From Ancrocorticia populi (GTDB lineage: Bacteria > Actinomycetota > Actinomycetes > Actinomycetales > Actinomycetaceae): DNA of 64,000 nt. The position numbers were made by a program, and so were the translations under genes. The notes under the pieces were generated by a model. The model ran no database searches. It saw only the letters and a list, made by a program, of their open reading frames with translations, and was not told the DNA's origin. The stretch is from NCBI RefSeq assembly GCF_003123745.1, contig NZ_QETB01000001.1:806001-870000 (forward strand), read 5' to 3'. Below are positions 1 to 64,000 of this stretch, piece by piece (within the stretch, counting starts at the first letter, position 1; each line of letters opens with the position of its first letter).

Positions 1-1
1 C

Positions 2-703
2 CAGGAGCGTAAGCGCCTTGGCCTGATCCAGAAGCGGGATATCGAAAGCGTTGAGATTACCAAGAGTGCGAAGACATCCGTGTGGATCTTCCTCGTGGCC
101 GTCCTGATCGTCATGGTGTACGCGACGCTCTCCTCGGACTCCATCACCATCATGGAGAACCCGCCATATCCGCGTAACGCGGCCATCATGATTGTCATGT
201 TGACGGCGGCTCTCATTATGGTGTTCACATGCAAGCCGAACGTTCCTGAGATTTCCTCGCAGGCCACGTTCAAGGGCGGCATGTCCGCTGCCACCTGTAT
301 TCTGGGTGTGGCTTGGCTGGGTAACACGTTCGTTAACGGGCACCTTGACGATATCAAGAGTGTTGGAGAGAGCGTGCTGGGCAGTGCACCATGGCTACTT
401 GCCGTTGTTCTGTTCTTCGCCTCCGCGCTCCTGTACTCGCAGGGTGCTACGACCGCAACGCTGATGCCTGTTGCTCAGGCCATGGGTGTTTCGGGCTCCG
501 TGATGGTTGCGTCCTTCCCAGCCGTGACCGGCCTGTACCTCCTTCCGACCTACCCAACAACGGTGGCGGCGATCGAGATGGACGATACGGGATCAACTAG
601 AATCGGCAAATACGTGTTCAACCACCCCTTCTTGCTCCCCGGCGTGGTGAGCGTAGTTGTGGCGGTTGGCTTGGGCTTCGTGCTCGCGCCGATTATCGTA
701 TAA
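2..703 (+). CDS. Anaerobic C4-dicarboxylate transporter (Dcu family), C-terminal part
   Basis: The reading frame is open from the left edge (first full codon at base 2), so the 5' half lies outside the window; about 233 residues are visible against about 440 for the family. Several hydrophobic membrane spans are visible. The C-terminal block with LLPTYPTTVAAIEMDD followed by GSTRIGKYVFNHPF is the conserved Dcu signature. These inner-membrane carriers exchange fumarate, malate or aspartate for succinate during anaerobic growth (family knowledge). The aspartate racemase that follows, and the fermentative genes elsewhere, fit that role. DcuA and DcuB cannot be told apart here. Confidence 0.85.
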   Translation, partial: QERKRLGLIQKRDIESVEITKSAKTSVWIFLVAVLIVMVYATLSSDSITIMENPPYPRNAAIMIVMLTAALIMVFTCKPNVPEISSQATFKGGMSAATCILGVAWLGNTFVNGHLDDIKSVGESVLGSAPWLLAVVLFFASALLYSQGATTATLMPVAQAMGVSGSVMVASFPAVTGLYLLPTYPTTVAAIEMDDTGSTRIGKYVFNHPFLLPGVVSVVVAVGLGFVLAPIIV

Positions 704-719
704 GTTCACATAGATTGAA

Positions 720-749
720 GGGGTGGGCTCCCGGGTCCACCCCTTTTTT
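720..749 (+). terminator. Rho-independent terminator after the Dcu transporter
   Basis: A 7-bp GC-rich stem (GGGGTGG with CCACCCC) and a 10-base loop are followed by a run of six T. It lies 16 bases after the transporter stop codon and before the racemase start. Confidence 0.85.
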
Positions 750-770
750 CTTTAGTCTCTTAGGACAAAT

Positions 771-1508
771 ATGAAACCAACACTGGGAATCTTGGGTGGA
801 ATGGGGCCAGCCGCGACGGCCGAGTTCCTGCGCGAATTCACGCTCCAAACCCCCGCGGACAAGGATCAGGATCACTACCCTTCGATTTCGCTTTCGGACA
901 CCTCAGTACCCGATCGAACCGAGGCGATCCTTGCAGGTACGGGCGAGGAGGTACTTACCAAGCTGCGTGCCGATTGCGACAAGCTGATCGGCTGGGGCGT
1001 ATCCGCGATCGCCTGCCCCTGCAACACCGCGCACTACTTCTTGCGCCAGTTTAAGGACGAACTGTCCGTTCCGATCGTGGACATCATCGATGCCACCGCC
1101 GATCAGGCGCTCGCACGGGCGCGGCAGCAGAACGCTGTGCCCACGGCATGGCTCACATGCACGCGCGGCACCATGAGGACCGGGCTCTACCAAGAGGCGG
1201 CGGAGGCTAGGGGTCTGAACCTGCTAGTTCCCGACGATAAATACTTCGATGAGTTTTCCGCGATCATCGCTCTGGTCAAGGCCGGGGAGATGGATGAGGC
1301 TGGAGCGCGTTGGCGCGTCATTTATGACGATCTGACCGGCAGCCAGCAGGTGCCCGTCCTGACCGCGTGTACCGAGCTGCCACTGGCCCACGCCGCATCG
1401 GGACTGCCGGGCCAAAACGAGGTGTCCTCGCTGAAGTCTCTCGCCTATGCCACCCTCAAGGAGCTAGGTGCCATCCCTCTCGCGCGCTCGGGAGTTGACC
1501 CTATTTAA
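771..1508 (+). CDS. Aspartate/glutamate racemase family protein
   Basis: This 245-residue protein is of standard length for cofactor-independent Asp/Glu racemases. It shows the N-terminal GILGGMGPAAT motif and the two Cys-containing active-site blocks: CPCNTAH near residue 80 and TACTELPL near residue 200. The family interconverts L- and D-aspartate (or glutamate) in the cytoplasm by a two-base thiol mechanism. Its position after a dicarboxylate/aspartate transporter suggests aspartate metabolism or D-Asp supply for the cell wall (inference). It is separated from that transporter by a terminator, so it probably has its own promoter. Its stop overlaps the convergent deacetylase gene by 4 bases. 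Substrate preference is not settled by sequence. Confidence 0.85.
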   Translation: MKPTLGILGGMGPAATAEFLREFTLQTPADKDQDHYPSISLSDTSVPDRTEAILAGTGEEVLTKLRADCDKLIGWGVSAIACPCNTAHYFLRQFKDELSVPIVDIIDATADQALARARQQNAVPTAWLTCTRGTMRTGLYQEAAEARGLNLLVPDDKYFDEFSAIIALVKAGEMDEAGARWRVIYDDLTGSQQVPVLTACTELPLAHAASGLPGQNEVSSLKSLAYATLKELGAIPLARSGVDPI

Positions 1509-2746
1509 AGCTCTGAGACGGTCACAAGGTCGTATCCAGCCAATTGAAGTTCGTCAATGATGGTTGGTACGGCCTTGACCGTTTCCGGGTGAATATCGTG
1601 CATCAGCACGATTGCGCCGGGCTCCGCCTTCTCGGTTGCTATCTCAATGTCCTTTTTGACGTCCCGATTCTTCCAATCGAGCGTGTCTAGGCTCCAGAGA
1701 ATCTGCGTTTGACCGCGTGAGGCGATCACTGATCGGACCGTTGCGTTTGTGGCGCCGTAGGGCGGGCGCACCAGCAGGGGTGCTGGCGCGCCCGCAGATT
1801 GAATGGCTTGATCGGTGGCCACGATCTGATTCGTTATGGTTGTCTGTGTTTGCTTCGAGAGGTCAAGGTGAGACCACGTGTGGTTGCCAACCTCGTGGCC
1901 CTCATCCGCCTCCCGCTTTACTAGATCCGGGTTGTTCGCGGCATTTCGGCCGATGAGGAAGAATGTGGCCTTAGCGTTCTTCTCCTTGAGCGTGTCGAGG
2001 AGCTGATCAGTGTATGGCCCGGGACCATCGTCAAACGTGAGGGCGATGCAGGGATTCTTTTCGCAGTTCGGCTCTGGCCGGGGGATGGGTTCGGGATCTT
2101 CGCCCTTCATCATCTGCCCGCGGATCTTCTCTCCTTTGGGCGAGAGCAGGGATTCTACCGGTCCAGAGACGCGGTACCCCTTGCTGTCTGCGACCACGGT
2201 GAGTGAGCCGTCGGGATTAGGAAACACTGCTGTTGGTTCTGCGGTTCCTCGGCTCTTCAGTTCTGAAATTCCCGCATCAGAGAGGATCTTGAGGCTATTG
2301 AGCGCGGAACCATCCTTCGAATCTGCGATCCACGCACGGTAGTGAATTCCATTCGCACTGATCGCGTAGCAGAGCATCGTTCCTGAAGCGCCGCAGATGC
2401 CGGCAGTTGTAGTGAGGGTGGCATCTTCCTCAGGGGCGAAAGCATCTACCTGCTTCTTCGTCCATTTCTCCACCGGGCCTTGGAGCTGTTCAGGCGCTCG
2501 CACGCCCGTGAGCGTAATTGAATCCTCTGGGGTAGTCTCGGTTTCCCAGAATCCGGGGATCTCGGAAAGATCATAAACCGAGATGTGTTCGGATTCGACC
2601 GTGAGCTGCTCGGCCGTGGGTGTAGGGGTAGATGTGGGTGTCTGTTCTACTTCGGCAGCCGGACGCTGGGCCGCCGTACAACCAGCGAGAACCAGCAGTG
2701 CCGCGGCCAGTGGAGCGGTGACCTTAGCCTTGATAGCGATAGACAT
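1505..2746 (-). CDS. Lipoprotein with NodB-type polysaccharide deacetylase domain
   Basis: The start is placed at the codon for MSIAIKAK because it gives a clean lipoprotein signal: charged N-terminus, hydrophobic core and a lipobox LAGC with the Cys about 23 residues in. An upstream ATG would bury this signal. A Pro/Thr-rich linker and an unassigned middle region (about 60-230) precede the C-terminal NodB domain. That domain shows LTFDDGPG (catalytic Asp and metal Asp), HTWSHLDL (metal His), RPPYGA and VLMHDIH. The family removes acetyl groups from peptidoglycan or other surface glycans, so an extracellular membrane-anchored enzyme is expected. It starts inside the 3' end of the acetyltransferase gene, pointing to translational coupling. 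Confidence 0.85.
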   Translation of the reverse strand: MSIAIKAKVTAPLAAALLVLAGCTAAQRPAAEVEQTPTSTPTPTAEQLTVESEHISVYDLSEIPGFWETETTPEDSITLTGVRAPEQLQGPVEKWTKKQVDAFAPEEDATLTTTAGICGASGTMLCYAISANGIHYRAWIADSKDGSALNSLKILSDAGISELKSRGTAEPTAVFPNPDGSLTVVADSKGYRVSGPVESLLSPKGEKIRGQMMKGEDPEPIPRPEPNCEKNPCIALTFDDGPGPYTDQLLDTLKEKNAKATFFLIGRNAANNPDLVKREADEGHEVGNHTWSHLDLSKQTQTTITNQIVATDQAIQSAGAPAPLLVRPPYGATNATVRSVIASRGQTQILWSLDTLDWKNRDVKKDIEIATEKAEPGAIVLMHDIHPETVKAVPTIIDELQLAGYDLVTVSEL

Positions 2747-3149
2747 TCGTTTCGCGAAGGCCGAACCCAGCGCGCTGGTAGAGCCTGTTTGCGGCTTCAC
2801 GCGAGGGGCGAGACGTGAGATCTACTGACTTTGAGCCGATCGCCTGAGCATGCTTGACGGCTGCCTCAACGAGGGCTTGGCCGGCGCCGTTACCACGGGC
2901 TGCGTCATCAACCACAACGTCTTCGATCCACGCACGCTTACCCGTGGGGATATCGAAAGTCGCGAGCGTAAGCATGCCGAGAATTGCCGAATTCTGACGA
3001 TAGATGAACAGGTACACAGACTCCTGATTCACAAAGGACTCCACGGTTGCCGCCGAAAGCGGTGGCGTAGAGGAGGAGAGCTGCGGAATCAGATTATTGA
3101 CAGCAGTGACGAGTTCGGGCGTTGATTCTGTAACCAGTTCGATGCTCAT
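2724..3149 (-). CDS. GNAT family N-acetyltransferase
   Basis: This 141-residue protein has a single GNAT fold. The acetyl-CoA-binding segment is visible as EDVVVDDAARGNGAGQALVE (motif A, R/Q-x-x-G-x-G/A type), followed by the C-terminal NRLYQRAGF block common to small GNATs. The acceptor substrate cannot be deduced. It sits 5 bases after nadE and overlaps the start of the deacetylase, so it belongs to the long minus-strand operon. Confidence 0.8.
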   Translation of the reverse strand: MSIELVTESTPELVTAVNNLIPQLSSSTPPLSAATVESFVNQESVYLFIYRQNSAILGMLTLATFDIPTGKRAWIEDVVVDDAARGNGAGQALVEAAVKHAQAIGSKSVDLTSRPSREAANRLYQRAGFGLRETNVYRYQG

Positions 3150-3154
3150 GTGTT

Positions 3155-5182
3155 CTAGCCTAACTCAATATTTTCCAGATCTTTGAGCCAAACGGACCCC
3201 GAGATATCCGATGGCATCCTCCAGTCGCCGCGTGGCGAGAGCGTGCCGCCAGCTACCACCTTCGGCCCGTTTGGCAGCGTTGAGCGCTTGAACTGATTGG
3301 CGAAGAATCTGCGCAAGAAGAGCTCCATCCAGTTCTTTATCTCCTCCATCGTGTACTCGTTGCGTTCATCGGTTGGGAACCCCGCGGGGAAGCGGCCGAG
3401 GTTGACATCATGCCAGGCGTGCCACGCGTAGAACGCAATCTTGGAGGGGCGGAGGCCGAAGCGCAGCAGATAGTACAGCGTGAAGTCTTGAAGCTCATAG
3501 GGCCCGATTTTCTGCTGAGTGGACTGAATGTTGGCGCCGTCCTTAGCGGGAACTAGTTCGGGGGAGATCTCGGTGTCCAGAATCGACTGCAGGACCTCGC
3601 CCACTTGATTCTCGAACTGATGTGAGGCGATGACCCAGCGGATCAAGTGCTGCATGAGGGTCTTGGGGACGCCGGGATTTACGTTGTAGTGACTCATCTG
3701 GTCGCCTACTCCGAAGGTGCACCATCCGAGGGCTAGCTCAGATAGGTCTCCGGTTCCAAGGACGATTCCGCTCTTTTCGTTGGCGAGCCGGAAGAGGAAA
3801 TCCGTACGCAGGCCCGCCTGAACGTTCTCAAACGTGACGTCGTAGACTTCCTCACCGGACGCGAAAGGATGCCCCATATCGGCGAGCATCTGGGAGGCAG
3901 CCGGGCGAATATCGATTTCCTTGAAAGAAACCCCGAGGCTTCCGGCTAAGCGATAGGCATTGTTCTTCGTATGATCGGATGTGGCGAAGCCCGGAAGAGT
4001 GTAGGCGAGGATATCGGTTCGTGGGCGCTCTAGGAGGTCCATAGCCCGCGCCGCCACGATCAGAGCGTGGGTGGAATCGAGTCCGCCCGATACGCCGATG
4101 ACGATCTTTGGGTTTCCGATCGCACGCAGCCGCTGAGTGAGGCCGTACACCTGGATGTTGTAGGCCTCGTAGCAGTCCTGATTCAGGAGCGCCTCATTCG
4201 CGGGCACGAAGGGGAAGCGTGCCACCTCGCGGCGTAGCCCGATATCCTCCATGGGAGGTTCGAGCCGGAAGGAAATAGTACGGAAGGCTCCGCCGCCCAG
4301 CGCGTTGTCATCGAATGTTCCCTGACGCGAACGCTCCTGACGAAGTATGTCCAGATCGATGTCGGTGATGGTCAGTTGGGGTCCTTGCGCGAAGCGTTCG
4401 GATTCGGCGAGCTTATTACCCAGCTCATAGACCATCGCCTGCCCGTCCCATGACAGGTCAGTAGAGGATTCTCCCTGTCCGGCGGCTGTGTAGACGTAGG
4501 CAGCGGCACACCGGGTGGAGGCGGCCTTTACCAAGGCCTCGCGATCAGCGGCGCGCCCCACAGTAATCGGTGAGCCTGAAATGTTGAGCAGCATTGTCGC
4601 ACCTGCAAGCGCTGCCTCTGCCGAGGGAGGCACCGGCACCCACATATCTTCGCAGATCTCCACATGGAAGCTCAGCCCGCGCACGTCGGCGGCCTCGAAG
4701 ATGAGATCGGCGCCAAAGGGAACGCTACCCACCCCGGGAATCTCAAGTTCGCCACGGGTTCCCGCTCCACTGGCGAAATGCCGCTTTTCGTAGAACTCGC
4801 GATAGTTCGGGATATAGGACTTGGGAGCCACACCGAGCACCCGCCCCTTGTGAATCACCACCGCGCAGTTGTAGATCCTGTTGCGGTAGCGCAGGGGAGC
4901 GCCCACCACAATCACCGGAGTGAGTGTGGTGGACGCTTCTCGCAGCACTTCAATGGCTTCGAGGACCTCGTCCAGCAGAACATCCTGTAGGAGCAGATCA
5001 TCGATGTTGTAACCGGTAAGCGATAGCTCGGGGAAAACCGCTAGAGCTACTCCATCATCGTGGCACTGGGCTGCCGCCTGAACCGTGTCCCGTGCATTCT
5101 CCAGCGGCTGGGCCGGGTGAACGGGGAGTGTGCAAGCCGCAACGCGAGCTAGCCCCTGCGAATAGATGGAGTAATATTCCAT
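3155..5182 (-). CDS. nadE: Glutamine-dependent NAD synthetase
   Basis: This 675-residue two-domain enzyme makes NAD from nicotinate adenine dinucleotide, ATP and glutamine. The N-terminal half is a nitrilase-type glutaminase: FPELSLTGY (Glu), [16 protein letters not shown] (Lys region) and ICEDMWVP (catalytic Cys). The C-terminal half is the synthetase with the ATP-pyrophosphatase P-loop [12 protein letters not shown] and the [12 protein letters not shown] block. The start at 5182 was chosen because [20 protein letters not shown] matches the usual N-terminus; the frame is open further upstream into the preceding permease gene. It starts 10 bases after the permease stop, so nadE seems co-transcribed with a GntR-controlled ABC transporter. 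Confidence 0.95.
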
Positions 5183-5192
5183 ACCCGCTAGC

Positions 5193-5933
5193 CTACCGTC
5201 TGATCGAAACCCGGCGGAGCATAGCCCATGAGATACCGATGACCACCACGGATTGAACACCGCCCGCCAAGACGTGCTTCCAAAGCTGCGAGCCACCATT
5301 CTCAACGTGCCAATCAAGGAATCCGCCCCAGCTTGATAGCCCACCGTTTGTCCAACTGTCAATGAGGACGTACAGCAGTATCGCCCCAACCCCAATCCAC
5401 CAAGGGAACCGGACGAAAACCAAGCCGGTGAGGAACCCTACGGCATTGGCAAGGAACACTGCCGCGAGCCCTGCGATCGGAACGTACCAGAGAAGCCCTT
5501 GCACGGTGTAATCCGCAACCGTTAGCGTGCCCGAGAAGTCCGACTTCCAGATGCCAGCGATGACTGCAACCAGCACGGACCCCAACGCCACAGACACCGC
5601 GCTTGTCCCCCAAGCCGCCAGCAGCGACTTCAGATAAGAGCGCCGAGCAACCCCTGCCCCCAGATACGTTCGGGTAGTGGCCGCATAGACGATCCCCGTC
5701 ACGTATGAGACGAACAGGAGGGTAACCAGCACAACTGCGCAGATACCGATGAAGGTCAAGAATGCGGAAGAATCGGCGACCTTGATGATGTCCCGATCAG
5801 CGATAACCAGATCAAGGATAAACCGGTCTCCCAACACTGCGCGAAGCAGAAGAAAGATCAGGGAAAACCCTACAATCGTCCCAACCGTCCACACGTTGTT
5901 TATCAGGTGTTCTTTGATGAGGCGTTTTGTCAT
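5193..5933 (-). CDS. ABC transporter permease-like membrane protein
   Basis: This 246-residue protein has about six hydrophobic spans, starting near residues 15-32 and 58-85 and ending near residue 235, with no soluble domain. It overlaps the ATPase gene by 4 bases, and size and position identify it as the membrane partner of that ATPase. Such GntR(YtrA)-ATPase-permease trios in Gram-positives often respond to cell-envelope stress or antimicrobial peptides (family knowledge). The substrate here is unknown. Confidence 0.7.
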   Translation of the reverse strand: MTKRLIKEHLINNVWTVGTIVGFSLIFLLLRAVLGDRFILDLVIADRDIIKVADSSAFLTFIGICAVVLVTLLFVSYVTGIVYAATTRTYLGAGVARRSYLKSLLAAWGTSAVSVALGSVLVAVIAGIWKSDFSGTLTVADYTVQGLLWYVPIAGLAAVFLANAVGFLTGLVFVRFPWWIGVGAILLYVLIDSWTNGGLSSWGGFLDWHVENGGSQLWKHVLAGGVQSVVVIGISWAMLRRVSIRR

Positions 5934-6667
5934 GATATGTCTCCAATCGTCATCTCCACGAGGATGTCGGTGAGCGATGGCACCTTGTTTTCGCGAGCGT
6001 GGCGCTCGCGAACGTCGTCGGCATCCCCACTCTCAATCAGCTTTCCTTCGTGGACGAACAACACGTGGTCCAACAAATCCTCAATTTCCTCAATGAGGTG
6101 CGAGGACATAATGATCGTTCTAGGGTTCTGGGTGTAATCGGCCAGGACCGTGCGGTAAAAGACCTCGCGGGCCACGGCGTCCATTCCAAGATGGACCTCG
6201 TCAAAGATGGTCACCGGGCAGCGCGAGGCGAGCCCGAGGATTGCATGGAGCGCGGATCGCTGCCCGCGCGAGAGCTTATCTGGCTTCTTCTTGATCGAAA
6301 TCTTGAAGGTTTCGAAGAGCTGACCGGCGAAATCTTCGTCCCAGTTGGGCCGGACATCGCGCCAGAGGTTCAGCGTGTTCTTGATCTTCTCATCGCCAAA
6401 GATCGCCATGGAATCAGCGGCGTTGCATACGCTGGCCATCGCTTGGGGATTGTCGAATACGGGCACGCCGTCAATGAGAACGTCGCCTTCTTGCGCGTAG
6501 GCCTGTCCGGCCATCAGCATGGCGATAGTGGATTTTCCCGATCCGTTTCGGCCCAGCAGGCCCGTGATGGAGCCGGCCCCGACGGAAAAGCTCACGTTCT
6601 CTAGGGCATCGCTGTGCCGGAACCCGTAGTGGAAGCTGACGTCTGAAAATTCGATGGAGGCGCTCAT
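5930..6667 (-). CDS. ABC transporter ATP-binding protein
   Basis: This 245-residue protein is a single nucleotide-binding domain. Visible motifs are Walker A GLLGRNGSGKST near residue 35, the signature-like LSRGQRSALHA near 137 (an altered LSGGQ), Walker B VTIFDEVHLGMD near 155 and the H-loop region MSSHLIEE near 190. It energises the adjacent permease. It overlaps both the regulator gene upstream and the permease gene downstream by 4 bases, so the three are translationally coupled. Confidence 0.9.
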   Translation of the reverse strand: MSASIEFSDVSFHYGFRHSDALENVSFSVGAGSITGLLGRNGSGKSTIAMLMAGQAYAQEGDVLIDGVPVFDNPQAMASVCNAADSMAIFGDEKIKNTLNLWRDVRPNWDEDFAGQLFETFKISIKKKPDKLSRGQRSALHAILGLASRCPVTIFDEVHLGMDAVAREVFYRTVLADYTQNPRTIIMSSHLIEEIEDLLDHVLFVHEGKLIESGDADDVRERHARENKVPSLTDILVEMTIGDIS

Positions 6668-7032
6668 GATTGCTCCTTGAGGTAGATGCGGGCAAGGTCG
6701 AGAATCTCTTCGGGGGATAGGCCAAGTTCTAGCCCCTCGGCCAGCGCCGGCCCCAAATGATCGGGTACGTATGATTTCTGGCCAGCGTCACGGAGAATTG
6801 CCGGGCCCTCGTCAGTCACAAACATCCCGATCCCGCGGCGTTTGATCACGCTTCCCTCATCCACCAGCATGCCAAACGCCTTGTTCGCGGTGGCTGGGTT
6901 GATTCGGTACGTGTTGGCGTACTGGGTAGTAGACATGAGTTGGTCTCCCGGCTTGAGGTTCCCCGTGAGGATCTGGCTTCGGATGTCATCCGCGATCTGA
7001 ACGTAGATCGGGCGGTCATCTGAAAAGTCCAT
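6664..7032 (-). CDS. GntR family transcriptional regulator (YtrA subfamily)
   Basis: This 122-residue protein begins with a GntR winged helix: PIYVQIADDIRSQILTG then GDQL and the recognition-helix block NPATANKAFGMLVDEG. A short tail of about 45 residues replaces a large effector domain, which is the YtrA layout. It is the first gene of the minus-strand operon and an inverted repeat lies just upstream of its start, so autoregulation of the transporter, and perhaps of nadE, is expected. Confidence 0.9.
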   Translation of the reverse strand: MDFSDDRPIYVQIADDIRSQILTGNLKPGDQLMSTTQYANTYRINPATANKAFGMLVDEGSVIKRRGIGMFVTDEGPAILRDAGQKSYVPDHLGPALAEGLELGLSPEEILDLARIYLKEQS

Positions 7033-7059
7033 TCCAGCGTCACCTCATTAGTTCGTCGG

Positions 7060-7075
7060 TTAGTTACATGACTAA
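7060..7075 (-). promoter_or_regulatory. Probable GntR/YtrA operator upstream of the regulator operon
   Basis: The inverted repeat TTAGT-TACATG-ACTAA has 5-bp arms and a 6-base spacer and lies 28 bases upstream of the GntR start codon. A further ATTAGT half-site is found at 7048-7053. The spacing and AT-rich arms are typical of GntR-family sites. Assignment to the adjacent regulator is inference from position. Confidence 0.6.
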
Positions 7076-7342
7076 TTAACCATCAAACCGCGAGACTGTC
7101 AAGACCAACTTCTATGCGGGGCCGTTCCTCTTTGGTGCCTTACCCGTGGTCCGGTAGTCCAGCACTTTCACCTCCGACACCTTTTTCCGACCACGACGAA
7201 CCGCTCAATCACTCACCTAGCAAGTTCGTGCGGGCGTAGTCCTGCGTCGCGCTTGTCACACTCTGCGCCATTTGTCACCTCTCAATTTCCTCGGTGTAGT
7301 ATCGTCCCGATATATCAGACAGCCAGAGAAGGAAGACAGCAG

Positions 7343-8368
7343 ATGGTAACGATCGGCCTCATCGGGCTCGGGCGCATTGGCGTGATGCACGCTGAAATCT
7401 TGGCCCTGACGGTAGATCGGCTTGTGGTGGCGGACTCTGTTCCAGAGCGTGCTCAAGCCTTCGCCACCGCGCACCCAGATGCTCATATCGAAGTGCGTAC
7501 ACCCGACGCTCTGCTCTCCAGCCCAGACCTCGGCGGCCTCGTGATCACCACCCCAACGGACACCCACGCTGCCATTATTGAGCGCGCCGCCGCCCTGAAT
7601 ATCCCGCTGTTCTGCGAGAAGCCCATCTCCACGGATCTGGCCACCACGCTGCGCGTTGCCGAGATTGTCCGCGAACAAAACGTCCGCCTCCAGATGGGGT
7701 TCCAACGCCACTTCGATGCAGGATACACGGCTGCTCGAAACAGCCTCCGCTCCGGCGCGATCGGCGATCTTCGCCGCGTCCACATGGGCACGATGGATCA
7801 GGCGCCCGCGCCGCGCGAATTCCTCGCGGCCTCCGGTGGCATCTACACCGACTGCCTCATCCACGATTTCGACGCCCTGCGCTGGGTTACCGGCCAAGAG
7901 GTTACCGAGGTGTATGCGATCGGCACGGATCTGGGCCTTCCCGACTTCAGAGATTTTGACGATCCAGCCGAGACCGCTGTACTCCTCACCATGGCCGATG
8001 GAACCATCGTCACGGCCCAGTCCTCGCGCTTCAACGGCGCCGGGTACGACGTTCGCATGGAACTGCACGGCACTCTGGGAACTGAGACGGTTGGCTTGGA
8101 CGAGCACCTCCCGATGCACTCGGCGGAACCCGGAGCCACTTATCCCTCCGCTGATCCGTGGACGGATTTCATCCTCCGCTTCAATCCGGCCTACGAGGCG
8201 GAAATGCGCGCCTTCCTAGAGGTTGTTCAAGGAACACGAGAGATCCCCGCTGGCATCGAGGATGCCGTTGCCGCCCTCCTCATCGCCGAGGCCTGTGCTG
8301 CCTCCCGAAGGGAGCACGGTCCGGTGAAGGTGCCGTCGTCGGCAAAAAACTTCGGAAGTGAGGCGTAG
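7343..8368 (+). CDS. Gfo/Idh/MocA family oxidoreductase (inositol 2-dehydrogenase-like)
   Basis: The start is placed at 7343, where GAAGGAAGA gives a ribosome-binding site and the Rossmann motif GLIGLGRIGVMHAE follows directly; the frame extends upstream without conserved sequence. The 341-residue protein has the NAD(P) motif near residues 5-18, CEKPIS near residue 94 and the catalytic block DCLIHDFDALRW near residue 172. All are typical of inositol/sugar dehydrogenases of this family. It ends exactly where the symporter gene begins, so enzyme and transporter probably act on the same polyol or sugar. The exact substrate is not determined. Confidence 0.85.
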   Translation: MVTIGLIGLGRIGVMHAEILALTVDRLVVADSVPERAQAFATAHPDAHIEVRTPDALLSSPDLGGLVITTPTDTHAAIIERAAALNIPLFCEKPISTDLATTLRVAEIVREQNVRLQMGFQRHFDAGYTAARNSLRSGAIGDLRRVHMGTMDQAPAPREFLAASGGIYTDCLIHDFDALRWVTGQEVTEVYAIGTDLGLPDFRDFDDPAETAVLLTMADGTIVTAQSSRFNGAGYDVRMELHGTLGTETVGLDEHLPMHSAEPGATYPSADPWTDFILRFNPAYEAEMRAFLEVVQGTREIPAGIEDAVAALLIAEACAASRREHGPVKVPSSAKNFGSEA

Positions 8369-10087
8369 GTGGACCTGCGGCTGAACGCGACGTTCTTTGA
8401 TTACTCGTTCGTTTTTGTCTATCTGTTTTTTGTGATCGCGATTGGGGTGGTCACGAAGCGGAAGGTGTTGACGTCGGAGGACTACTTCCTTTCGGGGCGC
8501 TCGCTGCCGGCGTGGATCTGCGCGCTCGCGTTTCTTTCGGCGAATATCGGGGCCACTGAGCTGCTGGGGATGGCGGCGAACGGCTCCCAGTACGGCCTAC
8601 CCACCGTGCACTACTACTGGATCGGCGCGGTGCCAGCGATGGTGTTCTTGGGGCTCATGATGATGCCGTTTTACTACGGCTCGCGCGTGCGGTCCGTACC
8701 CGAATACCTGCGGCTGCGCTTCAACCGCGCCACGCACCTGTACCAATCGATCATTTTCGCGGTGGCCACGATCCTCATTGCGGGTGTGAACCTGTTCGCC
8801 CTCGCGCTCATCATTAACGTGCTGATTGGCCTGCCGCTGCCGGTTTCTATCCTCATTGCGGCCGGCGTGGTGCTGCTGTACACCACGATGGGCGGGCTTA
8901 CCGCCACGATGTACAACGAGGTTCTCCAGTTCTTCATCATCGTTGCCTTCCTGATTCCACTGACCGTGGGCGGGCTGGCACGCGTTGGGGGAGTGGACGG
9001 CTTGCTGGCCACGCTGAACGAGACGCAAGTGCTTGGCAAGGACGGCCTCACCGTGTGGGGCGGCACCGGGCTGGGCAACACCACGAACCCGTACGGCAAC
9101 TGGATTGCCTTGTTGCTGGGCATGGGCTTCGTCAACTCGTTCGGGTACTGGACCACGAATTTCACCGAGGTTCAGCGCGCACTTTCCGCCAAGGATATGT
9201 CCGCCGCCCAGCGCACCCCGATCATCGCGGCCATCCCCAAGATGTTCCTGCCGCTGATCATCATTACGCCCGGCTTGATCGCCGCCGTGCTGGTGCCCGA
9301 GCTGACCACCGGGGAGCTTGCCCATAACGAGGCGCTTCCCGCATTGATCGGCGAGGTTATGCCCACCGGGCTTGTGGGGTTGGCGCTCGCGGCGCTTATC
9401 GCGGCCTTTATGGCGGGTATGGCGGCGAACGTGTCCGCCTTCAACACGGTGGTCACCTACGACATTTGGCAGACTTATGTGCGCCCTGGGCGCGTTGATA
9501 CGTATTACCTGAAGGTCGGGCGGAAGCTCACCGTGGCGGGTGTGTTGATTGCGATTGGTGCGGCGTTTATTGCGGCCACCTTCAACAACATTCAGGATTA
9601 TCTGCAGCTCCTTCAGTCCATCTTCTCCGCGCCGCTCTTCGCCACCTTCATTCTGGGCATGTTCTGGAAGCGAATGGCACCCGAGGCTGGGCTCTGGGGG
9701 TTGGTGGCCGGGGCCGCTGGTGCGGCCGGCGTTCAGGCCGGTTACATGATGGGTTGGCTGGAATTCAACTCACAGCAGGCGGCCAGCTTTACCGGATCCG
9801 GGATGGCGTTCGTGTTTGACGTGGCCGTGTCCGTACTGGTGACGTGGCGTCGGGAGGCCAAGCCACTAGAGGAGTTGGATGGGCTCGTGTGGGGGCGTAC
9901 CAACATGCCGATTCAGGGCGCTCAACCCGCGCCCGATCTGCACGCCGTTGCCGTGAAGGAAGCGAAGCAGCAGCGTGCGGCGGTGGCCGTTGGCGAGAAG
10001 CCTAAGCCGCCACTGAAGGACAATCCGTGGCCTCTTGGCATGGCGGTTATTGTTGTGCTGATTATTCTGAATGTGACGGTGGGATGA
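8369..10087 (+). CDS. Sodium:solute symporter (SSS/SGLT family)
   Basis: This 572-residue membrane protein starts at a GTG immediately after the dehydrogenase stop codon. It has the SSS pattern of about 13 membrane spans, with DYFLSGRSLPAWI in the first loop, FLSANIGATELLGMA in the second core helix and NEVLQFFIIVAFLIPL further on. It is closest in style to SGLT-type sugar or inositol symporters. The context suggests uptake of the polyol oxidised by the preceding dehydrogenase. The last 90 residues form a charged cytoplasmic linker and a final hydrophobic helix. Confidence 0.85.
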   Translation: MDLRLNATFFDYSFVFVYLFFVIAIGVVTKRKVLTSEDYFLSGRSLPAWICALAFLSANIGATELLGMAANGSQYGLPTVHYYWIGAVPAMVFLGLMMMPFYYGSRVRSVPEYLRLRFNRATHLYQSIIFAVATILIAGVNLFALALIINVLIGLPLPVSILIAAGVVLLYTTMGGLTATMYNEVLQFFIIVAFLIPLTVGGLARVGGVDGLLATLNETQVLGKDGLTVWGGTGLGNTTNPYGNWIALLLGMGFVNSFGYWTTNFTEVQRALSAKDMSAAQRTPIIAAIPKMFLPLIIITPGLIAAVLVPELTTGELAHNEALPALIGEVMPTGLVGLALAALIAAFMAGMAANVSAFNTVVTYDIWQTYVRPGRVDTYYLKVGRKLTVAGVLIAIGAAFIAATFNNIQDYLQLLQSIFSAPLFATFILGMFWKRMAPEAGLWGLVAGAAGAAGVQAGYMMGWLEFNSQQAASFTGSGMAFVFDVAVSVLVTWRREAKPLEELDGLVWGRTNMPIQGAQPAPDLHAVAVKEAKQQRAAVAVGEKPKPPLKDNPWPLGMAVIVVLIILNVTVG

Positions 10088-10404
10088 TGGCAGAAACGAT
10101 GGAGACAACGGAATTCAAGGCGCGGCTGCCCCGGCGCCACTCGCGGCTCTCCGCTGAAACGTGGTTGGACCTGCGCTCGTGGGCCGCGGCAATGTTCGGG
10201 GTTTTCGGCCTCATGCTTACCGTGTACGGCGCCTTTTTCGTGACCGAGGCAGATCTGGCGAAGGCAGCCGGGATCAACCTCGATTTGTGGACCGGGATCG
10301 GGATGCTTCTGGCTGCGGCCGGCTTCTTGGTGTGGCTGCTGGCCCGCCCGCCCGAGATTGAGCACGGGGTGCACGTGGTGGAGGGCGCGCCAGACGCTTT
10401 ATAG
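10084..10404 (+). CDS. Small two-span membrane protein linked to the symporter
   Basis: The gene overlaps the symporter by 4 bases (ATGATG; a start at 10087 is equally possible). The product of about 106 residues has a hydrophilic N-terminus and two hydrophobic helices, near residues 35-53 and 68-86. I do not recognise a named family. Tight coupling to the symporter suggests an accessory subunit (inference). Confidence 0.65.
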   Translation: MMAETMETTEFKARLPRRHSRLSAETWLDLRSWAAAMFGVFGLMLTVYGAFFVTEADLAKAAGINLDLWTGIGMLLAAAGFLVWLLARPPEIEHGVHVVEGAPDAL

Positions 10405-10453
10405 GGTTTTAAGAACGGCGGACGCCTAGCTGGGCTAGTCCATGCCTGTTGAT

Positions 10454-10484
10454 GATGACAGCATATTGATAAAATGCTGTCATC
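10454..10484 (+). promoter_or_regulatory. Palindromic operator upstream of fitAB
   Basis: A perfect 11-bp inverted repeat (GATGACAGCAT with ATGCTGTCATC, 9-base spacer) lies 21 bases before the fitA start. FitA-type antitoxins bind such inverted repeats over their own promoter, so this is most likely the autorepression site. Confidence 0.75.
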
Positions 10485-10505
10485 TATCAAGAGGGAGGCG
10501 GACCA

Positions 10506-10760
10506 ATGGCTGTCTTAACCGTACGAAATGTTCCTGATCAGGTTCACCGGGCGTTGAAAGCCCGCGCGTCTGAACATGGTCGTAGTGCTGAAGCAGAGGT
10601 CAGAGATATCCTTCAGCGCGCGCTCATCTCTGATGAACGTGTGCATATGGGCGATCAAATCGCTGCCCTTGGTAGGCAGCTGGACCTCACCGACGAAGAT
10701 GTTGATGCGATCGAACAGAACGATAACCGTATTCCAGCTGTGCCCATGGATTTACCTTGA
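10506..10760 (+). CDS. fitA: FitA-like antitoxin (ribbon-helix-helix)
   Basis: This 84-residue protein begins with the RHH strand VLTVRNVPDQVHRALKARA and continues with AEAEVRDILQRAL, the FitA/StbC pattern. The C-terminal half would wrap the toxin. It has a strong GGGAGG ribosome-binding site and overlaps the toxin gene by 4 bases. Role: neutralises the PIN nuclease and represses the operon through the palindrome upstream. Confidence 0.85.
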   Translation: MAVLTVRNVPDQVHRALKARASEHGRSAEAEVRDILQRALISDERVHMGDQIAALGRQLDLTDEDVDAIEQNDNRIPAVPMDLP

Positions 10761-11173
10761 TTGTGCTGGACACCAACGTTGTTTCTGAAACTATGCGACC
10801 GGAACCAGACGCGAGCGCGTTGGAATGGCTCAATGCGCAATCTGCAGAGACTCTCTATCTGTCCAGTATTACTTTGGCGGAAATGTGGTTTGGCGTAGCT
10901 GCTCTGCCGGAGGGCGCACGCAAACAGCGTCTCGAACGGGCAGTTGATGGGTTGCTGGACTTGTTTGTTGGCCGTGTACTAGCTTTTGATGCGGATGCCG
11001 CGCGCAGATACGCTGCGATTGCTGTTGCGGCGCGGAAGGCGGGAAGGCCGCTCCCGATAGCGGACGGCTACCTTGCCGCCACTGCCGCCGCTCATGGGTT
11101 TGCAGTAGCGACACGAAACACTCATGACTTTAGAGATACTGGCGTTGAACTGATCAACCCCTGGCAGCGTTAG
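10757..11173 (+). CDS. fitB: FitB/VapC-like PIN-domain toxin
   Basis: This 138-residue PIN domain has the expected acidic residues: MIVLDTNVVSE (first Asp), LAEMWFG (Glu), the LPIADGYLAATA block (Asp) and ATRNTHDF near the end. The family are Mg-dependent RNases that cleave tRNA or rRNA. The start is TTG overlapping the antitoxin stop. The pair forms a type II toxin-antitoxin module. Confidence 0.88.
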   Translation: MIVLDTNVVSETMRPEPDASALEWLNAQSAETLYLSSITLAEMWFGVAALPEGARKQRLERAVDGLLDLFVGRVLAFDADAARRYAAIAVAARKAGRPLPIADGYLAATAAAHGFAVATRNTHDFRDTGVELINPWQR

Positions 11174-11330
11174 TGTTTCTACCTTCGGAAATTCAGATTA
11201 ATCGCGTTTACTCGTCTCAAGTTCAAACACAACCCATCGCCTAATCACAACGTCACTGTGTGTCTGCTCCTGCACGGCCCAAAGAAGAACGCTGTACAAA
11301 GGTGGTTGAGGGCGCCCAGACGCGGAGTAG

Positions 11331-11744
11331 TTAGGCGTGAAGGGCGGTTTCGACGGCTCGCCTCTTGCCGGCAACGTACATGCAGACAATGGCTGGAATG
11401 GCGGCGTAAAGCAGCCGGGCAACAAGCTCCGCAGCGAGGGTAGAGAATTCTAGGGTGATGCTGGGAGAGTAGTCAGCGAATAACGAGAGTGCGACCCATA
11501 AGATCACGGTGGTCCACATGAGCGTTAAGTCATTACGAGGCAGCTTAGATTCTGTGGTCGCTCCTTGGTTTCGCGCGAAGGCGCCGATTGCCAGCGCGGT
11601 GAGGATATACAGTGCACTGGGGAGGAAGCGGATGGGATTTAGAGAGTCGCTGTAGCCAGCGTGCTGGGTTAAGACTTGGGCCGCTTGCGCGGCTAAGAAG
11701 AGCAAGAAGATGCCTACTCCGAAAAAGTAGTTCTTCCTATTCAT
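11331..11744 (-). CDS. Hypothetical membrane protein
   Basis: The start is at 11744, preceded by GGAGG at good spacing; a longer frame upstream lacks a ribosome site. The 137-residue product has four hydrophobic segments (about residues 5-22, 36-55, 70-90 and 100-122) and ends in a basic tail. No family was recognised and it stands alone on its strand. Confidence 0.6.
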   Translation of the reverse strand: MNRKNYFFGVGIFLLFLAAQAAQVLTQHAGYSDSLNPIRFLPSALYILTALAIGAFARNQGATTESKLPRNDLTLMWTTVILWVALSLFADYSPSITLEFSTLAAELVARLLYAAIPAIVCMYVAGKRRAVETALHA

Positions 11745-12115
11745 CGGTATGCCTCCGCGGTGAGTTGCAGCTGTTGGTTTCCACGATACGCGTCCGGAGG
11801 TGGGCCGTGAGCGTTCGATGTACACACTGACGTGCAACAGATGTTTGCTCCGCCTATGACGGAGCAACTCGATCTCTCGCGTCAGTATGTACGTGGCCCT
11901 TTTCGGGCTTGGACTTTTGCCGGCCTTTCGTATTTTTGCAGGGCTCTTAGACGGGCGGCAAGAATACGAACGGGTTGCTCAACTGATGAAGGCGCATAGT
12001 CCGCCGGTGCTGAGAACCGCCCGCCGCCCTAATTTCATCACTGGCAAACTGATAGGGCTTCGCGCGCTCGAATTGCCTACCATAGAGGGCGGAGACGTTT
12101 GAAAGTGAGGATTAC
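11745..12115. other. Intergenic region before fixA
   Basis: No convincing gene was found. It contains an 8-bp perfect inverted repeat with a 7-base loop at 11845-11867 (TTGCTCCG/CGGAGCAA) without a T run. A 71-codon plus-strand frame at 11887-12102 has no ribosome site and no recognised domain, so it is not called. The promoter of the fix operon presumably lies in the last 60 bases. Confidence 0.5.
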
Positions 12116-12877
12116 ATGAGCGTTGTTGTTGCGTATAAGTACGCGGCGAATCCCCAGGACGCTTCGGTGGGTGCGGACGGAACCATCGATTGGAGCCGCG
12201 CCAAGCCGGAAATCAGCGAGTACGATCCGGTGGCGATCCAGTTGGGCCGCAACGTTGCGGACGCGCAGGACACCGAGCTGGTGGGCATTAGCGTGGGAAC
12301 CAGCGCGGTTGCACACAAGATGGCCACGCGCAATGCGCTGTCCAAGGGCCTTGACCGCGCACTCCTGTTCGGCGACGATACCGTGGCCACCTGGAGCTCC
12401 ACCAAAGTCGCCTCCGCCCTCGCGAGCATGGTGGGCCAGATCGACGGGGCCGACCTTCTTGTTACAGGAGATTCTTCGATCGACGACGGAGCCAAGATGA
12501 CGTCCGCGCTCGCGGCTGGGTTCTTGGGTTGGCCGTGTTTCCAAGAGGTGACCGGGCTGGAAAAGACGGATGAGGGATACGAGGTTACCCAGTCCATTCC
12601 AGGCGGTACGCGCACCATCTCCGTGACGGGGCCTGTGGTTGTTGCGGCCACGCCCGAGGCCGTGGTAGCTAAGAATCCTTCGATGAAGGAGATGCTGGCG
12701 GCGGCGAAGAAGCCGGTTGACACGGTAGAGGAAGCTGATCTTGACCTAACCGAGGCGCCGATCTCCGTGACCGGTGTAGCCAAGCCTGAAACCAAGGTCC
12801 GGAAGAATGTGCTGCTGAATGGCTCGGATGCCGCAGTTCAGCTGGTCGAGGCGCTGCGCGCCGATGGAGCTCTGTGA
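12116..12877 (+). CDS. fixA: Electron transfer flavoprotein beta subunit (FixA)
   Basis: This 253-residue ETF-beta protein has VVVAYKYAANPQD at the N-terminus and the ALSKGLDRALLFGDD and SSIDDGAKMTSALAAGFLGWP blocks typical of FixA/EtfB. With FixB it forms an FAD-containing heterodimer that passes electrons between a dehydrogenase, FixC and FixX. The ribosome site GTGAGGA precedes the ATG. It is first of four adjacent genes in the order fixABCX, which supports the Fix assignment over a plain fatty-acid ETF. Confidence 0.9.
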   Translation: MSVVVAYKYAANPQDASVGADGTIDWSRAKPEISEYDPVAIQLGRNVADAQDTELVGISVGTSAVAHKMATRNALSKGLDRALLFGDDTVATWSSTKVASALASMVGQIDGADLLVTGDSSIDDGAKMTSALAAGFLGWPCFQEVTGLEKTDEGYEVTQSIPGGTRTISVTGPVVVAATPEAVVAKNPSMKEMLAAAKKPVDTVEEADLDLTEAPISVTGVAKPETKVRKNVLLNGSDAAVQLVEALRADGAL

Positions 12878-12884
12878 GGGAATC

Positions 12885-13751
12885 ATGACAACGTGGATTA
12901 TTGCAGCCGAAACTGGGGTAGGGAACCTCGTGGATCAGGCCCGTGAATTCGGTGGAACCGTTACCGCGGTGACCGTTGGCAACCTGCCGATCGCTGGCGT
13001 GGATTCGATCATTGACATTGACCTTGCGGCAGGCGCGCCCGTCGAGGCGGCGGCGCCGAGCGTTGCTGGAGCCGTCACCGCTGAACCCGGCGATGTGGTT
13101 CTTGCGGCCAATCGGCCTTCTGAGCGGGTTCTGGCTGGCGCTGTTGCTGCCAAGCTGGGCGCTCCAGTGCTCACATCCGTCAAGTCGTTGGCTGTGGGTC
13201 ATGCGCAGGTGGCCAAGGCCGGTGGGATCGGCCTAGAGGATGTTGCCTTTGAGGGACCGATTGTGGCGATCCTTGATGGCGGTGCTCAGCCAGCAGGCGA
13301 GGTTCCGGAGGCAGTCACCTTCGGCGCCAAGGACTACGTGGTCACTGTGTCCGCGATTGAGCAGGCCGAGGTTGAGGCAGTGAACCTGGGCACCGCTCAG
13401 CGCGTGGTGGCGGCTGGGCGCGGGTTTTCCTCCAAGGAGGATCTGCAGCTTGCGGCCGATCTGGCCGAAGCCATTGACGGAGAAGTCGCGTGCTCGCGGC
13501 CGCTCTCCGAGGGCTTGGGATGGATGCAGCGCGACCAGTACGTGGGCGTTTCCGGTCAGGTGATTGCTCCCGAACTGTACTTCGCCATCGGCATCTCCGG
13601 TCAGGTCCATCACACGGCGGGAATTCTCGAATCTGGGACCATCGTGGCAATTAACAACGATGAGACCGCTACGATGTTTGAGGATTCCGATTACGGTATC
13701 GTGGGCGATCTTTACGAGATCATCCCGCAGATCATTGAGGCGCTCGAGTAG
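12885..13751 (+). CDS. fixB: Electron transfer flavoprotein alpha subunit (FixB)
   Basis: The start at 12885 (MTTWIIAAETGVG) lies 7 bases after fixA and has GAGGG upstream. The C-terminal domain of this 288-residue protein carries the ETF-alpha FAD-binding signature: VVAAGRGFSS, ACSRPLSEG, YVGVSGQVIAPELYFAIGISG and VAINNDETATMFEDSDYGIVGD. It pairs with FixA to hold FAD. It is slightly shorter than typical FixB (about 310). Confidence 0.92.
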   Translation: MTTWIIAAETGVGNLVDQAREFGGTVTAVTVGNLPIAGVDSIIDIDLAAGAPVEAAAPSVAGAVTAEPGDVVLAANRPSERVLAGAVAAKLGAPVLTSVKSLAVGHAQVAKAGGIGLEDVAFEGPIVAILDGGAQPAGEVPEAVTFGAKDYVVTVSAIEQAEVEAVNLGTAQRVVAAGRGFSSKEDLQLAADLAEAIDGEVACSRPLSEGLGWMQRDQYVGVSGQVIAPELYFAIGISGQVHHTAGILESGTIVAINNDETATMFEDSDYGIVGDLYEIIPQIIEALE

Positions 13752-13777
13752 CCGAAGCGCCGGAGCGAAGGTAGGGC

Positions 13778-15070
13778 ATGAGTGACGTAGATTTTGACGT
13801 GATCGTGATTGGCGGTGGCGTCGCCGGCCTCGCTTGTGCCTACCTACTTGCTCAGCAGGAGCGCGAGGTTTTGCTCATCGAGCGAGGAGACGAACCTGGC
13901 TCGAAGAACCTGTCCGGAGGTGTCTTCTACTCGCGCGTGATGGAGGAGATCTTCCCCAATTTCATCGAGGAAGCCCCCTACGAGCGCGTGATCACCCGCA
14001 ACTGTCTAAGTTTCCTCAACAAGGAATCCTTCGTCAATATCGATTACTGGGATCAGCGGCTCGCCGACCCCGTGAACGCCGTGACCGTTTTGCGCTCCAA
14101 GTTCGATCCATGGCTCGCAGAACAGTGCGAGGAGGCGGGCGTGACCCTCATGCCCGGATTCAAGGTGGATGGCCTTCTACGCGAAGGCGATCAGGTCACC
14201 GGTGTGGTGTCGGGGGAGGATGAGCTGAGGGCTAACGTGGTTGTCGCCGCTGATGGCGTCAACTCCTTCATCTCTCAAGAAGCCGGTATCCGCGCCAAGG
14301 AACCCAACGAGAATCTAGCGATCGGCGTGAAGTCCGTGATCCGCATCGGAGAAGAAAAGGTGCGGGACCGCTTCAACGTGAGCGGAAATGAGGGCGCGGC
14401 GTACGCGATCGTGGGGGATGCGACGCAGGGTCTGCCTGGCGGCGGCTTCATGTACACGAACCGGGATTCGGTTTCGATCGGGATTGTGGCGAACGTCCCG
14501 GCCCTCGAGTACGGGAATTACGTCGTGACGGACGTACACGATCACTTCCTTGAGCATCCCGCCATTGCTCCGTTCCTTGAGGGCGGCGAGCTCATTGAGT
14601 ACGGCTGCCACATGATCGCCGAGGGCGGGGCGAAGATGCAGCACGATCTGGTTCGGCCGGGTCTCGTGGTGATCGGGGATGCGGCCGGGTTCACGCTGAA
14701 CACTGGCTTTACCGTGCGCGGGATGGATCTGGCTGCGGGTTCCGCGCAGGCGGCGGCTGCGGCGATCAGGGAGGCTCTGGACGCTGGAGACTTCTCTCAG
14801 GACCGGCTGGAGAGCTACGTGGCAGAATACGAGAAGACTTTTGTTGGCGCGGACATGGCCACGTACGCGCGTGCCCCCGAGTTCCTAGAGAGCCCGGAGA
14901 TGTACGGGAAGTTAGGCGAGATGCTCGCGGACGTGTTCCACGGCGTCTATAACCTTGATCTGACCCCGCGCAAGCACATTCTGCCCACCGCGTGGGATGC
15001 AGTGAAGGGGTCTGGTATGAAGCTTGGACGGCTAGCAAGGATCGCCTATCAGGCAGTGAGGGCTCTCTAA
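13778..15070 (+). CDS. fixC: FixC, FAD-dependent ETF-quinone oxidoreductase-type flavoprotein
   Basis: This 430-residue flavoprotein has an N-terminal dinucleotide-binding motif (VIVIGGGVAGLACAYLL), the ED/GSKNLSGGVFYS block of the FixC/ETF-QO family and a second FAD motif GLVVIGDAAGF near residue 300. It would accept electrons from FixAB and transfer them via FixX to quinone or ferredoxin. It overlaps fixX by one base. The biological donor is not evident: no acyl-CoA dehydrogenase or carnitine gene is adjacent. Confidence 0.92.
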   Translation: MSDVDFDVIVIGGGVAGLACAYLLAQQEREVLLIERGDEPGSKNLSGGVFYSRVMEEIFPNFIEEAPYERVITRNCLSFLNKESFVNIDYWDQRLADPVNAVTVLRSKFDPWLAEQCEEAGVTLMPGFKVDGLLREGDQVTGVVSGEDELRANVVVAADGVNSFISQEAGIRAKEPNENLAIGVKSVIRIGEEKVRDRFNVSGNEGAAYAIVGDATQGLPGGGFMYTNRDSVSIGIVANVPALEYGNYVVTDVHDHFLEHPAIAPFLEGGELIEYGCHMIAEGGAKMQHDLVRPGLVVIGDAAGFTLNTGFTVRGMDLAAGSAQAAAAAIREALDAGDFSQDRLESYVAEYEKTFVGADMATYARAPEFLESPEMYGKLGEMLADVFHGVYNLDLTPRKHILPTAWDAVKGSGMKLGRLARIAYQAVRAL

Positions 15071-15357
15071 TGCAACTCGGAAACGTTGAATCGCGGCTCG
15101 CGAAGAACTCTTACGAAGTAGACGAGGGCAACACCCACATCGAGGTAAATCAAGAGATCGCCCGGGCCACCGGCACCGGTAGGATGCTCACCAAGATTTG
15201 CCCGGCGCACGTGTATCGGGAAGAGGCTGACGGCACCATCTCCGTCGAGTTCGCCGCCTGTCTGGAGTGCGGGCTGTGCTTCCAGATGGCCGCTCCCGGA
15301 TCGCTCATCTGGCACTATCCCGAGGGCGCGATGGGCGTCCGCTTCCGCGAGGGCTAA
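15070..15357 (+). CDS. fixX: FixX ferredoxin-like protein
   Basis: This 95-residue protein is of normal length for FixX. Cysteines at 44 (KICPAHVY) and at 64, 67 and 70 (CLECGLC) can hold one [4Fe-4S] cluster, and the ending WHYPEGAMGVRFREG is typical of FixX. It partners FixC. Confidence 0.92.
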   Translation: MQLGNVESRLAKNSYEVDEGNTHIEVNQEIARATGTGRMLTKICPAHVYREEADGTISVEFAACLECGLCFQMAAPGSLIWHYPEGAMGVRFREG

Positions 15358-15467
15358 TCCCTCCGTGAGGGGTAGGCTCTCTCCAGCTCCCCGGAATCGT
15401 GCCACGACCGTGTGGGACTACGTCTTGAGCGATTGAGCCATGAATATCCCGTAGCTCATTAAACCCA

Positions 15468-15497
15468 TTGAGTTCCCCACACATATCGTCGTACAAT
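15468..15497 (+). promoter_or_regulatory. Promoter of the toxin-antitoxin pair
   Basis: TTGAGT (15468-15473) and TACAAT (15492-15497) are 18 bases apart. Transcription would start about at the GTG codon at 15504, so the toxin mRNA is predicted to be leaderless; no ribosome-binding site is present. Confidence 0.55.
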
Positions 15498-15503
15498 ATT
15501 CGC

Positions 15504-15770
15504 GTGGCTATCGAATTCAGCAAGAGTGCCAGGAGGCATGGATTCACGCTGAACAACGCGCTACATGCAATAGAAAATGCAGAATTTGAGAATCGGTCAT
15601 TCGATCGCAGAGATCATCTGAACGTCGACGTCATGGCTTGGATAGGTCCCGCGGTAGATGGCCAGAGTATCGAGGTATTTGCGGGTATCCAGCTCCCAGA
15701 TTCACTCGTGATATTCCATGTGATGGAGGCTAGACCAAAAACTATCAGCAAGATGAGGAGGACAAAATGA
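15504..15770 (+). CDS. Putative type II toxin, BrnT-like
   Basis: The product is about 88 residues if the leaderless GTG at 15504 is used; an ATG 12 codons upstream is the alternative but lies in the promoter. The C-terminal region with VIFHVMEARPKTISKMRR resembles the basic end of BrnT/RelE-like RNases. The gene overlaps a ribbon-helix-helix gene by 4 bases, which is the brnTA order (toxin first). Identification is by size, context and weak motif resemblance. Confidence 0.6.
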   Translation: MAIEFSKSARRHGFTLNNALHAIENAEFENRSFDRRDHLNVDVMAWIGPAVDGQSIEVFAGIQLPDSLVIFHVMEARPKTISKMRRTK

Positions 15771-16087
15771 ACCACAAGATTGATTGGGACAAGATGGCGG
15801 ACTGGGCCGAAAGCGATGCGCCATTCGCTGGCGCTCCTAGCGGTCAAACGCTTTCTGGCGAGGCTGCGCGCGAAGCGGGCCGACGGATCTTGGAGCAGTA
15901 TGGTTCGGGCCGGCCTTCACTCGGACACGAGCATGCTCAGGGCAAGGGGAGTTCGCCGCGGCGGCAGGTTCGCTTACCCCAAGAGGTTAACGATGAGCTT
16001 GACGCTTATGCTGCTGAGCATGGTCAAACGGCATCGCAGGTTATGCGAGACGCGCTGAAAGAGTTCTTCGAGCGCCGGGCAGCTTAG
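15767..16087 (+). CDS. Ribbon-helix-helix antitoxin (CopG/BrnA-like)
   Basis: This 106-residue protein has a disordered N-terminal half and a C-terminal RHH domain: RQVRLPQEVNDELDAYAAEHGQTASQVMRDALKEFFE. RHH antitoxins both neutralise the toxin and bind the operon promoter. The overlap with the preceding small basic gene supports a toxin-antitoxin module. Confidence 0.75.
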   Translation: MNHKIDWDKMADWAESDAPFAGAPSGQTLSGEAAREAGRRILEQYGSGRPSLGHEHAQGKGSSPRRQVRLPQEVNDELDAYAAEHGQTASQVMRDALKEFFERRAA

Positions 16088-16263
16088 GGCTTCCGCGAGG
16101 GATAGCTGCTATTGCGCCGCGAAGTGAACCCTCATTTCCCGGGGATCGCGTCAGAAATCGCTACATGCCGAAATTCTGCGTCAGATCTCTGGAAACGAGA
16201 ACCCGGGAAACTCTTGTCCGGAAAGACTTTTCCGGTAGAGACCCGCCATTGCGGCCCCTAACG

Positions 16264-16647
16264 CTACTTCCGCAGCGCGACTAGCGCGCCCAGCTGAGAC
16301 ACAATAGTGGCACCCCATAGCACCATGATGAGCTGCGGATTCGTGAAGATGAGTTCGGGCTGGAAGTGCCACAGTGCCCAGCCACCCGCGGCCTCCACCA
16401 CGATGGTCAGCAACAGAGTCCATGTGCGGTCGGCTCCGCGCAGGCCACGGGCCACAAACAGAAGCACTACAAACACTAGAGCCCATACGGCCCCAATGCC
16501 CGCCTGAATGAGTAGGCCGGTGGTAAATCCATCGCCCATCTCATAATTAGGGACGGTGTTCTCCGCGAAGTACTTGGCGGCGCCTACGGGCAGGAGCATT
16601 TGGATCAAGCCCAAGAGGAGAACTCCGAGCCGTTTAGCGATCTTCAT
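16264..16647 (-). CDS. Small four-span membrane protein, formerly downstream of guaA
   Basis: This 127-residue protein has four hydrophobic segments and a basic N-terminus (MKIAKR); no family is recognised. Its ribosome-binding site (GGGAG, 7 bases from the ATG) lies inside the element attachment core that copies the last codons of guaA. Before insertion the start codon would have been 4 bases after the guaA stop, so the gene was probably translated in one operon with guaA. It is now separated from guaA by 8.2 kb of inserted DNA, so its expression may depend on element promoters. Confidence 0.7.
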   Translation of the reverse strand: MKIAKRLGVLLLGLIQMLLPVGAAKYFAENTVPNYEMGDGFTTGLLIQAGIGAVWALVFVVLLFVARGLRGADRTWTLLLTIVVEAAGGWALWHFQPELIFTNPQLIMVLWGATIVSQLGALVALRK

Positions 16648-16651
16648 CGGA

Positions 16652-16664
16652 TTACTCCCACTCG
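16652..16664. repeat. Attachment site copy (left end)
   Basis: TTACTCCCACTCG. It differs from the right copy at one position, which keeps the encoded Glu-Trp-Glu-stop unchanged (GAG instead of GAA). It also supplies the ribosome-binding site of the membrane protein gene beside it. Confidence 0.8.
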
Positions 16665-16766
16665 CAAAATGAAACTTAATTCTAAACGCTTTTGTTTGGG
16701 AGATTTGATATCATTTGATTTTTCCTGATACCTATTATCCTTATCCTATGGGCTTGCCGAACTTTT

Positions 16767-16799
16767 GCTATCATTTGGCTATCAAGGAAATGGCTATCA
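16767..16799 (+). repeat. Left arm-type integrase-binding repeats
   Basis: Three direct copies of GCTATCA start at 16767, 16778 and 16793. The first two are 11 bases apart, about one helical turn. The same heptamer recurs twice at 11-base spacing at the other end (24732 and 24743). Paired direct repeats near both ends are typical arm sites of Tn916-class tyrosine integrases. Confidence 0.6.
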
Positions 16800-16891
16800 A
16801 CGGCAAAATTAGATTGGTTTCTCTGGTGGTTTACAACTACATTTTACCACGAAAGACAGGGAAATGCAATAACCTTCCTCGCTGTGGTGTA

Positions 16892-18811
16892 TCAAGTGAT
16901 CTTACTGAACATATGGCGCACCTTGTCCAGGCGGCTGTTTGGACGGCGGGGCTGGATGACCGGCTGGCCGACAGCGGCCTGATACCCTTTCAGTTCCGTC
17001 AGGCACACGCTCCGCCCATTGGTGTAAAAGGCCAAATCAGTACGGTATGCCTGTATGCAACGGGCGGGAATCTCGCCAGTAAAGACAACTTCATCCTTTT
17101 TTATCTGGGCCGTTTCGATGGTGGCACAATATTTCGGCGCATCATGATAAGCCCTGGAAAGGTATTCCTGGGGCGCATAGAGGGTGAAGGAGAGATAAGG
17201 TTCCAGCAACTGTGTCCCTGATTCCTTTAATGCCAGTTCCAATACAATCGGGGCCAATGAGCGAAAGTCCGCCGGCGTGCTGACCGGGCTATAATAAAGC
17301 CCGTATTCAAAGCAAATCTTACAGTCCGTTACGTTCCAGCCACACAAGCCTTGCTCCAGACCGTAACGGATACCATCCATGACAGCGTTTTGAAAACTCT
17401 GGTTCAAGTATCCCAGGGAAACCCGGCTCTCGTATTGTACACCGGAGCCAAGCGGGAGCGGCGTAACAGACAGTCCGATGGATGCCCAAAACGGGTTGGG
17501 CGGCACCTCGATATGGATGGTGTGGCTGGCCACTTTGAGCGGCCGCTCTAAATAAATGACGGTGGGTTCCTTCACCGCTGTTTCAATCTTATACTTTTCC
17601 GCCAGCAAAGCGGAAACAACCTCCAACTGCACCCGGCCCAAAAAAGAAAGAATGATCTCATGGGTGATGGAATCCACCTCGTAGCACAAAAGCGGGTCAG
17701 TATCCGCAATTTGCGTAAGAGCGTCCAGCAACCGATCTCTTTGCTCTGCCGTTTTTGGCGTAATCGTTGTCCGCAGCATAGAGAAGGGAGCATCACTCCA
17801 CATTTCACGAGGAAGTTGGGTTTTGTCCCCCAATATATCGTTTAATCTCAAACTGTCGCTGGGAAGGATGACAATTTCGCCCTTATGGGCGGTATCTGTC
17901 CGAACAATCTCCCCTTTGGATGGAATACGCATCTCTGTGATTTTCAGCTTTTCTCTCCCGGCCAGGGCCACCGTATCCCGCAGACGCAGCGTTCCGCTGT
18001 ATAGCCGCAGATAGACAAGCCTCTGGCCGCAATCTGTATACTCCACCTTGAAAACGCTGCCGCACAGGGCGGTGCGCCCCTGTTCCTTGGTCGGTTGGAA
18101 CAGCCCTATCACCGCATCCATCAACCGTTGAATGCCAAGGCCGTTTTTGGCGCTACCATGATAGACTGGGAACAGGGAAGCGGCTTGAACCCGCCGCTGT
18201 TCCTCCCGCGCAAGTTCTTCCCGGCTGATTGGCTCTCCTGCGATATACTTTTCCAATAATCCATCGTTATTTTCGATGACCGCATCCCATGCTTCTATGT
18301 CGGTATTTTCCTCCAGAACTATTTCCGGGGACAGCGATACCGTCTGCTTGATGATAATATCGGCGGAGAGCTTATCCCGAACAGACTGATATACGCCCTC
18401 CAAATCAATGTCAACCTGGTCGATCTTGTTGATAAAGATAATGGTGGGGATGTTCAATTTCCGTAGGGCATGGAACAGAACTCGGGTCTGGGCCTGCACG
18501 CCATCTTTAGCGGAGAGCACCAAGATGGCCCCGTCCAAAACGGCCAGAGAGCGGTATACCTCTGCCAAGAAATCCATGTGGCCGGGAGTATCCACAATGT
18601 TGACTTTACAACTGTGCCACTGGAAAGAAGTGACTGCCGTTTGAATGGTAATTCCACGCTGCCGCTCCAAAAACATAGTGTCCGTTCTCGTTGTCCCTTT
18701 TTCGACGCTCCCCGGCTCTGAAATGGTTCCGCTGGCATACAGCAGGCTCTCCGTCAAGGTTGTCTTTCCAGCGTCTACATGGGCAAGAATCCCGATATTG
18801 ATAATGTTCAT
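16892..18811 (-). CDS. tet(W): Tetracycline resistance ribosomal protection protein, Tet(W) class
   Basis: This 639-residue elongation factor-like GTPase removes tetracycline from the ribosome. It shows GTPase motifs AHVDAGKTT (about residues 10-18), DTPGHMDF and NKID, the [10 protein letters not shown] switch I block and the EF-G-like C-terminal domains, ending [15 protein letters not shown]. Overall it reads as Tet(W), although stretches around residues 95-135 and 330-400 differ from the Tet(W) sequence as I remember it. Start 18811 was chosen over an in-frame ATG 8 codons upstream because GGAGG lies 6 bases before it and all Tet proteins begin this way. Expression is controlled by the leader upstream. 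Confidence 0.95.
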
Positions 18812-18847
18812 GTCTATCCTCCATACAAGGCCCAAATGGGCGCAAAA

Positions 18848-18881
18848 ATCCCCAGCGGCTAATACTTTTACCGCTGGGGAT
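18848..18881 (-). terminator. Second leader hairpin upstream of tet(W)
   Basis: An 11-bp perfect stem (ATCCCCAGCGG with CCGCTGGGGAT) on a 12-base loop is followed in the transcribed direction by TTTTT. It lies 36 bases before the tet(W) start and can act as an intrinsic terminator in the leader. Confidence 0.75.
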
Positions 18882-18957
18882 CATGACTTCGGACAAACAG
18901 AAGTATGACGGCTTACATGAGCCGCTGTCCGTCACGATATTTACTAAAAAGGCAAAA

Positions 18958-19041
18958 GTATTCTTAAATTGGGTACAAAAACCAAGCCCCTGCAAGGGGC
19001 AATTATTTTTGTGCCCATTATCAAATTTTATTTAAGAATAC
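18958..19041 (-). promoter_or_regulatory. tet(M)-type transcription attenuator stem
   Basis: The arms ATTTAAGAATAC (19030-19041) and GTATTCTTAAAT (18958-18969) pair perfectly. Inside them TGGGCACAAAAA pairs with the TTTTTGTACCCA arm and a CCCC/GGGG hairpin sits at the tip. The distal arm is followed by T-rich sequence. One arm overlaps the leader peptide gene, so ribosome position could decide whether the terminator forms, as described for tet(M) of Tn916. Confidence 0.75.
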
Positions 19042-19051
19042 CTTGCCGCAT
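19028..19051 (-). CDS. Leader peptide MRQGILK of the tet(W) attenuator
   Basis: A seven-codon open frame (ATGCGGCAAGGTATTC... ending TAA) with GAGGAG upstream lies between the promoter and the attenuator stem, whose first arm it overlaps. Its position and sequence match leader peptides of ribosomal-protection tet genes. Confidence 0.7.
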   Translation of the reverse strand: MRQGILK

Positions 19052-19083
19052 GTTGAATAGACTCCTCAAATCAGGATGACAGC

Positions 19084-19112
19084 AGTATAGCATAGTACAC
19101 TCTAAAATGCAA
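19084..19112 (-). promoter_or_regulatory. tet(W) promoter
   Basis: On the minus strand TTGCAT (19107-19112) and TATACT (19084-19089) are 17 bases apart, close to consensus, about 270 bases upstream of the tet(W) start and before the leader peptide. Confidence 0.8.
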
Positions 19113-19180
19113 GAAGTTTTTACCCGCTGTCCCAAATAAATCAGGAGGGCATTCACCGGGACACCCTTCGATTTGGGGCC

Positions 19181-19295
19181 TCATGCGCAAATAATTTCTG
19201 TGTCCACGATTTCCGCCGCACACGCCCGGATATTGTTAGTTCCTCTGCAACTCATACCACAGGCCGTTGCTCTCGTCGAAGATGTACTTTTCCAT
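19181..19295 (-). pseudogene. Internally deleted tnpV remnant
   Basis: After a good ribosome site (GGAGG at 19303-19307) an ATG begins MEKYIFDESNGLWYELQ, then stops after 19 codons. Immediately downstream, in another frame, the DNA encodes NNIRACAAEIVDTEIICA followed by a stop, which resembles the C-terminus of transposon-encoded TnpV proteins of Firmicutes elements. The middle of the gene (about 80-90 codons) appears deleted with a frameshift at the junction. The family assignment is from remembered sequence. Confidence 0.6.
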
Positions 19296-19317
19296 AATGT
19301 TACCTCCATTTTTTTGA

Positions 19318-20661
19318 TTATCGTGCGCCTACTCTCATTTTGGGCCTTGCGGCCCGTTTCCGTTCCTTTTCAGCCTGTTCCTGCTGGTAAACAGCCTCCA
19401 ATATCTTGTCCGCCTGTTCTGGGCCAATGGCCCGTCTGACCCGCTCATAGTCCCTGACCTGTCCTTTTAAGCCGTCCCTCTCGGCGCAGACCTCGTAAAT
19501 CCTGGTGGAAAGAGAGCCGTTCTTGCTGACCTCCCGATCATAGGCGCTTTGCAACCGCTCAAACCTGCTTTTGAGGTCGAAATAGGCCCGATAGACGGAG
19601 CGCAGCACTTTGACGATTTTCTCCCAAAGGGGCTTGGCCTTCTTCTCTCGGTAAGACTTGGCCGATTCCAGCGGCCCCGCCTCCGGCAGCGTCCGCTCTG
19701 AATCGTCGGAGAAGTCCGCCGCCAGCTTTTCCATGCCCTTGAGCAAGGGAGCTACATCGTCCAGCTTTGCCCTGGCCTGGGCCGCTTTCTTCTCGGCTGC
19801 TGCCGCCTCCTTATTCTTTTGGTCGGCCTCAACCTGGGCCAGCGCCGATGCCTCTTGAAGCTGTGCAAGCCGTTCCTGCTCACGCTCCGTCTTGAACTGC
19901 ATAACAGTCAGATGTTCCTCGGAACTGCCACGCTCCCCGCGCTCTACATTGTCATAGCCAGCGGAGCGCATATGCTGAAAGAAATCATCCTGCAAGACGC
20001 TGTACGACTTTCTCAGCACAGGCTTGCCCTTTGCTGTTCGTAATGGCTCCCCGGTGGCCTCGTCTACTGCGGGCTGGGATGCCCACTTTTTGCTCATGCT
20101 GACCTGCATAACGGTTTCTTTGACCTTGCCCACCAGGGATTTGTCCTTGCACCGCTTTGTCCATCGTATCTCCTTCTCCACCACCGGGATATAGACCACA
20201 TGGAGGTGGTAGTGGTACACGTCCTCTCCCAGCGCCTCGGACATAGCCCGGTTGCGTTCGTCGGCGTGCATGACCGCCGACAAAATATACTGCTCTCCAC
20301 CTACGATTTTGATTGCGGATTTGTATGCGTCGGTGTAAAATTGTTTTGCGAAGTCATAGCCGCCGTGATTGTAGAAGTAGGCGGAGTTCACATCAAAGAC
20401 CAACTCACCGTATCGAAATGCGTCCGCCTTAATGCCACGGGTGGAGATCACACCATCGGCCTCCATTTGGGAGAACATCTCCTGATACCCTGCGGATGGG
20501 ACCTTGAAATGGACATTGAGCGACGTCCGCTCTGGTACAATGTCCTGGTTGACATAGGAATCCTTCTCGCGTTCGTTGTGCTGCTGGGTGTTGCCGATTT
20601 TAGCAGCGGTCAGCCTCATATTTCTTGCGTTGGTGCGGTCAATGCCGTCGCCTCTCGCCAT
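19318..20661 (-). CDS. MobV/Pre-family relaxase
   Basis: This 447-residue protein would nick oriT and lead the strand during mobilization. The N-terminal half carries the MobV pattern: an Asn/Arg-rich start (GIDRTNARNMRL) and the metal/acidic motif HADERN...EDVYHYHLHVVYIPV near residue 135-160. The C-terminal half is a long charged coiled coil (about 235-440). Start 20661 follows GGGAGGA at 10 bases; an ATG 6 codons upstream overlaps the ribosome site. Small mob genes next to tet(W) are known from actinobacterial tet(W) regions (recollection). Confidence 0.85.
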   Translation of the reverse strand: MARGDGIDRTNARNMRLTAAKIGNTQQHNEREKDSYVNQDIVPERTSLNVHFKVPSAGYQEMFSQMEADGVISTRGIKADAFRYGELVFDVNSAYFYNHGGYDFAKQFYTDAYKSAIKIVGGEQYILSAVMHADERNRAMSEALGEDVYHYHLHVVYIPVVEKEIRWTKRCKDKSLVGKVKETVMQVSMSKKWASQPAVDEATGEPLRTAKGKPVLRKSYSVLQDDFFQHMRSAGYDNVERGERGSSEEHLTVMQFKTEREQERLAQLQEASALAQVEADQKNKEAAAAEKKAAQARAKLDDVAPLLKGMEKLAADFSDDSERTLPEAGPLESAKSYREKKAKPLWEKIVKVLRSVYRAYFDLKSRFERLQSAYDREVSKNGSLSTRIYEVCAERDGLKGQVRDYERVRRAIGPEQADKILEAVYQQEQAEKERKRAARPKMRVGAR

Positions 20662-20723
20662 AGGCAAAAATCCTCCCATTTCAGATGTTTGGTTGTTGAA
20701 AATGGACGGGGGTTCGGGGAAGG

Positions 20724-20784
20724 CACTTCCTGCGGGAAGTGTAATAACCCACTATGACACTTTCGCCCCGTTGGTGCGAAAGTG
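20724..20784. other. Candidate origin of transfer (oriT)
   Basis: Two inverted repeats lie just upstream of the relaxase gene: CACTTCC-TGCG-GGAAGTG (20724-20741) and CACTTTCGC/GCGAAAGTG (20758-20784), separated by TAATAACCCACTATGA. A hairpin followed by a TAATA-containing segment directly 5' of a MobV gene is the usual layout of its oriT. The nick position is not determined. Confidence 0.5.
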
Positions 20785-21041
20785 CCGTGGGCTCTCCGAG
20801 GGGGTGCGGGGGCTTTGCCCCCGGCAACTGCGGTTGCCTCCCCCAGCAGGGCCGCCCTTTGAAAAGGGCGCCCTGCACCCCGCCTAAACTTTTCCACTCG
20901 CCGTTGGGCAGGTGGAAAGGCACAGCCTTTCCACCACCCGGCAAGTGTCCTCCGTGGGCCAAATATCAAGGGGTTCGGGTTGTATTGCCTTGCGGCAATC
21001 TCCACCCACAGGTATGCCCCCTTGACATTTGACCCCGCTCC

Positions 21042-21126
21042 CCGTGACAGCCGTGACGACCGTGACGATGTTTTGGACACCGCCCCCGCTCTCAAAAAAG
21101 CCGTCACAGCCGTCACGGTCGTCACG
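21042..21126. repeat. Inverted clusters of a CCGTGAC iteron-like repeat
   Basis: Three tandem copies of CCGTGAC (21042-21067) face three copies of the reverse complement GTCACGG/GTCACAG (21100-21126) across about 32 bases that include AAAAAA. The second cluster overlaps the 3' end of the RepA-like gene. Possible roles are a replication origin for the excised circle or a transcription terminator. Confidence 0.5.
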
Positions 21127-22276
21127 CTTGGGGAGGATCCAGGGTCAGGCTGATACTTCTCCCGGCGTGGGTGCGGGTGTTCTCATAGCGGATATGATAG
21201 TCCGTTGCCAGTTTCCCGGCCCGGACGTTCAGCCGCATCGCCAGGGCATTGGGCTTCATATCCACTTGCAGGGCTGCCGCCAACTCCGTGGCCGTACCGC
21301 CCCAGGACGGCCTCTCCGCCGTGATAAAGGCGGCTACGGCCTCCAGCACCGGGTCGGGGGGTTCTACCCACAACTCCGTTTCCATCCGCTCCAGTGTCCA
21401 TGTCAGGTGTTCCTTGTCCTTAATGAGATAGAGCCGCTGGTCTTGCTGGTCACGTCCTACCACATCCAAGGTGGCGGTGCCGTCCGTCCGCTTCTCCTTC
21501 TGAAGAAGAAAGGCCCCGTCTGCTGCCCCCGACAGGCCGTTGGTGCCGGAGATCATATCAAACTTGTCGTCGGCCTGCTGCTTCCGAGTGTGATGTACCA
21601 GTAGGAGGCAGACGCCGCAAGCGTCAGCAAGGCGTTTCAGCTTTCCTACCACCTCATAATCGTTGGCGTAGCTGTACTTATCCCCGCCAGCCTCCCGAAT
21701 CTTCTGAAGGGTGTCAATGATAATCAGTTTGGTGTCTGGGTGTTCCTGCACGAATCGCTTTAGCTGTTCCTCCAGCCCGTTGCCGACCTGCTTTGCGCAG
21801 ATGGAAAAGAGGAGGTCGTTGGTGCCGTCCATGCCGAACATCCGGTAAAGCCGCTCCTGCAAGCGACGGTGATCGTCCTCCAGCGCCAGATAGAGGACAG
21901 TCCCCTTGTGAACGGGATAGTCCCACAGGGGGAGGCCCATGCTGACGTGGTAGGCAAGCTGGGCCATCAGAAACGACTTGCCTACCTTGGGCGCTCCCGC
22001 AAAGAGGTACGTCCCCGGATAGAGCAGACCGTCAATGACGGGCGGTCTGCTCTGATAGACGTTCTCGTACAACTCGTTCATGGAAATCGTGGGGAGATAC
22101 GCCGGGTCGTTCATGCGCTGCATTTTCCGCAGCAGTTCCGCATAATTTTTTTCAGGGGGATTGTTTTCTGTCGTTTCCTCTGTTATACTTGCGGTAGGTG
22201 TTTGTGAAATGGGCTGTTCCCCGTCTGCGCCAACAGACGGAACCGGGACAGTCCTTTTCGTTTCTCTGGAATCCAT
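21122..22276 (-). CDS. RepA-like AAA ATPase (DnaB/RecA-fold helicase family)
   Basis: This 384-residue protein has a RecA-type ATPase core: Walker A FAGAPKVGKSFLMAQLAY near residue 95, the acidic block VLYLALEDDHRRLQERLYRMF, Walker B LIIIDTLQKI near 190 and VLLVHHTRK near 230. It ends in a winged-helix-like region. Proteins of this kind (RepA helicase, AAA_25) are common in Firmicutes mobilizable elements and may support replication of the excised circle. Start 22276 is the ATG; a TTG one codon upstream is also possible. Confidence 0.8.
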   Translation of the reverse strand: MDSRETKRTVPVPSVGADGEQPISQTPTASITEETTENNPPEKNYAELLRKMQRMNDPAYLPTISMNELYENVYQSRPPVIDGLLYPGTYLFAGAPKVGKSFLMAQLAYHVSMGLPLWDYPVHKGTVLYLALEDDHRRLQERLYRMFGMDGTNDLLFSICAKQVGNGLEEQLKRFVQEHPDTKLIIIDTLQKIREAGGDKYSYANDYEVVGKLKRLADACGVCLLLVHHTRKQQADDKFDMISGTNGLSGAADGAFLLQKEKRTDGTATLDVVGRDQQDQRLYLIKDKEHLTWTLERMETELWVEPPDPVLEAVAAFITAERPSWGGTATELAAALQVDMKPNALAMRLNVRAGKLATDYHIRYENTRTHAGRSISLTLDPPQA

Positions 22277-22283
22277 CAATCTA

Positions 22284-22604
22284 TCAATCCTCCTTCATGC
22301 CGCCCATGATAGCGGCGATCATCTGAATGGTGTCCAGCAGTTCATCGTCCACGCCAGCCCCGTCCTCGGCCCGCCGCAGTTCGTCCAGAACGGCGGCAAG
22401 CTGGTCACGCAGGGCTTTGTAGACCTTGGGATTACCCTGTACCACTACGTCCCGGCACAGGAGGCGTCTTGTGATGTAGTCCTGCTTTGTCAGGCCGGAG
22501 AGCCGCACAGCGGCCTCGATCTGTTCATCTTCCTCCGGGGACACCCGGAAGGCCACGGTCTTGTTCCTCCAGCGATTTTTGTTGTCTCGGTTTTTCAGTG
22601 ACAT
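22284..22604 (-). CDS. MobC-like relaxosome accessory protein
   Basis: This 106-residue protein has an N-terminal ribbon-helix-helix: KTVAFRVSPEEDEQIEAAVRLSGLTKQDYITRRLL. The rest is helical, as in small MobC proteins that help the relaxase load at oriT. It sits between int and the RepA-like gene with gaps of 2 and 7 bases. A purely regulatory RHH role is the alternative. Confidence 0.7.
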   Translation of the reverse strand: MSLKNRDNKNRWRNKTVAFRVSPEEDEQIEAAVRLSGLTKQDYITRRLLCRDVVVQGNPKVYKALRDQLAAVLDELRRAEDGAGVDDELLDTIQMIAAIMGGMKED

Positions 22605-22606
22605 GG

Positions 22607-23683
22607 TTACGTTCCCATCCTTTCAAAGTCCAGTTTGTCCGCCATCTCCGTCTGCCTTGTAGGAAACAGATGGGCGTAGCGGTAGGTGATATCGATACTC
22701 TCATGCCCCACCCGGTCAGCGATTGCCAGGGCGGTGAAGCCCATATCAATCAGCAGGGAAATGTGTGAATGTCGGAGGTCGTGAATTCTGATCCGCTTCA
22801 CTCCCGCCGCTTTCGCACCTCTGTCCATTTCATGGTGGAGATAGTGCTTGCTGACAGGGAAAATCCGTTCATTTGCCCCGGTGCTGTAAAACATCTTTAA
22901 GTAGTCCTCCATCTCTCCACAGAGGAATTTGGGCATCTTAATGACACGGTTGCTCTTTTTCGTCTTAGGAGTGGTAATCACGTCCTTGCCCTTGAGCCGC
23001 TGATAGGATTTGCTGATGGACACTGTACCCGCCTCAAAGTCGAAGTCTGTTGGGGTGAGGGCCAGCAGTTCCCCCTCCCGGATACCGCACCAGTAGAGCA
23101 TTTCAAAGGCATAGTAGGAGAGGGGCTTGTCCATCATGGCGTCGGCAAATTTCAGATACTCTTCCTTCGTCCAGAACAGCATTTCACGCCGTTCCTCCAC
23201 CCCCATGTTCCCGGCCTTGGCCGCAGGATTGACCTGGAGGCCGTAGTAGCGGACAGCATGGTTAAAGAGGGCACTTAACTGATTGTGGACGGTTTTGAGA
23301 TAGGTAGGGGAATAGGGTTTTCCCTTGGCGTCCGTTAACCCTCGGATCGCGTTCTGCCAGTCCATCACGTCCTTGGCGGTGATTTCCGACAATTTCCGTT
23401 TTCCAAAATACGGCAGGATTTTCTTCTGGATGATGCTTTCTTTTGTCAGCCAGGTGTTCAGTTTCAGCTTGGGCTTCATATCCTTCTCATAGAGCTGGGC
23501 GAAGCTCTCAAAGGTCATGTTCACATCGGCCTGCTTTTGCATCAGAAACTCCCGTTCCCACGCCTGGGCCTCTTTCTTGGTGGCAAAGCCACGCTTTAAC
23601 TTCTGCTGGCGCTCTCCTTTCCAGTCCGTATAGCGGAATTGGACGTACCAAGTGCCGTTGGCCTTGTTCTTAAACGCCGCCAT
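22607..23683 (-). CDS. int: Tyrosine recombinase (element integrase)
   Basis: This 358-residue protein has an N-terminal AP2-like arm-binding domain (TWYVQFRYTDWKGERQQKLKRGF), a core-binding SAM-like domain (about 65-165) and a catalytic domain. The expected residues are present: Arg in CGIREGELL, Lys in the beta hairpin, HDLRHSH (His and Arg), GHESIDITYRYAH (His and the Tyr nucleophile). It catalyses integration at the guaA end together with Xis. Confidence 0.93.
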   Translation of the reverse strand: MAAFKNKANGTWYVQFRYTDWKGERQQKLKRGFATKKEAQAWEREFLMQKQADVNMTFESFAQLYEKDMKPKLKLNTWLTKESIIQKKILPYFGKRKLSEITAKDVMDWQNAIRGLTDAKGKPYSPTYLKTVHNQLSALFNHAVRYYGLQVNPAAKAGNMGVEERREMLFWTKEEYLKFADAMMDKPLSYYAFEMLYWCGIREGELLALTPTDFDFEAGTVSISKSYQRLKGKDVITTPKTKKSNRVIKMPKFLCGEMEDYLKMFYSTGANERIFPVSKHYLHHEMDRGAKAAGVKRIRIHDLRHSHISLLIDMGFTALAIADRVGHESIDITYRYAHLFPTRQTEMADKLDFERMGT

Positions 23684-23686
23684 AGG

Positions 23687-23887
23687 TTAATCACTCCTTT
23701 CGCTCTGGCTTCTTGTGCCATAAAATTTTTCGTGGAAGAATTTGCGGTCGATGCGGCCTGAAATGGTAATACAGCCCGTCTTTTTCAACTCCGCATTCAT
23801 AGAACGAATCAGCTTATAGGCATAGGGGACAGAAACCCCTAATTCCTCCGCTACCTCGTCCACCCGCATGAACATGGTGCTTGCCAT
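23687..23887 (-). CDS. xis: Excisionase-type helix-turn-helix protein
   Basis: The start at 23887 follows GGAGG by 10 bases. This 66-residue protein has a MerR/Xis-like winged helix (MRVDEVAEELGVSVPYAYKLI) and a short basic tail. It lies directly upstream of int, the usual place for the directionality factor. Confidence 0.75.
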   Translation of the reverse strand: MASTMFMRVDEVAEELGVSVPYAYKLIRSMNAELKKTGCITISGRIDRKFFHEKFYGTRSQSERSD

Positions 23888-23919
23888 TGTGCGCTCACCT
23901 CCTTTCATGGCCCCAGAAC

Positions 23920-23962
23920 TAAGCCTTTATGCTTAACCTATTATAACTAAGCAAATTTGCTT
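23920..23962. promoter_or_regulatory. Operators between xis and the XRE regulator
   Basis: Two palindromes sharing the AAGC half-site lie in the divergent gap: TAAGC-CTTTAT-GCTTA (23920-23935) and AAGCAAATTTGCTT (23949-23962, perfect). A third half-site ACTAAGCGAA sits at 24021 between the -35 and -10 of the regulator promoter. They are likely bound by the XRE regulator. Confidence 0.6.
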
Positions 23963-24011
23963 TGTCAAGTGGCTTGCGGAATAATTTTTAACTTTTTTGT
24001 TTAAGATACTC

Positions 24012-24041
24012 TTGACTGTTACTAAGCGAATATGTTATACT
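24012..24041 (+). promoter_or_regulatory. Promoter of the XRE regulator
   Basis: TTGACT (24012-24017) and TATACT (24036-24041) are separated by 18 bases, a strong Firmicutes-like promoter 38 bases before the start codon. Confidence 0.7.
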
Positions 24042-24078
24042 ACTTTCGACAGAAACCACCAGATAGGAGTTGGCATTT

Positions 24079-24612
24079 ATGGCAATAGGAGAGCGCATCC
24101 ATTTTTTCCGCACCCTCCGGGGTATGACACAGAAGTATCTTGGTATGGCGGTGGGCTTTCCAGAGCGTTCCGCCGATGTTCGTCTGGCACAGTACGAAAC
24201 AGGCACCCGGACGCCGAAGGCCGACTTGACCGCTGCCCTGGCGCATACATTAGATGTATCGCCCCAGGCGTTGAGCGTCCCGGACATAGACAACTACATA
24301 GGTTTGGCCCATACGCTGTTCGCCTTGGAGGATGTTTACAGTCTGAAAGTGGTAGAGGCGGATGGACGTGCCTGCCTGCAAGCAGATATTTTTCAGGGAG
24401 GCCGTCAAGCCAGTGAGCTGAACAAAATCTTGATTGCGTGGCGGGAACAGGCGGCGAAGTTGGAGGCCGGGGAGATCACCAAGGAGGACTATGACCGCTG
24501 GCGCTACAACTACCCGAAGTACGACACCACCCAGCGGTGGGCCAAAGTCCCCTCGAAGGAATTAAGCGATGCTCTGATAAAAGGATTGAAGAAACAGAGA
24601 AAAGACAAATAA
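24079..24612 (+). CDS. XRE-family regulator of the element
   Basis: The start at 24079 (MAIGERIHFFR) has AGGAG 9 bases upstream; an upstream TTG is less likely. The N-terminal HTH reads IHFFRTLRGMTQKYLGMAVGF then RLAQYETGTRTPK. A C-terminal region of about 100 residues has no recognised domain. The gene is divergent from xis-int-mob-tet(W), with shared palindromes in the gap, so it probably represses excision or mobilization genes. Confidence 0.8.
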   Translation: MAIGERIHFFRTLRGMTQKYLGMAVGFPERSADVRLAQYETGTRTPKADLTAALAHTLDVSPQALSVPDIDNYIGLAHTLFALEDVYSLKVVEADGRACLQADIFQGGRQASELNKILIAWREQAAKLEAGEITKEDYDRWRYNYPKYDTTQRWAKVPSKELSDALIKGLKKQRKDK

Positions 24613-24613
24613 C

Positions 24614-24657
24614 AAAAAAGGTCTTGCCGACTGGTGAAAGTCAGCAAGACCTTTTTC
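24614..24657. terminator. Bidirectional terminator after the XRE gene
   Basis: AAAAAAGGTCTTGC and GCAAGACCTTTTT form a strong stem flanked by A and T runs, able to stop transcription from either side just inside the element's right end. Confidence 0.85.
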
Positions 24658-24731
24658 TTAGGATATGGAGGATTTACCCGCAAGCCACCCGTTATACGGG
24701 AGTGAACAAAGTAAATCCGGTTTTGGTATCT

Positions 24732-24749
24732 GCTATCAATTTGCTATCA
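24732..24749 (+). repeat. Right arm-type integrase-binding repeats
   Basis: Two direct copies of GCTATCA start at 24732 and 24743, 11 bases apart, matching the left-end set. Confidence 0.6.
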
Positions 24750-24807
24750 AATGCCCCGTTTCCGCTTTAAGACCCCAGTGTTTTCAAGGCTTTGCGGGTT
24801 TTGTCAG

Positions 24808-24820
24808 TTATTCCCACTCG
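24808..24820. repeat. Attachment site copy (right end, in guaA)
   Basis: TTATTCCCACTCG contains the guaA stop codon and its last codons, so guaA stays intact after integration. Confidence 0.8.
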
Positions 24821-26373
24821 ATGGTGGCCGGTGGCTTACTCGTGACGTCCAGTACAACGCGATTGACCTCGGGCACCGAATTGGTGATGCGCGTGGAGAT
24901 CCGGGCCAGTACGTCGTATGGCATGCGCGTCCAATCGGCCGTCATGGCATCCTCGGAAGAGACGGGCCGCAGCACGATCGGGTGGCCGTAGGTGCGCCCA
25001 TCGCCCTGGACGCCAACGGAGTGAACATCGGCCAGCAGCACAACGGGGCACTGCCAGATTTCTAGGTCTAGTCCCGCTGCCGTTAGCTCCTCGCGCACGA
25101 TAAGGTCCGCGGCCTGGAGAATGTCCAAGCGCTCGCGCGTGACTTCGCCGATGATGCGGATCCCCAAGCCGGGCCCGGGGAAGGGCTGGCGTGCCACGAT
25201 CTTCTCGGGAACGCCCAGCTCACGCCCGATGGCGCGAACCTCGTCCTTAAACAGAGAGCGCAGCGGCTCGATAAGGGAAAACTCCATGTCTTCTGGAAGC
25301 CCGCCCACATTGTGATGGCTCTTGATGTTTGCAGCACCCTCGCCGCCGCCCGACTCCACCACGTCTGGGTAAAGCGTTCCCTGTACAAGGAACTTGACGT
25401 CCCCGCCTTCGCTTCCGAGCTTGGCAACGAGCGCCTTCTGTGCCGCCTCGAAACTGCGAATAAACTCGCGGCCGATGATCTTCCTCTTGGCCTCGGGTTC
25501 GCTCACCCCGGCCAGCGCCTCCAAGAAGCGCCCGGACTCATCGTGGGTTTCCATCCGGATGCCCATCCCTGCGGCGTAATCCTTTTCCACCTGCTCGCGC
25601 TCGCCAGCCCGAAGCAGCCCGTGATCGATGAAGAAGCAGGTGAGCTGATCCCCGATCGCCTTGTGTACTAACGCGGCAGCAACGGAGGAATCCACACCGC
25701 CGGACAGCGCGCAGATCACCTGAGCGTCGCCAACCCGCTCGCGGATCTTGGCCACTTCGGCATCGATAATCGATTCGCTGGTCCAGTTCGGCTCGATTCC
25801 AGCGGCGTCGTACAGGAAGTTCTCAAGTGCCTTCTGCCCGAAATCGGAGTGCTTGACCTCGGGATGCCACTGCAGCCCGTATAGTTTGCGTTCGCGGTTT
25901 TCGAATGCGGCCACGGGCGTGCCATTGGTAGAGGCAGTCACCGCGAATCCTTCGGGTGCGGCCTGCACGGCATCACCGTGGCTCATCCACACCACCTGAT
26001 CGGCGGGTGTTCCCGCGAATAGGCACGATTCCCCGGTCAGTTCAGCGTTGGTATGTCCGTACTCGCGGGTGCCGGTATGTCCCACCTTGCCGCCGAGCGC
26101 CGCCGCCATGGTCTGGAACCCATAGCAGATTCCTAGGACGGGAACGCCGGCATCAAACACGGCCGAATCGAAGGAGGGCGCTGCCTCGGCATACACGGAG
26201 GCCGGCCCGCCGGACAAGATGATGGCGGCTGGCTGCTTGGCCAGCATCGTCTCCGCGCTCATCGTATGAGGAACGATCTCCGAATAAACGCGGGCCTCAC
26301 GCACTCGCCGCGCGATCAGCTGCGCGTACTGGGCACCGAAATCAACAACAAGGACAACACCATTTGAGCTCAC
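24808..26373 (-). CDS. guaA: GMP synthase (glutamine-hydrolysing)
   Basis: This enzyme of about 521 residues converts XMP to GMP. The class I amidotransferase domain shows GICYGFQ (catalytic Cys) and LQWHPEVKH. The PP-loop ATPase shows [15 protein letters not shown], and the C-terminal dimerisation domain ends in [18 protein letters not shown]. Start is the GTG at 26373, where conserved sequence ([18 protein letters not shown]) begins; an ATG 18 codons upstream reads through the divergent promoter region. The 3' end is the target of the mobile element and remains complete. Confidence 0.96.
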
Positions 26374-26417
26374 CCCACGAGGATAGCCGATGCCGCGGGC
26401 CCGCGTAGAATATCTCC

Positions 26418-27314
26418 ATGCACGCACCGATCCGCGACGGCATCAACGCCCGCCCGATTCGCATCCATGCTGCGGGCAAAGCACTGGATCAGGTACAAGC
26501 GACGTTGCCCAAGCTCAGGCCCGAACTTCCCGCCGCGTTTTTTCGGGGAGATATTATCGCCGACGACGGATCCCCACTTACACCCGATTCTTCCGTCCGC
26601 GTGGGGCAAGTCGTTTGGGCCTTTGGAGGCGTCATGGACGAACCAGCCGAGCCGATCACGCTGCCCATCGTGGAAGAAAACGAACGGTGGTTGGTGGTGG
26701 ATAAGCCGCACGATATGGCAACAATGCCGCGCGGGAGCCACGTCGCCAGCACGCTCACGGTGGCCCTACGCAGGCAGCTCGAGAACAACGAGCTGGTGGC
26801 TGCCCACCGCTTAGATGCCGCGACGGCTGGCGTGGTGCTTGTGACTAAGGCCAGGCAGTGGAGAGGGCCCTATCAGACGCTGTTCGAGCGTGGCCTCGTG
26901 ACGAAGGAATACCTTGTGGTTGCCGACGTGTCCGCGCTGGGGTCACAGGCTCGCGAGCATCTAAGGGAGAGAATGACGGTTTCCCTACGCCTCGTCAAGC
27001 CCAAAGGTAGCCTCACTACGCACACAGTCCAGGGTGAACCGAATTCGGTGACGGAGATTTTATGCGAGCGTTTAGGCGCAGAGCTCGGAGCATTCCGAGT
27101 CTGGCCAACCACGGGAAAGACGCATCAGATCCGGGCCGTGTTCGCTCACCTTGGGATGCCTCTGGTGGGGGATGAGCTCTATCGTCGTCGTCCTAAAAAA
27201 ACTCCCCTCCAACTACTTGCTCATTCTCTCGAATTTGTGGACCCGATAACTGGGGAAAATGTGATGGCCCGGACGCAGCGGACGCTCGCGCTGTGGGAGC
27301 TTGCTCACGAGTGA
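26418..27314 (+). CDS. RluA-family pseudouridine synthase
   Basis: This 298-residue protein has the catalytic motif [17 protein letters not shown] (Asp) near residue 135, the [14 protein letters not shown] block before it and the [22 protein letters not shown] block near 235. It modifies uridines in rRNA or tRNA; the exact site is unknown. TAGAAT at 26406-26411 ends 6 bases before the ATG and no ribosome site is visible, so the mRNA may be leaderless. The gene is divergent from guaA, with 44 bases between starts. Confidence 0.88.
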
Positions 27315-27426
27315 GTGTGATTCGCCAAAGTGCGGACCTAAGCCCCACAGATTATGAGAACATTTAGGAGGCGAGAAAGACCCGCTAGCAGATTGGTTCG
27401 GGATTCCGGACCGGAAGGATTGCACT

Positions 27427-29058
27427 GTGGCATACAGCGTCTATTTTACGGCTGCACAGGCGAACTCTGGCACGCAGCCAGTCGCAAAAGCTTATCTTGA
27501 ATTCCTGAAGACCCAATACGAGCGCGTCGCGGTTTTCCGCGGCTGGGCCAATGGTCCGATCGAACAGGACGAACAATTCTTGGAGCTCCTCGATATTGTG
27601 GGGCGGCGCGACGAGGCCGATCTGGCGTGGGGCACCACCCGCGAGTCCTACGTAACGGACGAGGATTCTGCGATGACCGAGCTGGTCAAGCGCTACACCG
27701 ATTACGCTGATGGATTCGATGCGGTCCTTATCTTGGGCGTCATGGACGGGGATCCCATCAATCCCGGTCAGGTGGCTCGCAACGGCCGCGCGATCGCGAA
27801 CCTTGCCACCTCGGTGATTCTGGTTGTGCCGGGAACGGGAAAGACTCCCGCACAGGTCATGACCGTTGGGTCTCTTTCGGCCGACGTGATCTCCGAAGAG
27901 CACGCCGAGCTGTCCGCCATCATCATCGGAAATGCCGAAGAGGGCGCGGAGGCCGCGGCCAAGGGCCTCGAGGTTCACGCGCCGGTTCTCATTCATTACG
28001 CAGGTACCGAGCCGGTTGTCAGGGACCGCGACGCGGAGGTTCTCAAGGCCGCGATGGAGCACGGCTCCGATGTGATCACGCCGCTGAATTTCCAAGCATC
28101 CTTGGTTTCCCGGGCGCGTTCCGATATCAAGCGAATCGTCATGCCCGAATCCGAGGACCCGCGGATTCTCAAGGCAACGGAAGAACTGCTGGCTCGTGGA
28201 GTTGCGCAGATTACCCTGCTGGGTGAGGAGGCCGAGGTTCGGGCGCACGCCGAGGAGCTGGGTGTGGACATCGCGGGTGCCGAAATCGTCTCGCTGAACG
28301 ATCCTGAGAAGTGCACGCGCTACGCAGAAGAGTTTGCGCGGCTGCGCGCCAAGAAGGGCGTCACGGTAGAGCAGGCTCGTGAAAAGATCAAGGACGTCTC
28401 CTACTTTGGCACCATGATGGTGCACATGGGGGATGCGGACGGCATGGTCTCCGGTGCCACCCACACGACGGCCCACACCATCGTTCCTTCCTTCCAGATC
28501 ATTAAGACGAAGCCGGGTGCGGCCCTCGTTTCCTCCTGCTTCCTCATGCTCATGGAGGACCGCGTATATGTGTACGGCGATTGTGCCGTGACAACCAACC
28601 CGTCTACCGAGGAGCTGGCGGGGATTGCACTGTCCTCGGCGGAGACAGCCGTTCAGTTTGGCGTGGAGCCGCGTGTTGCCATGCTGTCCTACTCCACCGG
28701 AACTTCCGGCAAGGGCCCTGATGTGGATTCGGTTGTGGAAGCCACGGCGATGGCTCGCGAGAAGGCACCTGAGCTGCTCCTTGAGGGACCAATCCAGTAT
28801 GACGCGGCAGTGGATGAGGCCGTGGCCAAGGTCAAGCTGCCAAATTCGCCTGTGGCCGGGAAGGCGACGGTATTCGTGTTCCCCAACCTGAACGCCGGCA
28901 ACATCGGCTACAAGGCGGTGCAACGCTCTGCGGGTGCCGTGGCCGTTGGTCCCGTGCTCCAGGGCCTCAACAAGCCGGTCAATGACCTTTCCCGCGGGGC
29001 ACTTGTCCAAGACATCGTGAACACCGTAGCCATCACAGCAATTCAGGCACAGGCCTAG
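27427..29058 (+). CDS. pta: Phosphate acetyltransferase
   Basis: This 543-residue protein starts at GTG. The C-terminal part (about 220-540) is the PTA domain: RIVMPESEDPRILKATEELL, GMVSGATHTTAHTIVPSFQIIK and FPNLNAGNIGYKAVQR. The N-terminal part resembles the BioD-like domain of long Pta proteins, but the P-loop position (ANSGTQPVAK) lacks the Lys of a working Walker A. The central DRTGG domain of about 700-residue Ptas seems to be missing. It makes acetyl phosphate from acetyl-CoA. AckA follows 14 bases later, giving the ATP-yielding acetate branch used with pyruvate formate-lyase. Confidence 0.93.
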   Translation: MAYSVYFTAAQANSGTQPVAKAYLEFLKTQYERVAVFRGWANGPIEQDEQFLELLDIVGRRDEADLAWGTTRESYVTDEDSAMTELVKRYTDYADGFDAVLILGVMDGDPINPGQVARNGRAIANLATSVILVVPGTGKTPAQVMTVGSLSADVISEEHAELSAIIIGNAEEGAEAAAKGLEVHAPVLIHYAGTEPVVRDRDAEVLKAAMEHGSDVITPLNFQASLVSRARSDIKRIVMPESEDPRILKATEELLARGVAQITLLGEEAEVRAHAEELGVDIAGAEIVSLNDPEKCTRYAEEFARLRAKKGVTVEQAREKIKDVSYFGTMMVHMGDADGMVSGATHTTAHTIVPSFQIIKTKPGAALVSSCFLMLMEDRVYVYGDCAVTTNPSTEELAGIALSSAETAVQFGVEPRVAMLSYSTGTSGKGPDVDSVVEATAMAREKAPELLLEGPIQYDAAVDEAVAKVKLPNSPVAGKATVFVFPNLNAGNIGYKAVQRSAGAVAVGPVLQGLNKPVNDLSRGALVQDIVNTVAITAIQAQA

Positions 29059-29072
29059 AAAAAGGAAATATC

Positions 29073-30248
29073 TTGTCAGTACTTGTTATCAACTCTGGTT
29101 CCTCGTCCATCAAGTATCAGCTCGTGGATCCGGAATCCGGCGCGGCAATTGCGTCCGGTCTGGTTGAGCGAATCGGCGAATCGTCCGGCCACATTGAGCA
29201 CACCTACGGTGAGGTCACCAAGGAACTGAACGATCCGGTTCCGGATCACGGCGTTGGCCTAGAGCGCGTGCTTGACCTCTTCGAGGAGGTTGGCCCTAGC
29301 CTGACGGACGGCAGCATTGCTGCCGTTGGTCACCGTGTAGTTCAGGGCGGAAAGTACTTCGATGGCCCGGCGCTGATCGACGATTCGGTAGAAGATCGCA
29401 TCGATAAGCTCAGTCCGCTTGGCCCGCTGCACAACCCGGCCCACCTTGCCGGCATCCGCGTGGCACGAAAGCTCCTGCCTAGCGTTCCTCACGTCGCGGT
29501 GTTTGATACCGCCTTCTTCCAGCAGTTGCCGGATGAGGCGGCCACCTACGCGCTGGATCGCGAGGTTGCCGAGAAGTATGAGATCCGCCGCTACGGCGCC
29601 CACGGCACCTCCCACCACTACGTGTCCGGACAGGCATCGAAGCTCCTGGGCCGCGATGATCTCAAGCAGATCGTGCTGCACCTCGGAAACGGTGCTTCGG
29701 CGTCCGCCGTTGTGAACGGCAGAGCCGTCGAGACCTCGATGGGCCTCACACCGCTTGAGGGCCTCGTCATGGGCGGGCGCACTGGCGATATTGATCCGGC
29801 CGTTGTGTTCCATCTGGCCCGCAATTCGGACCTGAGCATCGATGAGATTGATAACCTGTTCAACCGCCAGTCTGGCCTGAAGGGCCTTACCGGCCAGAAC
29901 GATATGCGCGAGGTGTGGAACCTAGCGGACGCGGGCGATGCCAACGCGCGCGAGGCCCTAGACGTTTACGAGCACCGTCTCGTCAAGTACATCGGCGCAT
30001 ACGCCGCCACCATGGGTGGCCTAGACGCCATCACCTTCACGGCGGGTGCCGGCGAAAATGATAGCCGCCTCCGCGCTGAGGTGGCGGAACGCCTAGCATA
30101 CTTTGGCGTAGAGATTAACGATGAGAAGAACTCCGTGCGCTCCAAGGAAGCACGCGATATTTCCACGCCGAACTCCGCTGTACGCATCCTCGTGATCCCA
30201 ACCAACGAGGAGCTGGCTATTGCGCGCCAGTCTATGACTCTCGTGTAG
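29073..30248 (+). CDS. ackA: Acetate kinase
   Basis: This 391-residue protein starts at TTG after AAAGGAAA. It has VLVINSGSSSIKYQL at the N-terminus, the GHRVVQGG block, HNPAHLAGI, FDTAFFQQLP, RRYGAHGTSHHYV and the end motif FTAGAGENDS. It forms acetate and ATP from acetyl phosphate. It is co-transcribed with pta and ends at a strong terminator. Confidence 0.97.
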   Translation: MSVLVINSGSSSIKYQLVDPESGAAIASGLVERIGESSGHIEHTYGEVTKELNDPVPDHGVGLERVLDLFEEVGPSLTDGSIAAVGHRVVQGGKYFDGPALIDDSVEDRIDKLSPLGPLHNPAHLAGIRVARKLLPSVPHVAVFDTAFFQQLPDEAATYALDREVAEKYEIRRYGAHGTSHHYVSGQASKLLGRDDLKQIVLHLGNGASASAVVNGRAVETSMGLTPLEGLVMGGRTGDIDPAVVFHLARNSDLSIDEIDNLFNRQSGLKGLTGQNDMREVWNLADAGDANAREALDVYEHRLVKYIGAYAATMGGLDAITFTAGAGENDSRLRAEVAERLAYFGVEINDEKNSVRSKEARDISTPNSAVRILVIPTNEELAIARQSMTLV

Positions 30249-30262
30249 CGAATCCTTGCGGA

Positions 30263-30298
30263 AAGGGGACCGGGCGGGAACGCTTGGTCCCCTTTTTT
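30263..30298 (+). terminator. Terminator of pta-ackA
   Basis: The stem AAGGGGACC / GGTCCCCTT on a 14-base loop continues into a T run, 14 bases after the ackA stop. Confidence 0.9.
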
Positions 30299-30415
30299 GT
30301 GCGTGCCGGTCGTGCTCCTGCTACCACTCGCCTCGTCACCAAACCCCACGCCAGATTCGTCACCGTTCAGCGTGAGAGTGCGGAGGTTTGTGGCTCTCAC
30401 GTTTAGGCTGGAGAT

Positions 30416-32185
30416 ATGAGTTTTGATAAGTCGCGGTCTAATCGTTCGAACAGTAAGGATCCCGCCTACGCCAACAAGGCCTCGCGCAGGCGCGAGGGAA
30501 CCGATGCGGAGCTTATCGAATCTCTGCATCGGCTCGACGGTCGAAACTACGGCTCCTACAAGTCCGTGATTGGCGATTGGGAGTACGGCCCGTTCAGCAT
30601 CGCGATCGATCGCGTGCAGGCCGATCCCTACGCCCCGCCCTCGAACTGCCGCGCCACGAGCACGCCGGAGTCCATGGGGATTCCGCCCGAGCTTCTTGCC
30701 ACCGTTGACGGCCGCGTGGCCGTGGCCGATTTCCTCAACCGCGCCTTTGATTCCAACATGGCTCGGTTCAGCCATCCCGGAACTGTGGCAATCACGCGCC
30801 CCGGTCAAGAAATCCTCGTGCGCTCCGCCGCCACCGTGACGGACGAGCAGATCGAAATCCGCTTCCAGGTCCAGCTCCCCGCCCGCGGGCGCACCATCAT
30901 GGGGCATACGGCCGCGGCAATCTTTGACCGAGACGTCCCGGATATCATCATGGAATCTCTGGACTTTACGCCTCCTGAGGCCGCGGAACACCTGGAACGG
31001 CTGCGTGCCCACGTGGCCACTTACGAGGATTATCAAGCCCTACAATCCGCCCTCCAAGAGCGCAGCCTCGTGGGGTTCGTGGCCGATGGCGCGGTTCTGC
31101 CCCGCCGTTCCGGCATCTCCGAGCTTCCGATGGGGGAGGCCGTTGCCTTCGAAACCCCGGAATCCCTGCGCGAAACGATCGATCTCCCTAACGCCGGCGC
31201 AGTCTCCGGAATGGCTCTCCGCCCCGGCATTACGGTGATTGTGGGTGGCGGCTACCACGGTAAGTCCACACTGCTCTCCGCGATCCAGCGGGGCGTGTAC
31301 GCCCACATCCCGGGAGATGGTCGCGAGCTAGTGGCCACTGCACGCACGGCGATGAAGGTACGAGCCGCGGATGGCCGTTCGGTCACCGGCGTTGACGTGT
31401 CACCGTTTATCGCCCACCTACCGCAGGGCGCGGATACCACAAGCTTTTCCACTGAGAACGCCTCGGGATCCACCTCGCAGGCCGCCTCGATCATGGAGGC
31501 GGCCGAACTGGGCTCCGAGCTTCTCCTTCTGGACGAAGACACCTCGGCCACCAACCTCCTCATCCGTGACTCTCGCATGCGCGAGCTGGTCCACGCGGAG
31601 AAGGAGCCCATCACCCCGCTGGTGGATCGCATCGGCGCGCTGGCGAAGGATCGAGGAATCTCCACGATCATGGTGATGGGCGGTTCGGGAGATTATCTGG
31701 ACGTTGCCGATCACGTGCTCATGCTCGATACCTACCGTTGCTTCGATGTGACGGAGCAAGCCGCGGCTGTTGTTGGCGCCCAGCCACGCGAGCGTATGGA
31801 CGAACCGGCCTTCCCAGAGACGTCCCCGCGCGTTATCAAGCCAATCCAACGCAAGGGTGACCGCCCCAAGACCAAGGTGTATGGCACGGAAACGATTCAG
31901 CTGGATAAGCAGCGGATCGACGTATCGGACCTCGAGCAGATTGTTGAAGTTGGCCAGAACGAGGCGATCGCGTGGGCACTTCGCGGGATGCTGGAACGTT
32001 TTGCGAACGACGACGACGCCTCCCTCGCAACGCTAGCTTCCAAGATCGGAAGCCGGTTAGAGAGTGAGGGACTTGACGAGCTGACGAAGTATGGCGCACG
32101 GCAGTGGCCGGCCCACGTTAGTATGCCGCGCCCAATCGATGTGGGCGCGGCACTCAACCGTTATCGGGGCTTGAATCTGGTCTAG
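30416..32185 (+). CDS. ABC-class P-loop ATPase (COG3044-like)
   Basis: This 589-residue soluble protein resembles the 'predicted ATPase of the ABC class' family. The central P-loop VIVGGGYHGKSTLLSAI lies near residue 283, a Walker B-like SELLLLDEDTSATNLL near 367 and a signature-like GSTSQAASIMEAAELG just before it. There is no membrane domain. The N-terminus is basic and low complexity. The cellular role is not established; a trypanosome homologue binds RNA (recollection). It ends 4 bases into the convergent glycohydrolase gene. Confidence 0.75.
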   Translation: MSFDKSRSNRSNSKDPAYANKASRRREGTDAELIESLHRLDGRNYGSYKSVIGDWEYGPFSIAIDRVQADPYAPPSNCRATSTPESMGIPPELLATVDGRVAVADFLNRAFDSNMARFSHPGTVAITRPGQEILVRSAATVTDEQIEIRFQVQLPARGRTIMGHTAAAIFDRDVPDIIMESLDFTPPEAAEHLERLRAHVATYEDYQALQSALQERSLVGFVADGAVLPRRSGISELPMGEAVAFETPESLRETIDLPNAGAVSGMALRPGITVIVGGGYHGKSTLLSAIQRGVYAHIPGDGRELVATARTAMKVRAADGRSVTGVDVSPFIAHLPQGADTTSFSTENASGSTSQAASIMEAAELGSELLLLDEDTSATNLLIRDSRMRELVHAEKEPITPLVDRIGALAKDRGISTIMVMGGSGDYLDVADHVLMLDTYRCFDVTEQAAAVVGAQPRERMDEPAFPETSPRVIKPIQRKGDRPKTKVYGTETIQLDKQRIDVSDLEQIVEVGQNEAIAWALRGMLERFANDDDASLATLASKIGSRLESEGLDELTKYGARQWPAHVSMPRPIDVGAALNRYRGLNLV

Positions 32186-33165
32186 TTCCCGCCGCGGATG
32201 ATCGTTAGGGCAAGATCGGCGTACTGATCGCCCGTTAGTCCCGGCCAGCCGTGCACTGCCTCGCTCCAGATGGTGGGCACGGAGCTTGCTCCCCATGCCG
32301 CACCCAGAAGACTGCCCGCAATGGCGGCGATCGTGTCTGTGTCCGCACCAAGACGGACCGCGTTTTCGATGCCCAGCTGGACGGCCTCAACTCCGGTGAG
32401 GCTTGCGACTGAATGTACCGCATTCCACGAGCACTGGAGAGCGCCCACGGTGAATCCGTTCTGGTGGGTGTTGAGACTGCCGGCCTCGGCATCATCGATG
32501 GCCTTAGTCCAGTAGTCGCGAGATTCGGGTCGCAGAAGATCAATGCCAGGGCGGATGGCGATCTCTCCTGTCACTACGGCATTGCGTATGGCTTCGGTCC
32601 AGAGGATGCAGGATTCATCCACGAGCTGATCGTCATGCGTGAGGCCTGCGACTGCCACGGCGGCCTGCGCGGTGGCAGTTGGTGAATCGAGGTAAGCCAG
32701 CCCCACGGGCGCAGTTCGCATGAGAGCGCCGTTACCGGCGGCACGGTCCGTCTGGGCGGAATAGGCCTTTGCTGACTTCTTGAGCTTGGCGGACGCCGTT
32801 CCCGCGTAGTCATCGAATCCGCCCAGAACCGCGCGGGTTTGGGTGCCAACATCGGTGGCTCCCTCGCGTAGCCACGTCATGAAGTTTTCTGCGATGACGT
32901 CTAGAGTGGAATCCTTGAGGAGCGATGCGCCGCCCGAAATCCCTTGAGCAATACAAGCGGCCATCTGGGTATCGTCAGACCATTCGCCGGGATCATAGGG
33001 CCCGAGGCCCCCGCCGATCATCTCGGGATGAGTTGGCGCCTTCGCGAACTCATAGGGGACACCCAGTGCGTCTCCGCAGGCCGAGGCAAGCAGCACCCCG
33101 CGGGCACGATCCTCAACGTCCGGAGTGATTACGATCGGTTGGCGTTCACTTGGCTGGGTAGACAT
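32182..33165 (-). CDS. ADP-ribosylglycohydrolase family protein
   Basis: This 327-residue protein has the DraG-family dinuclear metal motifs: GDALGVPYEF near residue 32, WSDDTQMA near 62 and GADTDTIAAIAGSLLGAAWG near 280. Members remove ADP-ribose from proteins, nucleic acids or small molecules. No ADP-ribosyltransferase is visible nearby, so the substrate is open. Confidence 0.88.
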   Translation of the reverse strand: MSTQPSERQPIVITPDVEDRARGVLLASACGDALGVPYEFAKAPTHPEMIGGGLGPYDPGEWSDDTQMAACIAQGISGGASLLKDSTLDVIAENFMTWLREGATDVGTQTRAVLGGFDDYAGTASAKLKKSAKAYSAQTDRAAGNGALMRTAPVGLAYLDSPTATAQAAVAVAGLTHDDQLVDESCILWTEAIRNAVVTGEIAIRPGIDLLRPESRDYWTKAIDDAEAGSLNTHQNGFTVGALQCSWNAVHSVASLTGVEAVQLGIENAVRLGADTDTIAAIAGSLLGAAWGASSVPTIWSEAVHGWPGLTGDQYADLALTIIRGGN

Positions 33166-33218
33166 ACGGGATCCTCTCTCGATATCCCACTAGTCTAGCG
33201 TGAGCGCGGTCACCCGAG

Positions 33219-33310
33219 CTATTCTCCGAGCACTTGCTGTTCGAGCCAGAAGACGATCGCGCCGGTAGCCGCACCTTGTGCCCAGCGGTCACGCGCTACC
33301 GCTTGTCCAT
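33219..33310 (-). pseudogene. 3'-terminal remnant of a second ROK regulator gene
   Basis: On the minus strand the segment encodes DRWAQGAATGAIVFWLEQ and a stop 6 codons later. This is nearly identical to the end of the intact ROK gene at 36521-37705 (DRWAQGAATGAIVSWLEK). DNA identity is high over about 55 bases (33239-33290) and decays beyond. No ROK coding sequence continues upstream; the RiPP cluster begins there instead. It looks like a scar of recombination or insertion. Confidence 0.75.
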
Positions 33311-33389
33311 ATTGGCTTTGCAGGATTGGGCGTAGATCTCCCGATTTCGCGCATCGGAAACGAGCACACAAGCGTCGCATACCACTAAA

Positions 33390-33403
33390 GGGACTATGGT
33401 CCC
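33390..33403. promoter_or_regulatory. DosR-like palindrome upstream of the RiPP precursor
   Basis: GGGACTATGGTCCC, perfect GGGAC/GTCCC arms. A possible -10 (TATAAG, 33425-33430) puts the box centre about 40 bases before the predicted transcription start, the usual activator position. The same 14-mer precedes pflB. Confidence 0.65.
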
Positions 33404-33461
33404 CATACTGGTTGTGAAACAGGTTATAAGACTGTATTGCGACACGAAGGGAGGTGTTGTC

Positions 33462-33578
33462 ATGTTGTTGATTCTGCTTCGTAAGCTGGGCTTTGGATCA
33501 GTCACCCCAATGGGGGGGATACGTGTCCCGCAAGATATATTCAACGTTAGGTCTTTCAGCGAGTTGTTTAGTGTCTGA
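33462..33578 (+). CDS. Putative RiPP precursor peptide (38 residues)
   Basis: A short gene with a strong ribosome site (GGGAGG, 8 bases from the ATG) lies directly before a radical SAM peptide-modifying enzyme. The peptide begins with a hydrophobic and basic segment (MLLILLRKLGFGSVTP), has a Gly-Gly at 18-19 and then a possible core IRVPQDIFNVRSFSELFSV. There is no Cys, Trp or Tyr. The tail contains three Phe-x-x triads (F27-N-V, F32-S-E, F36-S-V), the last ending at the C-terminus. I do not recognise a described family. Precursor identity is inferred from size, position and ribosome site. Confidence 0.7.
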   Translation: MLLILLRKLGFGSVTPMGGIRVPQDIFNVRSFSELFSV

Positions 33579-33622
33579 GCTAAGTGCGGGCTTCTCCAGA
33601 AATGATGCGCGCACTTAGCTCA
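33576..33622 (+). promoter_or_regulatory. Intergenic hairpin after the precursor gene
   Basis: A 13-bp perfect inverted repeat, TGAGCTAAGTGCG / CGCACTTAGCTCA, with a 21-base loop begins at the precursor stop codon and ends 21 bases before the radical SAM start. It lacks a T run, so it more likely stabilises the precursor mRNA end or partly attenuates downstream expression than stops transcription fully. Confidence 0.7.
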
Positions 33623-33643
33623 GAATGATTGGAGCTAGCGACA

Positions 33644-34771
33644 ATGATGTCGATCGCGGCATACCGGGGAAAACGAAAAGCGTATGTTTCTGCTGAGTCG
33701 GGGACTTATTACCTTCCAAGATTGATGGTTTCAAGGAAGAATCAGGTCAGTCATTTGGGGTTGGCAACTGTTCACCTCATTTCACGCCTCGAGAAGCAGC
33801 GGAGGCAACGATCCTTGCCTGTAGCATTCATGCCGGGTTTTGCCTGCAATCTCGCTTGCGAGTACTGCTATCAGAGGACTGATCCAACACACCGATCAGC
33901 CAAGCCAGTACTCTCAAAAGGCGGACCATCCTATGAGGATATTGCCAAATTCGTCAGCAGCGTAGCCGCCGCACACCGTGTTTCTAACGTTAATCTTTCT
34001 TTGCTAGGCGGAGAGCCGCTGATGTATCGCAGGCAGATAAGGGAGTTCGTAGGTGCACTCCGAGACCAAACAGATATCTCCGATATTTCGCTCGTCACCA
34101 ATGGGACATTGTTGAAGGAAGAGAATCTAACAGAGTTGATGGCACTTGGACTATCGTTCGCTCAAGTTACTTTTGATGGCTCAAGAGCTTTTCATGATCA
34201 TTTTCGGTCTTTTAAGTCGGGTACCGGAACATACGACGCCATCATGAAGAATTTGGTCAATCTCGCGGCTTCTCATGTGAAGTTAGAGATTCGGATCAAT
34301 CTGTCAGCGGCTAATATCCTCGATTGTGGAGAGCTAATTGATGACTTGGCACAGTGCGTGTCTCCGGAGCAAGTAGGTGTATGTTTGACACTCATTGACG
34401 ACACTAAGTTTTATTCTGAACCCGCTCAGAAGGGCGATGTGTTCTTCTCTCAGTACCGGAACCTAGTATCTTACACCTCTGGGAAAGGATTTCTAGTGTC
34501 GTTGCCAGGTCATAGTGGATTATGTAGAACTTGTGGCAACGCAGATGTGCCTGGCGGGCTAGTTGTTACTGCAGACGGCAAACTGTACAGCTGCTGGGAT
34601 AGTGCGGGACAACTTGGATTTGAGGTAGGCGACGTTCAGAATAGTTTCGCCTCAGATCGCCACAACCACTGGGTTCGTTGTGGCTATGGGAGCCCTGACG
34701 GCGCCGCGCTGCACCAGCGTTTGGCTCTTGAAGCGATCAAGGCAATCGAGGGTGAGAATGAGACTCTTTGA
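33644..34771 (+). CDS. Radical SAM/SPASM-like peptide-modifying enzyme
   Basis: This protein of about 375 residues has the radical SAM cluster motif C68-NLA-C72-EY-C75, followed by the glycine-rich SAM-binding segment LSLLGGEPLMYR near 125. The C-terminal region has Cys residues in CRTCGN and LYSCWDSAG, a shortened SPASM/Twitch-like auxiliary cluster region. The first 60 residues before the cluster could hold a degenerate peptide-recognition domain. Start 33644 was chosen because GGAG lies 9 bases upstream; a TTG 5 codons earlier is possible. Base composition is lower in GC than neighbours, suggesting transfer. It probably installs a crosslink in the upstream peptide. Confidence 0.85.
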   Translation: MMSIAAYRGKRKAYVSAESGTYYLPRLMVSRKNQVSHLGLATVHLISRLEKQRRQRSLPVAFMPGFACNLACEYCYQRTDPTHRSAKPVLSKGGPSYEDIAKFVSSVAAAHRVSNVNLSLLGGEPLMYRRQIREFVGALRDQTDISDISLVTNGTLLKEENLTELMALGLSFAQVTFDGSRAFHDHFRSFKSGTGTYDAIMKNLVNLAASHVKLEIRINLSAANILDCGELIDDLAQCVSPEQVGVCLTLIDDTKFYSEPAQKGDVFFSQYRNLVSYTSGKGFLVSLPGHSGLCRTCGNADVPGGLVVTADGKLYSCWDSAGQLGFEVGDVQNSFASDRHNHWVRCGYGSPDGAALHQRLALEAIKAIEGENETL

Positions 34772-36494
34772 GAACTACCCAATCTGGCTCTGGGCACTTC
34801 GGGTTGGGTTTCATGCGAGCCCATGGAGTGCTTGTCTTTCGACTCTGCTGATGATGACGCTAGCATTAATCCCTGCAATCAATGTCTTGTTAGTACGTGG
34901 GCTTGCCGAGAGACTGACCTCGGGCGATGGCAACATTCTGCCACTGATTCTGCTCGCAGGGCTCGTGTTCGGTGCTGGTGGGGCACTGGAACAAATAACG
35001 TATGCACTGTCACGCTTACATGCGATACGACTAGAGAACTTCGTTTGTGTGTGTTTTGATACTCGGTTAGCTCGTACCGATGCGCGTGACTATTCATCCT
35101 CTGGCTTCATGCGACGGGTTAGGAATGCCCGGCAGAGCACAGTCGAGGGCCAAGTATCCTCCCAGTTTCAGGCTTCTATTAACATTATCTGTGCCGTCAT
35201 TACTGCGGCATCGCTAGCTTTCGCCCTGTGGGATCTCAGTGAAAAGGCTGCGCTGGTAAGCCTTCTTGCTCCAGTACCAACAGTCATTGCATACGCGTGG
35301 TACGGCAGAAAGGAATCTCATTACTGGCCCCTGGCCAGCGAAGAAATGCGGCGGGCAACGTATCTGACGGATCAGATCGCCTATCAGCGAACCGGTAGTG
35401 AACTCGCCAGTTTGGATGCTTCAGTCGAGGTTGCGAGGCTTTCACGATCTCATCGCCGCAAGCATCTAGGTATCAGGCAGCGCCTAGAGGGAATGGCCGT
35501 ATGGGCAGATGTTCTCTCGGGACTTGCGACCATATTATTGTTTTGCGGCGCGCTCATATTTCTGTATCAAGATTCCGTCCATGAAACGGGCGCAGTATTC
35601 GCCGGGATTATCGGCTTAATGAGCGGAATCGGAGCTATGGCCGGCATTGGGTATCAAATTGGAGAGCTTGTAACGTCGATCCCGGCCAACAGCCATTTCA
35701 GACAGTTCATCAATTCGGGTTATCGTGATAAGGAGCGGCTTCGACTGAAGAATGTTGAGACGCTTCGAGTGGTGGACCTCTCCGTCCACTACGATGCACT
35801 ATGCGCAGTCAATAACATATCGATGACAGCGTATCGTGGGGGCGTCTGTGCTCTTGTGGGCGAGAATGGATCGGGAAAGACTTCTCTGATTAAGGCGATC
35901 ATGAATGTACAAGATAACGCTGATGGAAGCATTTATCTTGATCAGACTCGAATAAGACTGGGGCGAGACAACAACGTCTCCTATCCGTTTGCGGTTGTGC
36001 AGCAAGATTATGGACGGTACGAGATTTCGGTCCGTGAGCTTCTTGTTCTGGGACAAGACCACGAGCGCATCACCGACGATTCTCTGTGGAGTGCGTTGAC
36101 GCAGGCGGAAGCAGCGGGCTTTGTGGAAAATCTTCCCAAAGGCTTAGAAACCTTGCTGGGAGTCCAGTGGGGAGGCGTGGATGTTTCCGGTGGGCAGTGG
36201 CAGCGGTTGGCTCTTGCGAGGGCGTTTCTCAGTGACGCTCCTGTTTGGTTCCTTGATGAGCCCACTAGCGCGATTGATGCCCCAACAGAACAAAGGATTT
36301 TCGACAGGCTTGCTGAAGAGAGCAAGAATCATCTCATCATCTTGAGCAGCCACAGAGTCTCCACGCTACGATCTGCGCAGCAGATCTTCCTCCTTCGAGA
36401 AGGCAACATCGTTGAATCGGGAACATACTCTGAACTTCTTGCGGGCGGAACAGAGTTCCGCCGTATGTTTGAATCCCAGCTGTCGGGAAATTAG
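34758..36494 (+). CDS. ABC exporter (fused membrane and ATPase domains)
   Basis: This 578-residue half-transporter starts at 34758 (ribosome site GAGGGTGAG), overlapping the radical SAM gene by 14 bases. About six membrane spans (15-310) precede a nucleotide-binding domain with Walker A LVGENGSGKTSLIKA, Q-loop VVQQDYG, signature VSGGQWQRLALARAF, Walker B VWFLDEPTSA and H-loop SSHRVST. There is no N-terminal C39 peptidase domain, so any leader removal needs another protease. It likely exports the modified peptide or gives self-protection. Confidence 0.88.
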   Translation: MRLFENYPIWLWALRVGFHASPWSACLSTLLMMTLALIPAINVLLVRGLAERLTSGDGNILPLILLAGLVFGAGGALEQITYALSRLHAIRLENFVCVCFDTRLARTDARDYSSSGFMRRVRNARQSTVEGQVSSQFQASINIICAVITAASLAFALWDLSEKAALVSLLAPVPTVIAYAWYGRKESHYWPLASEEMRRATYLTDQIAYQRTGSELASLDASVEVARLSRSHRRKHLGIRQRLEGMAVWADVLSGLATILLFCGALIFLYQDSVHETGAVFAGIIGLMSGIGAMAGIGYQIGELVTSIPANSHFRQFINSGYRDKERLRLKNVETLRVVDLSVHYDALCAVNNISMTAYRGGVCALVGENGSGKTSLIKAIMNVQDNADGSIYLDQTRIRLGRDNNVSYPFAVVQQDYGRYEISVRELLVLGQDHERITDDSLWSALTQAEAAGFVENLPKGLETLLGVQWGGVDVSGGQWQRLALARAFLSDAPVWFLDEPTSAIDAPTEQRIFDRLAEESKNHLIILSSHRVSTLRSAQQIFLLREGNIVESGTYSELLAGGTEFRRMFESQLSGN

Positions 36495-36520
36495 TCCGTC
36501 TCGGTGATCAGGCGGGGCGT

Positions 36521-37705
36521 CTAGACATTTTCCACAACCTTTTCGAGCCAAGAAACGATCGCGCCGGTAGCCGCACCTTGCGCCCAGCGATCAAAGCTGC
36601 CGTCGCGCTTGTGCACCGTTAACCCGGGCAGGTTCGGGCTCTTAAATTGGGTAATACTGCCAGAGAATGTTTGCGCCCACGGTGTGTCAAGGAGCGCGGT
36701 GGCCTCGCCATCAAGGATCACATCAGTGACCATCGCCGCCCCGCATACTGTCTGAACGTATGTGGAGAGGTTCGTGCCGAATTCGGCGATCGCGAACTGG
36801 CATGAGGGATCACCGGCCTGGGCAAGTTCGATCAGTTCGTCTAGCGAGTTCGGTCCCGGTTCAAGGTTGGCGATCGAACGGGCCCCGGCCGCACGGGCGA
36901 GGACCGCGGGTGTGGTCAAAACGCCGTTGGCACACCCGACGTGGCCATATTGGCATACGCCTTTCGCCCCAAAAAGCGGAATGTGGCTGGTGGAGCTATA
37001 TCCCTCAAATCGTGAATCAACGGCCCTGCGGTTGTGCACAATCCCATGCCCGATTCCCGCGCCCACCGTTGCAATGATGAAGTTGGATTCCTGCCGCCCA
37101 AGCCCAAACCACTGCTCCAGCATCGTGAGCGCAACAATATCGTTGAACACGTGCACCTGCGCACTGACATCCTCAAGCATCGCAGCGATATCCACGTTGC
37201 GCCACTCCAGGAATCGGCTTTCCACCACGCGGTTGTGGGCGATATGCCCCCCGGCGGATATTCCGATGTGCTCGATGAGCGGGCTAGGGGCCGCCTCTGT
37301 GAGCCGCGAGATGAGTTCACCTATCTGCGCAACTCCATCGCGCGGATCGCGAGACCGGAGGGGCTCCGATAGCGCCACTAGCGGATTCGCCTGTGTATCC
37401 GTCACCACGCCGTAGGCTGTGGTTGTTGTCAAATTGATCCCGATGAAGTGATGGGCGTCAGATGGAACCTCGAGGAGCTGTGTGGGCCGCCCAATCCCCG
37501 ATTGGGGTGTACCGATCTGGGAATCGGTCACCATGCCCGAATCTACGAGGGGGCGGACTAGGCGGGTGAGAGTGGCTCCCGATAGGGAAAGCTCTCTGGC
37601 CGCGTCTGCGCGGGAGATAGGCCCCGCGGTCAGCACGTGTGCCGCTGTGGCCAGTGCGGAATCGTCAAATAGACGGAACATATTCCCTCGCTCTTCCAAG
37701 CTCAA
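36521..37705 (-). CDS. ROK-family transcriptional regulator
   Basis: This 394-residue protein has an N-terminal winged helix (SRADAARELSLSGATLTRLVRPLVDSG) followed by a sugar-kinase-like ROK domain with the ATP-site-like FIGINLTTTTAYGVV and the Zn-type CQYGHVGCANGVL motif. An alternative start is MFRLFDD, 8 codons in. It is divergent from the alpha-galactosidase operon and is its probable repressor (XylR/NagC type). Its 3' end is duplicated as a remnant on the far side of the RiPP cluster. Confidence 0.88.
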   Translation of the reverse strand: MSLEERGNMFRLFDDSALATAAHVLTAGPISRADAARELSLSGATLTRLVRPLVDSGMVTDSQIGTPQSGIGRPTQLLEVPSDAHHFIGINLTTTTAYGVVTDTQANPLVALSEPLRSRDPRDGVAQIGELISRLTEAAPSPLIEHIGISAGGHIAHNRVVESRFLEWRNVDIAAMLEDVSAQVHVFNDIVALTMLEQWFGLGRQESNFIIATVGAGIGHGIVHNRRAVDSRFEGYSSTSHIPLFGAKGVCQYGHVGCANGVLTTPAVLARAAGARSIANLEPGPNSLDELIELAQAGDPSCQFAIAEFGTNLSTYVQTVCGAAMVTDVILDGEATALLDTPWAQTFSGSITQFKSPNLPGLTVHKRDGSFDRWAQGAATGAIVSWLEKVVENV

Positions 37706-37902
37706 AATGCGCCGCCTGCATTCTATCTTTCGTTGGCGAATGAACTCACCTCTTTTCAGCCAGTGTCGTGGAACACTTCTCCAAATTCGAGGTTGCTACG
37801 TCGTTTTCCCTGAGCTACTATCTTACATAGAGCAAGAAAGAACGTGTGATGGAGCACAAAGAGGCGTCCTCACAACTTGGCTAAAAGAAGGGTAAGGCGG
37901 GC

Positions 37903-40059
37903 ATGTCGCAAGATCTTCACCTCCGGCGTGGCGGAACCTCAGTTCTTCTTCATATTGGTGAAACAACTGGTGTTTCTGTTGAATACTGGGGCGCCGATCT
38001 CGGCGATCTCTCCGCGAGTGAGTGCGCGGTTACCAACGGCGCATTGGTACTTGCCACCTATAACTCAGATTCAGACATTCCTGCCTCTCTTTCTTTGGTT
38101 CCCCAACAAAGTGAGGGCTGGATTGGCACACCGGGCCTTATCGGATCGCACGGAGGTCACCACCAGTTTCCACAGTTTGAAACAAAATCGGTTTCGGTGG
38201 AGCACGCTGGTCCGAATGGTACGGCGTCGTCGGCAAAAATAGACCTTTACGATCCGGAAGCAGATCTTGTTCTGGAGGTAACGCTCCAGCTGACGGAAAG
38301 CGGCCTTGTACGCACGCGGGCGCGGCTCACGAACCGGGCGGATAACCCCTACGATCTGGACTCGCTTCTACTCGCGCTGCCCACGCCAGCCGTGGAGTCT
38401 CAGGTGATTGATCAGACTGGCCATCACCTCCGGGAGCGGGATATTCAAACCCATGAGTTCACAATCGGTGTTCATGAGCGGGCTCTACGTATCGCGCGCG
38501 GGCACACAACCTCAACGGTCCATGGCACGTGCGCACCGGCCACCGGCTGGCAATCCGGGCTGGTGCACTACGTTCACGTGGGATGGTCAGGCAATACGCG
38601 CACGGTCGCCGAGCGGACTCATCAAGGCATGCAGTGTCTAATGGGCGGCGAGTTGCTGATGCCCGGGGAGGTTCAGCTGGCCCAGAACGAATCGTATGAA
38701 ACCCCGTGGGTATACGCGACGTGGGGTAACGGACTTGATGAGGCTTCCGCGCGGTTCCATGATTATCTTCGGACTCTGCCGCATTACCCGGAGAAGGCCC
38801 GGCCGGTCACCCTCAATGCATGGGAAGCGGTGTACTTCGATCATTCGCTCCCGCGCCTGCTGGAGCTAGTGGACGAGGCGGCGCGCGTGGGCGTTGAGCG
38901 CTTCGTCTTGGACGACGGCTGGTTCGGATCGCGCCGCGACGATTCCTCGGGGCTAGGGGACTGGCAAATTTCACCAGATGTATGGCCGAATGGCCTGAAT
39001 CCTTTAGCCGATGCCGTACATGGGCGCGGGATGGAGTTCGGGCTGTGGTTTGAACCCGAGATGATCAATATGGACTCGGAGACGGCCCGGGCACACCCTG
39101 ATTGGGTCCTTAGCCCTGCCACACACAGGCCGCGCGAATCCCGGAATCAGCAGGTTCTTGATCTGACGAATCCGGAGGCTTACGAATACATAAAATCTTC
39201 GATCCTGCAGGTTCTCAGCACCGTCCGTGTGGACTACATCAAGTGGGATTTCAATCGCGATCTGACTGAGGCGATTTCCCCACGAACCGGCCTGCCGGCC
39301 TATCACGCCCAAACGCTTGCTACCTACGCCCTCATGGACGCCATCCTTGCCGCTCACCCAGGTCTAGAGATCGAATCGTGCGCCGGCGGTGGTGGCCGAA
39401 TCGACCTTGGGATTATGGAGAGGGCCGTGCGGGTATGGGGATCGGACTGCATCGATCCGATCGAGCGCCAGCAGATTGAGGCGGGCACGGCGTTGCTGTT
39501 GCCGCCCGAACTGGTGGGCTCCCATGTTGCCTCAACTACGTCACATACAACCGGCCGGACGCTCGGGCTGACGCTGCGCGCATCGACGGCCATGTTCTCC
39601 CATATGGGAATAGAGTGGGACCTTACGAGCGCCACCGCGCAAGAACGCGACGAGCTGGCGGCCTGGGTATCCCTTCACAAAGAACTACGGCACCTCCTGC
39701 ACACAGGACGTGTTGTACATGCAGATCATCCAGACCGTGGTTGGTGGATCCACGGTGTGGTGTCGCACAGCGGGGACAGGGCGATATTTGCCCTGACTCG
39801 CCTGACCACCTCGGCACAGCGGCCCACCCCACCACTGTGCTTGCCAGGCCTTCCGTCCGGCTCACGATACGAGATCCAGGAGATCCTCCCCGAATCCGTA
39901 GCCAGCGATGTTCGGATGAATAGCCACGTGCTCCCACCCTGGTGGGGTAAGCCGATCACACTTCCCAGCGAAGTTTTGGCCAACGCAGGGTTCCGCTTCC
40001 CAGATCTGGATCCAGAAAGAACGATCCTTTTGGAGCTCAACCGCGTCGCGAGCAAATAG
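37903..40059 (+). CDS. Alpha-galactosidase, GH36
   Basis: This 718-residue enzyme has the normal GH36 length and order: N-terminal beta-sandwich (1-310), catalytic barrel and C-terminal sheet. The nucleophile Asp is in YIKWDFNRDL and the acid/base Asp in VWGSDCIDP. Substrate-binding blocks FVLDDGWFG and GLWFEPEMIN are also present. There is no signal peptide, so it acts in the cytoplasm on alpha-galactosides such as melibiose or raffinose imported by the following ABC system. The promoter and probable ROK site lie in the 197-base divergent gap. Confidence 0.93.
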   Translation: MSQDLHLRRGGTSVLLHIGETTGVSVEYWGADLGDLSASECAVTNGALVLATYNSDSDIPASLSLVPQQSEGWIGTPGLIGSHGGHHQFPQFETKSVSVEHAGPNGTASSAKIDLYDPEADLVLEVTLQLTESGLVRTRARLTNRADNPYDLDSLLLALPTPAVESQVIDQTGHHLRERDIQTHEFTIGVHERALRIARGHTTSTVHGTCAPATGWQSGLVHYVHVGWSGNTRTVAERTHQGMQCLMGGELLMPGEVQLAQNESYETPWVYATWGNGLDEASARFHDYLRTLPHYPEKARPVTLNAWEAVYFDHSLPRLLELVDEAARVGVERFVLDDGWFGSRRDDSSGLGDWQISPDVWPNGLNPLADAVHGRGMEFGLWFEPEMINMDSETARAHPDWVLSPATHRPRESRNQQVLDLTNPEAYEYIKSSILQVLSTVRVDYIKWDFNRDLTEAISPRTGLPAYHAQTLATYALMDAILAAHPGLEIESCAGGGGRIDLGIMERAVRVWGSDCIDPIERQQIEAGTALLLPPELVGSHVASTTSHTTGRTLGLTLRASTAMFSHMGIEWDLTSATAQERDELAAWVSLHKELRHLLHTGRVVHADHPDRGWWIHGVVSHSGDRAIFALTRLTTSAQRPTPPLCLPGLPSGSRYEIQEILPESVASDVRMNSHVLPPWWGKPITLPSEVLANAGFRFPDLDPERTILLELNRVASK

Positions 40060-40111
40060 CCGCGCCGCACACAAGTAGCAACTGCGCCACACACTCAACA
40101 AGAGGAATCTT

Positions 40112-41026
40112 ATGTCCACAGTTTCTCCTCCGGCGCCCGCAGTGAAGCGGCGCTTTCGAATGGGGAATGAAGCGCGATCCGCACTCGTGTTTCTGGTCCC
40201 GGCAGGCATTGGTCTTGTCCTGTTCTACCTAGTGCCCGCCCTGCGGGGCCTGTACTATTCATTTACCTCCTACGAGGTACTGACGCCCCCTGAATGGGTG
40301 GGCCTTGATAACTACCAGCGCCTCATTGATGATCCGCTGTTCTGGAACGCCCTTAAGGTCACGCTCTATTACGTGCTCCTCAACATCGGCTTCCAGACCG
40401 TGCTTGCGATCGGGATCGCGGTACTGATGCAGCGCCTGACGAACTCCACGTTCTTGCGGGGTGTGGCGCTGATGCCGTACTTCATCGCGAACGTGGTGGT
40501 TGCCCTGGTGTGGTACTTCATGATGGATTACCAGATTGGCATCGTGAACGTGCTGTTTGAAGCGATCGGGCTAGATCGAGTCGCCTTCTTCGGCGAATCG
40601 GCGTGGGCCATTCCAACGGTTGCGTTCATCAACGTGTGGCGGCACATGGGGTACACCGCGCTTCTGGTGTTCGCGGGCCTGCAAACCATCAACAAGTCTG
40701 TGTACGAGGCCGCCGATATTGACGGAGCGGGCGAGGGACGCAAGTTCTTCAACATTACGCTGCCGCTGCTGCGTCCGGTGCTGGCGATGGTTTTGGTTGT
40801 GACCGTCATCGGATCATTCCAGATATTCGACACCATTTCGGTCACCACGCAAGGAGGCCCGGTCAACGCAACCAGAGTGATCAACTACTACATCTGGGAC
40901 TTGGCCTTCGGACAGCTCGATTTCGGGTACGCGTCCGCTGTGGCCATCGTCTTGTTTGTCATCTTGATGCTCGTCTCGCTGGTGCAAATGAAGCTCATGC
41001 GGGCCGATGAATCGGACGAGTTGTAG
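40112..41026 (+). CDS. ABC sugar importer permease (MalF/MsmF type)
   Basis: This 304-residue protein has six membrane spans. The cytoplasmic coupling loop motif is EAADIDGAGEGRKFFNITLPLLRP, the EAA signature of importer permeases. It pairs with the next permease. The ribosome site AAGAGGAA precedes the ATG. Confidence 0.92.
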   Translation: MSTVSPPAPAVKRRFRMGNEARSALVFLVPAGIGLVLFYLVPALRGLYYSFTSYEVLTPPEWVGLDNYQRLIDDPLFWNALKVTLYYVLLNIGFQTVLAIGIAVLMQRLTNSTFLRGVALMPYFIANVVVALVWYFMMDYQIGIVNVLFEAIGLDRVAFFGESAWAIPTVAFINVWRHMGYTALLVFAGLQTINKSVYEAADIDGAGEGRKFFNITLPLLRPVLAMVLVVTVIGSFQIFDTISVTTQGGPVNATRVINYYIWDLAFGQLDFGYASAVAIVLFVILMLVSLVQMKLMRADESDEL

Positions 41027-41036
41027 GGAGAACATC

Positions 41037-41963
41037 ATGGCATTAACTCGATCAAAGTCCCGAAATACCCAGAAGGATCTGCATCATAGGAAGCACGGGG
41101 CCGGTCACTACGTGGCGTGGGCTTGCTTCATCCTGATCCTCCTCGTCACGATATTTCCGTTCTTCTGGATGTTGCGCTCCTCGTTCGCATCGAACTCCGC
41201 GCTCATCACCGATCCCGGGGCCATCTGGCCCTCGGAAACCTCCCTTGACGCCTATCGGAGAGTTTTTGGGCTGACCACGCCCGAGGAATCGATCGCCCAG
41301 GGCGGTGCGGGCGCGTCCATCAACTTCTGGCTGTACCTGCGTAACTCCGCCATCGTGGCGTCCGTTATCACAGTGGGGCAGGTGTTGTTCTCCGCAATGG
41401 CGGCCTACGCGTTCGCGCGGTTGCGGTGGCGCCACCGCGATTTCGTGTTCTCGATCTTTATCGCGGCGCTCATGGTCCCGTCCATCTTCACCGCTATCCC
41501 CAACTTCGTTCTGATTAAGGATCTTGGACTGCTCAATACCTTCGCGGGCCTTGTGCTACCTACCTTTTTCATGACGCCGTTCGCGATCTTCTTCCTTCGG
41601 CAGTTCTTCCTAGGGATCCCGAGGGAGATTGACGAGGCGGCAATGATCGACGGAGCGGGCCGCTTCAAAGTGTTCTTCAAAGTGATCGTGCCGATGGCTT
41701 CGGCGCCTATCACCACGCTGTCCGTGCTCACGTTTATCAACTCCTGGAACGAATACTTTTGGCCGTTGCTGGTGGGCCAAAGCGAGAACGTCCGGGTGCT
41801 CACCGTAGCGCTTGGTATCTTCCGCTCGCAGACCCCGCAGGGCTCCCCAGATTGGTCCGCGATGATGGCAGCAACCCTAGTTGCCGCCCTCCCGATCATC
41901 ATTCTCTTCTCCATACTCGGCAAGCGCATCGTGAACTCCATTGGGTTCACGGGTATTAAGTGA
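41037..41963 (+). CDS. ABC sugar importer permease (MalG/MsmG type)
   Basis: This 308-residue protein starts at 41037 after GGGAG. It has six spans and the EAA loop EIDEAAMIDGAGRFKVFFKVIVPMA. It forms the channel with the preceding permease. No ATPase gene is in the operon, so a shared MsiK/MsmK-type ATPase elsewhere is probably used. Confidence 0.92.
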   Translation: MALTRSKSRNTQKDLHHRKHGAGHYVAWACFILILLVTIFPFFWMLRSSFASNSALITDPGAIWPSETSLDAYRRVFGLTTPEESIAQGGAGASINFWLYLRNSAIVASVITVGQVLFSAMAAYAFARLRWRHRDFVFSIFIAALMVPSIFTAIPNFVLIKDLGLLNTFAGLVLPTFFMTPFAIFFLRQFFLGIPREIDEAAMIDGAGRFKVFFKVIVPMASAPITTLSVLTFINSWNEYFWPLLVGQSENVRVLTVALGIFRSQTPQGSPDWSAMMAATLVAALPIIILFSILGKRIVNSIGFTGIK

Positions 41964-41971
41964 GGCACCCG

Positions 41972-43336
41972 ATGAAAAAGGCACAAAAGGTTGCGGCATC
42001 GGCCGCGGCGCTCGCGATGGCCATTGGTTTGGCAGCTTGCTCGAGCGATACACCCGCCCACACGGATGCAGACGTAACCCTGCGCTACTGGCTCTGGGAT
42101 TCAAGTCAGCTTCCCGGCTACCGGCAGTGTGCGGAGAACTTCCAAGAAGATAACCCGGATATCTTCATTTCCTTGGAACAGTACGGTTGGGATGATTACT
42201 GGACCCAGCTGACTGCCTCCATGGTGGCGGAGAATGCCCCGGACGTGTTCACAAACCACACGTCGCGCTTCGGCAAGTACGGAAGCTTGGACCAGATCCT
42301 TGACGTCTCTGGGTACATCGAAGCCGATGGCTACGATCTTGACCAGTTTGAGGACGGACTGGTGGACCAATGGGTGTCCGAATCCGGTACCGCCCAGCTC
42401 GGGATCCCGAAGGACTGGGACACTGTTGGCCTCTTCTACAACGAGGACATGATCAAGGAAGCCGGTTACAGCCCCGAGGACCTGTGGGAGTTGGAGTGGA
42501 ATCCTGAGGATGGGGGCACCTACGAGGAGTTCCTTGCCGCTATGACGATCGATAAGAACGGCGTACACGGCAACGAGGAGGGCTTCGATAAAAACAACGT
42601 TGCCACCTACGGAATCGGTTACAACGAGGCCGGTTCCGGCTACGGCCAGGTCCAGTGGTCCCCTTACGCATTGTCTAACGATTGGGAGTACGCGGACCAG
42701 AATCCGTGGGGCCGAGTTTTTAACTACGACGACGAGAACTTCCAAGAAGCCATCGCCTGGTGGAAGTCACTCATCGATAAGGGATACATGCCGAAGCTTT
42801 CGATTGCTTCCTCCGGCATTGGCACACTCGAATCGTTCGGTGCGGGCGCCTACGCCACCCTGATTGAGGGATCGTGGAACATGAGCAATGTTGCTGCAAA
42901 GGCTGCTGTTCCTGTGGACGTTGCTCCCACGCCGATCGGCCCATCGGGGGATCGCGCCTCCGTGATGAATGGCCTTGCCGATTCTATCTGGGTGGGTACC
43001 GAACATCCGGATGAGGCGTGGAAGTGGGTCAGCTACATGGGCAGCACCGAATGCCAGGACATCATTGCCAGCGAGGCGGTAGTGTTCCCGGCAATTTCCT
43101 CCTCAACGGAAAAGGCGATCCCCGCGTTTGGAGAACTAGGATTTGACGCCGAGGCATTCTCTATTCACCTTGAGGATGGCACCGGTGTGACGTCCCCCGT
43201 GGTGGATCGGTGGGCGCAGTTGGACTCCATCATGAATCCAGCGATGTCCGCCGTGATTGACGGGCAGGCTGATGTTTCCACGTTGACGAATGCCAATGAG
43301 CAAGTGAACAACATGATGGCGAGAGATCGTGAGTAG
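41972..43336 (+). CDS. Sugar-binding lipoprotein of the ABC importer
   Basis: The ATG at 41972 gives MKKAQKVAASAAALAMAIG then the lipobox LAAC (Cys near residue 23); a GTG 4 codons upstream adds nothing. The 454-residue protein is a family 1 solute-binding protein with recognisable TLRYWLWDSSQLPGY, APDVFTNHTSRFG and LIEGSWNMSN segments. Predicted ligand is an alpha-galactoside, from the neighbouring GH36 gene. Confidence 0.9.
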   Translation: MKKAQKVAASAAALAMAIGLAACSSDTPAHTDADVTLRYWLWDSSQLPGYRQCAENFQEDNPDIFISLEQYGWDDYWTQLTASMVAENAPDVFTNHTSRFGKYGSLDQILDVSGYIEADGYDLDQFEDGLVDQWVSESGTAQLGIPKDWDTVGLFYNEDMIKEAGYSPEDLWELEWNPEDGGTYEEFLAAMTIDKNGVHGNEEGFDKNNVATYGIGYNEAGSGYGQVQWSPYALSNDWEYADQNPWGRVFNYDDENFQEAIAWWKSLIDKGYMPKLSIASSGIGTLESFGAGAYATLIEGSWNMSNVAAKAAVPVDVAPTPIGPSGDRASVMNGLADSIWVGTEHPDEAWKWVSYMGSTECQDIIASEAVVFPAISSSTEKAIPAFGELGFDAEAFSIHLEDGTGVTSPVVDRWAQLDSIMNPAMSAVIDGQADVSTLTNANEQVNNMMARDRE

Positions 43337-43359
43337 CGGATCTTAGGCCCGCTGCGGAG

Positions 43360-43401
43360 CCTCCCGCGTGCTCGTTCCTGATTGGGGCAGCGCGTGGGAG
43401 G
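43360..43401 (+). terminator. Possible terminator after the sugar operon
   Basis: CCTCCCGCGTG pairs with CGCGTGGGAGG (two G-T pairs) and is followed by TGTTCTCTT, a poor T run. Position, 23 bases after the stop, is right for an operon end. Confidence 0.45.
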
Positions 43402-43560
43402 TGTTCTCTTCCACGCGAATTTCGCGGCAGAACTCTCGTGCACTGAGCGGACGGCCCACTATAGCAGGCGTATGACACCCAAAGATTTCGCTGTTACAGC
43501 AGTGCGCTGGCGCTCCAGATTTTTCGCGGGACCGTGAAAAATCCGTCGTCGTCGGCAAAA

Positions 43561-43574
43561 GGGACTATGGTCCC
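43561..43574. promoter_or_regulatory. DosR-like palindrome upstream of pflB
   Basis: GGGACTATGGTCCC, identical to the site before the RiPP cluster. It lies 172 bases upstream of the pflB start in a 410-base gap otherwise without genes. Confidence 0.65.
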
Positions 43575-43699
43575 GGGCGGCCTGACCAATTTCTCACAGC
43601 GTAAAACCACCTATTTAATCAGTGAATTTCTGCGAAATGTGGGCCGAATAACTTGAGATCCAGCCTAGAACTACAGACAAAGGTCTGCCGGTGGGGGAC

Positions 43700-43717
43700 A
43701 ATGGAATTAATTCCATT
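43700..43717. promoter_or_regulatory. 18-bp perfect palindrome in the pflB leader
   Basis: AATGGAATTAATTCCATT lies 29 bases before the pflB start. It is either a second operator or a leader hairpin. No known site was recognised. Confidence 0.55.
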
Positions 43718-43746
43718 ACGGACTACCCATCCAGGAGAGACAAACA

Positions 43747-45852
43747 ATGGAGCGTACCAGCGCAGAAGCCGAGGCCACGACCCAACAGGCGTGGGAGGGC
43801 TTCACCACCGGAGACTGGACCGAGAACATCGATGTCCGGGACTTTATCCAAAAGAACTACACCCCTTACCTTGGCGATGCCGAGTTCCTGTCCGGGGCTA
43901 CTGAGAAAACTCTTCGGGTGTGGGACACGCTCGAAAAGGACTACCTGTCCGTTGAGCGTGAGCGCCGTGTTTACGACGTTGATACGAAAATCCCCGCGGA
44001 TGTCGATGCTTTCCCGGCTGGTTACATCAGCGATGACGATAATGTCATTGTTGGCCTACAGACCGATGTTCCTCTCAAGCGTGCGATGATGCCGAACGGC
44101 GGATGGCGCATGGTCGAGACGGCGATCAAGGAAGCTGGCAAGGAACCAGATCCCCAGGTCAAGGACATTTTCACAAAGTACCGCAAGACGCATAATGACG
44201 CAGTCTTCGATATCTACACCCCGAACATTCGCGCGGCGCGTTCCTCGCATATCGTCACGGGACTGCCGGACGCATACGGCCGCGGTCGCATCATCGGTGA
44301 CTACCGCCGCGTGGCGCTGTACGGCATTGACAAGCTGATCGCTGACAAGCAGCAGGACAAGGATGCCGTTAAGGACCAGCCCTTCTCTGAGAACTGGGCG
44401 CGTTACCGCGAAGAGCATTCGGAGCAGATCAAGGCTCTGAAGAAGCTCAAGAATATGGCGGCTGCATATGGCTTCGATATTTCCGGCCCGGCCAAGACGG
44501 CTCAGGAAGCTGTTCAGTGGACGTACTTTGGCTACCTTGCCTCGGTGAAATCGCAGGACGGCGCCGCAATGTCCTTCGGCCGCCTCTCCGCCTTCTTCGA
44601 TGTGTACTTCGAGCGCGATCTTGCCGCTGGCCGCATCACTGAGCAGGACGCTCAGGAAATGATCGATGCGCTGGTGCTGAAGCTCCGCATCGTCCGCTTC
44701 CTGCGCACGATCGATTACGATCAGATCTTCTCCGGCGATCCGTACTGGGCAACGTGGTCCGATGGCGGCTTCGGCGATGACGGCCGTACGCTCGTTACCA
44801 AGACGTCGTTCCGTCTGCTGCAGACTCTGCGTAATCTTGGCCCGGCTCCCGAGCCGAACATCACCATCTTCTGGAGCGAGAACCTGCCAGAGGGATACAA
44901 GGCCTTCTGCGCCGCGATTTCGATCGAGACCTCTTCGATTCAGTACGAATCTGACGAGCAGATCCGCTGCCATTGGGGCGACGATGCCGCGATCGCGTGC
45001 TGTGTTTCCCCGATGCGCGTGGGCAAGCAGATGCAGTTCTTTGGCGCTCGCGTGAATGCCGCCAAGGGGCTCCTGTACGCCATGAATGGTGGCCGCGACG
45101 AGATGTCTGGTAAGCAGATCGTTAACGGCTTCGAGCCCATCACGGGCGACGGCCCGCTGGACTTCAACGAGGTCTGGTCCAAGTACGAGGACATGCTCGA
45201 CTGGGTAACCGGCACGTACGTGGAGGCGCTCAACATCATTCACTACTCGCACGATAAGTACGCTTACGAGGCAGTCGAGATGGCGCTGCATGATTCGGAC
45301 ATCGTCCGGACCATGGGCTGTGGCATTGCCGGGCTTTCGATCGTTGCCGATTCGCTCTCCGCCATTAAGTACGCCAAGGTCACTCCGGTACGTGATGAGA
45401 CCGGCTTGATCGTGGACTACAAGACCGAGGGTGACTTCCCCACGTATGGGAATGATGACGACCGTGCGGACGAGATCGCGGCAACCGTTGTGCACACCAT
45501 TATGAGCAAGATTAAGTCCATTCCGCTCTACCGCGATGCAGTGGCAACTCAATCGGTGCTCACGATTACCTCGAATGTGGTGTACGGCAAGGCTACGGGG
45601 TCCTTCCCGTCTGGTCACAAGGCTGGCACGCCATTCGCTCCCGGCGCCAACCCGGAGAACGGGCTGGATTCGCACGGCATGGTAGCTTCGATGCTCTCCG
45701 TGGGTAAGCTGGACTACAACGACGCGTTGGACGGCATCTCGCTCACCAACACGATCACGCCTTCCGGTTTGGGGCGGAATAAGGATGAGCAGGTGTCCAA
45801 CCTAGTTGGCATTCTGGACGCCGGATTCGTTCCCGAAGACGCAGATCTCTAG
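43747..45852 (+). CDS. pflB: Pyruvate formate-lyase large chain lacking the glycyl radical domain
   Basis: This 701-residue chain carries the PFL barrel with the catalytic Cys pair in [14 protein letters not shown] and the ending [13 protein letters not shown]...[10 protein letters not shown]. It stops where full-length PflB (about 760 residues) would continue into the C-terminal glycyl radical segment; that segment is encoded by the next gene. The stop is followed by a fresh ribosome site and ATG. The enzyme cleaves pyruvate to formate and acetyl-CoA anaerobically. Ribosome site CAGGAGAG precedes the ATG. Confidence 0.93.
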
Positions 45853-45884
45853 AGTTACAAGGATATTTGAAAGGAAGCCATACC

Positions 45885-46136
45885 ATGGCAGCTATGACAT
45901 ATGAAGAGCGGCTTGCGTCCATGAAGGCAGCTCGCGAGGATCACGGCGGTGTACAGGGCCTGTACCACGCCAACATCAACGTGCTGGATCGTTCCACCCT
46001 TGAGGATGCCATCGATCACCCCGAGAAGTACCCGAACCTGACAGTTCGCGTTTCCGGCTACGCGGTGAACTTCGTGAAGCTCACGAAGGAGCAGCAGCTG
46101 GACGTTCTCTCGCGTACCTTCCATCAGAGCGCGTAA
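45885..46136 (+). CDS. grcA: Stand-alone glycyl radical subunit of PFL (GrcA/YfiD-like)
   Basis: This 83-residue protein has the glycyl radical motif [18 protein letters not shown], preceded by [25 protein letters not shown] and ending in SRTFHQSA, the standard PflB C-terminus. It has its own ribosome site (GAAAGGAAG). It must associate with the large chain to make an active enzyme; GrcA proteins elsewhere repair oxygen-cleaved PFL, but here no complete PflB is present in the operon. Confidence 0.92.
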
Positions 46137-46146
46137 GTGATCACGA

Positions 46147-47016
46147 TTGACTGAAACAGTCGTACTGGGGGCCGCTGGCGATCAGGATTTCCTGTCTCCA
46201 GCGGCCCGCCCGCATGGTGCGGGCGTTGCGGGCCTCGAAGAGCTCTCGGATCTAGAGCGTGCAGATCGCTTAAAGCGCATGCGTTCTGGGGACCTGGGGT
46301 CCATCCATTCGTGGGAGCTAGTGACTGCTGTGGACGGGCCAGGCACCCGCATGACCACCTTCTTTTCCGGGTGCCCGCTGGCCTGCCAGTATTGTCACAA
46401 CCCGGACACGCTCCAGATGCGCAACGGCGAGCCCGTAAGCGCGGAGGAGTTGCTGCGGCGCATCAGGCGCTACCGGCGCATCTTTAAAGCCACCGGAGGC
46501 GGCATCACCCTTAGCGGTGGCGAGGTGCTGATGCAGCCCGCATTTGCGCAGAAGATTCTGCGTGGCGCCAAGCTGATGGGCGTCCACACCGCCCTCGATA
46601 CGTCGGGCTTTCTGGGGGCACACGCCTCGGATGAAATGTTGGACGATGTGGATTTGGTGCTGTTGGACGTGAAGTCCGGCGATCCCGACACCTATAAAGA
46701 GGTCACAGGGCGCGCCTTGGAGCCTACGATTCGATTCGGGGATCGCCTCGCGGAAAAGCGTATCGAGATCTGGGTGCGGTTTGTGCTGGTACCCGGTCTC
46801 ACTGACGATCCGGAGAACATCCGAAAGGCCGCGAAGATTGCTCGGCGTTGGACCAGTGTGAGCCGCGTTGAGGTGCTCCCGTTCCACCAGATGGGCCGGG
46901 ACAAGTGGGCCAGCCTCGGGATGCCCTACAAGCTCGAGGACACGAAGCCGCCCACGAACGAGGCCGTTGAGGCCTGCCGCGAAATCTTCCGCAGCGAGGG
47001 CTTGAACGTTATTTAG
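46147..47016 (+). CDS. pflA: Pyruvate formate-lyase activating enzyme
   Basis: This 289-residue radical SAM enzyme has the cluster motif CPLACQYC preceded by SIHSWELVTAVDGPGTR, plus GGGITLSGGEVLMQ and LLDVKSGDPDTYKEVTG, all typical of PflA. It generates the glycyl radical, here on the small chain. The TTG start is weak; the roughly 50 residues before the conserved part are not conserved, so a start nearer residue 46 is possible. Confidence 0.93.
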   Translation: MTETVVLGAAGDQDFLSPAARPHGAGVAGLEELSDLERADRLKRMRSGDLGSIHSWELVTAVDGPGTRMTTFFSGCPLACQYCHNPDTLQMRNGEPVSAEELLRRIRRYRRIFKATGGGITLSGGEVLMQPAFAQKILRGAKLMGVHTALDTSGFLGAHASDEMLDDVDLVLLDVKSGDPDTYKEVTGRALEPTIRFGDRLAEKRIEIWVRFVLVPGLTDDPENIRKAAKIARRWTSVSRVEVLPFHQMGRDKWASLGMPYKLEDTKPPTNEAVEACREIFRSEGLNVI

Positions 47017-47257
47017 CGCGCGGCGTCATTTCAACTCCGTATAGCGGGGTTTGAGTGTATAAAAGACCGATTCTCGGGCGTTTTTGGAGTTGACATGCGT
47101 CGGCCGGTTGTGGCGGGCCTTGCGCGTGCGCGTATAACTCCGGTTTTTATGGCTTCTCAGGCATTTGAGCACGCAGCCCTCGCTATTTCGAGTTATAAAT
47201 GCCTTGGTATTTGGTTCATCCCTAGACAAGTCCGGTTAACCGAATAATGATGGATAT

Positions 47258-48634
47258 ATGAGCAACTATGCGGTTCACAATCCCAATACCGGCGAAATCG
47301 AAGAGCGTTTTGACTCGTTGAGGCCCGAAGAGGTCCCAGCGGTCATTGACCGGGCACACGAGGGGTTCCTCAAGTGGCGCGAGACCCCGATGGAGGAGCG
47401 AGCCGCGGTGCTGCGGCGATTTGCGGAACTGGTTGAAGAGGAGGCTGATCGTCTCGCCCGCATCATTGGGCGGGAGATGGGCAAGCCCCTTAAAGATGGG
47501 CTTGCTGAGACTGTCACCTTGGCAAAACACGGTTGGTGGTTTGCCGATCATGCGCCCGAGATCCTTGCAGACACCGTGATTGATGCTTCCGATGGCGTCA
47601 AGACCTACGTTAAGCATGACCCACTCGGGGTGATCCTCGGGATCATGCCGTGGAACTTCCCGTATAACCAGATCGCCCGCTTTGCACTGCCGCAGCTCAT
47701 GGTGGGCAACGCGATTCTTATGAAACAGGCATCCATATGCCCGGTGTCCTCCGCCGAGTTTCAGAAGCTGTTGGAGCGAGCAGGGCTTCCCGAAGGTGTG
47801 TACACCAACATCTATCTTGATTCTGGTGATGTCGAGGCCGTTCTCACGGATTTTCGTGTCAAGGGATTCTCCATAACTGGCTCGGAGGCGGCGGGTTCCT
47901 CGGTTGCTGCGATCGCGGGTGCCAACATGAAGCGCTCGGTCCTAGAACTGGGCGGCAACGATCCGATGGTCATTCTGGATGCCGCGGACGTGCCTGCCAT
48001 GGCTGAAAACGCCGTGCGCCTGCGCCTCTTCAACGCTGGTCAGGTGTGTACCTCTCCGAAGCGAATAATTGTGCACGCAGATATTTACGATGAGTTTGTT
48101 GAGGCCGCCGCCGATGCAATCGGGCGCATGAAGGTTGGTCCATTCGATGGGGAGGATACGGACATGGGTCCGGTTTCCTCGGTCGAGGCACGCGACGAGG
48201 TTGTGGAGCGCGTTGCCCAAGCGGTCCGAGACGGCGCTACGCTTCGCTTCGGAGGAAAACCGATTGACCGCCCTGGCGCTTACATGGAACCCGCACTTCT
48301 GACCGATGTGGGATTAGAGCAGGACATTTCGTGTAAGGAGTTGTTTGGGCCCGTGGTTGTTATTTATAAGGCCGATAACGATGACGACGCCCTGCGGATA
48401 GCCAACGCAACCGAGTACGGACTCCAATCCTCGGTATGGAGCCAAGATATGGCGAAGGCCGAGCAGTTCGCACACAAGGTCAACGCGGGGATGACCCTCA
48501 TCAACGCACACCGTGAATCCAGCCCGGAATGGCCGTTCGGTGGGATCAACCGGTCCGGTTACGGGCGCGAGGAAGCGGCTTGGGGGCTCACGCTGTTCAC
48601 GAACGAGCACGCGTTCCGGGTCCACGAGGCGTAG
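47258..48634 (+). CDS. NAD(P)-dependent aldehyde dehydrogenase, succinate-semialdehyde type
   Basis: This 458-residue protein has the catalytic Cys in FNAGQVCTSPKR, the general base Glu in LELGGNDPMV and the cofactor loop ITGSEAAGSSVA. Length and PWNFPYNQIARF block fit the short GabD1-like semialdehyde dehydrogenases. It has its own 241-base upstream gap and ends at a terminator. The physiological substrate is inferred only. Confidence 0.85.
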   Translation: MSNYAVHNPNTGEIEERFDSLRPEEVPAVIDRAHEGFLKWRETPMEERAAVLRRFAELVEEEADRLARIIGREMGKPLKDGLAETVTLAKHGWWFADHAPEILADTVIDASDGVKTYVKHDPLGVILGIMPWNFPYNQIARFALPQLMVGNAILMKQASICPVSSAEFQKLLERAGLPEGVYTNIYLDSGDVEAVLTDFRVKGFSITGSEAAGSSVAAIAGANMKRSVLELGGNDPMVILDAADVPAMAENAVRLRLFNAGQVCTSPKRIIVHADIYDEFVEAAADAIGRMKVGPFDGEDTDMGPVSSVEARDEVVERVAQAVRDGATLRFGGKPIDRPGAYMEPALLTDVGLEQDISCKELFGPVVVIYKADNDDDALRIANATEYGLQSSVWSQDMAKAEQFAHKVNAGMTLINAHRESSPEWPFGGINRSGYGREEAAWGLTLFTNEHAFRVHEA

Positions 48635-48657
48635 CTGACTAGCATCTGAATTAGGGG

Positions 48658-48684
48658 AGCGCCGGCACAATGTGCCGGCGCTTT
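48658..48684 (+). terminator. Terminator after the aldehyde dehydrogenase
   Basis: AGCGCCGGCACA and TGTGCCGGCGCT form a very stable stem followed by TTT, 24 bases after the stop codon. Confidence 0.8.
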
Positions 48685-48705
48685 CCTATGTTGGCGAGCA
48701 TGATC

Positions 48706-48719
48706 GGGACTAATGTCCC
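48706..48719. promoter_or_regulatory. DosR-like palindrome upstream of nrfHA
   Basis: GGGACTAATGTCCC, flanked by ATC on the left and GAA on the right, is the closest of the three sites to the mycobacterial DosR consensus. It is 155 bases before the nrfH start. Confidence 0.65.
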
Positions 48720-48874
48720 GAAACTGGATGGAAATACGTAAGGCATGGCTTTTATTAAGGGTATTTCAGTGTAAATAGATGGTAGCGGCCTATCGCGGTA
48801 AATAGACTCAACCTAACCAAACTTCTGTGATGTTGCGGAAGAACAGTTGGCGGATCTTGAGGGGGATCAGCGCG

Positions 48875-49363
48875 ATGGAAGGGCACCGTGCAAAGCGCAA
48901 GCGGTCGGGTGCGTCCATTCTGGCCTTCATCGCTGTATTCGCTGTGGGTATGATGATTGGCCTTGCCGCTTACACCTTTGTGTACGCGAAGGGCTTTTCC
49001 TATCTTTCCTCGGATCCAGAAGCGTGTATCAACTGCCACATCATGGAGGATCAATACGATGCCTGGCAGGCTGGAGTTCACTCGGATGTTGCCACATGCG
49101 CGGACTGTCATCTTCCCCATGACAACGTAGTTCACAAGTTTTATGTGAAGGCGGAAGACGGCTTCCTGCACGGCCTGAAGTTCACCACGGGTTGGCATCC
49201 CGAAAACATTGAGGCTCGGGATTCCAGCCTCGAAATCACCAATACCGCCTGTCTCGAGTGCCACGCGGATATTACGTCAGATATTCGCCACCTCGGCTAC
49301 GCGGATAACGATGAAGTCTTTGACTGCGTGAGGTGTCACAGCGGCGTAGGACATGATGACTAA
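48875..49363 (+). CDS. nrfH: NrfH, tetraheme quinol dehydrogenase
   Basis: This 162-residue protein has one N-terminal membrane anchor (ILAFIAVFAVGMMIGLAAYTF) and four haem c motifs: CINCH, CADCH, CLECH and CVRCH. It passes electrons from menaquinol to NrfA on the outer face of the membrane. Start 48875 follows GAGGGGG; an in-frame ATG 16 codons upstream has no such site. Confidence 0.95.
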   Translation: MEGHRAKRKRSGASILAFIAVFAVGMMIGLAAYTFVYAKGFSYLSSDPEACINCHIMEDQYDAWQAGVHSDVATCADCHLPHDNVVHKFYVKAEDGFLHGLKFTTGWHPENIEARDSSLEITNTACLECHADITSDIRHLGYADNDEVFDCVRCHSGVGHDD

Positions 49364-49373
49364 GGAGGGGACC

Positions 49374-50825
49374 ATGAGCGAGGAAGCGATCCCGAAACGG
49401 CGGCTCTATAGGCGGCCGTGGTTCCTGGTGCTAATAGCACTGGGGGCCGGCATTATTACGTTCGTTATTGCCATGCTGCTCACTGACATTTTTTCCAAAC
49501 AGCAGGAGACCACCAACTCCTTCACTCAGGTTGTAGATCTTGACGAGACCACCGTAGATCCCGCGATCTGGGGGCAGAACTTCCCAGTTCAGTACGAGGC
49601 TTACAAGCAGACTGCCGAGTTCACCGAATCCGAGCACGGGGGCACGATGGTGCCCCACGACGTTGAAGGGGACCCGCGCACTGAGGTTGCTTCGTCCAAG
49701 TTGGAAGAGGATCCGCGGCTCGTCACCATGTGGGACGGGTACGCCTTCGCTGTGGACTACCGCCATGCTCGTGGGCACGAGTACATGACGCTGGATCAGC
49801 AGTACACCAAGCGAAACACAGAGTTTGACCAACCGGGCACCTGCCTAAACTGCCACGCTTCCATGCCCGCCATCTATGACGAGCTAGGTGACGGCGATAT
49901 TACTGCGGGCTTCGAGTCTCTGGGATCGATGAGCTTGGACGATGCACTCGAGCTGGCGGACCATCCCGTCTCCTGTATCGATTGCCACGATCCCGAGACG
50001 ATGGCGCTGCGTATCACGCGTCCCGCCTTCGAGAATGGCATCGCAGCTCTCAAAGCCAACGAAGGCGTTGAGGACTATGACGTGAACCGCGACGCCACCC
50101 ACAACGAGATGCGGAGCTATGTTTGCGCCCAGTGCCACGTGGAGTACTACTTCGCTGGCGACGAGAAGATTCTGACCTTCCCATGGGATAACGGACTCGC
50201 GATCGATGACATCTGGGAGTACTACGAGGACACCGGGCACACCGATTTCACGCACGCTACCACCGGTGCGGATATCGTCAAGGCACAGCATCCTGAGTTC
50301 GATATTTGGTCCCAGGGCGTCCATGCACAAAACGGGGTGAGCTGCGCTGATTGCCATATGAACTATGAGCGTAACGGCGCCTCGAAGGTGACGAACCATC
50401 AGATCACCACGCCCATGGAAGATGTGAACGCCTCATGCGGAACCTGCCACAACAACACCGGTGACGGCAAGCTTGAAGAGCGGGTAGCGCAAATTCAGGA
50501 CAGGTTTATCCAATCCCGCGACATCGCGTTCGATGCACTCGTGGCGCTGATCGATGACATTGAGGCCGCTCAGAACGATGGTGATGTGTCAGAAGAACAG
50601 ATCAAGCTGGCTCAGGACTACCAGAACAAGTCCAGCTTCTACATCGATTACGTGTACTCGGAGAACTCGTACGGCTTCCACGCCCCGGACTACACCCAGA
50701 CCATCCTTGCCGACGCACTAGACGATGCCCGAAAGGGACAGCTTGCCCTCAAGGGTGTTTCGGCTGAGGACCTCGAGGCGTCCGACGTCACCGTAAGCAA
50801 CAGTGAGGCAAAGAATGCCGATTAA
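49374..50825 (+). CDS. nrfA: NrfA, pentahaem cytochrome c nitrite reductase
   Basis: This 483-residue protein reduces nitrite to ammonium. It has an uncleaved-looking N-terminal helix (FLVLIALGAGIITFVIAMLL) and five haem motifs: CLNCH, CIDCH, CAQCH, CADCH and CGTCH. The first, active-site haem has CXXCH where the classical enzyme has CXXCK, placing it in the His-ligated NrfA group. The active-site Tyr region (HVEYYF) and the His before haem 4 (HAQNGVSC) are present. Start 49374 has AAGGAGGGG upstream. Downstream genes supply cytochrome c maturation. Confidence 0.95.
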   Translation: MSEEAIPKRRLYRRPWFLVLIALGAGIITFVIAMLLTDIFSKQQETTNSFTQVVDLDETTVDPAIWGQNFPVQYEAYKQTAEFTESEHGGTMVPHDVEGDPRTEVASSKLEEDPRLVTMWDGYAFAVDYRHARGHEYMTLDQQYTKRNTEFDQPGTCLNCHASMPAIYDELGDGDITAGFESLGSMSLDDALELADHPVSCIDCHDPETMALRITRPAFENGIAALKANEGVEDYDVNRDATHNEMRSYVCAQCHVEYYFAGDEKILTFPWDNGLAIDDIWEYYEDTGHTDFTHATTGADIVKAQHPEFDIWSQGVHAQNGVSCADCHMNYERNGASKVTNHQITTPMEDVNASCGTCHNNTGDGKLEERVAQIQDRFIQSRDIAFDALVALIDDIEAAQNDGDVSEEQIKLAQDYQNKSSFYIDYVYSENSYGFHAPDYTQTILADALDDARKGQLALKGVSAEDLEASDVTVSNSEAKNAD

Positions 50826-51642
50826 TGGCGGCGACGGCAACGGACCTGACCTTCCCAAAGGAGAAGGCGGTCAGGTCCCCGTTTCCCCCGATCGCATGGA
50901 ACTCCTTCGTGAGTATCTGGAGGGCGCACCCGAGGAACTAAGCGACTGGGCTGGGGAGCGCTTGGTGGAACTGGACGGTTCGGTGGAAGCGGATACTGGG
51001 GGAGCCGCGGATAGTGCTGGCCCTGAAGACTCTGAAACCGCCGGCTCAGAAACCGAGGAATCCGACGATTTCTACAACGATATGGAGGGCGAGGATGACC
51101 TTGTCCACGATCGAATGGGGAAACGGAGAAATCGCGGGGGAAAAGCGGATAACCCGGAGCTATCTGCTGGTGGCATGGGTGGAAAAAGCAAGGTTCTTCT
51201 GGCATTGGTTCTGGTAGTGGGTGTGATTGGCGGTGTGTACGTTGCCGGACAAGGTGGCGATGAGACGCCTAGCGCAAGTACCCTCACGATGAATTCCGAT
51301 AGTCAGGATTCAACACAGCGTAAAGCTGAACTAGCCGACGCGATCGAAGAGAACCCCGAGGCAATCGATGAACGCCTTGAACTGGGCGTTCTCTACTTCA
51401 ATGATCGGGATATCGAACAGGCGCAAGAGCAATGGCTGAAGGTCACGGAGCTTGAGCCTGAGGCAGTTGCTGCTTGGTACAACCTCGGATTTAGCTACCT
51501 CTCGGAGGAACCTGCGGACACAGAGGCGGCATACGCGGCATGGGAGCGTGTGATTGACATTGATCCCGATTCTCAAGAGGCGCAGACCGTCAAGATGCAC
51601 ATGGAAGGGCTGACCGATCCGGTTGAGAGCCCGGAGGAGTGA
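50815..51642 (+). CDS. Membrane-anchored TPR protein of the nrf operon
   Basis: This 275-residue protein has an acidic, disordered N-terminal cytoplasmic part, one membrane span (KVLLALVLVVGVIGGVYVAG) and a C-terminal tetratricopeptide region (ERLELGVLYFNDRDIEQAQEQW, AWYNLGFSYLSEE). Layout and context resemble NrfG/CcmI haem-lyase chaperones. It overlaps nrfA by 11 bases; a GTG 4 codons upstream is the alternative start. Confidence 0.7.
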   Translation: MPINGGDGNGPDLPKGEGGQVPVSPDRMELLREYLEGAPEELSDWAGERLVELDGSVEADTGGAADSAGPEDSETAGSETEESDDFYNDMEGEDDLVHDRMGKRRNRGGKADNPELSAGGMGGKSKVLLALVLVVGVIGGVYVAGQGGDETPSASTLTMNSDSQDSTQRKAELADAIEENPEAIDERLELGVLYFNDRDIEQAQEQWLKVTELEPEAVAAWYNLGFSYLSEEPADTEAAYAAWERVIDIDPDSQEAQTVKMHMEGLTDPVESPEE

Positions 51643-51645
51643 CCA

Positions 51646-52497
51646 GTGGATTCTGTAACGCTCCCACTCGCATTTGCGGCAGGCATCGTGACATTTGCGT
51701 CACCGTGCTTCCTGCCGATCATCCCCGTGTTCCTCACTTATTTGGCTGGTAGTACACGCCTGAAGCCAATGCCCGCGGTTCAAGGCGTGCTCGTTGCTCA
51801 AGGTGGAGAGGTCTCCACCCTTCCGCAGGATCGGTGGCAGGCGGTGCCCGCTACTCGGTCGGGGACCGCGGCGAGTGGTTCAGACGGGGCCTCTGTTTTG
51901 CCCCGGACCGTTGTTTCGGCCCGGTCCACGCGGCGGCGGGCACTCACCCATGCGCTCGCGTTTTCCGGAGCATTCACCCTGATCTTTGTGGCGTTGTGGG
52001 CGGTGATCTCTGCGGTGGGCTGGGTAGCCGCGGATCTGCGCGAACCAATGCGCATCGTGGGAGGAATCGTCCTGATCCTTCTCGGGCTGTTCGCGGCGCG
52101 GATCGTCAAGTTTCCGCCTTTAGATCGGGCCCGGAGCTTCCGGCAGGTTCCCGCGGGGGAGCCGACCGTAGCGAAGTCGGTGCTTCTCGGGCTGGCCTTC
52201 GGCGCGGGGTGGTCTCCCTGCGTCGGTCCAGTACTGGGGTTGATCCTTGGCATGGCGCTCACGCGAGAGACCGCTCTCGCGGGGTTGGGCTTGCTTTTGC
52301 TGTTCTGCCTCGGAATCACGACGGCATTCGTGCTAGTGGCGCTGGGTATTGACGGGCTCATGGGGCTCCTGACCAGGTTGAGCCACCATTTCCAAACAAT
52401 TCAAGTGATCGGCGGGATTCTTATGATCATCATGGGGTTTCTTCTGATTGCAGATTTACTCGCCCCACTCAGCGGTACTAGCTGGGTGACGATCTAA
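51646..52497 (+). CDS. ccdA: CcdA, thiol-disulfide electron carrier for cytochrome c maturation
   Basis: This 283-residue six-span membrane protein carries the paired Cys motifs FASPCFLPIIPVF near residue 18 and GWSPCVGPVLGL near 190, which shuttle reducing power across the membrane. An unusual hydrophilic stretch of about 60 residues follows the first helix (about 40-100), longer than in typical CcdA. GTG start, 3 bases after the TPR gene. Confidence 0.9.
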   Translation: MDSVTLPLAFAAGIVTFASPCFLPIIPVFLTYLAGSTRLKPMPAVQGVLVAQGGEVSTLPQDRWQAVPATRSGTAASGSDGASVLPRTVVSARSTRRRALTHALAFSGAFTLIFVALWAVISAVGWVAADLREPMRIVGGIVLILLGLFAARIVKFPPLDRARSFRQVPAGEPTVAKSVLLGLAFGAGWSPCVGPVLGLILGMALTRETALAGLGLLLLFCLGITTAFVLVALGIDGLMGLLTRLSHHFQTIQVIGGILMIIMGFLLIADLLAPLSGTSWVTI

Positions 52498-52509
52498 TGA
52501 GGAGGATCA

Positions 52510-54030
52510 GTGGCTGACCAAGCTATCGCTGAATCCGACGTTTACGTTGAAGGCGGAATGGGGAGTGACGGTGACAGAAATGTTGCCGGCTCCGAGCTAT
52601 TCCACTGGCTGTATCGCTTCTTCTATTCGAAGACGGTTGGGCTAGTTCTGATCCTTGCAATGGCAGCCTATGCAGTCATCGGTTCTGTGGTGGCTCAGGC
52701 GGGCCCAAACGTATACAGCGATCCAGCTCAAAGGGAGAGCTTCCTCGAATCGGTTCGGGAGAATTACGGGGCGTGGACCGGCGTGCTCGACGCCTTCGGT
52801 TTTTTCCACGTCTTTACGTCCGTGGGCTTTTACATTGTGGTTGCTATGCTCGCCTTGAGCATCATCGCATGTACTAGCCACCGGATCCCCGAGCTGTGGC
52901 GGCGTTGGTTCCATCCCCGCGTCCATGTCTCACCGAAGTTCTTTGAGAAGGCGCGCTACCGCGGCTCCGTGGCAACAGATTCCGCCCCAGCGGATAGCCT
53001 GGAATCGGCTCGGGCCGTCCTCAAGCAGAACCGCTTTCGCATCCTCCCCGATGATCGCGATCCGGAGAACGCGATCTACGCCGATCGCAACGCGTGGAGC
53101 GGTATTGGCACCGTTGTGGCTCACATCAGCTTCATCATCATCCTTCTCGCATTTGTCATTTCATCGCGCTGGGGGATCTCGGAAGATCTCGCGGTTCCCG
53201 TTGGTGGAGAGGTAGCCGTTGGGCACGATACCGGGCTAACGGTGTACGCCAAATCCTTCACGGATAGCTACACAGAGGAAGGTCAAGCAGCCGATTACGT
53301 GTCGGAGCTGGAGCTGCGCCGTGATGGAGAGACGGTAGCTGAACAGACTGTGCGGGTGAACAACCCTCTCGAATATGAGGGCTTCCGTTATCACCAGCAG
53401 TCATTTGGTGTGGCAGCGGATGTGACTGTCAATGATGGTGAAACCACGGTATTCGAGGAATCGGTGCCGATGAAGTGGGCATCAGAAGAGGGTGCGAACG
53501 CCGTAGGGATGTTTGAGCTCGATGAGTACGAGATTGTTGTAGTAACCGCGGCGTCTGGCCGCGCCGATTCGAGTATCGCACCGGGAACCGCGCTGGTTGA
53601 GTTGTATCCGGCCGATACAGATACGGGGGAGCCGCTCCAAACCCGGCTCGCCCGTCAAGGGGAATCTGTGGAACTTGGCGGCCTGAACGTTACTTTCGAG
53701 CGGGAGCGGCAGTATACCGGCATCCAGCTTCGGCACGATCCGGGAGCCCCGCTGATGTGGGTGGGCTTCACGCTTCTTGTTCTGGGAATGTCTGCCACAT
53801 TCATGTTTCCCTACCGGCGGCTATGGGTACGCGTGGATAACCAGCGTATTCGGTTTGGAGCCGTGTCACGCCTCGATACGTCGTATCAGAGGCTTTTCGA
53901 GAAGATCATTCAGGAAGTTGCGGAACACGAGAACGCCGAAACAGGTGTGGTAATCGAAAGCGAGAAGTTAGACCCCAGCGAGGAAGCTGACGGCCAACCC
54001 GAGGAGGAAAACCATGGACAAGGTGCTTGA
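52510..54030 (+). CDS. resB: ResB/CcsB, System II cytochrome c synthase subunit
   Basis: This 506-residue protein has the ResB pattern: three membrane helices in the N-terminal half, a large extracytoplasmic domain (NPLEYEGFRYHQQSFGVAADV), a final helix near residue 420 and a cytoplasmic tail. With CcsA it transports haem and ligates it to apocytochromes. GTG start; overlaps ccsA by 17 bases. Confidence 0.9.
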   Translation: MADQAIAESDVYVEGGMGSDGDRNVAGSELFHWLYRFFYSKTVGLVLILAMAAYAVIGSVVAQAGPNVYSDPAQRESFLESVRENYGAWTGVLDAFGFFHVFTSVGFYIVVAMLALSIIACTSHRIPELWRRWFHPRVHVSPKFFEKARYRGSVATDSAPADSLESARAVLKQNRFRILPDDRDPENAIYADRNAWSGIGTVVAHISFIIILLAFVISSRWGISEDLAVPVGGEVAVGHDTGLTVYAKSFTDSYTEEGQAADYVSELELRRDGETVAEQTVRVNNPLEYEGFRYHQQSFGVAADVTVNDGETTVFEESVPMKWASEEGANAVGMFELDEYEIVVVTAASGRADSSIAPGTALVELYPADTDTGEPLQTRLARQGESVELGGLNVTFERERQYTGIQLRHDPGAPLMWVGFTLLVLGMSATFMFPYRRLWVRVDNQRIRFGAVSRLDTSYQRLFEKIIQEVAEHENAETGVVIESEKLDPSEEADGQPEEENHGQGA

Positions 54031-54979
54031 ACTCAACGAGTACGTTCTGATGGCGGCGCTGATTTTCACGGTGATCGCCCTCATCTGCAACATCGTGGTG
54101 ATCACTGGACGGAGTTCCACGGTCACGAGCGCATCGAAGGCTAAACGCGCTCCAGTTTCGGCATCGGCAAATGTTGCCGGCGGCGATAGTGCGCTGGCCG
54201 CCAGCGGCGCCCGCCCGGACGGGTCCGCCGAGGCGAAGCGGAAAACGCCTCGCAAGCGCGGCACTCGGCCTCAAGGGCTCGGCCTATACGGGACGTGGTT
54301 CACGATCGTTGCCACAGTTCTGGTGCTCATTTACCTTGGTATCAGGGTCTACCTGACTGGCTACGGCCCGTTCGCCAATCAGCACGAGTTCGCGGTGTCC
54401 TTCGTATTTGGTATCTTGCTCTGCTATCTGGTGGCGGAGTATGCCTATGGGATTCGTGCGCTCTCTCTGATCGTGCTCCCGATTGCCGCGGTGCTCACGG
54501 TTTACGCGATGGCTCAGGACACGTCTGTTAAGCCACTTATCCCGGCGCTCCAGAACAACCTGCTCCTAACGCTGCACGTTGGTTTCGCGATAATTGCCTA
54601 CGGAGCCGCGTGTGTTTCATGTGCGGCAGCGGTGATCTATCTTGCCTATCCGCATATCAAGATAAAGAAGCTCCCGGCACGTGAGGTGTTTGACGATCTT
54701 GGCTATAAGGCCGCGACCGTCACCTTCCCGATGCTGACGATCATGATTGCACTCGGGTCCGTATGGGCCAATGTTGCGTGGGGCAGGTACTGGGATTGGG
54801 ATCCCAAGGAGACCGCCGCGCTGGTGACATGGTTGATATATGCGGGCTATCTCCACGCCCGCGTTACGCGAGGTTGGCAGGGCAAGCGGAGCGCGTGGCT
54901 CCTACTTCTAGGCTTTGCGGCTGTGCTGTTTGCATACTTCGGCAATCACTTCTTCGGGGGCCTACATTCGTATGCTTAG
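54014..54979 (+). CDS. ccsA: CcsA/ResC, haem exporter-ligase subunit
   Basis: This 321-residue membrane protein carries the haem-handling WWD-type motif WGRYWDWDPKETAALVTW near residue 255 and His residues in flanking helices (LTLHVGFAI, HARVTRGW). It forms the System II cytochrome c synthase with ResB. Confidence 0.93.
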   Translation: MDKVLELNEYVLMAALIFTVIALICNIVVITGRSSTVTSASKAKRAPVSASANVAGGDSALAASGARPDGSAEAKRKTPRKRGTRPQGLGLYGTWFTIVATVLVLIYLGIRVYLTGYGPFANQHEFAVSFVFGILLCYLVAEYAYGIRALSLIVLPIAAVLTVYAMAQDTSVKPLIPALQNNLLLTLHVGFAIIAYGAACVSCAAAVIYLAYPHIKIKKLPAREVFDDLGYKAATVTFPMLTIMIALGSVWANVAWGRYWDWDPKETAALVTWLIYAGYLHARVTRGWQGKRSAWLLLLGFAAVLFAYFGNHFFGGLHSYA

Positions 54980-55592
54980 CCAGTTCAAGCGCCTCCAGCA
55001 AACCACGTGGGGCAACCTACTCATTCTGGCGTGCGTTACCGCGCTGATCCTGGGCGGGTTGTGGTTGGTTAGCCGTGACTCCGATGATTCGCCGGCGGGT
55101 GCATCGGAAGATCCATCCAGCACCGAAGAAGCCGGGCAGGTGTCTGAAGTTGAGGTATCTGAAAGCAACGACGCCGCCCCGGAGATCGGGCAGCCCGCTC
55201 CAGAGTTCACTGCGCGCACGCTGGAAGGCGAAACCGTGGACATCGCGGATCTAGACAAGCCAGTCTGGATCACCTTTAACGCCACTTGGTGCAGCAACTG
55301 CCGGGCAGAAATGCCCGATATACAGAAAGCTGTTGACGAGTGGGGTGAGGATATTGACATAGTGTCCGTGTACATCCAAGATTCGCCCACCTCAGTTGCC
55401 ACGTACGTCAACACTCTTGGACTAACCGGCAAGCAGATAGTGGACGATTCCGACAAAATCGGTTCGCTCTATCGGGTAGCAGGAGTTCCGTCGCATTACT
55501 TTATCGGCGAAGACGGGACATTACGGGGCATTGATGTTGGCGTACTCTCACCAGACACGATGGAGCAGAGAGTAAGAGAGCTCATCGATTAG
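54972..55592 (+). CDS. TlpA/ResA-like thioredoxin
   Basis: The start at 54972 overlaps ccsA by 8 bases. This 206-residue protein has one N-terminal membrane helix and an extracytoplasmic thioredoxin fold with the active site ATWCSNCRAEMPD. It reduces apocytochrome haem-site cysteines using electrons from CcdA. It is the last gene of the nrf-ccs operon. Confidence 0.9.
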   Translation: MLSQFKRLQQTTWGNLLILACVTALILGGLWLVSRDSDDSPAGASEDPSSTEEAGQVSEVEVSESNDAAPEIGQPAPEFTARTLEGETVDIADLDKPVWITFNATWCSNCRAEMPDIQKAVDEWGEDIDIVSVYIQDSPTSVATYVNTLGLTGKQIVDDSDKIGSLYRVAGVPSHYFIGEDGTLRGIDVGVLSPDTMEQRVRELID

Positions 55593-55641
55593 CTAACGCC
55601 ACAGGAAACATGGTGGAGGGCCATAGTAGGCTTAATGAGCT

Positions 55642-58275
55642 ATGACCATTCAGAATTCTGCATCCCGTGAAGCCTACCTTTCATCGATGGCGCGGCTGCG
55701 CGCGCGCATTGCCGAAGCCACCGAACAAGGTGACCCGGTTGATCGCGAGCGTTCCCAGCACGAAGGCGCGCACGAGGCGTCTGTTTGGACAGATTCCAGT
55801 GCGCAACGTCCAGCCAACGCAAACGCCGCCCAAATCGAACGGATCGTGGACGGCCTGAACCCGCAGCAGCGCAAAGCCGTTGTTCACGAGGGCGGTCCGC
55901 TCCTCGTAGTGGCCGGCGCCGGCTCGGGCAAGACGCGCGTCCTCACCTCGCGCATCGCCTACCTCATCGCCTCGGGCCGCGCCCGTCCCAGCGAGATCCT
56001 CGCCATCACGTTCACGAACAAGGCCGCAAAAGAGATGCGGGAGCGGTTGGAGCAGAATCTGGGTGGGCTGGCCCGATCCATGTGGATCTCTACGTTCCAT
56101 TCGGCCTGCGTACGCATTCTTCGGAAGGAGCATGAGGCCCTCGGGATGCGATCCTCTTTCACGATCTATGATCAGACGGACGCCCAGCGCCTCATGAACA
56201 TGGTGTGTAGGGAGTCCAACGTTGATTCGCGGGCATTCCCGCCCAAGACGCTTTCGCGTCAGGTCTCGGATCTGAAGAATGAGATGGTTACACCCACCGA
56301 GGCCACCCGCCGCGCAAAGGACCGCGCCACGACGGTACTCGCTGAGGCCTACACGGCCTACCAAAAGCGGCTCCATGAGGCCAACGCCATGGACTTCGAT
56401 GACCTAATTATGCAGGCGGTTCTCCTACTCGAAAACCACCCCGATCTTGCGGAGCACTACCGGCGGCGCTTCCGTCATATTTTGGTGGACGAATATCAGG
56501 ACACCAACACGGCCCAGTACCAACTGGTGAAGGTGCTCACCGGTAGTGGTGATCAAGGTGAGGATCCGTCGTCGGCGGTAGTACCTCAAGCTGATCTCAT
56601 GGTTGTTGGGGACGCGGACCAGTCAATTTACGCGTTCCGTGGCGCAACAATCCGGAATATCGAGGATTTTGAGAACGATTTTCCGAACGCCACCAGTATC
56701 TTGCTGGAACAGAATTACCGTTCCACGCAATCCATCCTTTCGGCCGCGAACGCCGTGATTGCGAATAATCAGGGCAGGCGGCCAAAGAAGCTGTGGACTG
56801 ATCAGGGCGGCGGCGAGAAGCTAGTCGGATACGTCGCGGATTCCGAGGCTGACGAATCGAACTTCGTGGTGGAGGAGATCGATCGGCTGCGCGAGACTTC
56901 AGGGTACCGATACGGCGATATTGCTGTGTTTTATCGGACGAATGCGCAGTCGCGTGCGGTTGAGGACATGTTTGTACGCTCCGGCATTCCGTATCGGGTG
57001 GTCGGCGGAACGCGGTTCTATGAGCGCCGCGAGATCAAGGACGCGATGGCTTACCTACATGCCGTCGCAAATCCGGACGATACGGTGTCAATTCGCCGCG
57101 TCATCAACATGCCCAAGCGCGGGCTTGGCCAGAAGGCCGAGGATCATGTGGCGCAGCAGGCCGCGCGTTACGGAATTTCGTTTGGGGCTGCGCTCGCTGA
57201 TGTGGCTCATCCGGGCGTTTCCGGGCGCGAGGAGATAGAGGGGCTGACCGTCCGCGCGCGCAAGGCGATGGTTTCGTTCGTGGAAATCCTGGAGAATGCA
57301 CGGGAAGTTGCGGCTTCCGGGGCGGGGCCCGCCGAGGTTTTGGACGAGGTTATGGACGGCGCCGGCTACCTCGCGATGCTTCGCGAATCGACCGATCCGC
57401 AGGACGAATCGCGCCTCGAAAACCTAGCCGAACTGCATTCTGTGGCTTCTGAGTTCCGGACGATCAACCCGGAGGGCACGCTGGAAGAGTGGCTGGATCA
57501 GGTTTCGCTGGTTGCCGATTCCGATCAGCTCCCCGACGAGGCCGCCGAAGCCGCTAACGAAGGCGAAGTCACCCTCATGACTATCCACACCGCGAAGGGA
57601 CTGGAATTTCCCGTGGTGTTCGTGACCGGTCTCGAAGACGGCACCTTCCCTCACATGCGCTCGCTCGCCGACCCAAAGGAACTCGCCGAAGAACGCCGCC
57701 TCGCCTACGTTGCCCTCACGCGTGCACGGCAGCGCCTGTACCTCACGCGCGCGGCCACCCGGTCCGCATGGGGCGCCCCACAAGAATTCCCCGCCTCGCG
57801 CTTCCTCGAGGAAATTCCGCGGGAGTTGGTGGATTGGCGGCGGGAAGAATCCAGTCAAGACGTTGTGCGGTCCCGATACGGCGGGCAGGGCCGGTTTGGC
57901 CGACGCGGCGGGTTTTCCGATGATTTTGTGGACGACGACGGGCCCGTATTCGGGTCCCGTACTTCCTTTGTTCCTGGACGCCTTGGGGCAGGTTCGGGCG
58001 CTAGTGGTTCGGGTGACGCTGGCGATACGGCGACTAGTGGCGGCGCTGGGGGTTCCGGTGATTCGGGCGCTTCTGGAGCTGGTGCGGGCGGCTCGGTTGG
58101 AGGCACGCAGACCGGAGGCTTATCCGTCGGGGACACTGTGCGGCACAAGAGTTTCGGCACCGGGAGGGTTGTGGCCTTTGAGGGTTCCGGTAAATCCACG
58201 GTGGCCAAGGTGAACTTCCGCGGCGGAAACACCAAGCGGCTCATGCTGCGTTTCGCTCCGCTAGAGAAGGCTTAG
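55642..58275 (+). CDS. pcrA: UvrD/PcrA-type ATP-dependent DNA helicase
   Basis: This 877-residue SF1 helicase has Walker A AGAGSGKT (91-98), VDEYQDT, VVGDADQSIYAFRGA, QNYRST, MTIHTAKGLEFPVVFVTGLE and ALTRARQRLYLTRA in order. A Gly/Ser/Ala-rich linker (about 775-825) joins a C-terminal Tudor-like domain (VGDTVRHKSFGTGRVVAFEG), as in PcrA proteins that bind RNA polymerase. The first 60 residues are extra and poorly ordered. Functions are DNA repair and replication. Confidence 0.94.
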   Translation: MTIQNSASREAYLSSMARLRARIAEATEQGDPVDRERSQHEGAHEASVWTDSSAQRPANANAAQIERIVDGLNPQQRKAVVHEGGPLLVVAGAGSGKTRVLTSRIAYLIASGRARPSEILAITFTNKAAKEMRERLEQNLGGLARSMWISTFHSACVRILRKEHEALGMRSSFTIYDQTDAQRLMNMVCRESNVDSRAFPPKTLSRQVSDLKNEMVTPTEATRRAKDRATTVLAEAYTAYQKRLHEANAMDFDDLIMQAVLLLENHPDLAEHYRRRFRHILVDEYQDTNTAQYQLVKVLTGSGDQGEDPSSAVVPQADLMVVGDADQSIYAFRGATIRNIEDFENDFPNATSILLEQNYRSTQSILSAANAVIANNQGRRPKKLWTDQGGGEKLVGYVADSEADESNFVVEEIDRLRETSGYRYGDIAVFYRTNAQSRAVEDMFVRSGIPYRVVGGTRFYERREIKDAMAYLHAVANPDDTVSIRRVINMPKRGLGQKAEDHVAQQAARYGISFGAALADVAHPGVSGREEIEGLTVRARKAMVSFVEILENAREVAASGAGPAEVLDEVMDGAGYLAMLRESTDPQDESRLENLAELHSVASEFRTINPEGTLEEWLDQVSLVADSDQLPDEAAEAANEGEVTLMTIHTAKGLEFPVVFVTGLEDGTFPHMRSLADPKELAEERRLAYVALTRARQRLYLTRAATRSAWGAPQEFPASRFLEEIPRELVDWRREESSQDVVRSRYGGQGRFGRRGGFSDDFVDDDGPVFGSRTSFVPGRLGAGSGASGSGDAGDTATSGGAGGSGDSGASGAGAGGSVGGTQTGGLSVGDTVRHKSFGTGRVVAFEGSGKSTVAKVNFRGGNTKRLMLRFAPLEKA

Positions 58276-58598
58276 TCGCCCGCGACTCTCTGTAGTTTGA
58301 GGGAACCGCGTTCCCCTCACGCACGCACCCACGTCAGCGAGCGCTCAGCTTGGTGCGTAGGTGCGGGGGGTGAGGCTTCGTCGTCGTTCTTAAAGGTTGC
58401 AACTGATCTCTGGCTTTCGCGGGTTTTCTATGGCTCTTAGGTCTATGTCCTACCTTAGTTGAAGTGTGAGTTAGATCATATTTTAGCAATTTGCGGCTTT
58501 TCGGGATCTGGTGGAAAAAGGTGTGGGAGGGGGTGGATAGGCTCGAGTAACGAAGAAGAAGTTCAGGGCCGGCCGATTGTCGCGAGGAGGTGAGCGGC
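58276..58598. other. Intergenic region after pcrA
   Basis: No gene was seen. It holds short imperfect inverted repeats right after the pcrA stop (GAGGGAAC/GTTCCCCTC and CCTCACGCACGCACC with GGTGCGTAGGTGCGGGGGGTGAGG), which may end transcription though no T run follows. An AT-richer stretch at 58440-58500 probably holds the next promoter. Confidence 0.5.
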
Positions 58599-60641
58599 GT
58601 GGACTCTCTCGATCAGTTCCGGGGTGCGGTGAAGCAGGTGTTCGGGCAGTGCGGATCGCTGGAGTTTGAGGGTGCCGGTGTGTCCGAATGTGTTGAGGTG
58701 ATAGCTGAGTTGAAGGAGCTTCGCCTAGCCGTGGATGGTCTGGTGATCGCTCTCATGGGGCACGTGGACGCGGCGCAGGTCAAGGCTCGCGAGCGTGCCG
58801 CTGAATCAGAGGGTGGAGCCGAAGGAGACTCGGCCTCGGGATCGAAGGCAACGCTATTGCCGGGGCGGGATGCGACTTTGTCGGAGCTTATGGCCCGGAC
58901 GGGTAAGAAGTCCAAGCGTGGTGCCGCCAATGAGGTCCGTGCCGCTCAAGCGGCAAATGAATCGTTCCCGCGTTTTGTGGATCTGATGCGGCGAGGCAAG
59001 ATTTCGGAGGATCATATCGATATCCTTCGGGGCGCGGCGAAATCGCCGGGGATGGCCGAGGTTATTCAGTCCGACGAGGAGAGAATTCTGGCCCTCGCCG
59101 AGGAACAGAGCGTGGACGAGTTCCGGACCTCTATTCGTACATTGTTGTTCAAGCATGCACCCGCGGTTGCAGAGCGGGAAGTCCAGGCCGCTGAGCGCCG
59201 GGAGAAGCTCGCTCTGTATCCCGATGCTAATGGGTATCGCGTGCATGGCTGGTTTACGGCGTTAAACGGTGCGGTGCTGAAGAACGCGATCCGCCAGCAG
59301 GTTGGTGTTCCAGCCCAAGGGGACCGGCGCGATCAGGGCGAACGCAACGCTGAAGCCATTGTTCAGATGGCCCATATTGTGCAGGGTGCTAGTGATTCTC
59401 CCAGCCTTGGCGGCGGAAGTGCCGGTGGTTCTGGCGCAAGAGAGACCAGTGGTTTGGAAGGTGGTTCGGCGGACGGGTCCGGCGCGGGTGCTGGCGTGCT
59501 TCGGAAGAGCGGCAGTTCGGTGCGGCATCAGGTGCTCGTGCACGTTCCGCTATCAACGCTCATCCGAACTGAGGAAGCCATTGAGGTTGGGTGTCGAGTG
59601 ATTTCTAGCGGCCGCGTAGGCGATGAGGGTTCTGCGGAGGTGGCGAACGGTCAGCGTGCTAGGGATGCTAGCGGAGGGCCCGAGGGGCATATCGCTGCGG
59701 ATGGGAACGGTGACCCTTCCGGTTCGGGTGTTGCTCCCACGTACAGCATCGGTATTCGGGCGGACTCGAGTGGTGCTCGGGCAGAGTTTGGAGATTTTGG
59801 TCTAGATTCTGATGCTGCACCTCCTCAGGGTAGGGGATTCTCATCTCGAAGTGGGCGGCAGCGGCCAGCGCGTGCACCAGACCTGTTCGATACCGGCGGG
59901 CCGCCGCCTGATTGGGCGGTGGGACCAGACGAGCTGGCGGATTCTGGCCCGCCCGAGGACATCGGTTCCCGTGCGGGGCTACGGCCACCAAGCAACGCGA
60001 TGCCGCCGCGTAGGATGCCGCCGCGTAATTCGACGGCAGCGGCTAGACCGACACGACCGCGCTGGCAGGATCCCTTGGAAGCTGGACTCGACTGTCCGGC
60101 GGACGGCGGTGGATTGGGGCAGCGGGGTGTGTGCCTCGATTCTCGGGAGGAGCTTGAGCATGACCTCGGCACAATGCTGGGAATGATTCGGTCCGGAATC
60201 GATATCTCGATGCTGGATGGGTTCGCGCCGGCACGGCTGTCGGATGGCTCACCGCTTGCTCCAACCCAGCTTGCTCAGATGCTGTGTGATTCCGATCTGG
60301 CAAGAATCGTCATGACGGCTTATGGTGAGCCGATCGATGTCTCGCGCAATCAGCGGTTGTATGGGGCACGGCAGACGAAGGCCGTAATCGCTCGGGATAT
60401 GCACTGTCGGTTCCCGGGTTGCTCCCGTGGGCCCGAGTTGGGGCAGGTGCATCATGCACAGGAGTGGGAGAAGGGTGGGGCCACTGTTATAGACAACGCG
60501 GTTCTCCTGTGTTTTGCGCATCACCGGTACGTGCATGCAAAGCAGATCACGATCGCGCACCACGCCGGAGGGTTCCTGTTCACTGAGAGGGATGGATCGG
60601 TTGTGGGTATCACTCACCATGCAAAGCTGCTCGCGGCGTGA
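58599..60641 (+). CDS. DUF222 / HNH endonuclease (13E12 repeat family)
   Basis: The start is the GTG at 58599, 8 bases after GAGGAGG; an earlier GTG overlaps that site. This protein of about 680 residues has an N-terminal DUF222 helical region and a C-terminal HNH nuclease: AVIARDMHCRFPGCSRG, QVHHAQEWEKGGAT, NAVLLCFAHHRYVHAK. Between about 260 and 480 is a long Gly/Ser/Pro-rich insertion of low complexity. Such genes are multicopy in actinobacteria; the role is unclear, possibly mobile. Confidence 0.8.
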   Translation: MDSLDQFRGAVKQVFGQCGSLEFEGAGVSECVEVIAELKELRLAVDGLVIALMGHVDAAQVKARERAAESEGGAEGDSASGSKATLLPGRDATLSELMARTGKKSKRGAANEVRAAQAANESFPRFVDLMRRGKISEDHIDILRGAAKSPGMAEVIQSDEERILALAEEQSVDEFRTSIRTLLFKHAPAVAEREVQAAERREKLALYPDANGYRVHGWFTALNGAVLKNAIRQQVGVPAQGDRRDQGERNAEAIVQMAHIVQGASDSPSLGGGSAGGSGARETSGLEGGSADGSGAGAGVLRKSGSSVRHQVLVHVPLSTLIRTEEAIEVGCRVISSGRVGDEGSAEVANGQRARDASGGPEGHIAADGNGDPSGSGVAPTYSIGIRADSSGARAEFGDFGLDSDAAPPQGRGFSSRSGRQRPARAPDLFDTGGPPPDWAVGPDELADSGPPEDIGSRAGLRPPSNAMPPRRMPPRNSTAAARPTRPRWQDPLEAGLDCPADGGGLGQRGVCLDSREELEHDLGTMLGMIRSGIDISMLDGFAPARLSDGSPLAPTQLAQMLCDSDLARIVMTAYGEPIDVSRNQRLYGARQTKAVIARDMHCRFPGCSRGPELGQVHHAQEWEKGGATVIDNAVLLCFAHHRYVHAKQITIAHHAGGFLFTERDGSVVGITHHAKLLAA

Positions 60642-60828
60642 CCACGCTCTTGTGCCGCTAGACCTGTTCTGGCGTCAGCAAGTAGTACGCATCCCGTGCC
60701 CATCCGGTACTTGGTCCCAGATTCGTTTCGAGGCGCGAGGGGAGTGTGAAGCTCTGCGAGCCCGCCCGCGGCTCCGGACCAGACTGAATGAATCCAACGA
60801 AACTGGGTGAAATCGAATAGGCTGAAAG

Positions 60829-60856
60829 TTGGGTACCCAGCGGTGATATTGGGTAC
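60829..60856 (+). repeat. Direct repeats TTGGGTAC upstream of sucC
   Basis: Two copies of TTGGGTAC start at 60829 and 60849, exactly 20 bases (two helical turns) apart, and the first is part of the palindrome TGGGTACCCA. A regulator site for sucCD is possible. The ribosome site GAGGAAAGG follows before the GTG start. Confidence 0.45.
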
Positions 60857-60920
60857 ACTCCAATTATCTTGACGTCGAGATTTTGGCAGGGGAAATCCGA
60901 CCGAGGAAAGGACACCGCGA

Positions 60921-62087
60921 GTGGATCTCTACGAGTACCAAGCGCGTGACCTCTTTGAGCAGCACGGCGTACCCGTGCTTGCCGGGATGGTTGCGAGCAC
61001 ACCAGATGAGGCCGCCAAGGCAGCGGAACAGCTAGGCGGCCTCGTTGTTGTTAAAGCCCAAGTGAAGACAGGCGGGCGTGGCAAAGCCGGCGGCGTGAAG
61101 CTTGCCCACAACCCAGAGGAAGCCAAGCAGGCCGCCGAGGCTATTCTCGGCATGGATATTAAGGGGCACACCGTTCACCGCGTTCTCGTGGCGTCTGGGG
61201 CCGATATTGCTGAGGAGTATTACTTCTCCATCTTGCTTGACCGCTCTGAACGTCGCTATTTGGCGATGTGCTCAACAGAGGGCGGAATGGAGATCGAGCA
61301 GCTCGCTGTTGAACGGCCCGAGGCGCTGGCGCGCGTCCCAGTCAATCCGCTCGTCGGGATTGATGAGGAGAAGGCACGTGAGATTACCGCTCAGGCAGGG
61401 TTTAGTCCCGATGTAGCAGAGCACGTGATTCCCGCGATCCAGCGGTTGTGGGACGTGTACAAGGGCGAAGACGCCACTCTGGTGGAAGTGAATCCGCTAG
61501 TGAAAACAGCAGACGGCACAATCATCGCGTTGGACGGCAAGGTGACGCTGGATAACAACGCTGCCTTCCGTCACCCCGATCATGCAGGATTCGTGGATAA
61601 GGCCACTGAAGATCCACTCGAGGCGCGTGCCGCCGAACTTGGGTTGAACTACGTGAAACTCTCCGGCGAGGTTGGTGTAATCGGCAATGGTGCGGGCCTC
61701 GTGATGTCCACGCTGGACGTCGTGGCCTATGCGGGCGAGCAGTATGGCGTTGGCCCGGCCAACTTCCTTGACATTGGAGGAGGCGCATCTGCCGAGGTTA
61801 TGTCCAACGGGTTGAGCGTTATTCTTTCGGATGAGGAGGTGCGATCAGTCCTCGTCAACGTATTCGGCGGAATCACCTCATGTGATGAAGTTGCCCGTGG
61901 AATCGTGGGAGCACTTGAACTACTCGGAGAAGAAGCCACGAAGCCCATCGTGGTACGCCTAGATGGAAACTCTGTTGAGGAGGGTCTGGCGATCCTTCGC
62001 CAAGCCCAGCATCCTCTGGTCAGCGTGATCGCCACCATGGATGAAGCTGCCGCTGAAGCTGCACGGCTTGCGGGTAAGGGAGCATAA
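60921..62087 (+). CDS. sucC: Succinyl-CoA synthetase beta subunit
   Basis: This 388-residue protein has an ATP-grasp N-terminus ([39 protein letters not shown]) and a C-terminal CoA-ligase domain ([29 protein letters not shown]). It joins with SucD for the reversible succinyl-CoA/succinate step. GTG start. Confidence 0.96.
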
Positions 62088-62089
62088 GT

Positions 62090-63013
62090 ATGTCGATCTT
62101 TCTCAACGCTCGGTCACGAGTGATCGTTCAGGGTATGACTGGCTCAGAAGGCCAAAAGCACACTCGTAGGATGCTTGGTTCTGGCACCACAATCGTTGGC
62201 GGCGTGAATCCCCGCAAGGCTGGCACGTCGGTTGATTTTGACGTGGAGCCCATCGGACCGGGAGCGAAGGAGCGCTCCGCCGGCACTGTGTCCGTTCCGG
62301 TTTTCGGGACCGTTGCCGAGGCCAAGGACGCAACTGGAGCGAATGTTTCAGTAATCTTCGTACCGCCGGCTCACGCTAAGGGTGCCGTCATTGAAGCTGT
62401 GGACGCCGCACTTGACCTCGTGGTGATCATTACCGAGGGAATTCCAGTAGCTGATTCCTCAGAGTTCTATGCTTACGCAGCTTCCAAGGGAGTTCGCCTC
62501 ATCGGCCCGAACTGCCCCGGGATCATCACTCCGGGGGAATCGAACGTGGGTATTACCCCCGCTGACATTACGGGAACGGGCAGACTCGGTCTGGTGTCTA
62601 AGTCCGGCACGCTCACCTATCAGATGATGCACGAACTCTCCGATATTGGCTTTACCACCTGCATCGGTATCGGCGGTGATCCGGTTATTGGAACCACGCA
62701 TATCGATGCGCTTGAGGCATTCGAAGCTGATCCAGACACCGAGCTCATTGTCATGATCGGGGAGATCGGGGGCGATGCCGAAGAGCGCGCGGCCGCCTAC
62801 ATCACCGATCACGTGACGAAGCCCGTTGTGGCCTACGTGGCTGGTTTCACCGCACCGGAAGGCAAGACAATGGGTCACGCCGGTGCCATCGTTTCCGGCT
62901 CGGCCGGTACGGCTGCCGCGAAGCAAGAGGCACTTGAGGCGGTGGGTGTGAAAGTGGGACGTACCCCTTCCCAGACCGCGCAGATTGCTAGAGAACTACT
63001 CCTTCGCGGATAA
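62090..63013 (+). CDS. sucD: Succinyl-CoA synthetase alpha subunit
   Basis: This 307-residue protein has the CoA-binding Rossmann domain ([27 protein letters not shown]), the [12 protein letters not shown] block and the phosphohistidine region [12 protein letters not shown] near residue 262. It starts 2 bases after sucC and overlaps the convergent nagA end by 26 bases. Confidence 0.96.
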
Positions 63014-64000
63014 CCTGAATGACTCGATAATCGGCGTCAAGCACCACAAAGTTGGGCTTGGCGCCGATTTCGTAATCGATCGTGATTCCGCGTGCTTCGC
63101 GTCCTTCCCTCAGAAGTGAAGCGGCACGCGCGGGCCCAGCTACGCACGCCTCAACGGTTTGACCGAGGCTCAGCAGCCCCCGCCCGGCCATCAGCTCAAC
63201 CTGATCCGCCAGCATGGTGCAGCCACCAGCGATAGTATCCGAACCCGAGAGCCGGGCTGCGCCGTCCCGAACTTGCACGGATAGCCCGCCAAGCTGATAC
63301 GAGCCTTCGGGCATTCCGGCCGCAGCCATCGCATCCGTTACAAACACTGCCGTGCCAGCCGAACCTACATAACTAACCACGTCCTCCACGAGTTCAGGCG
63401 CTAGATGCACCCCATCGGCGATGAGCTCTACGGCGATCTCACCCCGCCGGGCGGCTTGAATGTACTCCCGCACGGGGCCCGGAGCTCGGTGTCCAAGGGC
63501 AGGCATGGCATTGAAGAGGTGAGTGGCAGTTTGGCGGATACCTTGAAGGCGAACAGGTCCAGACGAAAGACCAGCCTGCAGTGCGCTTGCGGTGGGCTTC
63601 GCTGTGTGGGACTCCGCGGAGTTGTAGCTTGGGGAGTCGGAGCCTGCGGAGACCGGCTCCGCAAGGCCCAGAACGAACTCGATTGCCGCGGCCGCCTCAG
63701 GGCCGGTGGCGTTCGTATGCCCCCAGGAGGGCTTGGCGCCGTGGGCCAGAAGCATGGCCGCGACCTCGTGAGCCCGGGGGATCTCCGGGGCAATTGTCAT
63801 GGTCCGGATCCAGCCCCGTCCAGCCCGTAACCATGCAGCGAGTTCCTCTAAATCGCCGGCTCGGATGGCCGCGGGGTTCTGTGCCCCCGCCTTGTGAGGT
63901 GAGACGAAGGGCCCCTCCATGTGGATCCCGGCAAGCTCACCGTTCTCGCAAAAGGGAACGAGCGCCTCAATCGCGGGCAGTGGATCAGCCATGGAGACGA
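62988..64000 (-). CDS. nagA: N-acetylglucosamine-6-phosphate deacetylase, C-terminal part
   Basis: The frame is open to the right edge, so the 5' end is missing; about 336 residues are visible. Amidohydrolase motifs are present: [17 protein letters not shown] (metal Glu), SWGHTNAT (His), THLFNAM (His), [12 protein letters not shown] and the catalytic Asp in [17 protein letters not shown]. It deacetylates GlcNAc-6-P for amino-sugar use or cell-wall recycling. Confidence 0.92.

Follow-up and report, generated by a model that had tools for sequence, protein, structure and literature searches.

Excerpts of two reports describe the systems that are most readily set beside the cluster presented here: NxxcA uses an acceptor ahead of its Cys (PMC8326336), and PapB, in the excerpt available for freyrasin, did not accept Asp before Cys (PMC9413430). 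The first of these also gives the auxiliary domain of SkfB as a twitch domain (PMC8326336, in part). In M. tuberculosis, the excerpted account of glpK describes an identical GGGGGGG tract whose length changes alter the reading frame (PMC6667613). We consider it likely that a locus in Ancrocorticia populi, lying in the window (the whole 64,000-nucleotide stretch of DNA that was analysed), is a RaS-RiPP cluster, one of a rare family, that in it a G7 tract displaces a Cys core to the -1 frame, and that its thioether product would be exported. No description of the enzyme/precursor family of this cluster was found.

A radical SAM gene and an ABC exporter follow a short ORF that has a strong ribosome site (Table 1), as an earlier note on this DNA had reported, and its reading of the cluster as RiPP-like is supported by the recurrence of this unit in two other families: short ORF, radical SAM enzyme and transporter are kept together in L064 and L065, and also, in decayed form, in T. 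bernardiae. The cluster DNA is indeed lower in GC than its neighbours (0.51 over the three genes against 59-62% in the flanks; the adjoining 5 kb segments have 0.615 and 0.587). The exporter gene overlaps the maturase gene by 14 nt. Direct repeats bracket the cluster; by eye, the left copy could be what remains of a ROK gene 3' end. The Shine-Dalgarno sequence of the precursor is identical upstream of the L064 and L029 peptides, and these peptides also have strong stem-loops downstream. The stem-loop between precursor and enzyme gene was considered as a terminator and rejected, as it is without a T run (by eye) and the sole terminator-like site is elsewhere.

Table 1. Positions of the cluster features in the window.
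Feature	Position	Strand	Basis or detail
Three genes: short ORF, radical SAM enzyme, fused ABC exporter	33390-36494	+	
Left copy of 55-nt direct repeat bracketing the cluster	33237..33291		possible ROK remnant (by eye)
Shine-Dalgarno GGAGGTG of precursor	33450..33456	+	sequence
ORF of 38-mer	33462-33578	+	38 aa, no Cys/Trp/Tyr
Precursor leader MLLILLRKLGFGSVTPM	33462..33512	+	17 residues, tblastn
G7 homopolymer at leader/core junction, where similarity switches frame	33512..33518	+	only G/C run of at least 7 in window
Cys core DTCPARYIQR and stop, -1 frame	33518..33550	+	alignment to DDKCP of T. bernardiae and DDKCPAYRR of L064
0-frame tail of 38-mer, IRVPQDIFNVRSFSELFSV and stop	33519..33578	+	unlikely to be the evolved core
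Stem-loop between precursor and enzyme gene	33574..33624	+	21-nt arms, 90% complementary
Radical SAM maturase	33629..34771	+	start TTG 33629, or ATG 33644/33647; Pfam Radical_SAM 2e-13
Fused ABC exporter	34758..36494	+	578 aa from probable ATG 34758; Pfam ABC_tran
ROK-family gene	36521-37705	-	Pfam
Right copy of 55-nt direct repeat	36539..36593		within 3' end of ROK-family gene

The maturase carries the radical SAM cluster residues C73/C77/C80 together with C299/C302/C322/C351, which are enough for one auxiliary cluster, and all seven Cys are invariant among the three aligned intact enzymes. A full SPASM motif has seven Cys; it is absent here, where there are four invariant C-terminal Cys and the first half motif C-x14-G-x4-C, and the four-Cys arrangement presumably corresponds to a twitch layout. 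The radical SAM ORF with CxxxCxxC had been correctly recognised before, while the "SPASM-like" Cys are four conserved residues and not the full seven-Cys SPASM. None of the best 25 of 78 NCBIfam matches reached its cut-off, the highest being TIGR04463 (123.8 bits against 525), geopeptide (121 against 400) and CefB (94 against 600), and the TIGR04463 and CefB matches stop about 40 residues short of the enzyme's end. PapB (83 against 340) and SCIFF (64 against 425) were likewise below cut-off, and a GrrM/OscB match (50 against 310) was listed for the L065 enzyme only. The peptides matched no NCBIfam family either, in agreement with the earlier statement that no described family could be recognised. 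Relatives of solved structure found by sequence include 5wgg, which we take to be the thioether enzyme CteB, and SkfB (weak, 7e-6). The AlphaFold model was poor (mean pLDDT 52.5, too weak for use), and a fold search with this low-confidence model placed viperin first and SkfB at rank 2.

Beyond its first 17 codons, which encode the leader, the 38-mer has no counterpart in a relative. This leader is 82% identical over 17 residues to a single peptide, that of T. bernardiae (tblastn E 1e-4, 15 loci), and its DNA pattern occurs in 2 of 213 genomes of the family, each time at the cluster locus. The T. bernardiae peptide, MLLALLRKLGFGTFTPM-DDKCP, is read in frame and is followed by a stop, and past the G7 tract the similarity of the window to its relatives runs on as GDTCPARYIQR, read in the -1 frame. 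L064, an intact cluster from a different family of the order, encodes MFRKIAEALGIDVVIRWDDKCPAYRR upstream of the enzyme, with W-DDKCP-AYRR in it, and in a third family L065 encodes a 37-mer with RCADHC. The enzyme and exporter of L064 are 35% and 37% identical to those of the window, and those of L065 35% and 31%. The L064 and L065 peptides, which tblastn with the 38-mer misses, were chosen by eye, being small ORFs ahead of the enzyme that carry a ribosome site. The enzyme and exporter genes of T. bernardiae are themselves broken, so that its peptide could also be altered. Cores of the family have one to three Cys; the displaced core reads G-D-T-C-P, compared with D-D-K-C-P in T. bernardiae and L064.

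The fit of the displaced core was compared with chance at both levels. At the protein level, 146 of 200,000 random sequences fit DDKCP equally well. The core bases of T. bernardiae and L064 are identical at 14 of 15 positions, and the displaced core agrees with them at 10 and 11 of 15 bases respectively, the best of nine tract lengths scripted and a match seen at one tract length tried rather than at all lengths that open the -1 frame; its base score to T. bernardiae was equalled by 243 of 100,000 shuffles. Default MAFFT put no gap at the G7 tract. From the -1-frame stop to the main stem is 23 nt, the corresponding distance being 36 in T. bernardiae and 12 in L064. A start codon that would open the Cys frame directly was rejected, there being an upstream stop and no start between (by eye).

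The earlier note had proposed that the 38-mer is itself a Cys-free precursor whose Phe-x-x triads are crosslinked in the manner of triceptides. The peptide is as it described, without Cys, Trp or Tyr and with F27, F32 and F36 in place, its ORF is uninterrupted and has a good ribosome site, and the enzyme weakly resembles two cyclophane maturases, YhhB at 78 bits and FxsB at 70. However, both scores are far under the cut-offs (445 and 370) and are exceeded by those of TIGR04463, geopeptide and CefB, and the DynA model is likewise far below its cut-off. Small ORFs do adjoin homologous enzymes, as the note's own test required, yet conservation does not extend to the Phe residues of the tail: the tail is missing from all three close relatives, each of which has a Cys core, and the D-T-C-P of the window sits at the equivalent place in the -1 frame that fits that core. 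In addition, the 0-frame stop codon falls inside the stem-loop downstream of the precursor. Both the Cys-free precursor and Phe-x-x cyclophane chemistry on the tail consequently lose their footing, and we regard a genuine 38-residue triceptide precursor as highly improbable; most likely, judging from these alignments, the 38-mer is an out-of-frame product of the G7 tract. The leader part of the relatives does contain Phe, for example F-G-T in T. bernardiae. The Gly-Gly at 18-19 of the 38-mer is present as noted before, and the exporter does lack a C39 peptidase (no Pfam match at E 0.1), but processing by a C39/Gly-Gly route was rejected as this Gly-Gly is encoded by the G tract itself.

Runs of at least seven G or C away from contig ends are rare, numbering four in the 2.65 Mb genome (merged by hand), one of them at the precursor. 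Two others lie at the starts, signal-peptide-like by eye, of paralogous small proteins that are 44% identical, one of which is in frame and the other (L117) has start and body in different frames. This distribution, together with an enzyme and exporter that are both open, is consistent with a slipped-strand contingency switch in which G7 controls a Cys-core precursor and the sequenced clone is off, a reading that we hold to be quite possible. We suggest, a little more tentatively, that the tract toggles between a modified Cys peptide and the leader with an unrelated tail, while the enzyme and the exporter, the latter as immunity, stay on. As other small proteins that appear to be secreted also have G tracts at their starts, such contingency control may then apply to exported peptides generally in this lineage. 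Seven bases are, however, short for a classical phase-variation switch, and T. bernardiae and L064 are without the tract, so that a switch would be specific to the lineage of the window. Variation of M. tuberculosis glpK at an identical GGGGGGG, as far as the excerpted source goes, is a precedent for a tract of this length (PMC6667613). The switch reading also draws on one genome, for which sequencing error or decay predicts an identical picture; the searches among relatives and across the family brought up no other genome of the genus, and no variant in tract length was seen.

If the tract were instead a sequencing or assembly error, the living strain would read the Cys core in frame. Homopolymers are prone to sequencing error, and two genes at such tracts, the precursor and L117, look out of frame; against this, of the window's 19 other runs of 6-7, 13 fall within open frames of at least 150 aa and the remaining 6 outside such frames. 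We find an error of this kind rather doubtful. Somewhat less probable still is early decay, by which the precursor was lost by frameshift and the exporter retained as immunity. Relatives have lost the enzyme and kept the exporter: six other genomes of the family have exporter homologues of 48-55% identity (four weaker matches, 28-30%, were left out of the count), open in five of the six, and none of the six has an intact enzyme, four having enzyme fragments and two no enzyme trace at E 1. Yet in the window the 2.9 kb of enzyme and exporter genes keep their open frames, and the lesion sits in one of only four internal G/C runs of the genome.

Programmed -1 slippage of the ribosome or of transcription on the G tract could in principle make both peptides, as G7 (G GGG GGG) lies in the phase that the -1 slippery heptamer rule demands and is followed by a core read in that frame. 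We judge this very unlikely, since positions 33515-33570 show no folding advantage over shuffles (z 0.09), of which 104 of 200 folded equally well, and T. bernardiae and L064 need no frameshift.

Returning to the displaced Cys core, Cys with Asp two residues ahead occurs in all three close relatives' peptides (T. bernardiae, L064 and L065), and this D-x-C is found in the window only in the -1 frame, outside the annotated ORF. On the strength of these sequences the product would be a Cys thioether RiPP, ranthipeptide-like, in which the enzyme joins the core Cys to a carbon of a nearby residue, most simply this Asp. A host protease would trim the peptide, and the ABC protein would both export it and protect the producer. 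The genome as sequenced would make no product, or would do so only by slippage at the tract.

Enzyme matches numbered 9 of 213 genomes in the family at 1e-10, 6 of 396 in the order at 1e-20 (own genome and T. bernardiae counted), 9 of 394 in the class at 1e-25 (own and that of L065 counted) and 2 of 188 in the phylum at 1e-40 (one being its own); the 99 nearest genomes gave 26 at 1e-3, mostly weak. Among 47 and 226 genomes around L064 and L065, only their own matched at 1e-50. A scan of genome contigs with the enzyme alone gave no relative and one with a two-row C-terminal alignment T. bernardiae only, while viral contig scans gave no usable relative, two loci matching over 13-16 residues only. 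Plasmids and phages held distant radical SAM proteins only (<60% identity, at most 31% among the matches listed); in plasmids the 38-mer had two matches (E 8 and 10) and the exporter half of L064 none. The core comparison excludes as more distant L066 and L067 (30-32%, MFS-like neighbours by eye, no homologue of the window's exporter) and the class-level relatives, for which five of seven other genomes were taken (L078-L083, two places in one; G669 and G906 left out). L031/L032 were set aside as another subfamily (452-aa enzyme 27%, exporter 33%, different gene order). By eye, small Cys ORFs are present at L066 (other strand), L067, L079, L080 and L081, a CCC-containing one is present at L031, and no convincing one was seen in L078 or L083.

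These results correct the chemistry expected of the cluster, which would be Cys-based rather than Phe cyclophane, and point to a small family of enzyme and precursor whose D-D-K-C-P core is nearly identical between two bacterial families. They also caution that a precursor ORF predicted from a single genome may be an artefact of reading frame. Should the G tract be a switch, RiPP production would become linked to phase variation at a homopolymer; literature joining phase variation, RiPP and homopolymeric was searched for and not found, and looser matches for homopolymer, phase variation and bacteriocin precursor do turn up.

Compared with known systems, the triceptides and other three-residue cyclophanes (FxsB, YhhB, DynA; GrrM/OscB) have only the radical SAM fold in common with this cluster, since the Phe tail of the 38-mer, which would supply their conserved aromatic-x-x core motif, has no counterpart in the three close relatives. 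TIGR04463, geopeptide and CefB maturases are the three best profile matches of the enzyme, all far below cut-offs, and for SkfB, a sactipeptide enzyme, the comparison covers the enzyme. M. tuberculosis glpK shares the identical G7 tract in an actinobacterium, but, in the excerpted source, is a metabolic enzyme seen in many isolates, whereas the tract here is from one genome (PMC6667613). Among ranthipeptides, the D-x-C spacing differs from Asn20/Cys23 of NxxcA and C-x3-D of freyrasin, and PapB in particular rejected the transposed order in the experiments excerpted (PMC9413430); the window enzyme scores 83 against 340 bits to the PapB model and has one auxiliary cluster by Cys count. Nevertheless, as far as the excerpts describe them, NxxcA and freyrasin (PapA/PapB) share with this cluster a small precursor, Cys near Asn or Asp, and a radical SAM enzyme that carries one or more auxiliary clusters (PMC8326336, PMC9413430), and in NxxcA the acceptor precedes the Cys, as in D-x-C (PMC8326336).

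The cluster comprises the ORF of a 38-residue peptide (the 38-mer), a radical SAM gene and an ABC exporter gene, and no protein of the cluster matched a C39 peptidase in Pfam at E 0.1. Its GC content is 51%, whereas the adjoining 5-kb segments have 61.5% and 58.7%. Copies of a 55-nt direct repeat (89%; window 33237-33291 and 36539-36593) enclose it, and on the basis of these features it may have been acquired. The right copy of the repeat is contained in the 3'-terminal part of a ROK-family gene, and the repeat suggests either that the cluster arrived by insertion or that a tandem ROK copy was lost.

Features of the Ancrocorticia populi cluster and of two G/C runs elsewhere in the same genome
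Feature	Position	Observation	Further observation
Precursor ORF	33462-33578	encodes MLLILLRKLGFGSVTPMGGIRVPQDIFNVRSFSELFSV	preceded by GGAGGTG
Radical SAM ORF	33629-34771	Pfam Radical_SAM 2e-13	
ABC exporter	probable start ATG 34758, end 36494	Pfam ABC_tran 7e-23	
G/C run of 7 (L116)	contig C4, 1499-1505	signal-peptide-like start (by eye)	
G/C run of 8 (L117)	contig C4, 1708-1715	signal-peptide-like start (by eye)	start and body in different frames

The enzyme is rare among the genomes searched (family 213, order 396, class 394, phylum 188). A close relative occurs in Trueperella bernardiae (44-48% in two pieces), where the gene is broken (locus L029, 3557-6250). Two further families of the order are represented by a single genome each (loci L064 and L065), with an enzyme 35% identical to that of the window and directly followed by an exporter homologue (37% and 31%, respectively). 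The L064 and L065 enzymes are 37% identical, and those of the window and L064 34% in the alignment. The L065 cluster, on the reverse strand, has two tandem exporters 3' of the enzyme and a 37-residue peptide with RCADHC. Three family genomes contain C-terminal enzyme fragments; at L030, L052 and L054 the gene is cut down to such a fragment, with the exporter open, and at L030 the fragment comes after IS3-like transposase ORFs (by eye). At L055 a fragment resembling the enzyme C-terminus (by eye; ~2710-2890, reverse strand) precedes a 34% exporter homologue. More distant enzyme relatives at L066, L067, L080 and L081 are accompanied by Cys-containing small ORFs, those of L066, L080 and L081 being acidic (for example EEAPEVVAHSGEESEDAPGC); L066 and L067 are without a homologue of the window exporter and have MFS-like neighbours (by eye). 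A radical SAM/exporter pair of another subfamily (L031; exporter 33%) lies beside a small ORF ending ESCCCRTQR (5183-5278), and is possibly a separate RiPP family.

Small ORFs 5' of the enzyme encode MLLALLRKLGFGTFTPMDDKCP in T. bernardiae, MFRKIAEALGIDVVIRWDDKCPAYRR at L064 and MVKFMCNLFGIEIVPAGGGRCADHCGGRMPIPGQKPL at L065, the latter two being small ORFs that have a ribosome site and were selected by eye; tblastn with the 38-mer does not recover them. The L064 enzyme ORF as listed begins within the peptide ORF, and its true start must therefore be further downstream. The T. bernardiae and window leaders share 82% identity over 17 residues, and a leader DNA pattern search of the 213 family genomes found these two only. 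The five core codons of T. bernardiae and L064 agree at 14 of 15 bases, although the cross-family enzyme pairs compared (window-L064 and L064-L065) share only about one third of their residues.

In the window the leader ends with ATG followed by seven G. The reading frame of the 38-mer continues as IRVPQDIFNV..., without counterpart in the peptides of the relatives, and the -1 frame as DTCPARYIQR and a stop, which aligns with DDKCP(AYRR). Of 200,000 random sequences generated from cluster dinucleotide frequencies and read in any of three frames at four offsets, 146 matched DDKCP equally well. With nine tract lengths tried, the displaced core agrees at best at 10 of 15 bases with the T. bernardiae core, a level also seen in 243 of 100,000 base shuffles, and at 11 of 15 with that of L064. 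Counting against displacement, this agreement is seen at only one of the tract lengths that open the -1 frame, and a default MAFFT alignment places no gap at the tract. The Cys-free state, Gly-Gly and Phe tail of the 38-mer are best explained by a shift out of frame at the G tract. The earlier note had taken the 38-mer as a Cys-free precursor whose Phe-x-x tail might be cyclized to cyclophanes; with the tail read as a displacement product that proposal loses its basis, and the enzyme also falls far short of the cut-offs of cyclophane-maturase models.

Downstream of the window precursor lies a strong stem-loop (33574-33624; z -3.6 for 33551-33635), and the peptides of T. bernardiae (z -2.2, with 5 of 200 shuffles folding as well) and L064 (z -2.7) are likewise followed by one. 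In these relatives the peptide stop lies 5' of the main stem, by 36 and 12 nt respectively, weaker hairpins also forming closer to the stop in T. bernardiae. The -1-frame stop of the window (33548-33550) is 23 nt before the main stem, and the 38-mer stop is inside it.

A scan of the whole 2.65 Mb genome (8 contigs) for the G7 pattern gave 28 overlapping matches, hand-merged to nine G/C runs, five of them no more than 70 bases from contig ends. At the end of contig C2 (L113) and the start of contig C3 (L114), such terminal runs comprise 7-13 G or C and are probably assembly breakpoints. One of the four internal runs is that of the precursor, two lie in small proteins (L116 and L117) and the fourth is outside any ORF of at least 60 aa. 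The small proteins are paralogues (44% identical) without Pfam or NCBIfam match; the L116 run is in frame, unlike that of L117, and both are possibly phase-variable secreted proteins. Of the 19 other six- or seven-base runs of the window, 13 are inside long open frames. This pattern suggests contingency loci. Points for phase variation of the precursor are the small number of internal runs, which include the precursor and two signal-peptide-like starts, and the glpK gene of Mycobacterium tuberculosis, which varies at the same sequence, GGGGGGG (PMC6667613). Sequencing error and decay are also possible causes of the displacement, because no second genome of the genus was seen among the nearest-relative and family genomes searched. 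Ribosomal or transcriptional -1 slippage is an unlikely further reading: the tract has the phasing of a -1 slippery heptamer, yet the nearby RNA folds no better than shuffles.

Besides that of the window, six family genomes have a 48-55% exporter and none an intact enzyme. Four retain enzyme fragments (two pieces in T. bernardiae; 46, 47 and 27 residues in the others, the last matching at E 0.003), and two gave no enzyme trace at E 1. The exporter is open in five and broken in T. bernardiae. As the exporter is kept without an intact enzyme, we infer a role in immunity, its retention after loss of production fitting protection against a secreted antibacterial peptide.

Seven Cys are invariant in three aligned intact enzymes (C73, C77, C80, C299, C302, C322 and C351) and are all retained in the T. 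bernardiae fragments. The last four in the window enzyme (C-x2-C-x14-G-x4-C plus one more) are predicted ligands for one auxiliary cluster, an arrangement which we take to be the twitch layout and not a full SPASM domain. The enzyme scores above threshold for Radical_SAM and Fer4_12, both generic Pfam models. It reaches the cut-off for none of the top 25 of its 78 NCBIfam matches, which are headed by TIGR04463, geopeptide and CefB maturases. The L064 and L065 enzymes also stay below every cut-off in the top 25 of their 72 and 70 matches, respectively. Twelve solved relatives were found by sequence at 1e-3, first 5wgg (entry title 'Radical SAM domain protein', presumably CteB), ChlB and SkfB, with viperins and MoaA further down. 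The structure model of the enzyme is weak (mean pLDDT 52.5), and no conclusion rests on it or its PDB matches.

The peptides match no NCBIfam family, nor the 38-mer any Pfam family, and we file the cluster as a variant of the RaS-RiPP kind. In the open-licence literature searched, no paper was found that combines T. bernardiae with radical SAM, Actinomycetaceae with a RiPP precursor and radical SAM, or phase variation with RiPP and homopolymeric tracts. The peptides of T. bernardiae and L064 and the displaced core of the window each have one Cys, with an Asp at the second position before it; the L065 peptide has D-H-C and two further Cys. By analogy with ranthipeptides, the simplest product would be a Cys-to-Asp carbon thioether; sactionine-type or other Cys chemistry is a possible alternative. 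PapB joins Cys to Asp in C-x3-D; it accepts different spacings, though not the two residues in reverse order (PMC9413430), so that the D-x-C cores differ from its substrate in residue order, whereas NxxcA links Cys23 to Asn20 (PMC8326336), an acceptor N-terminal of the Cys, as is the Asp of the D-x-C cores.
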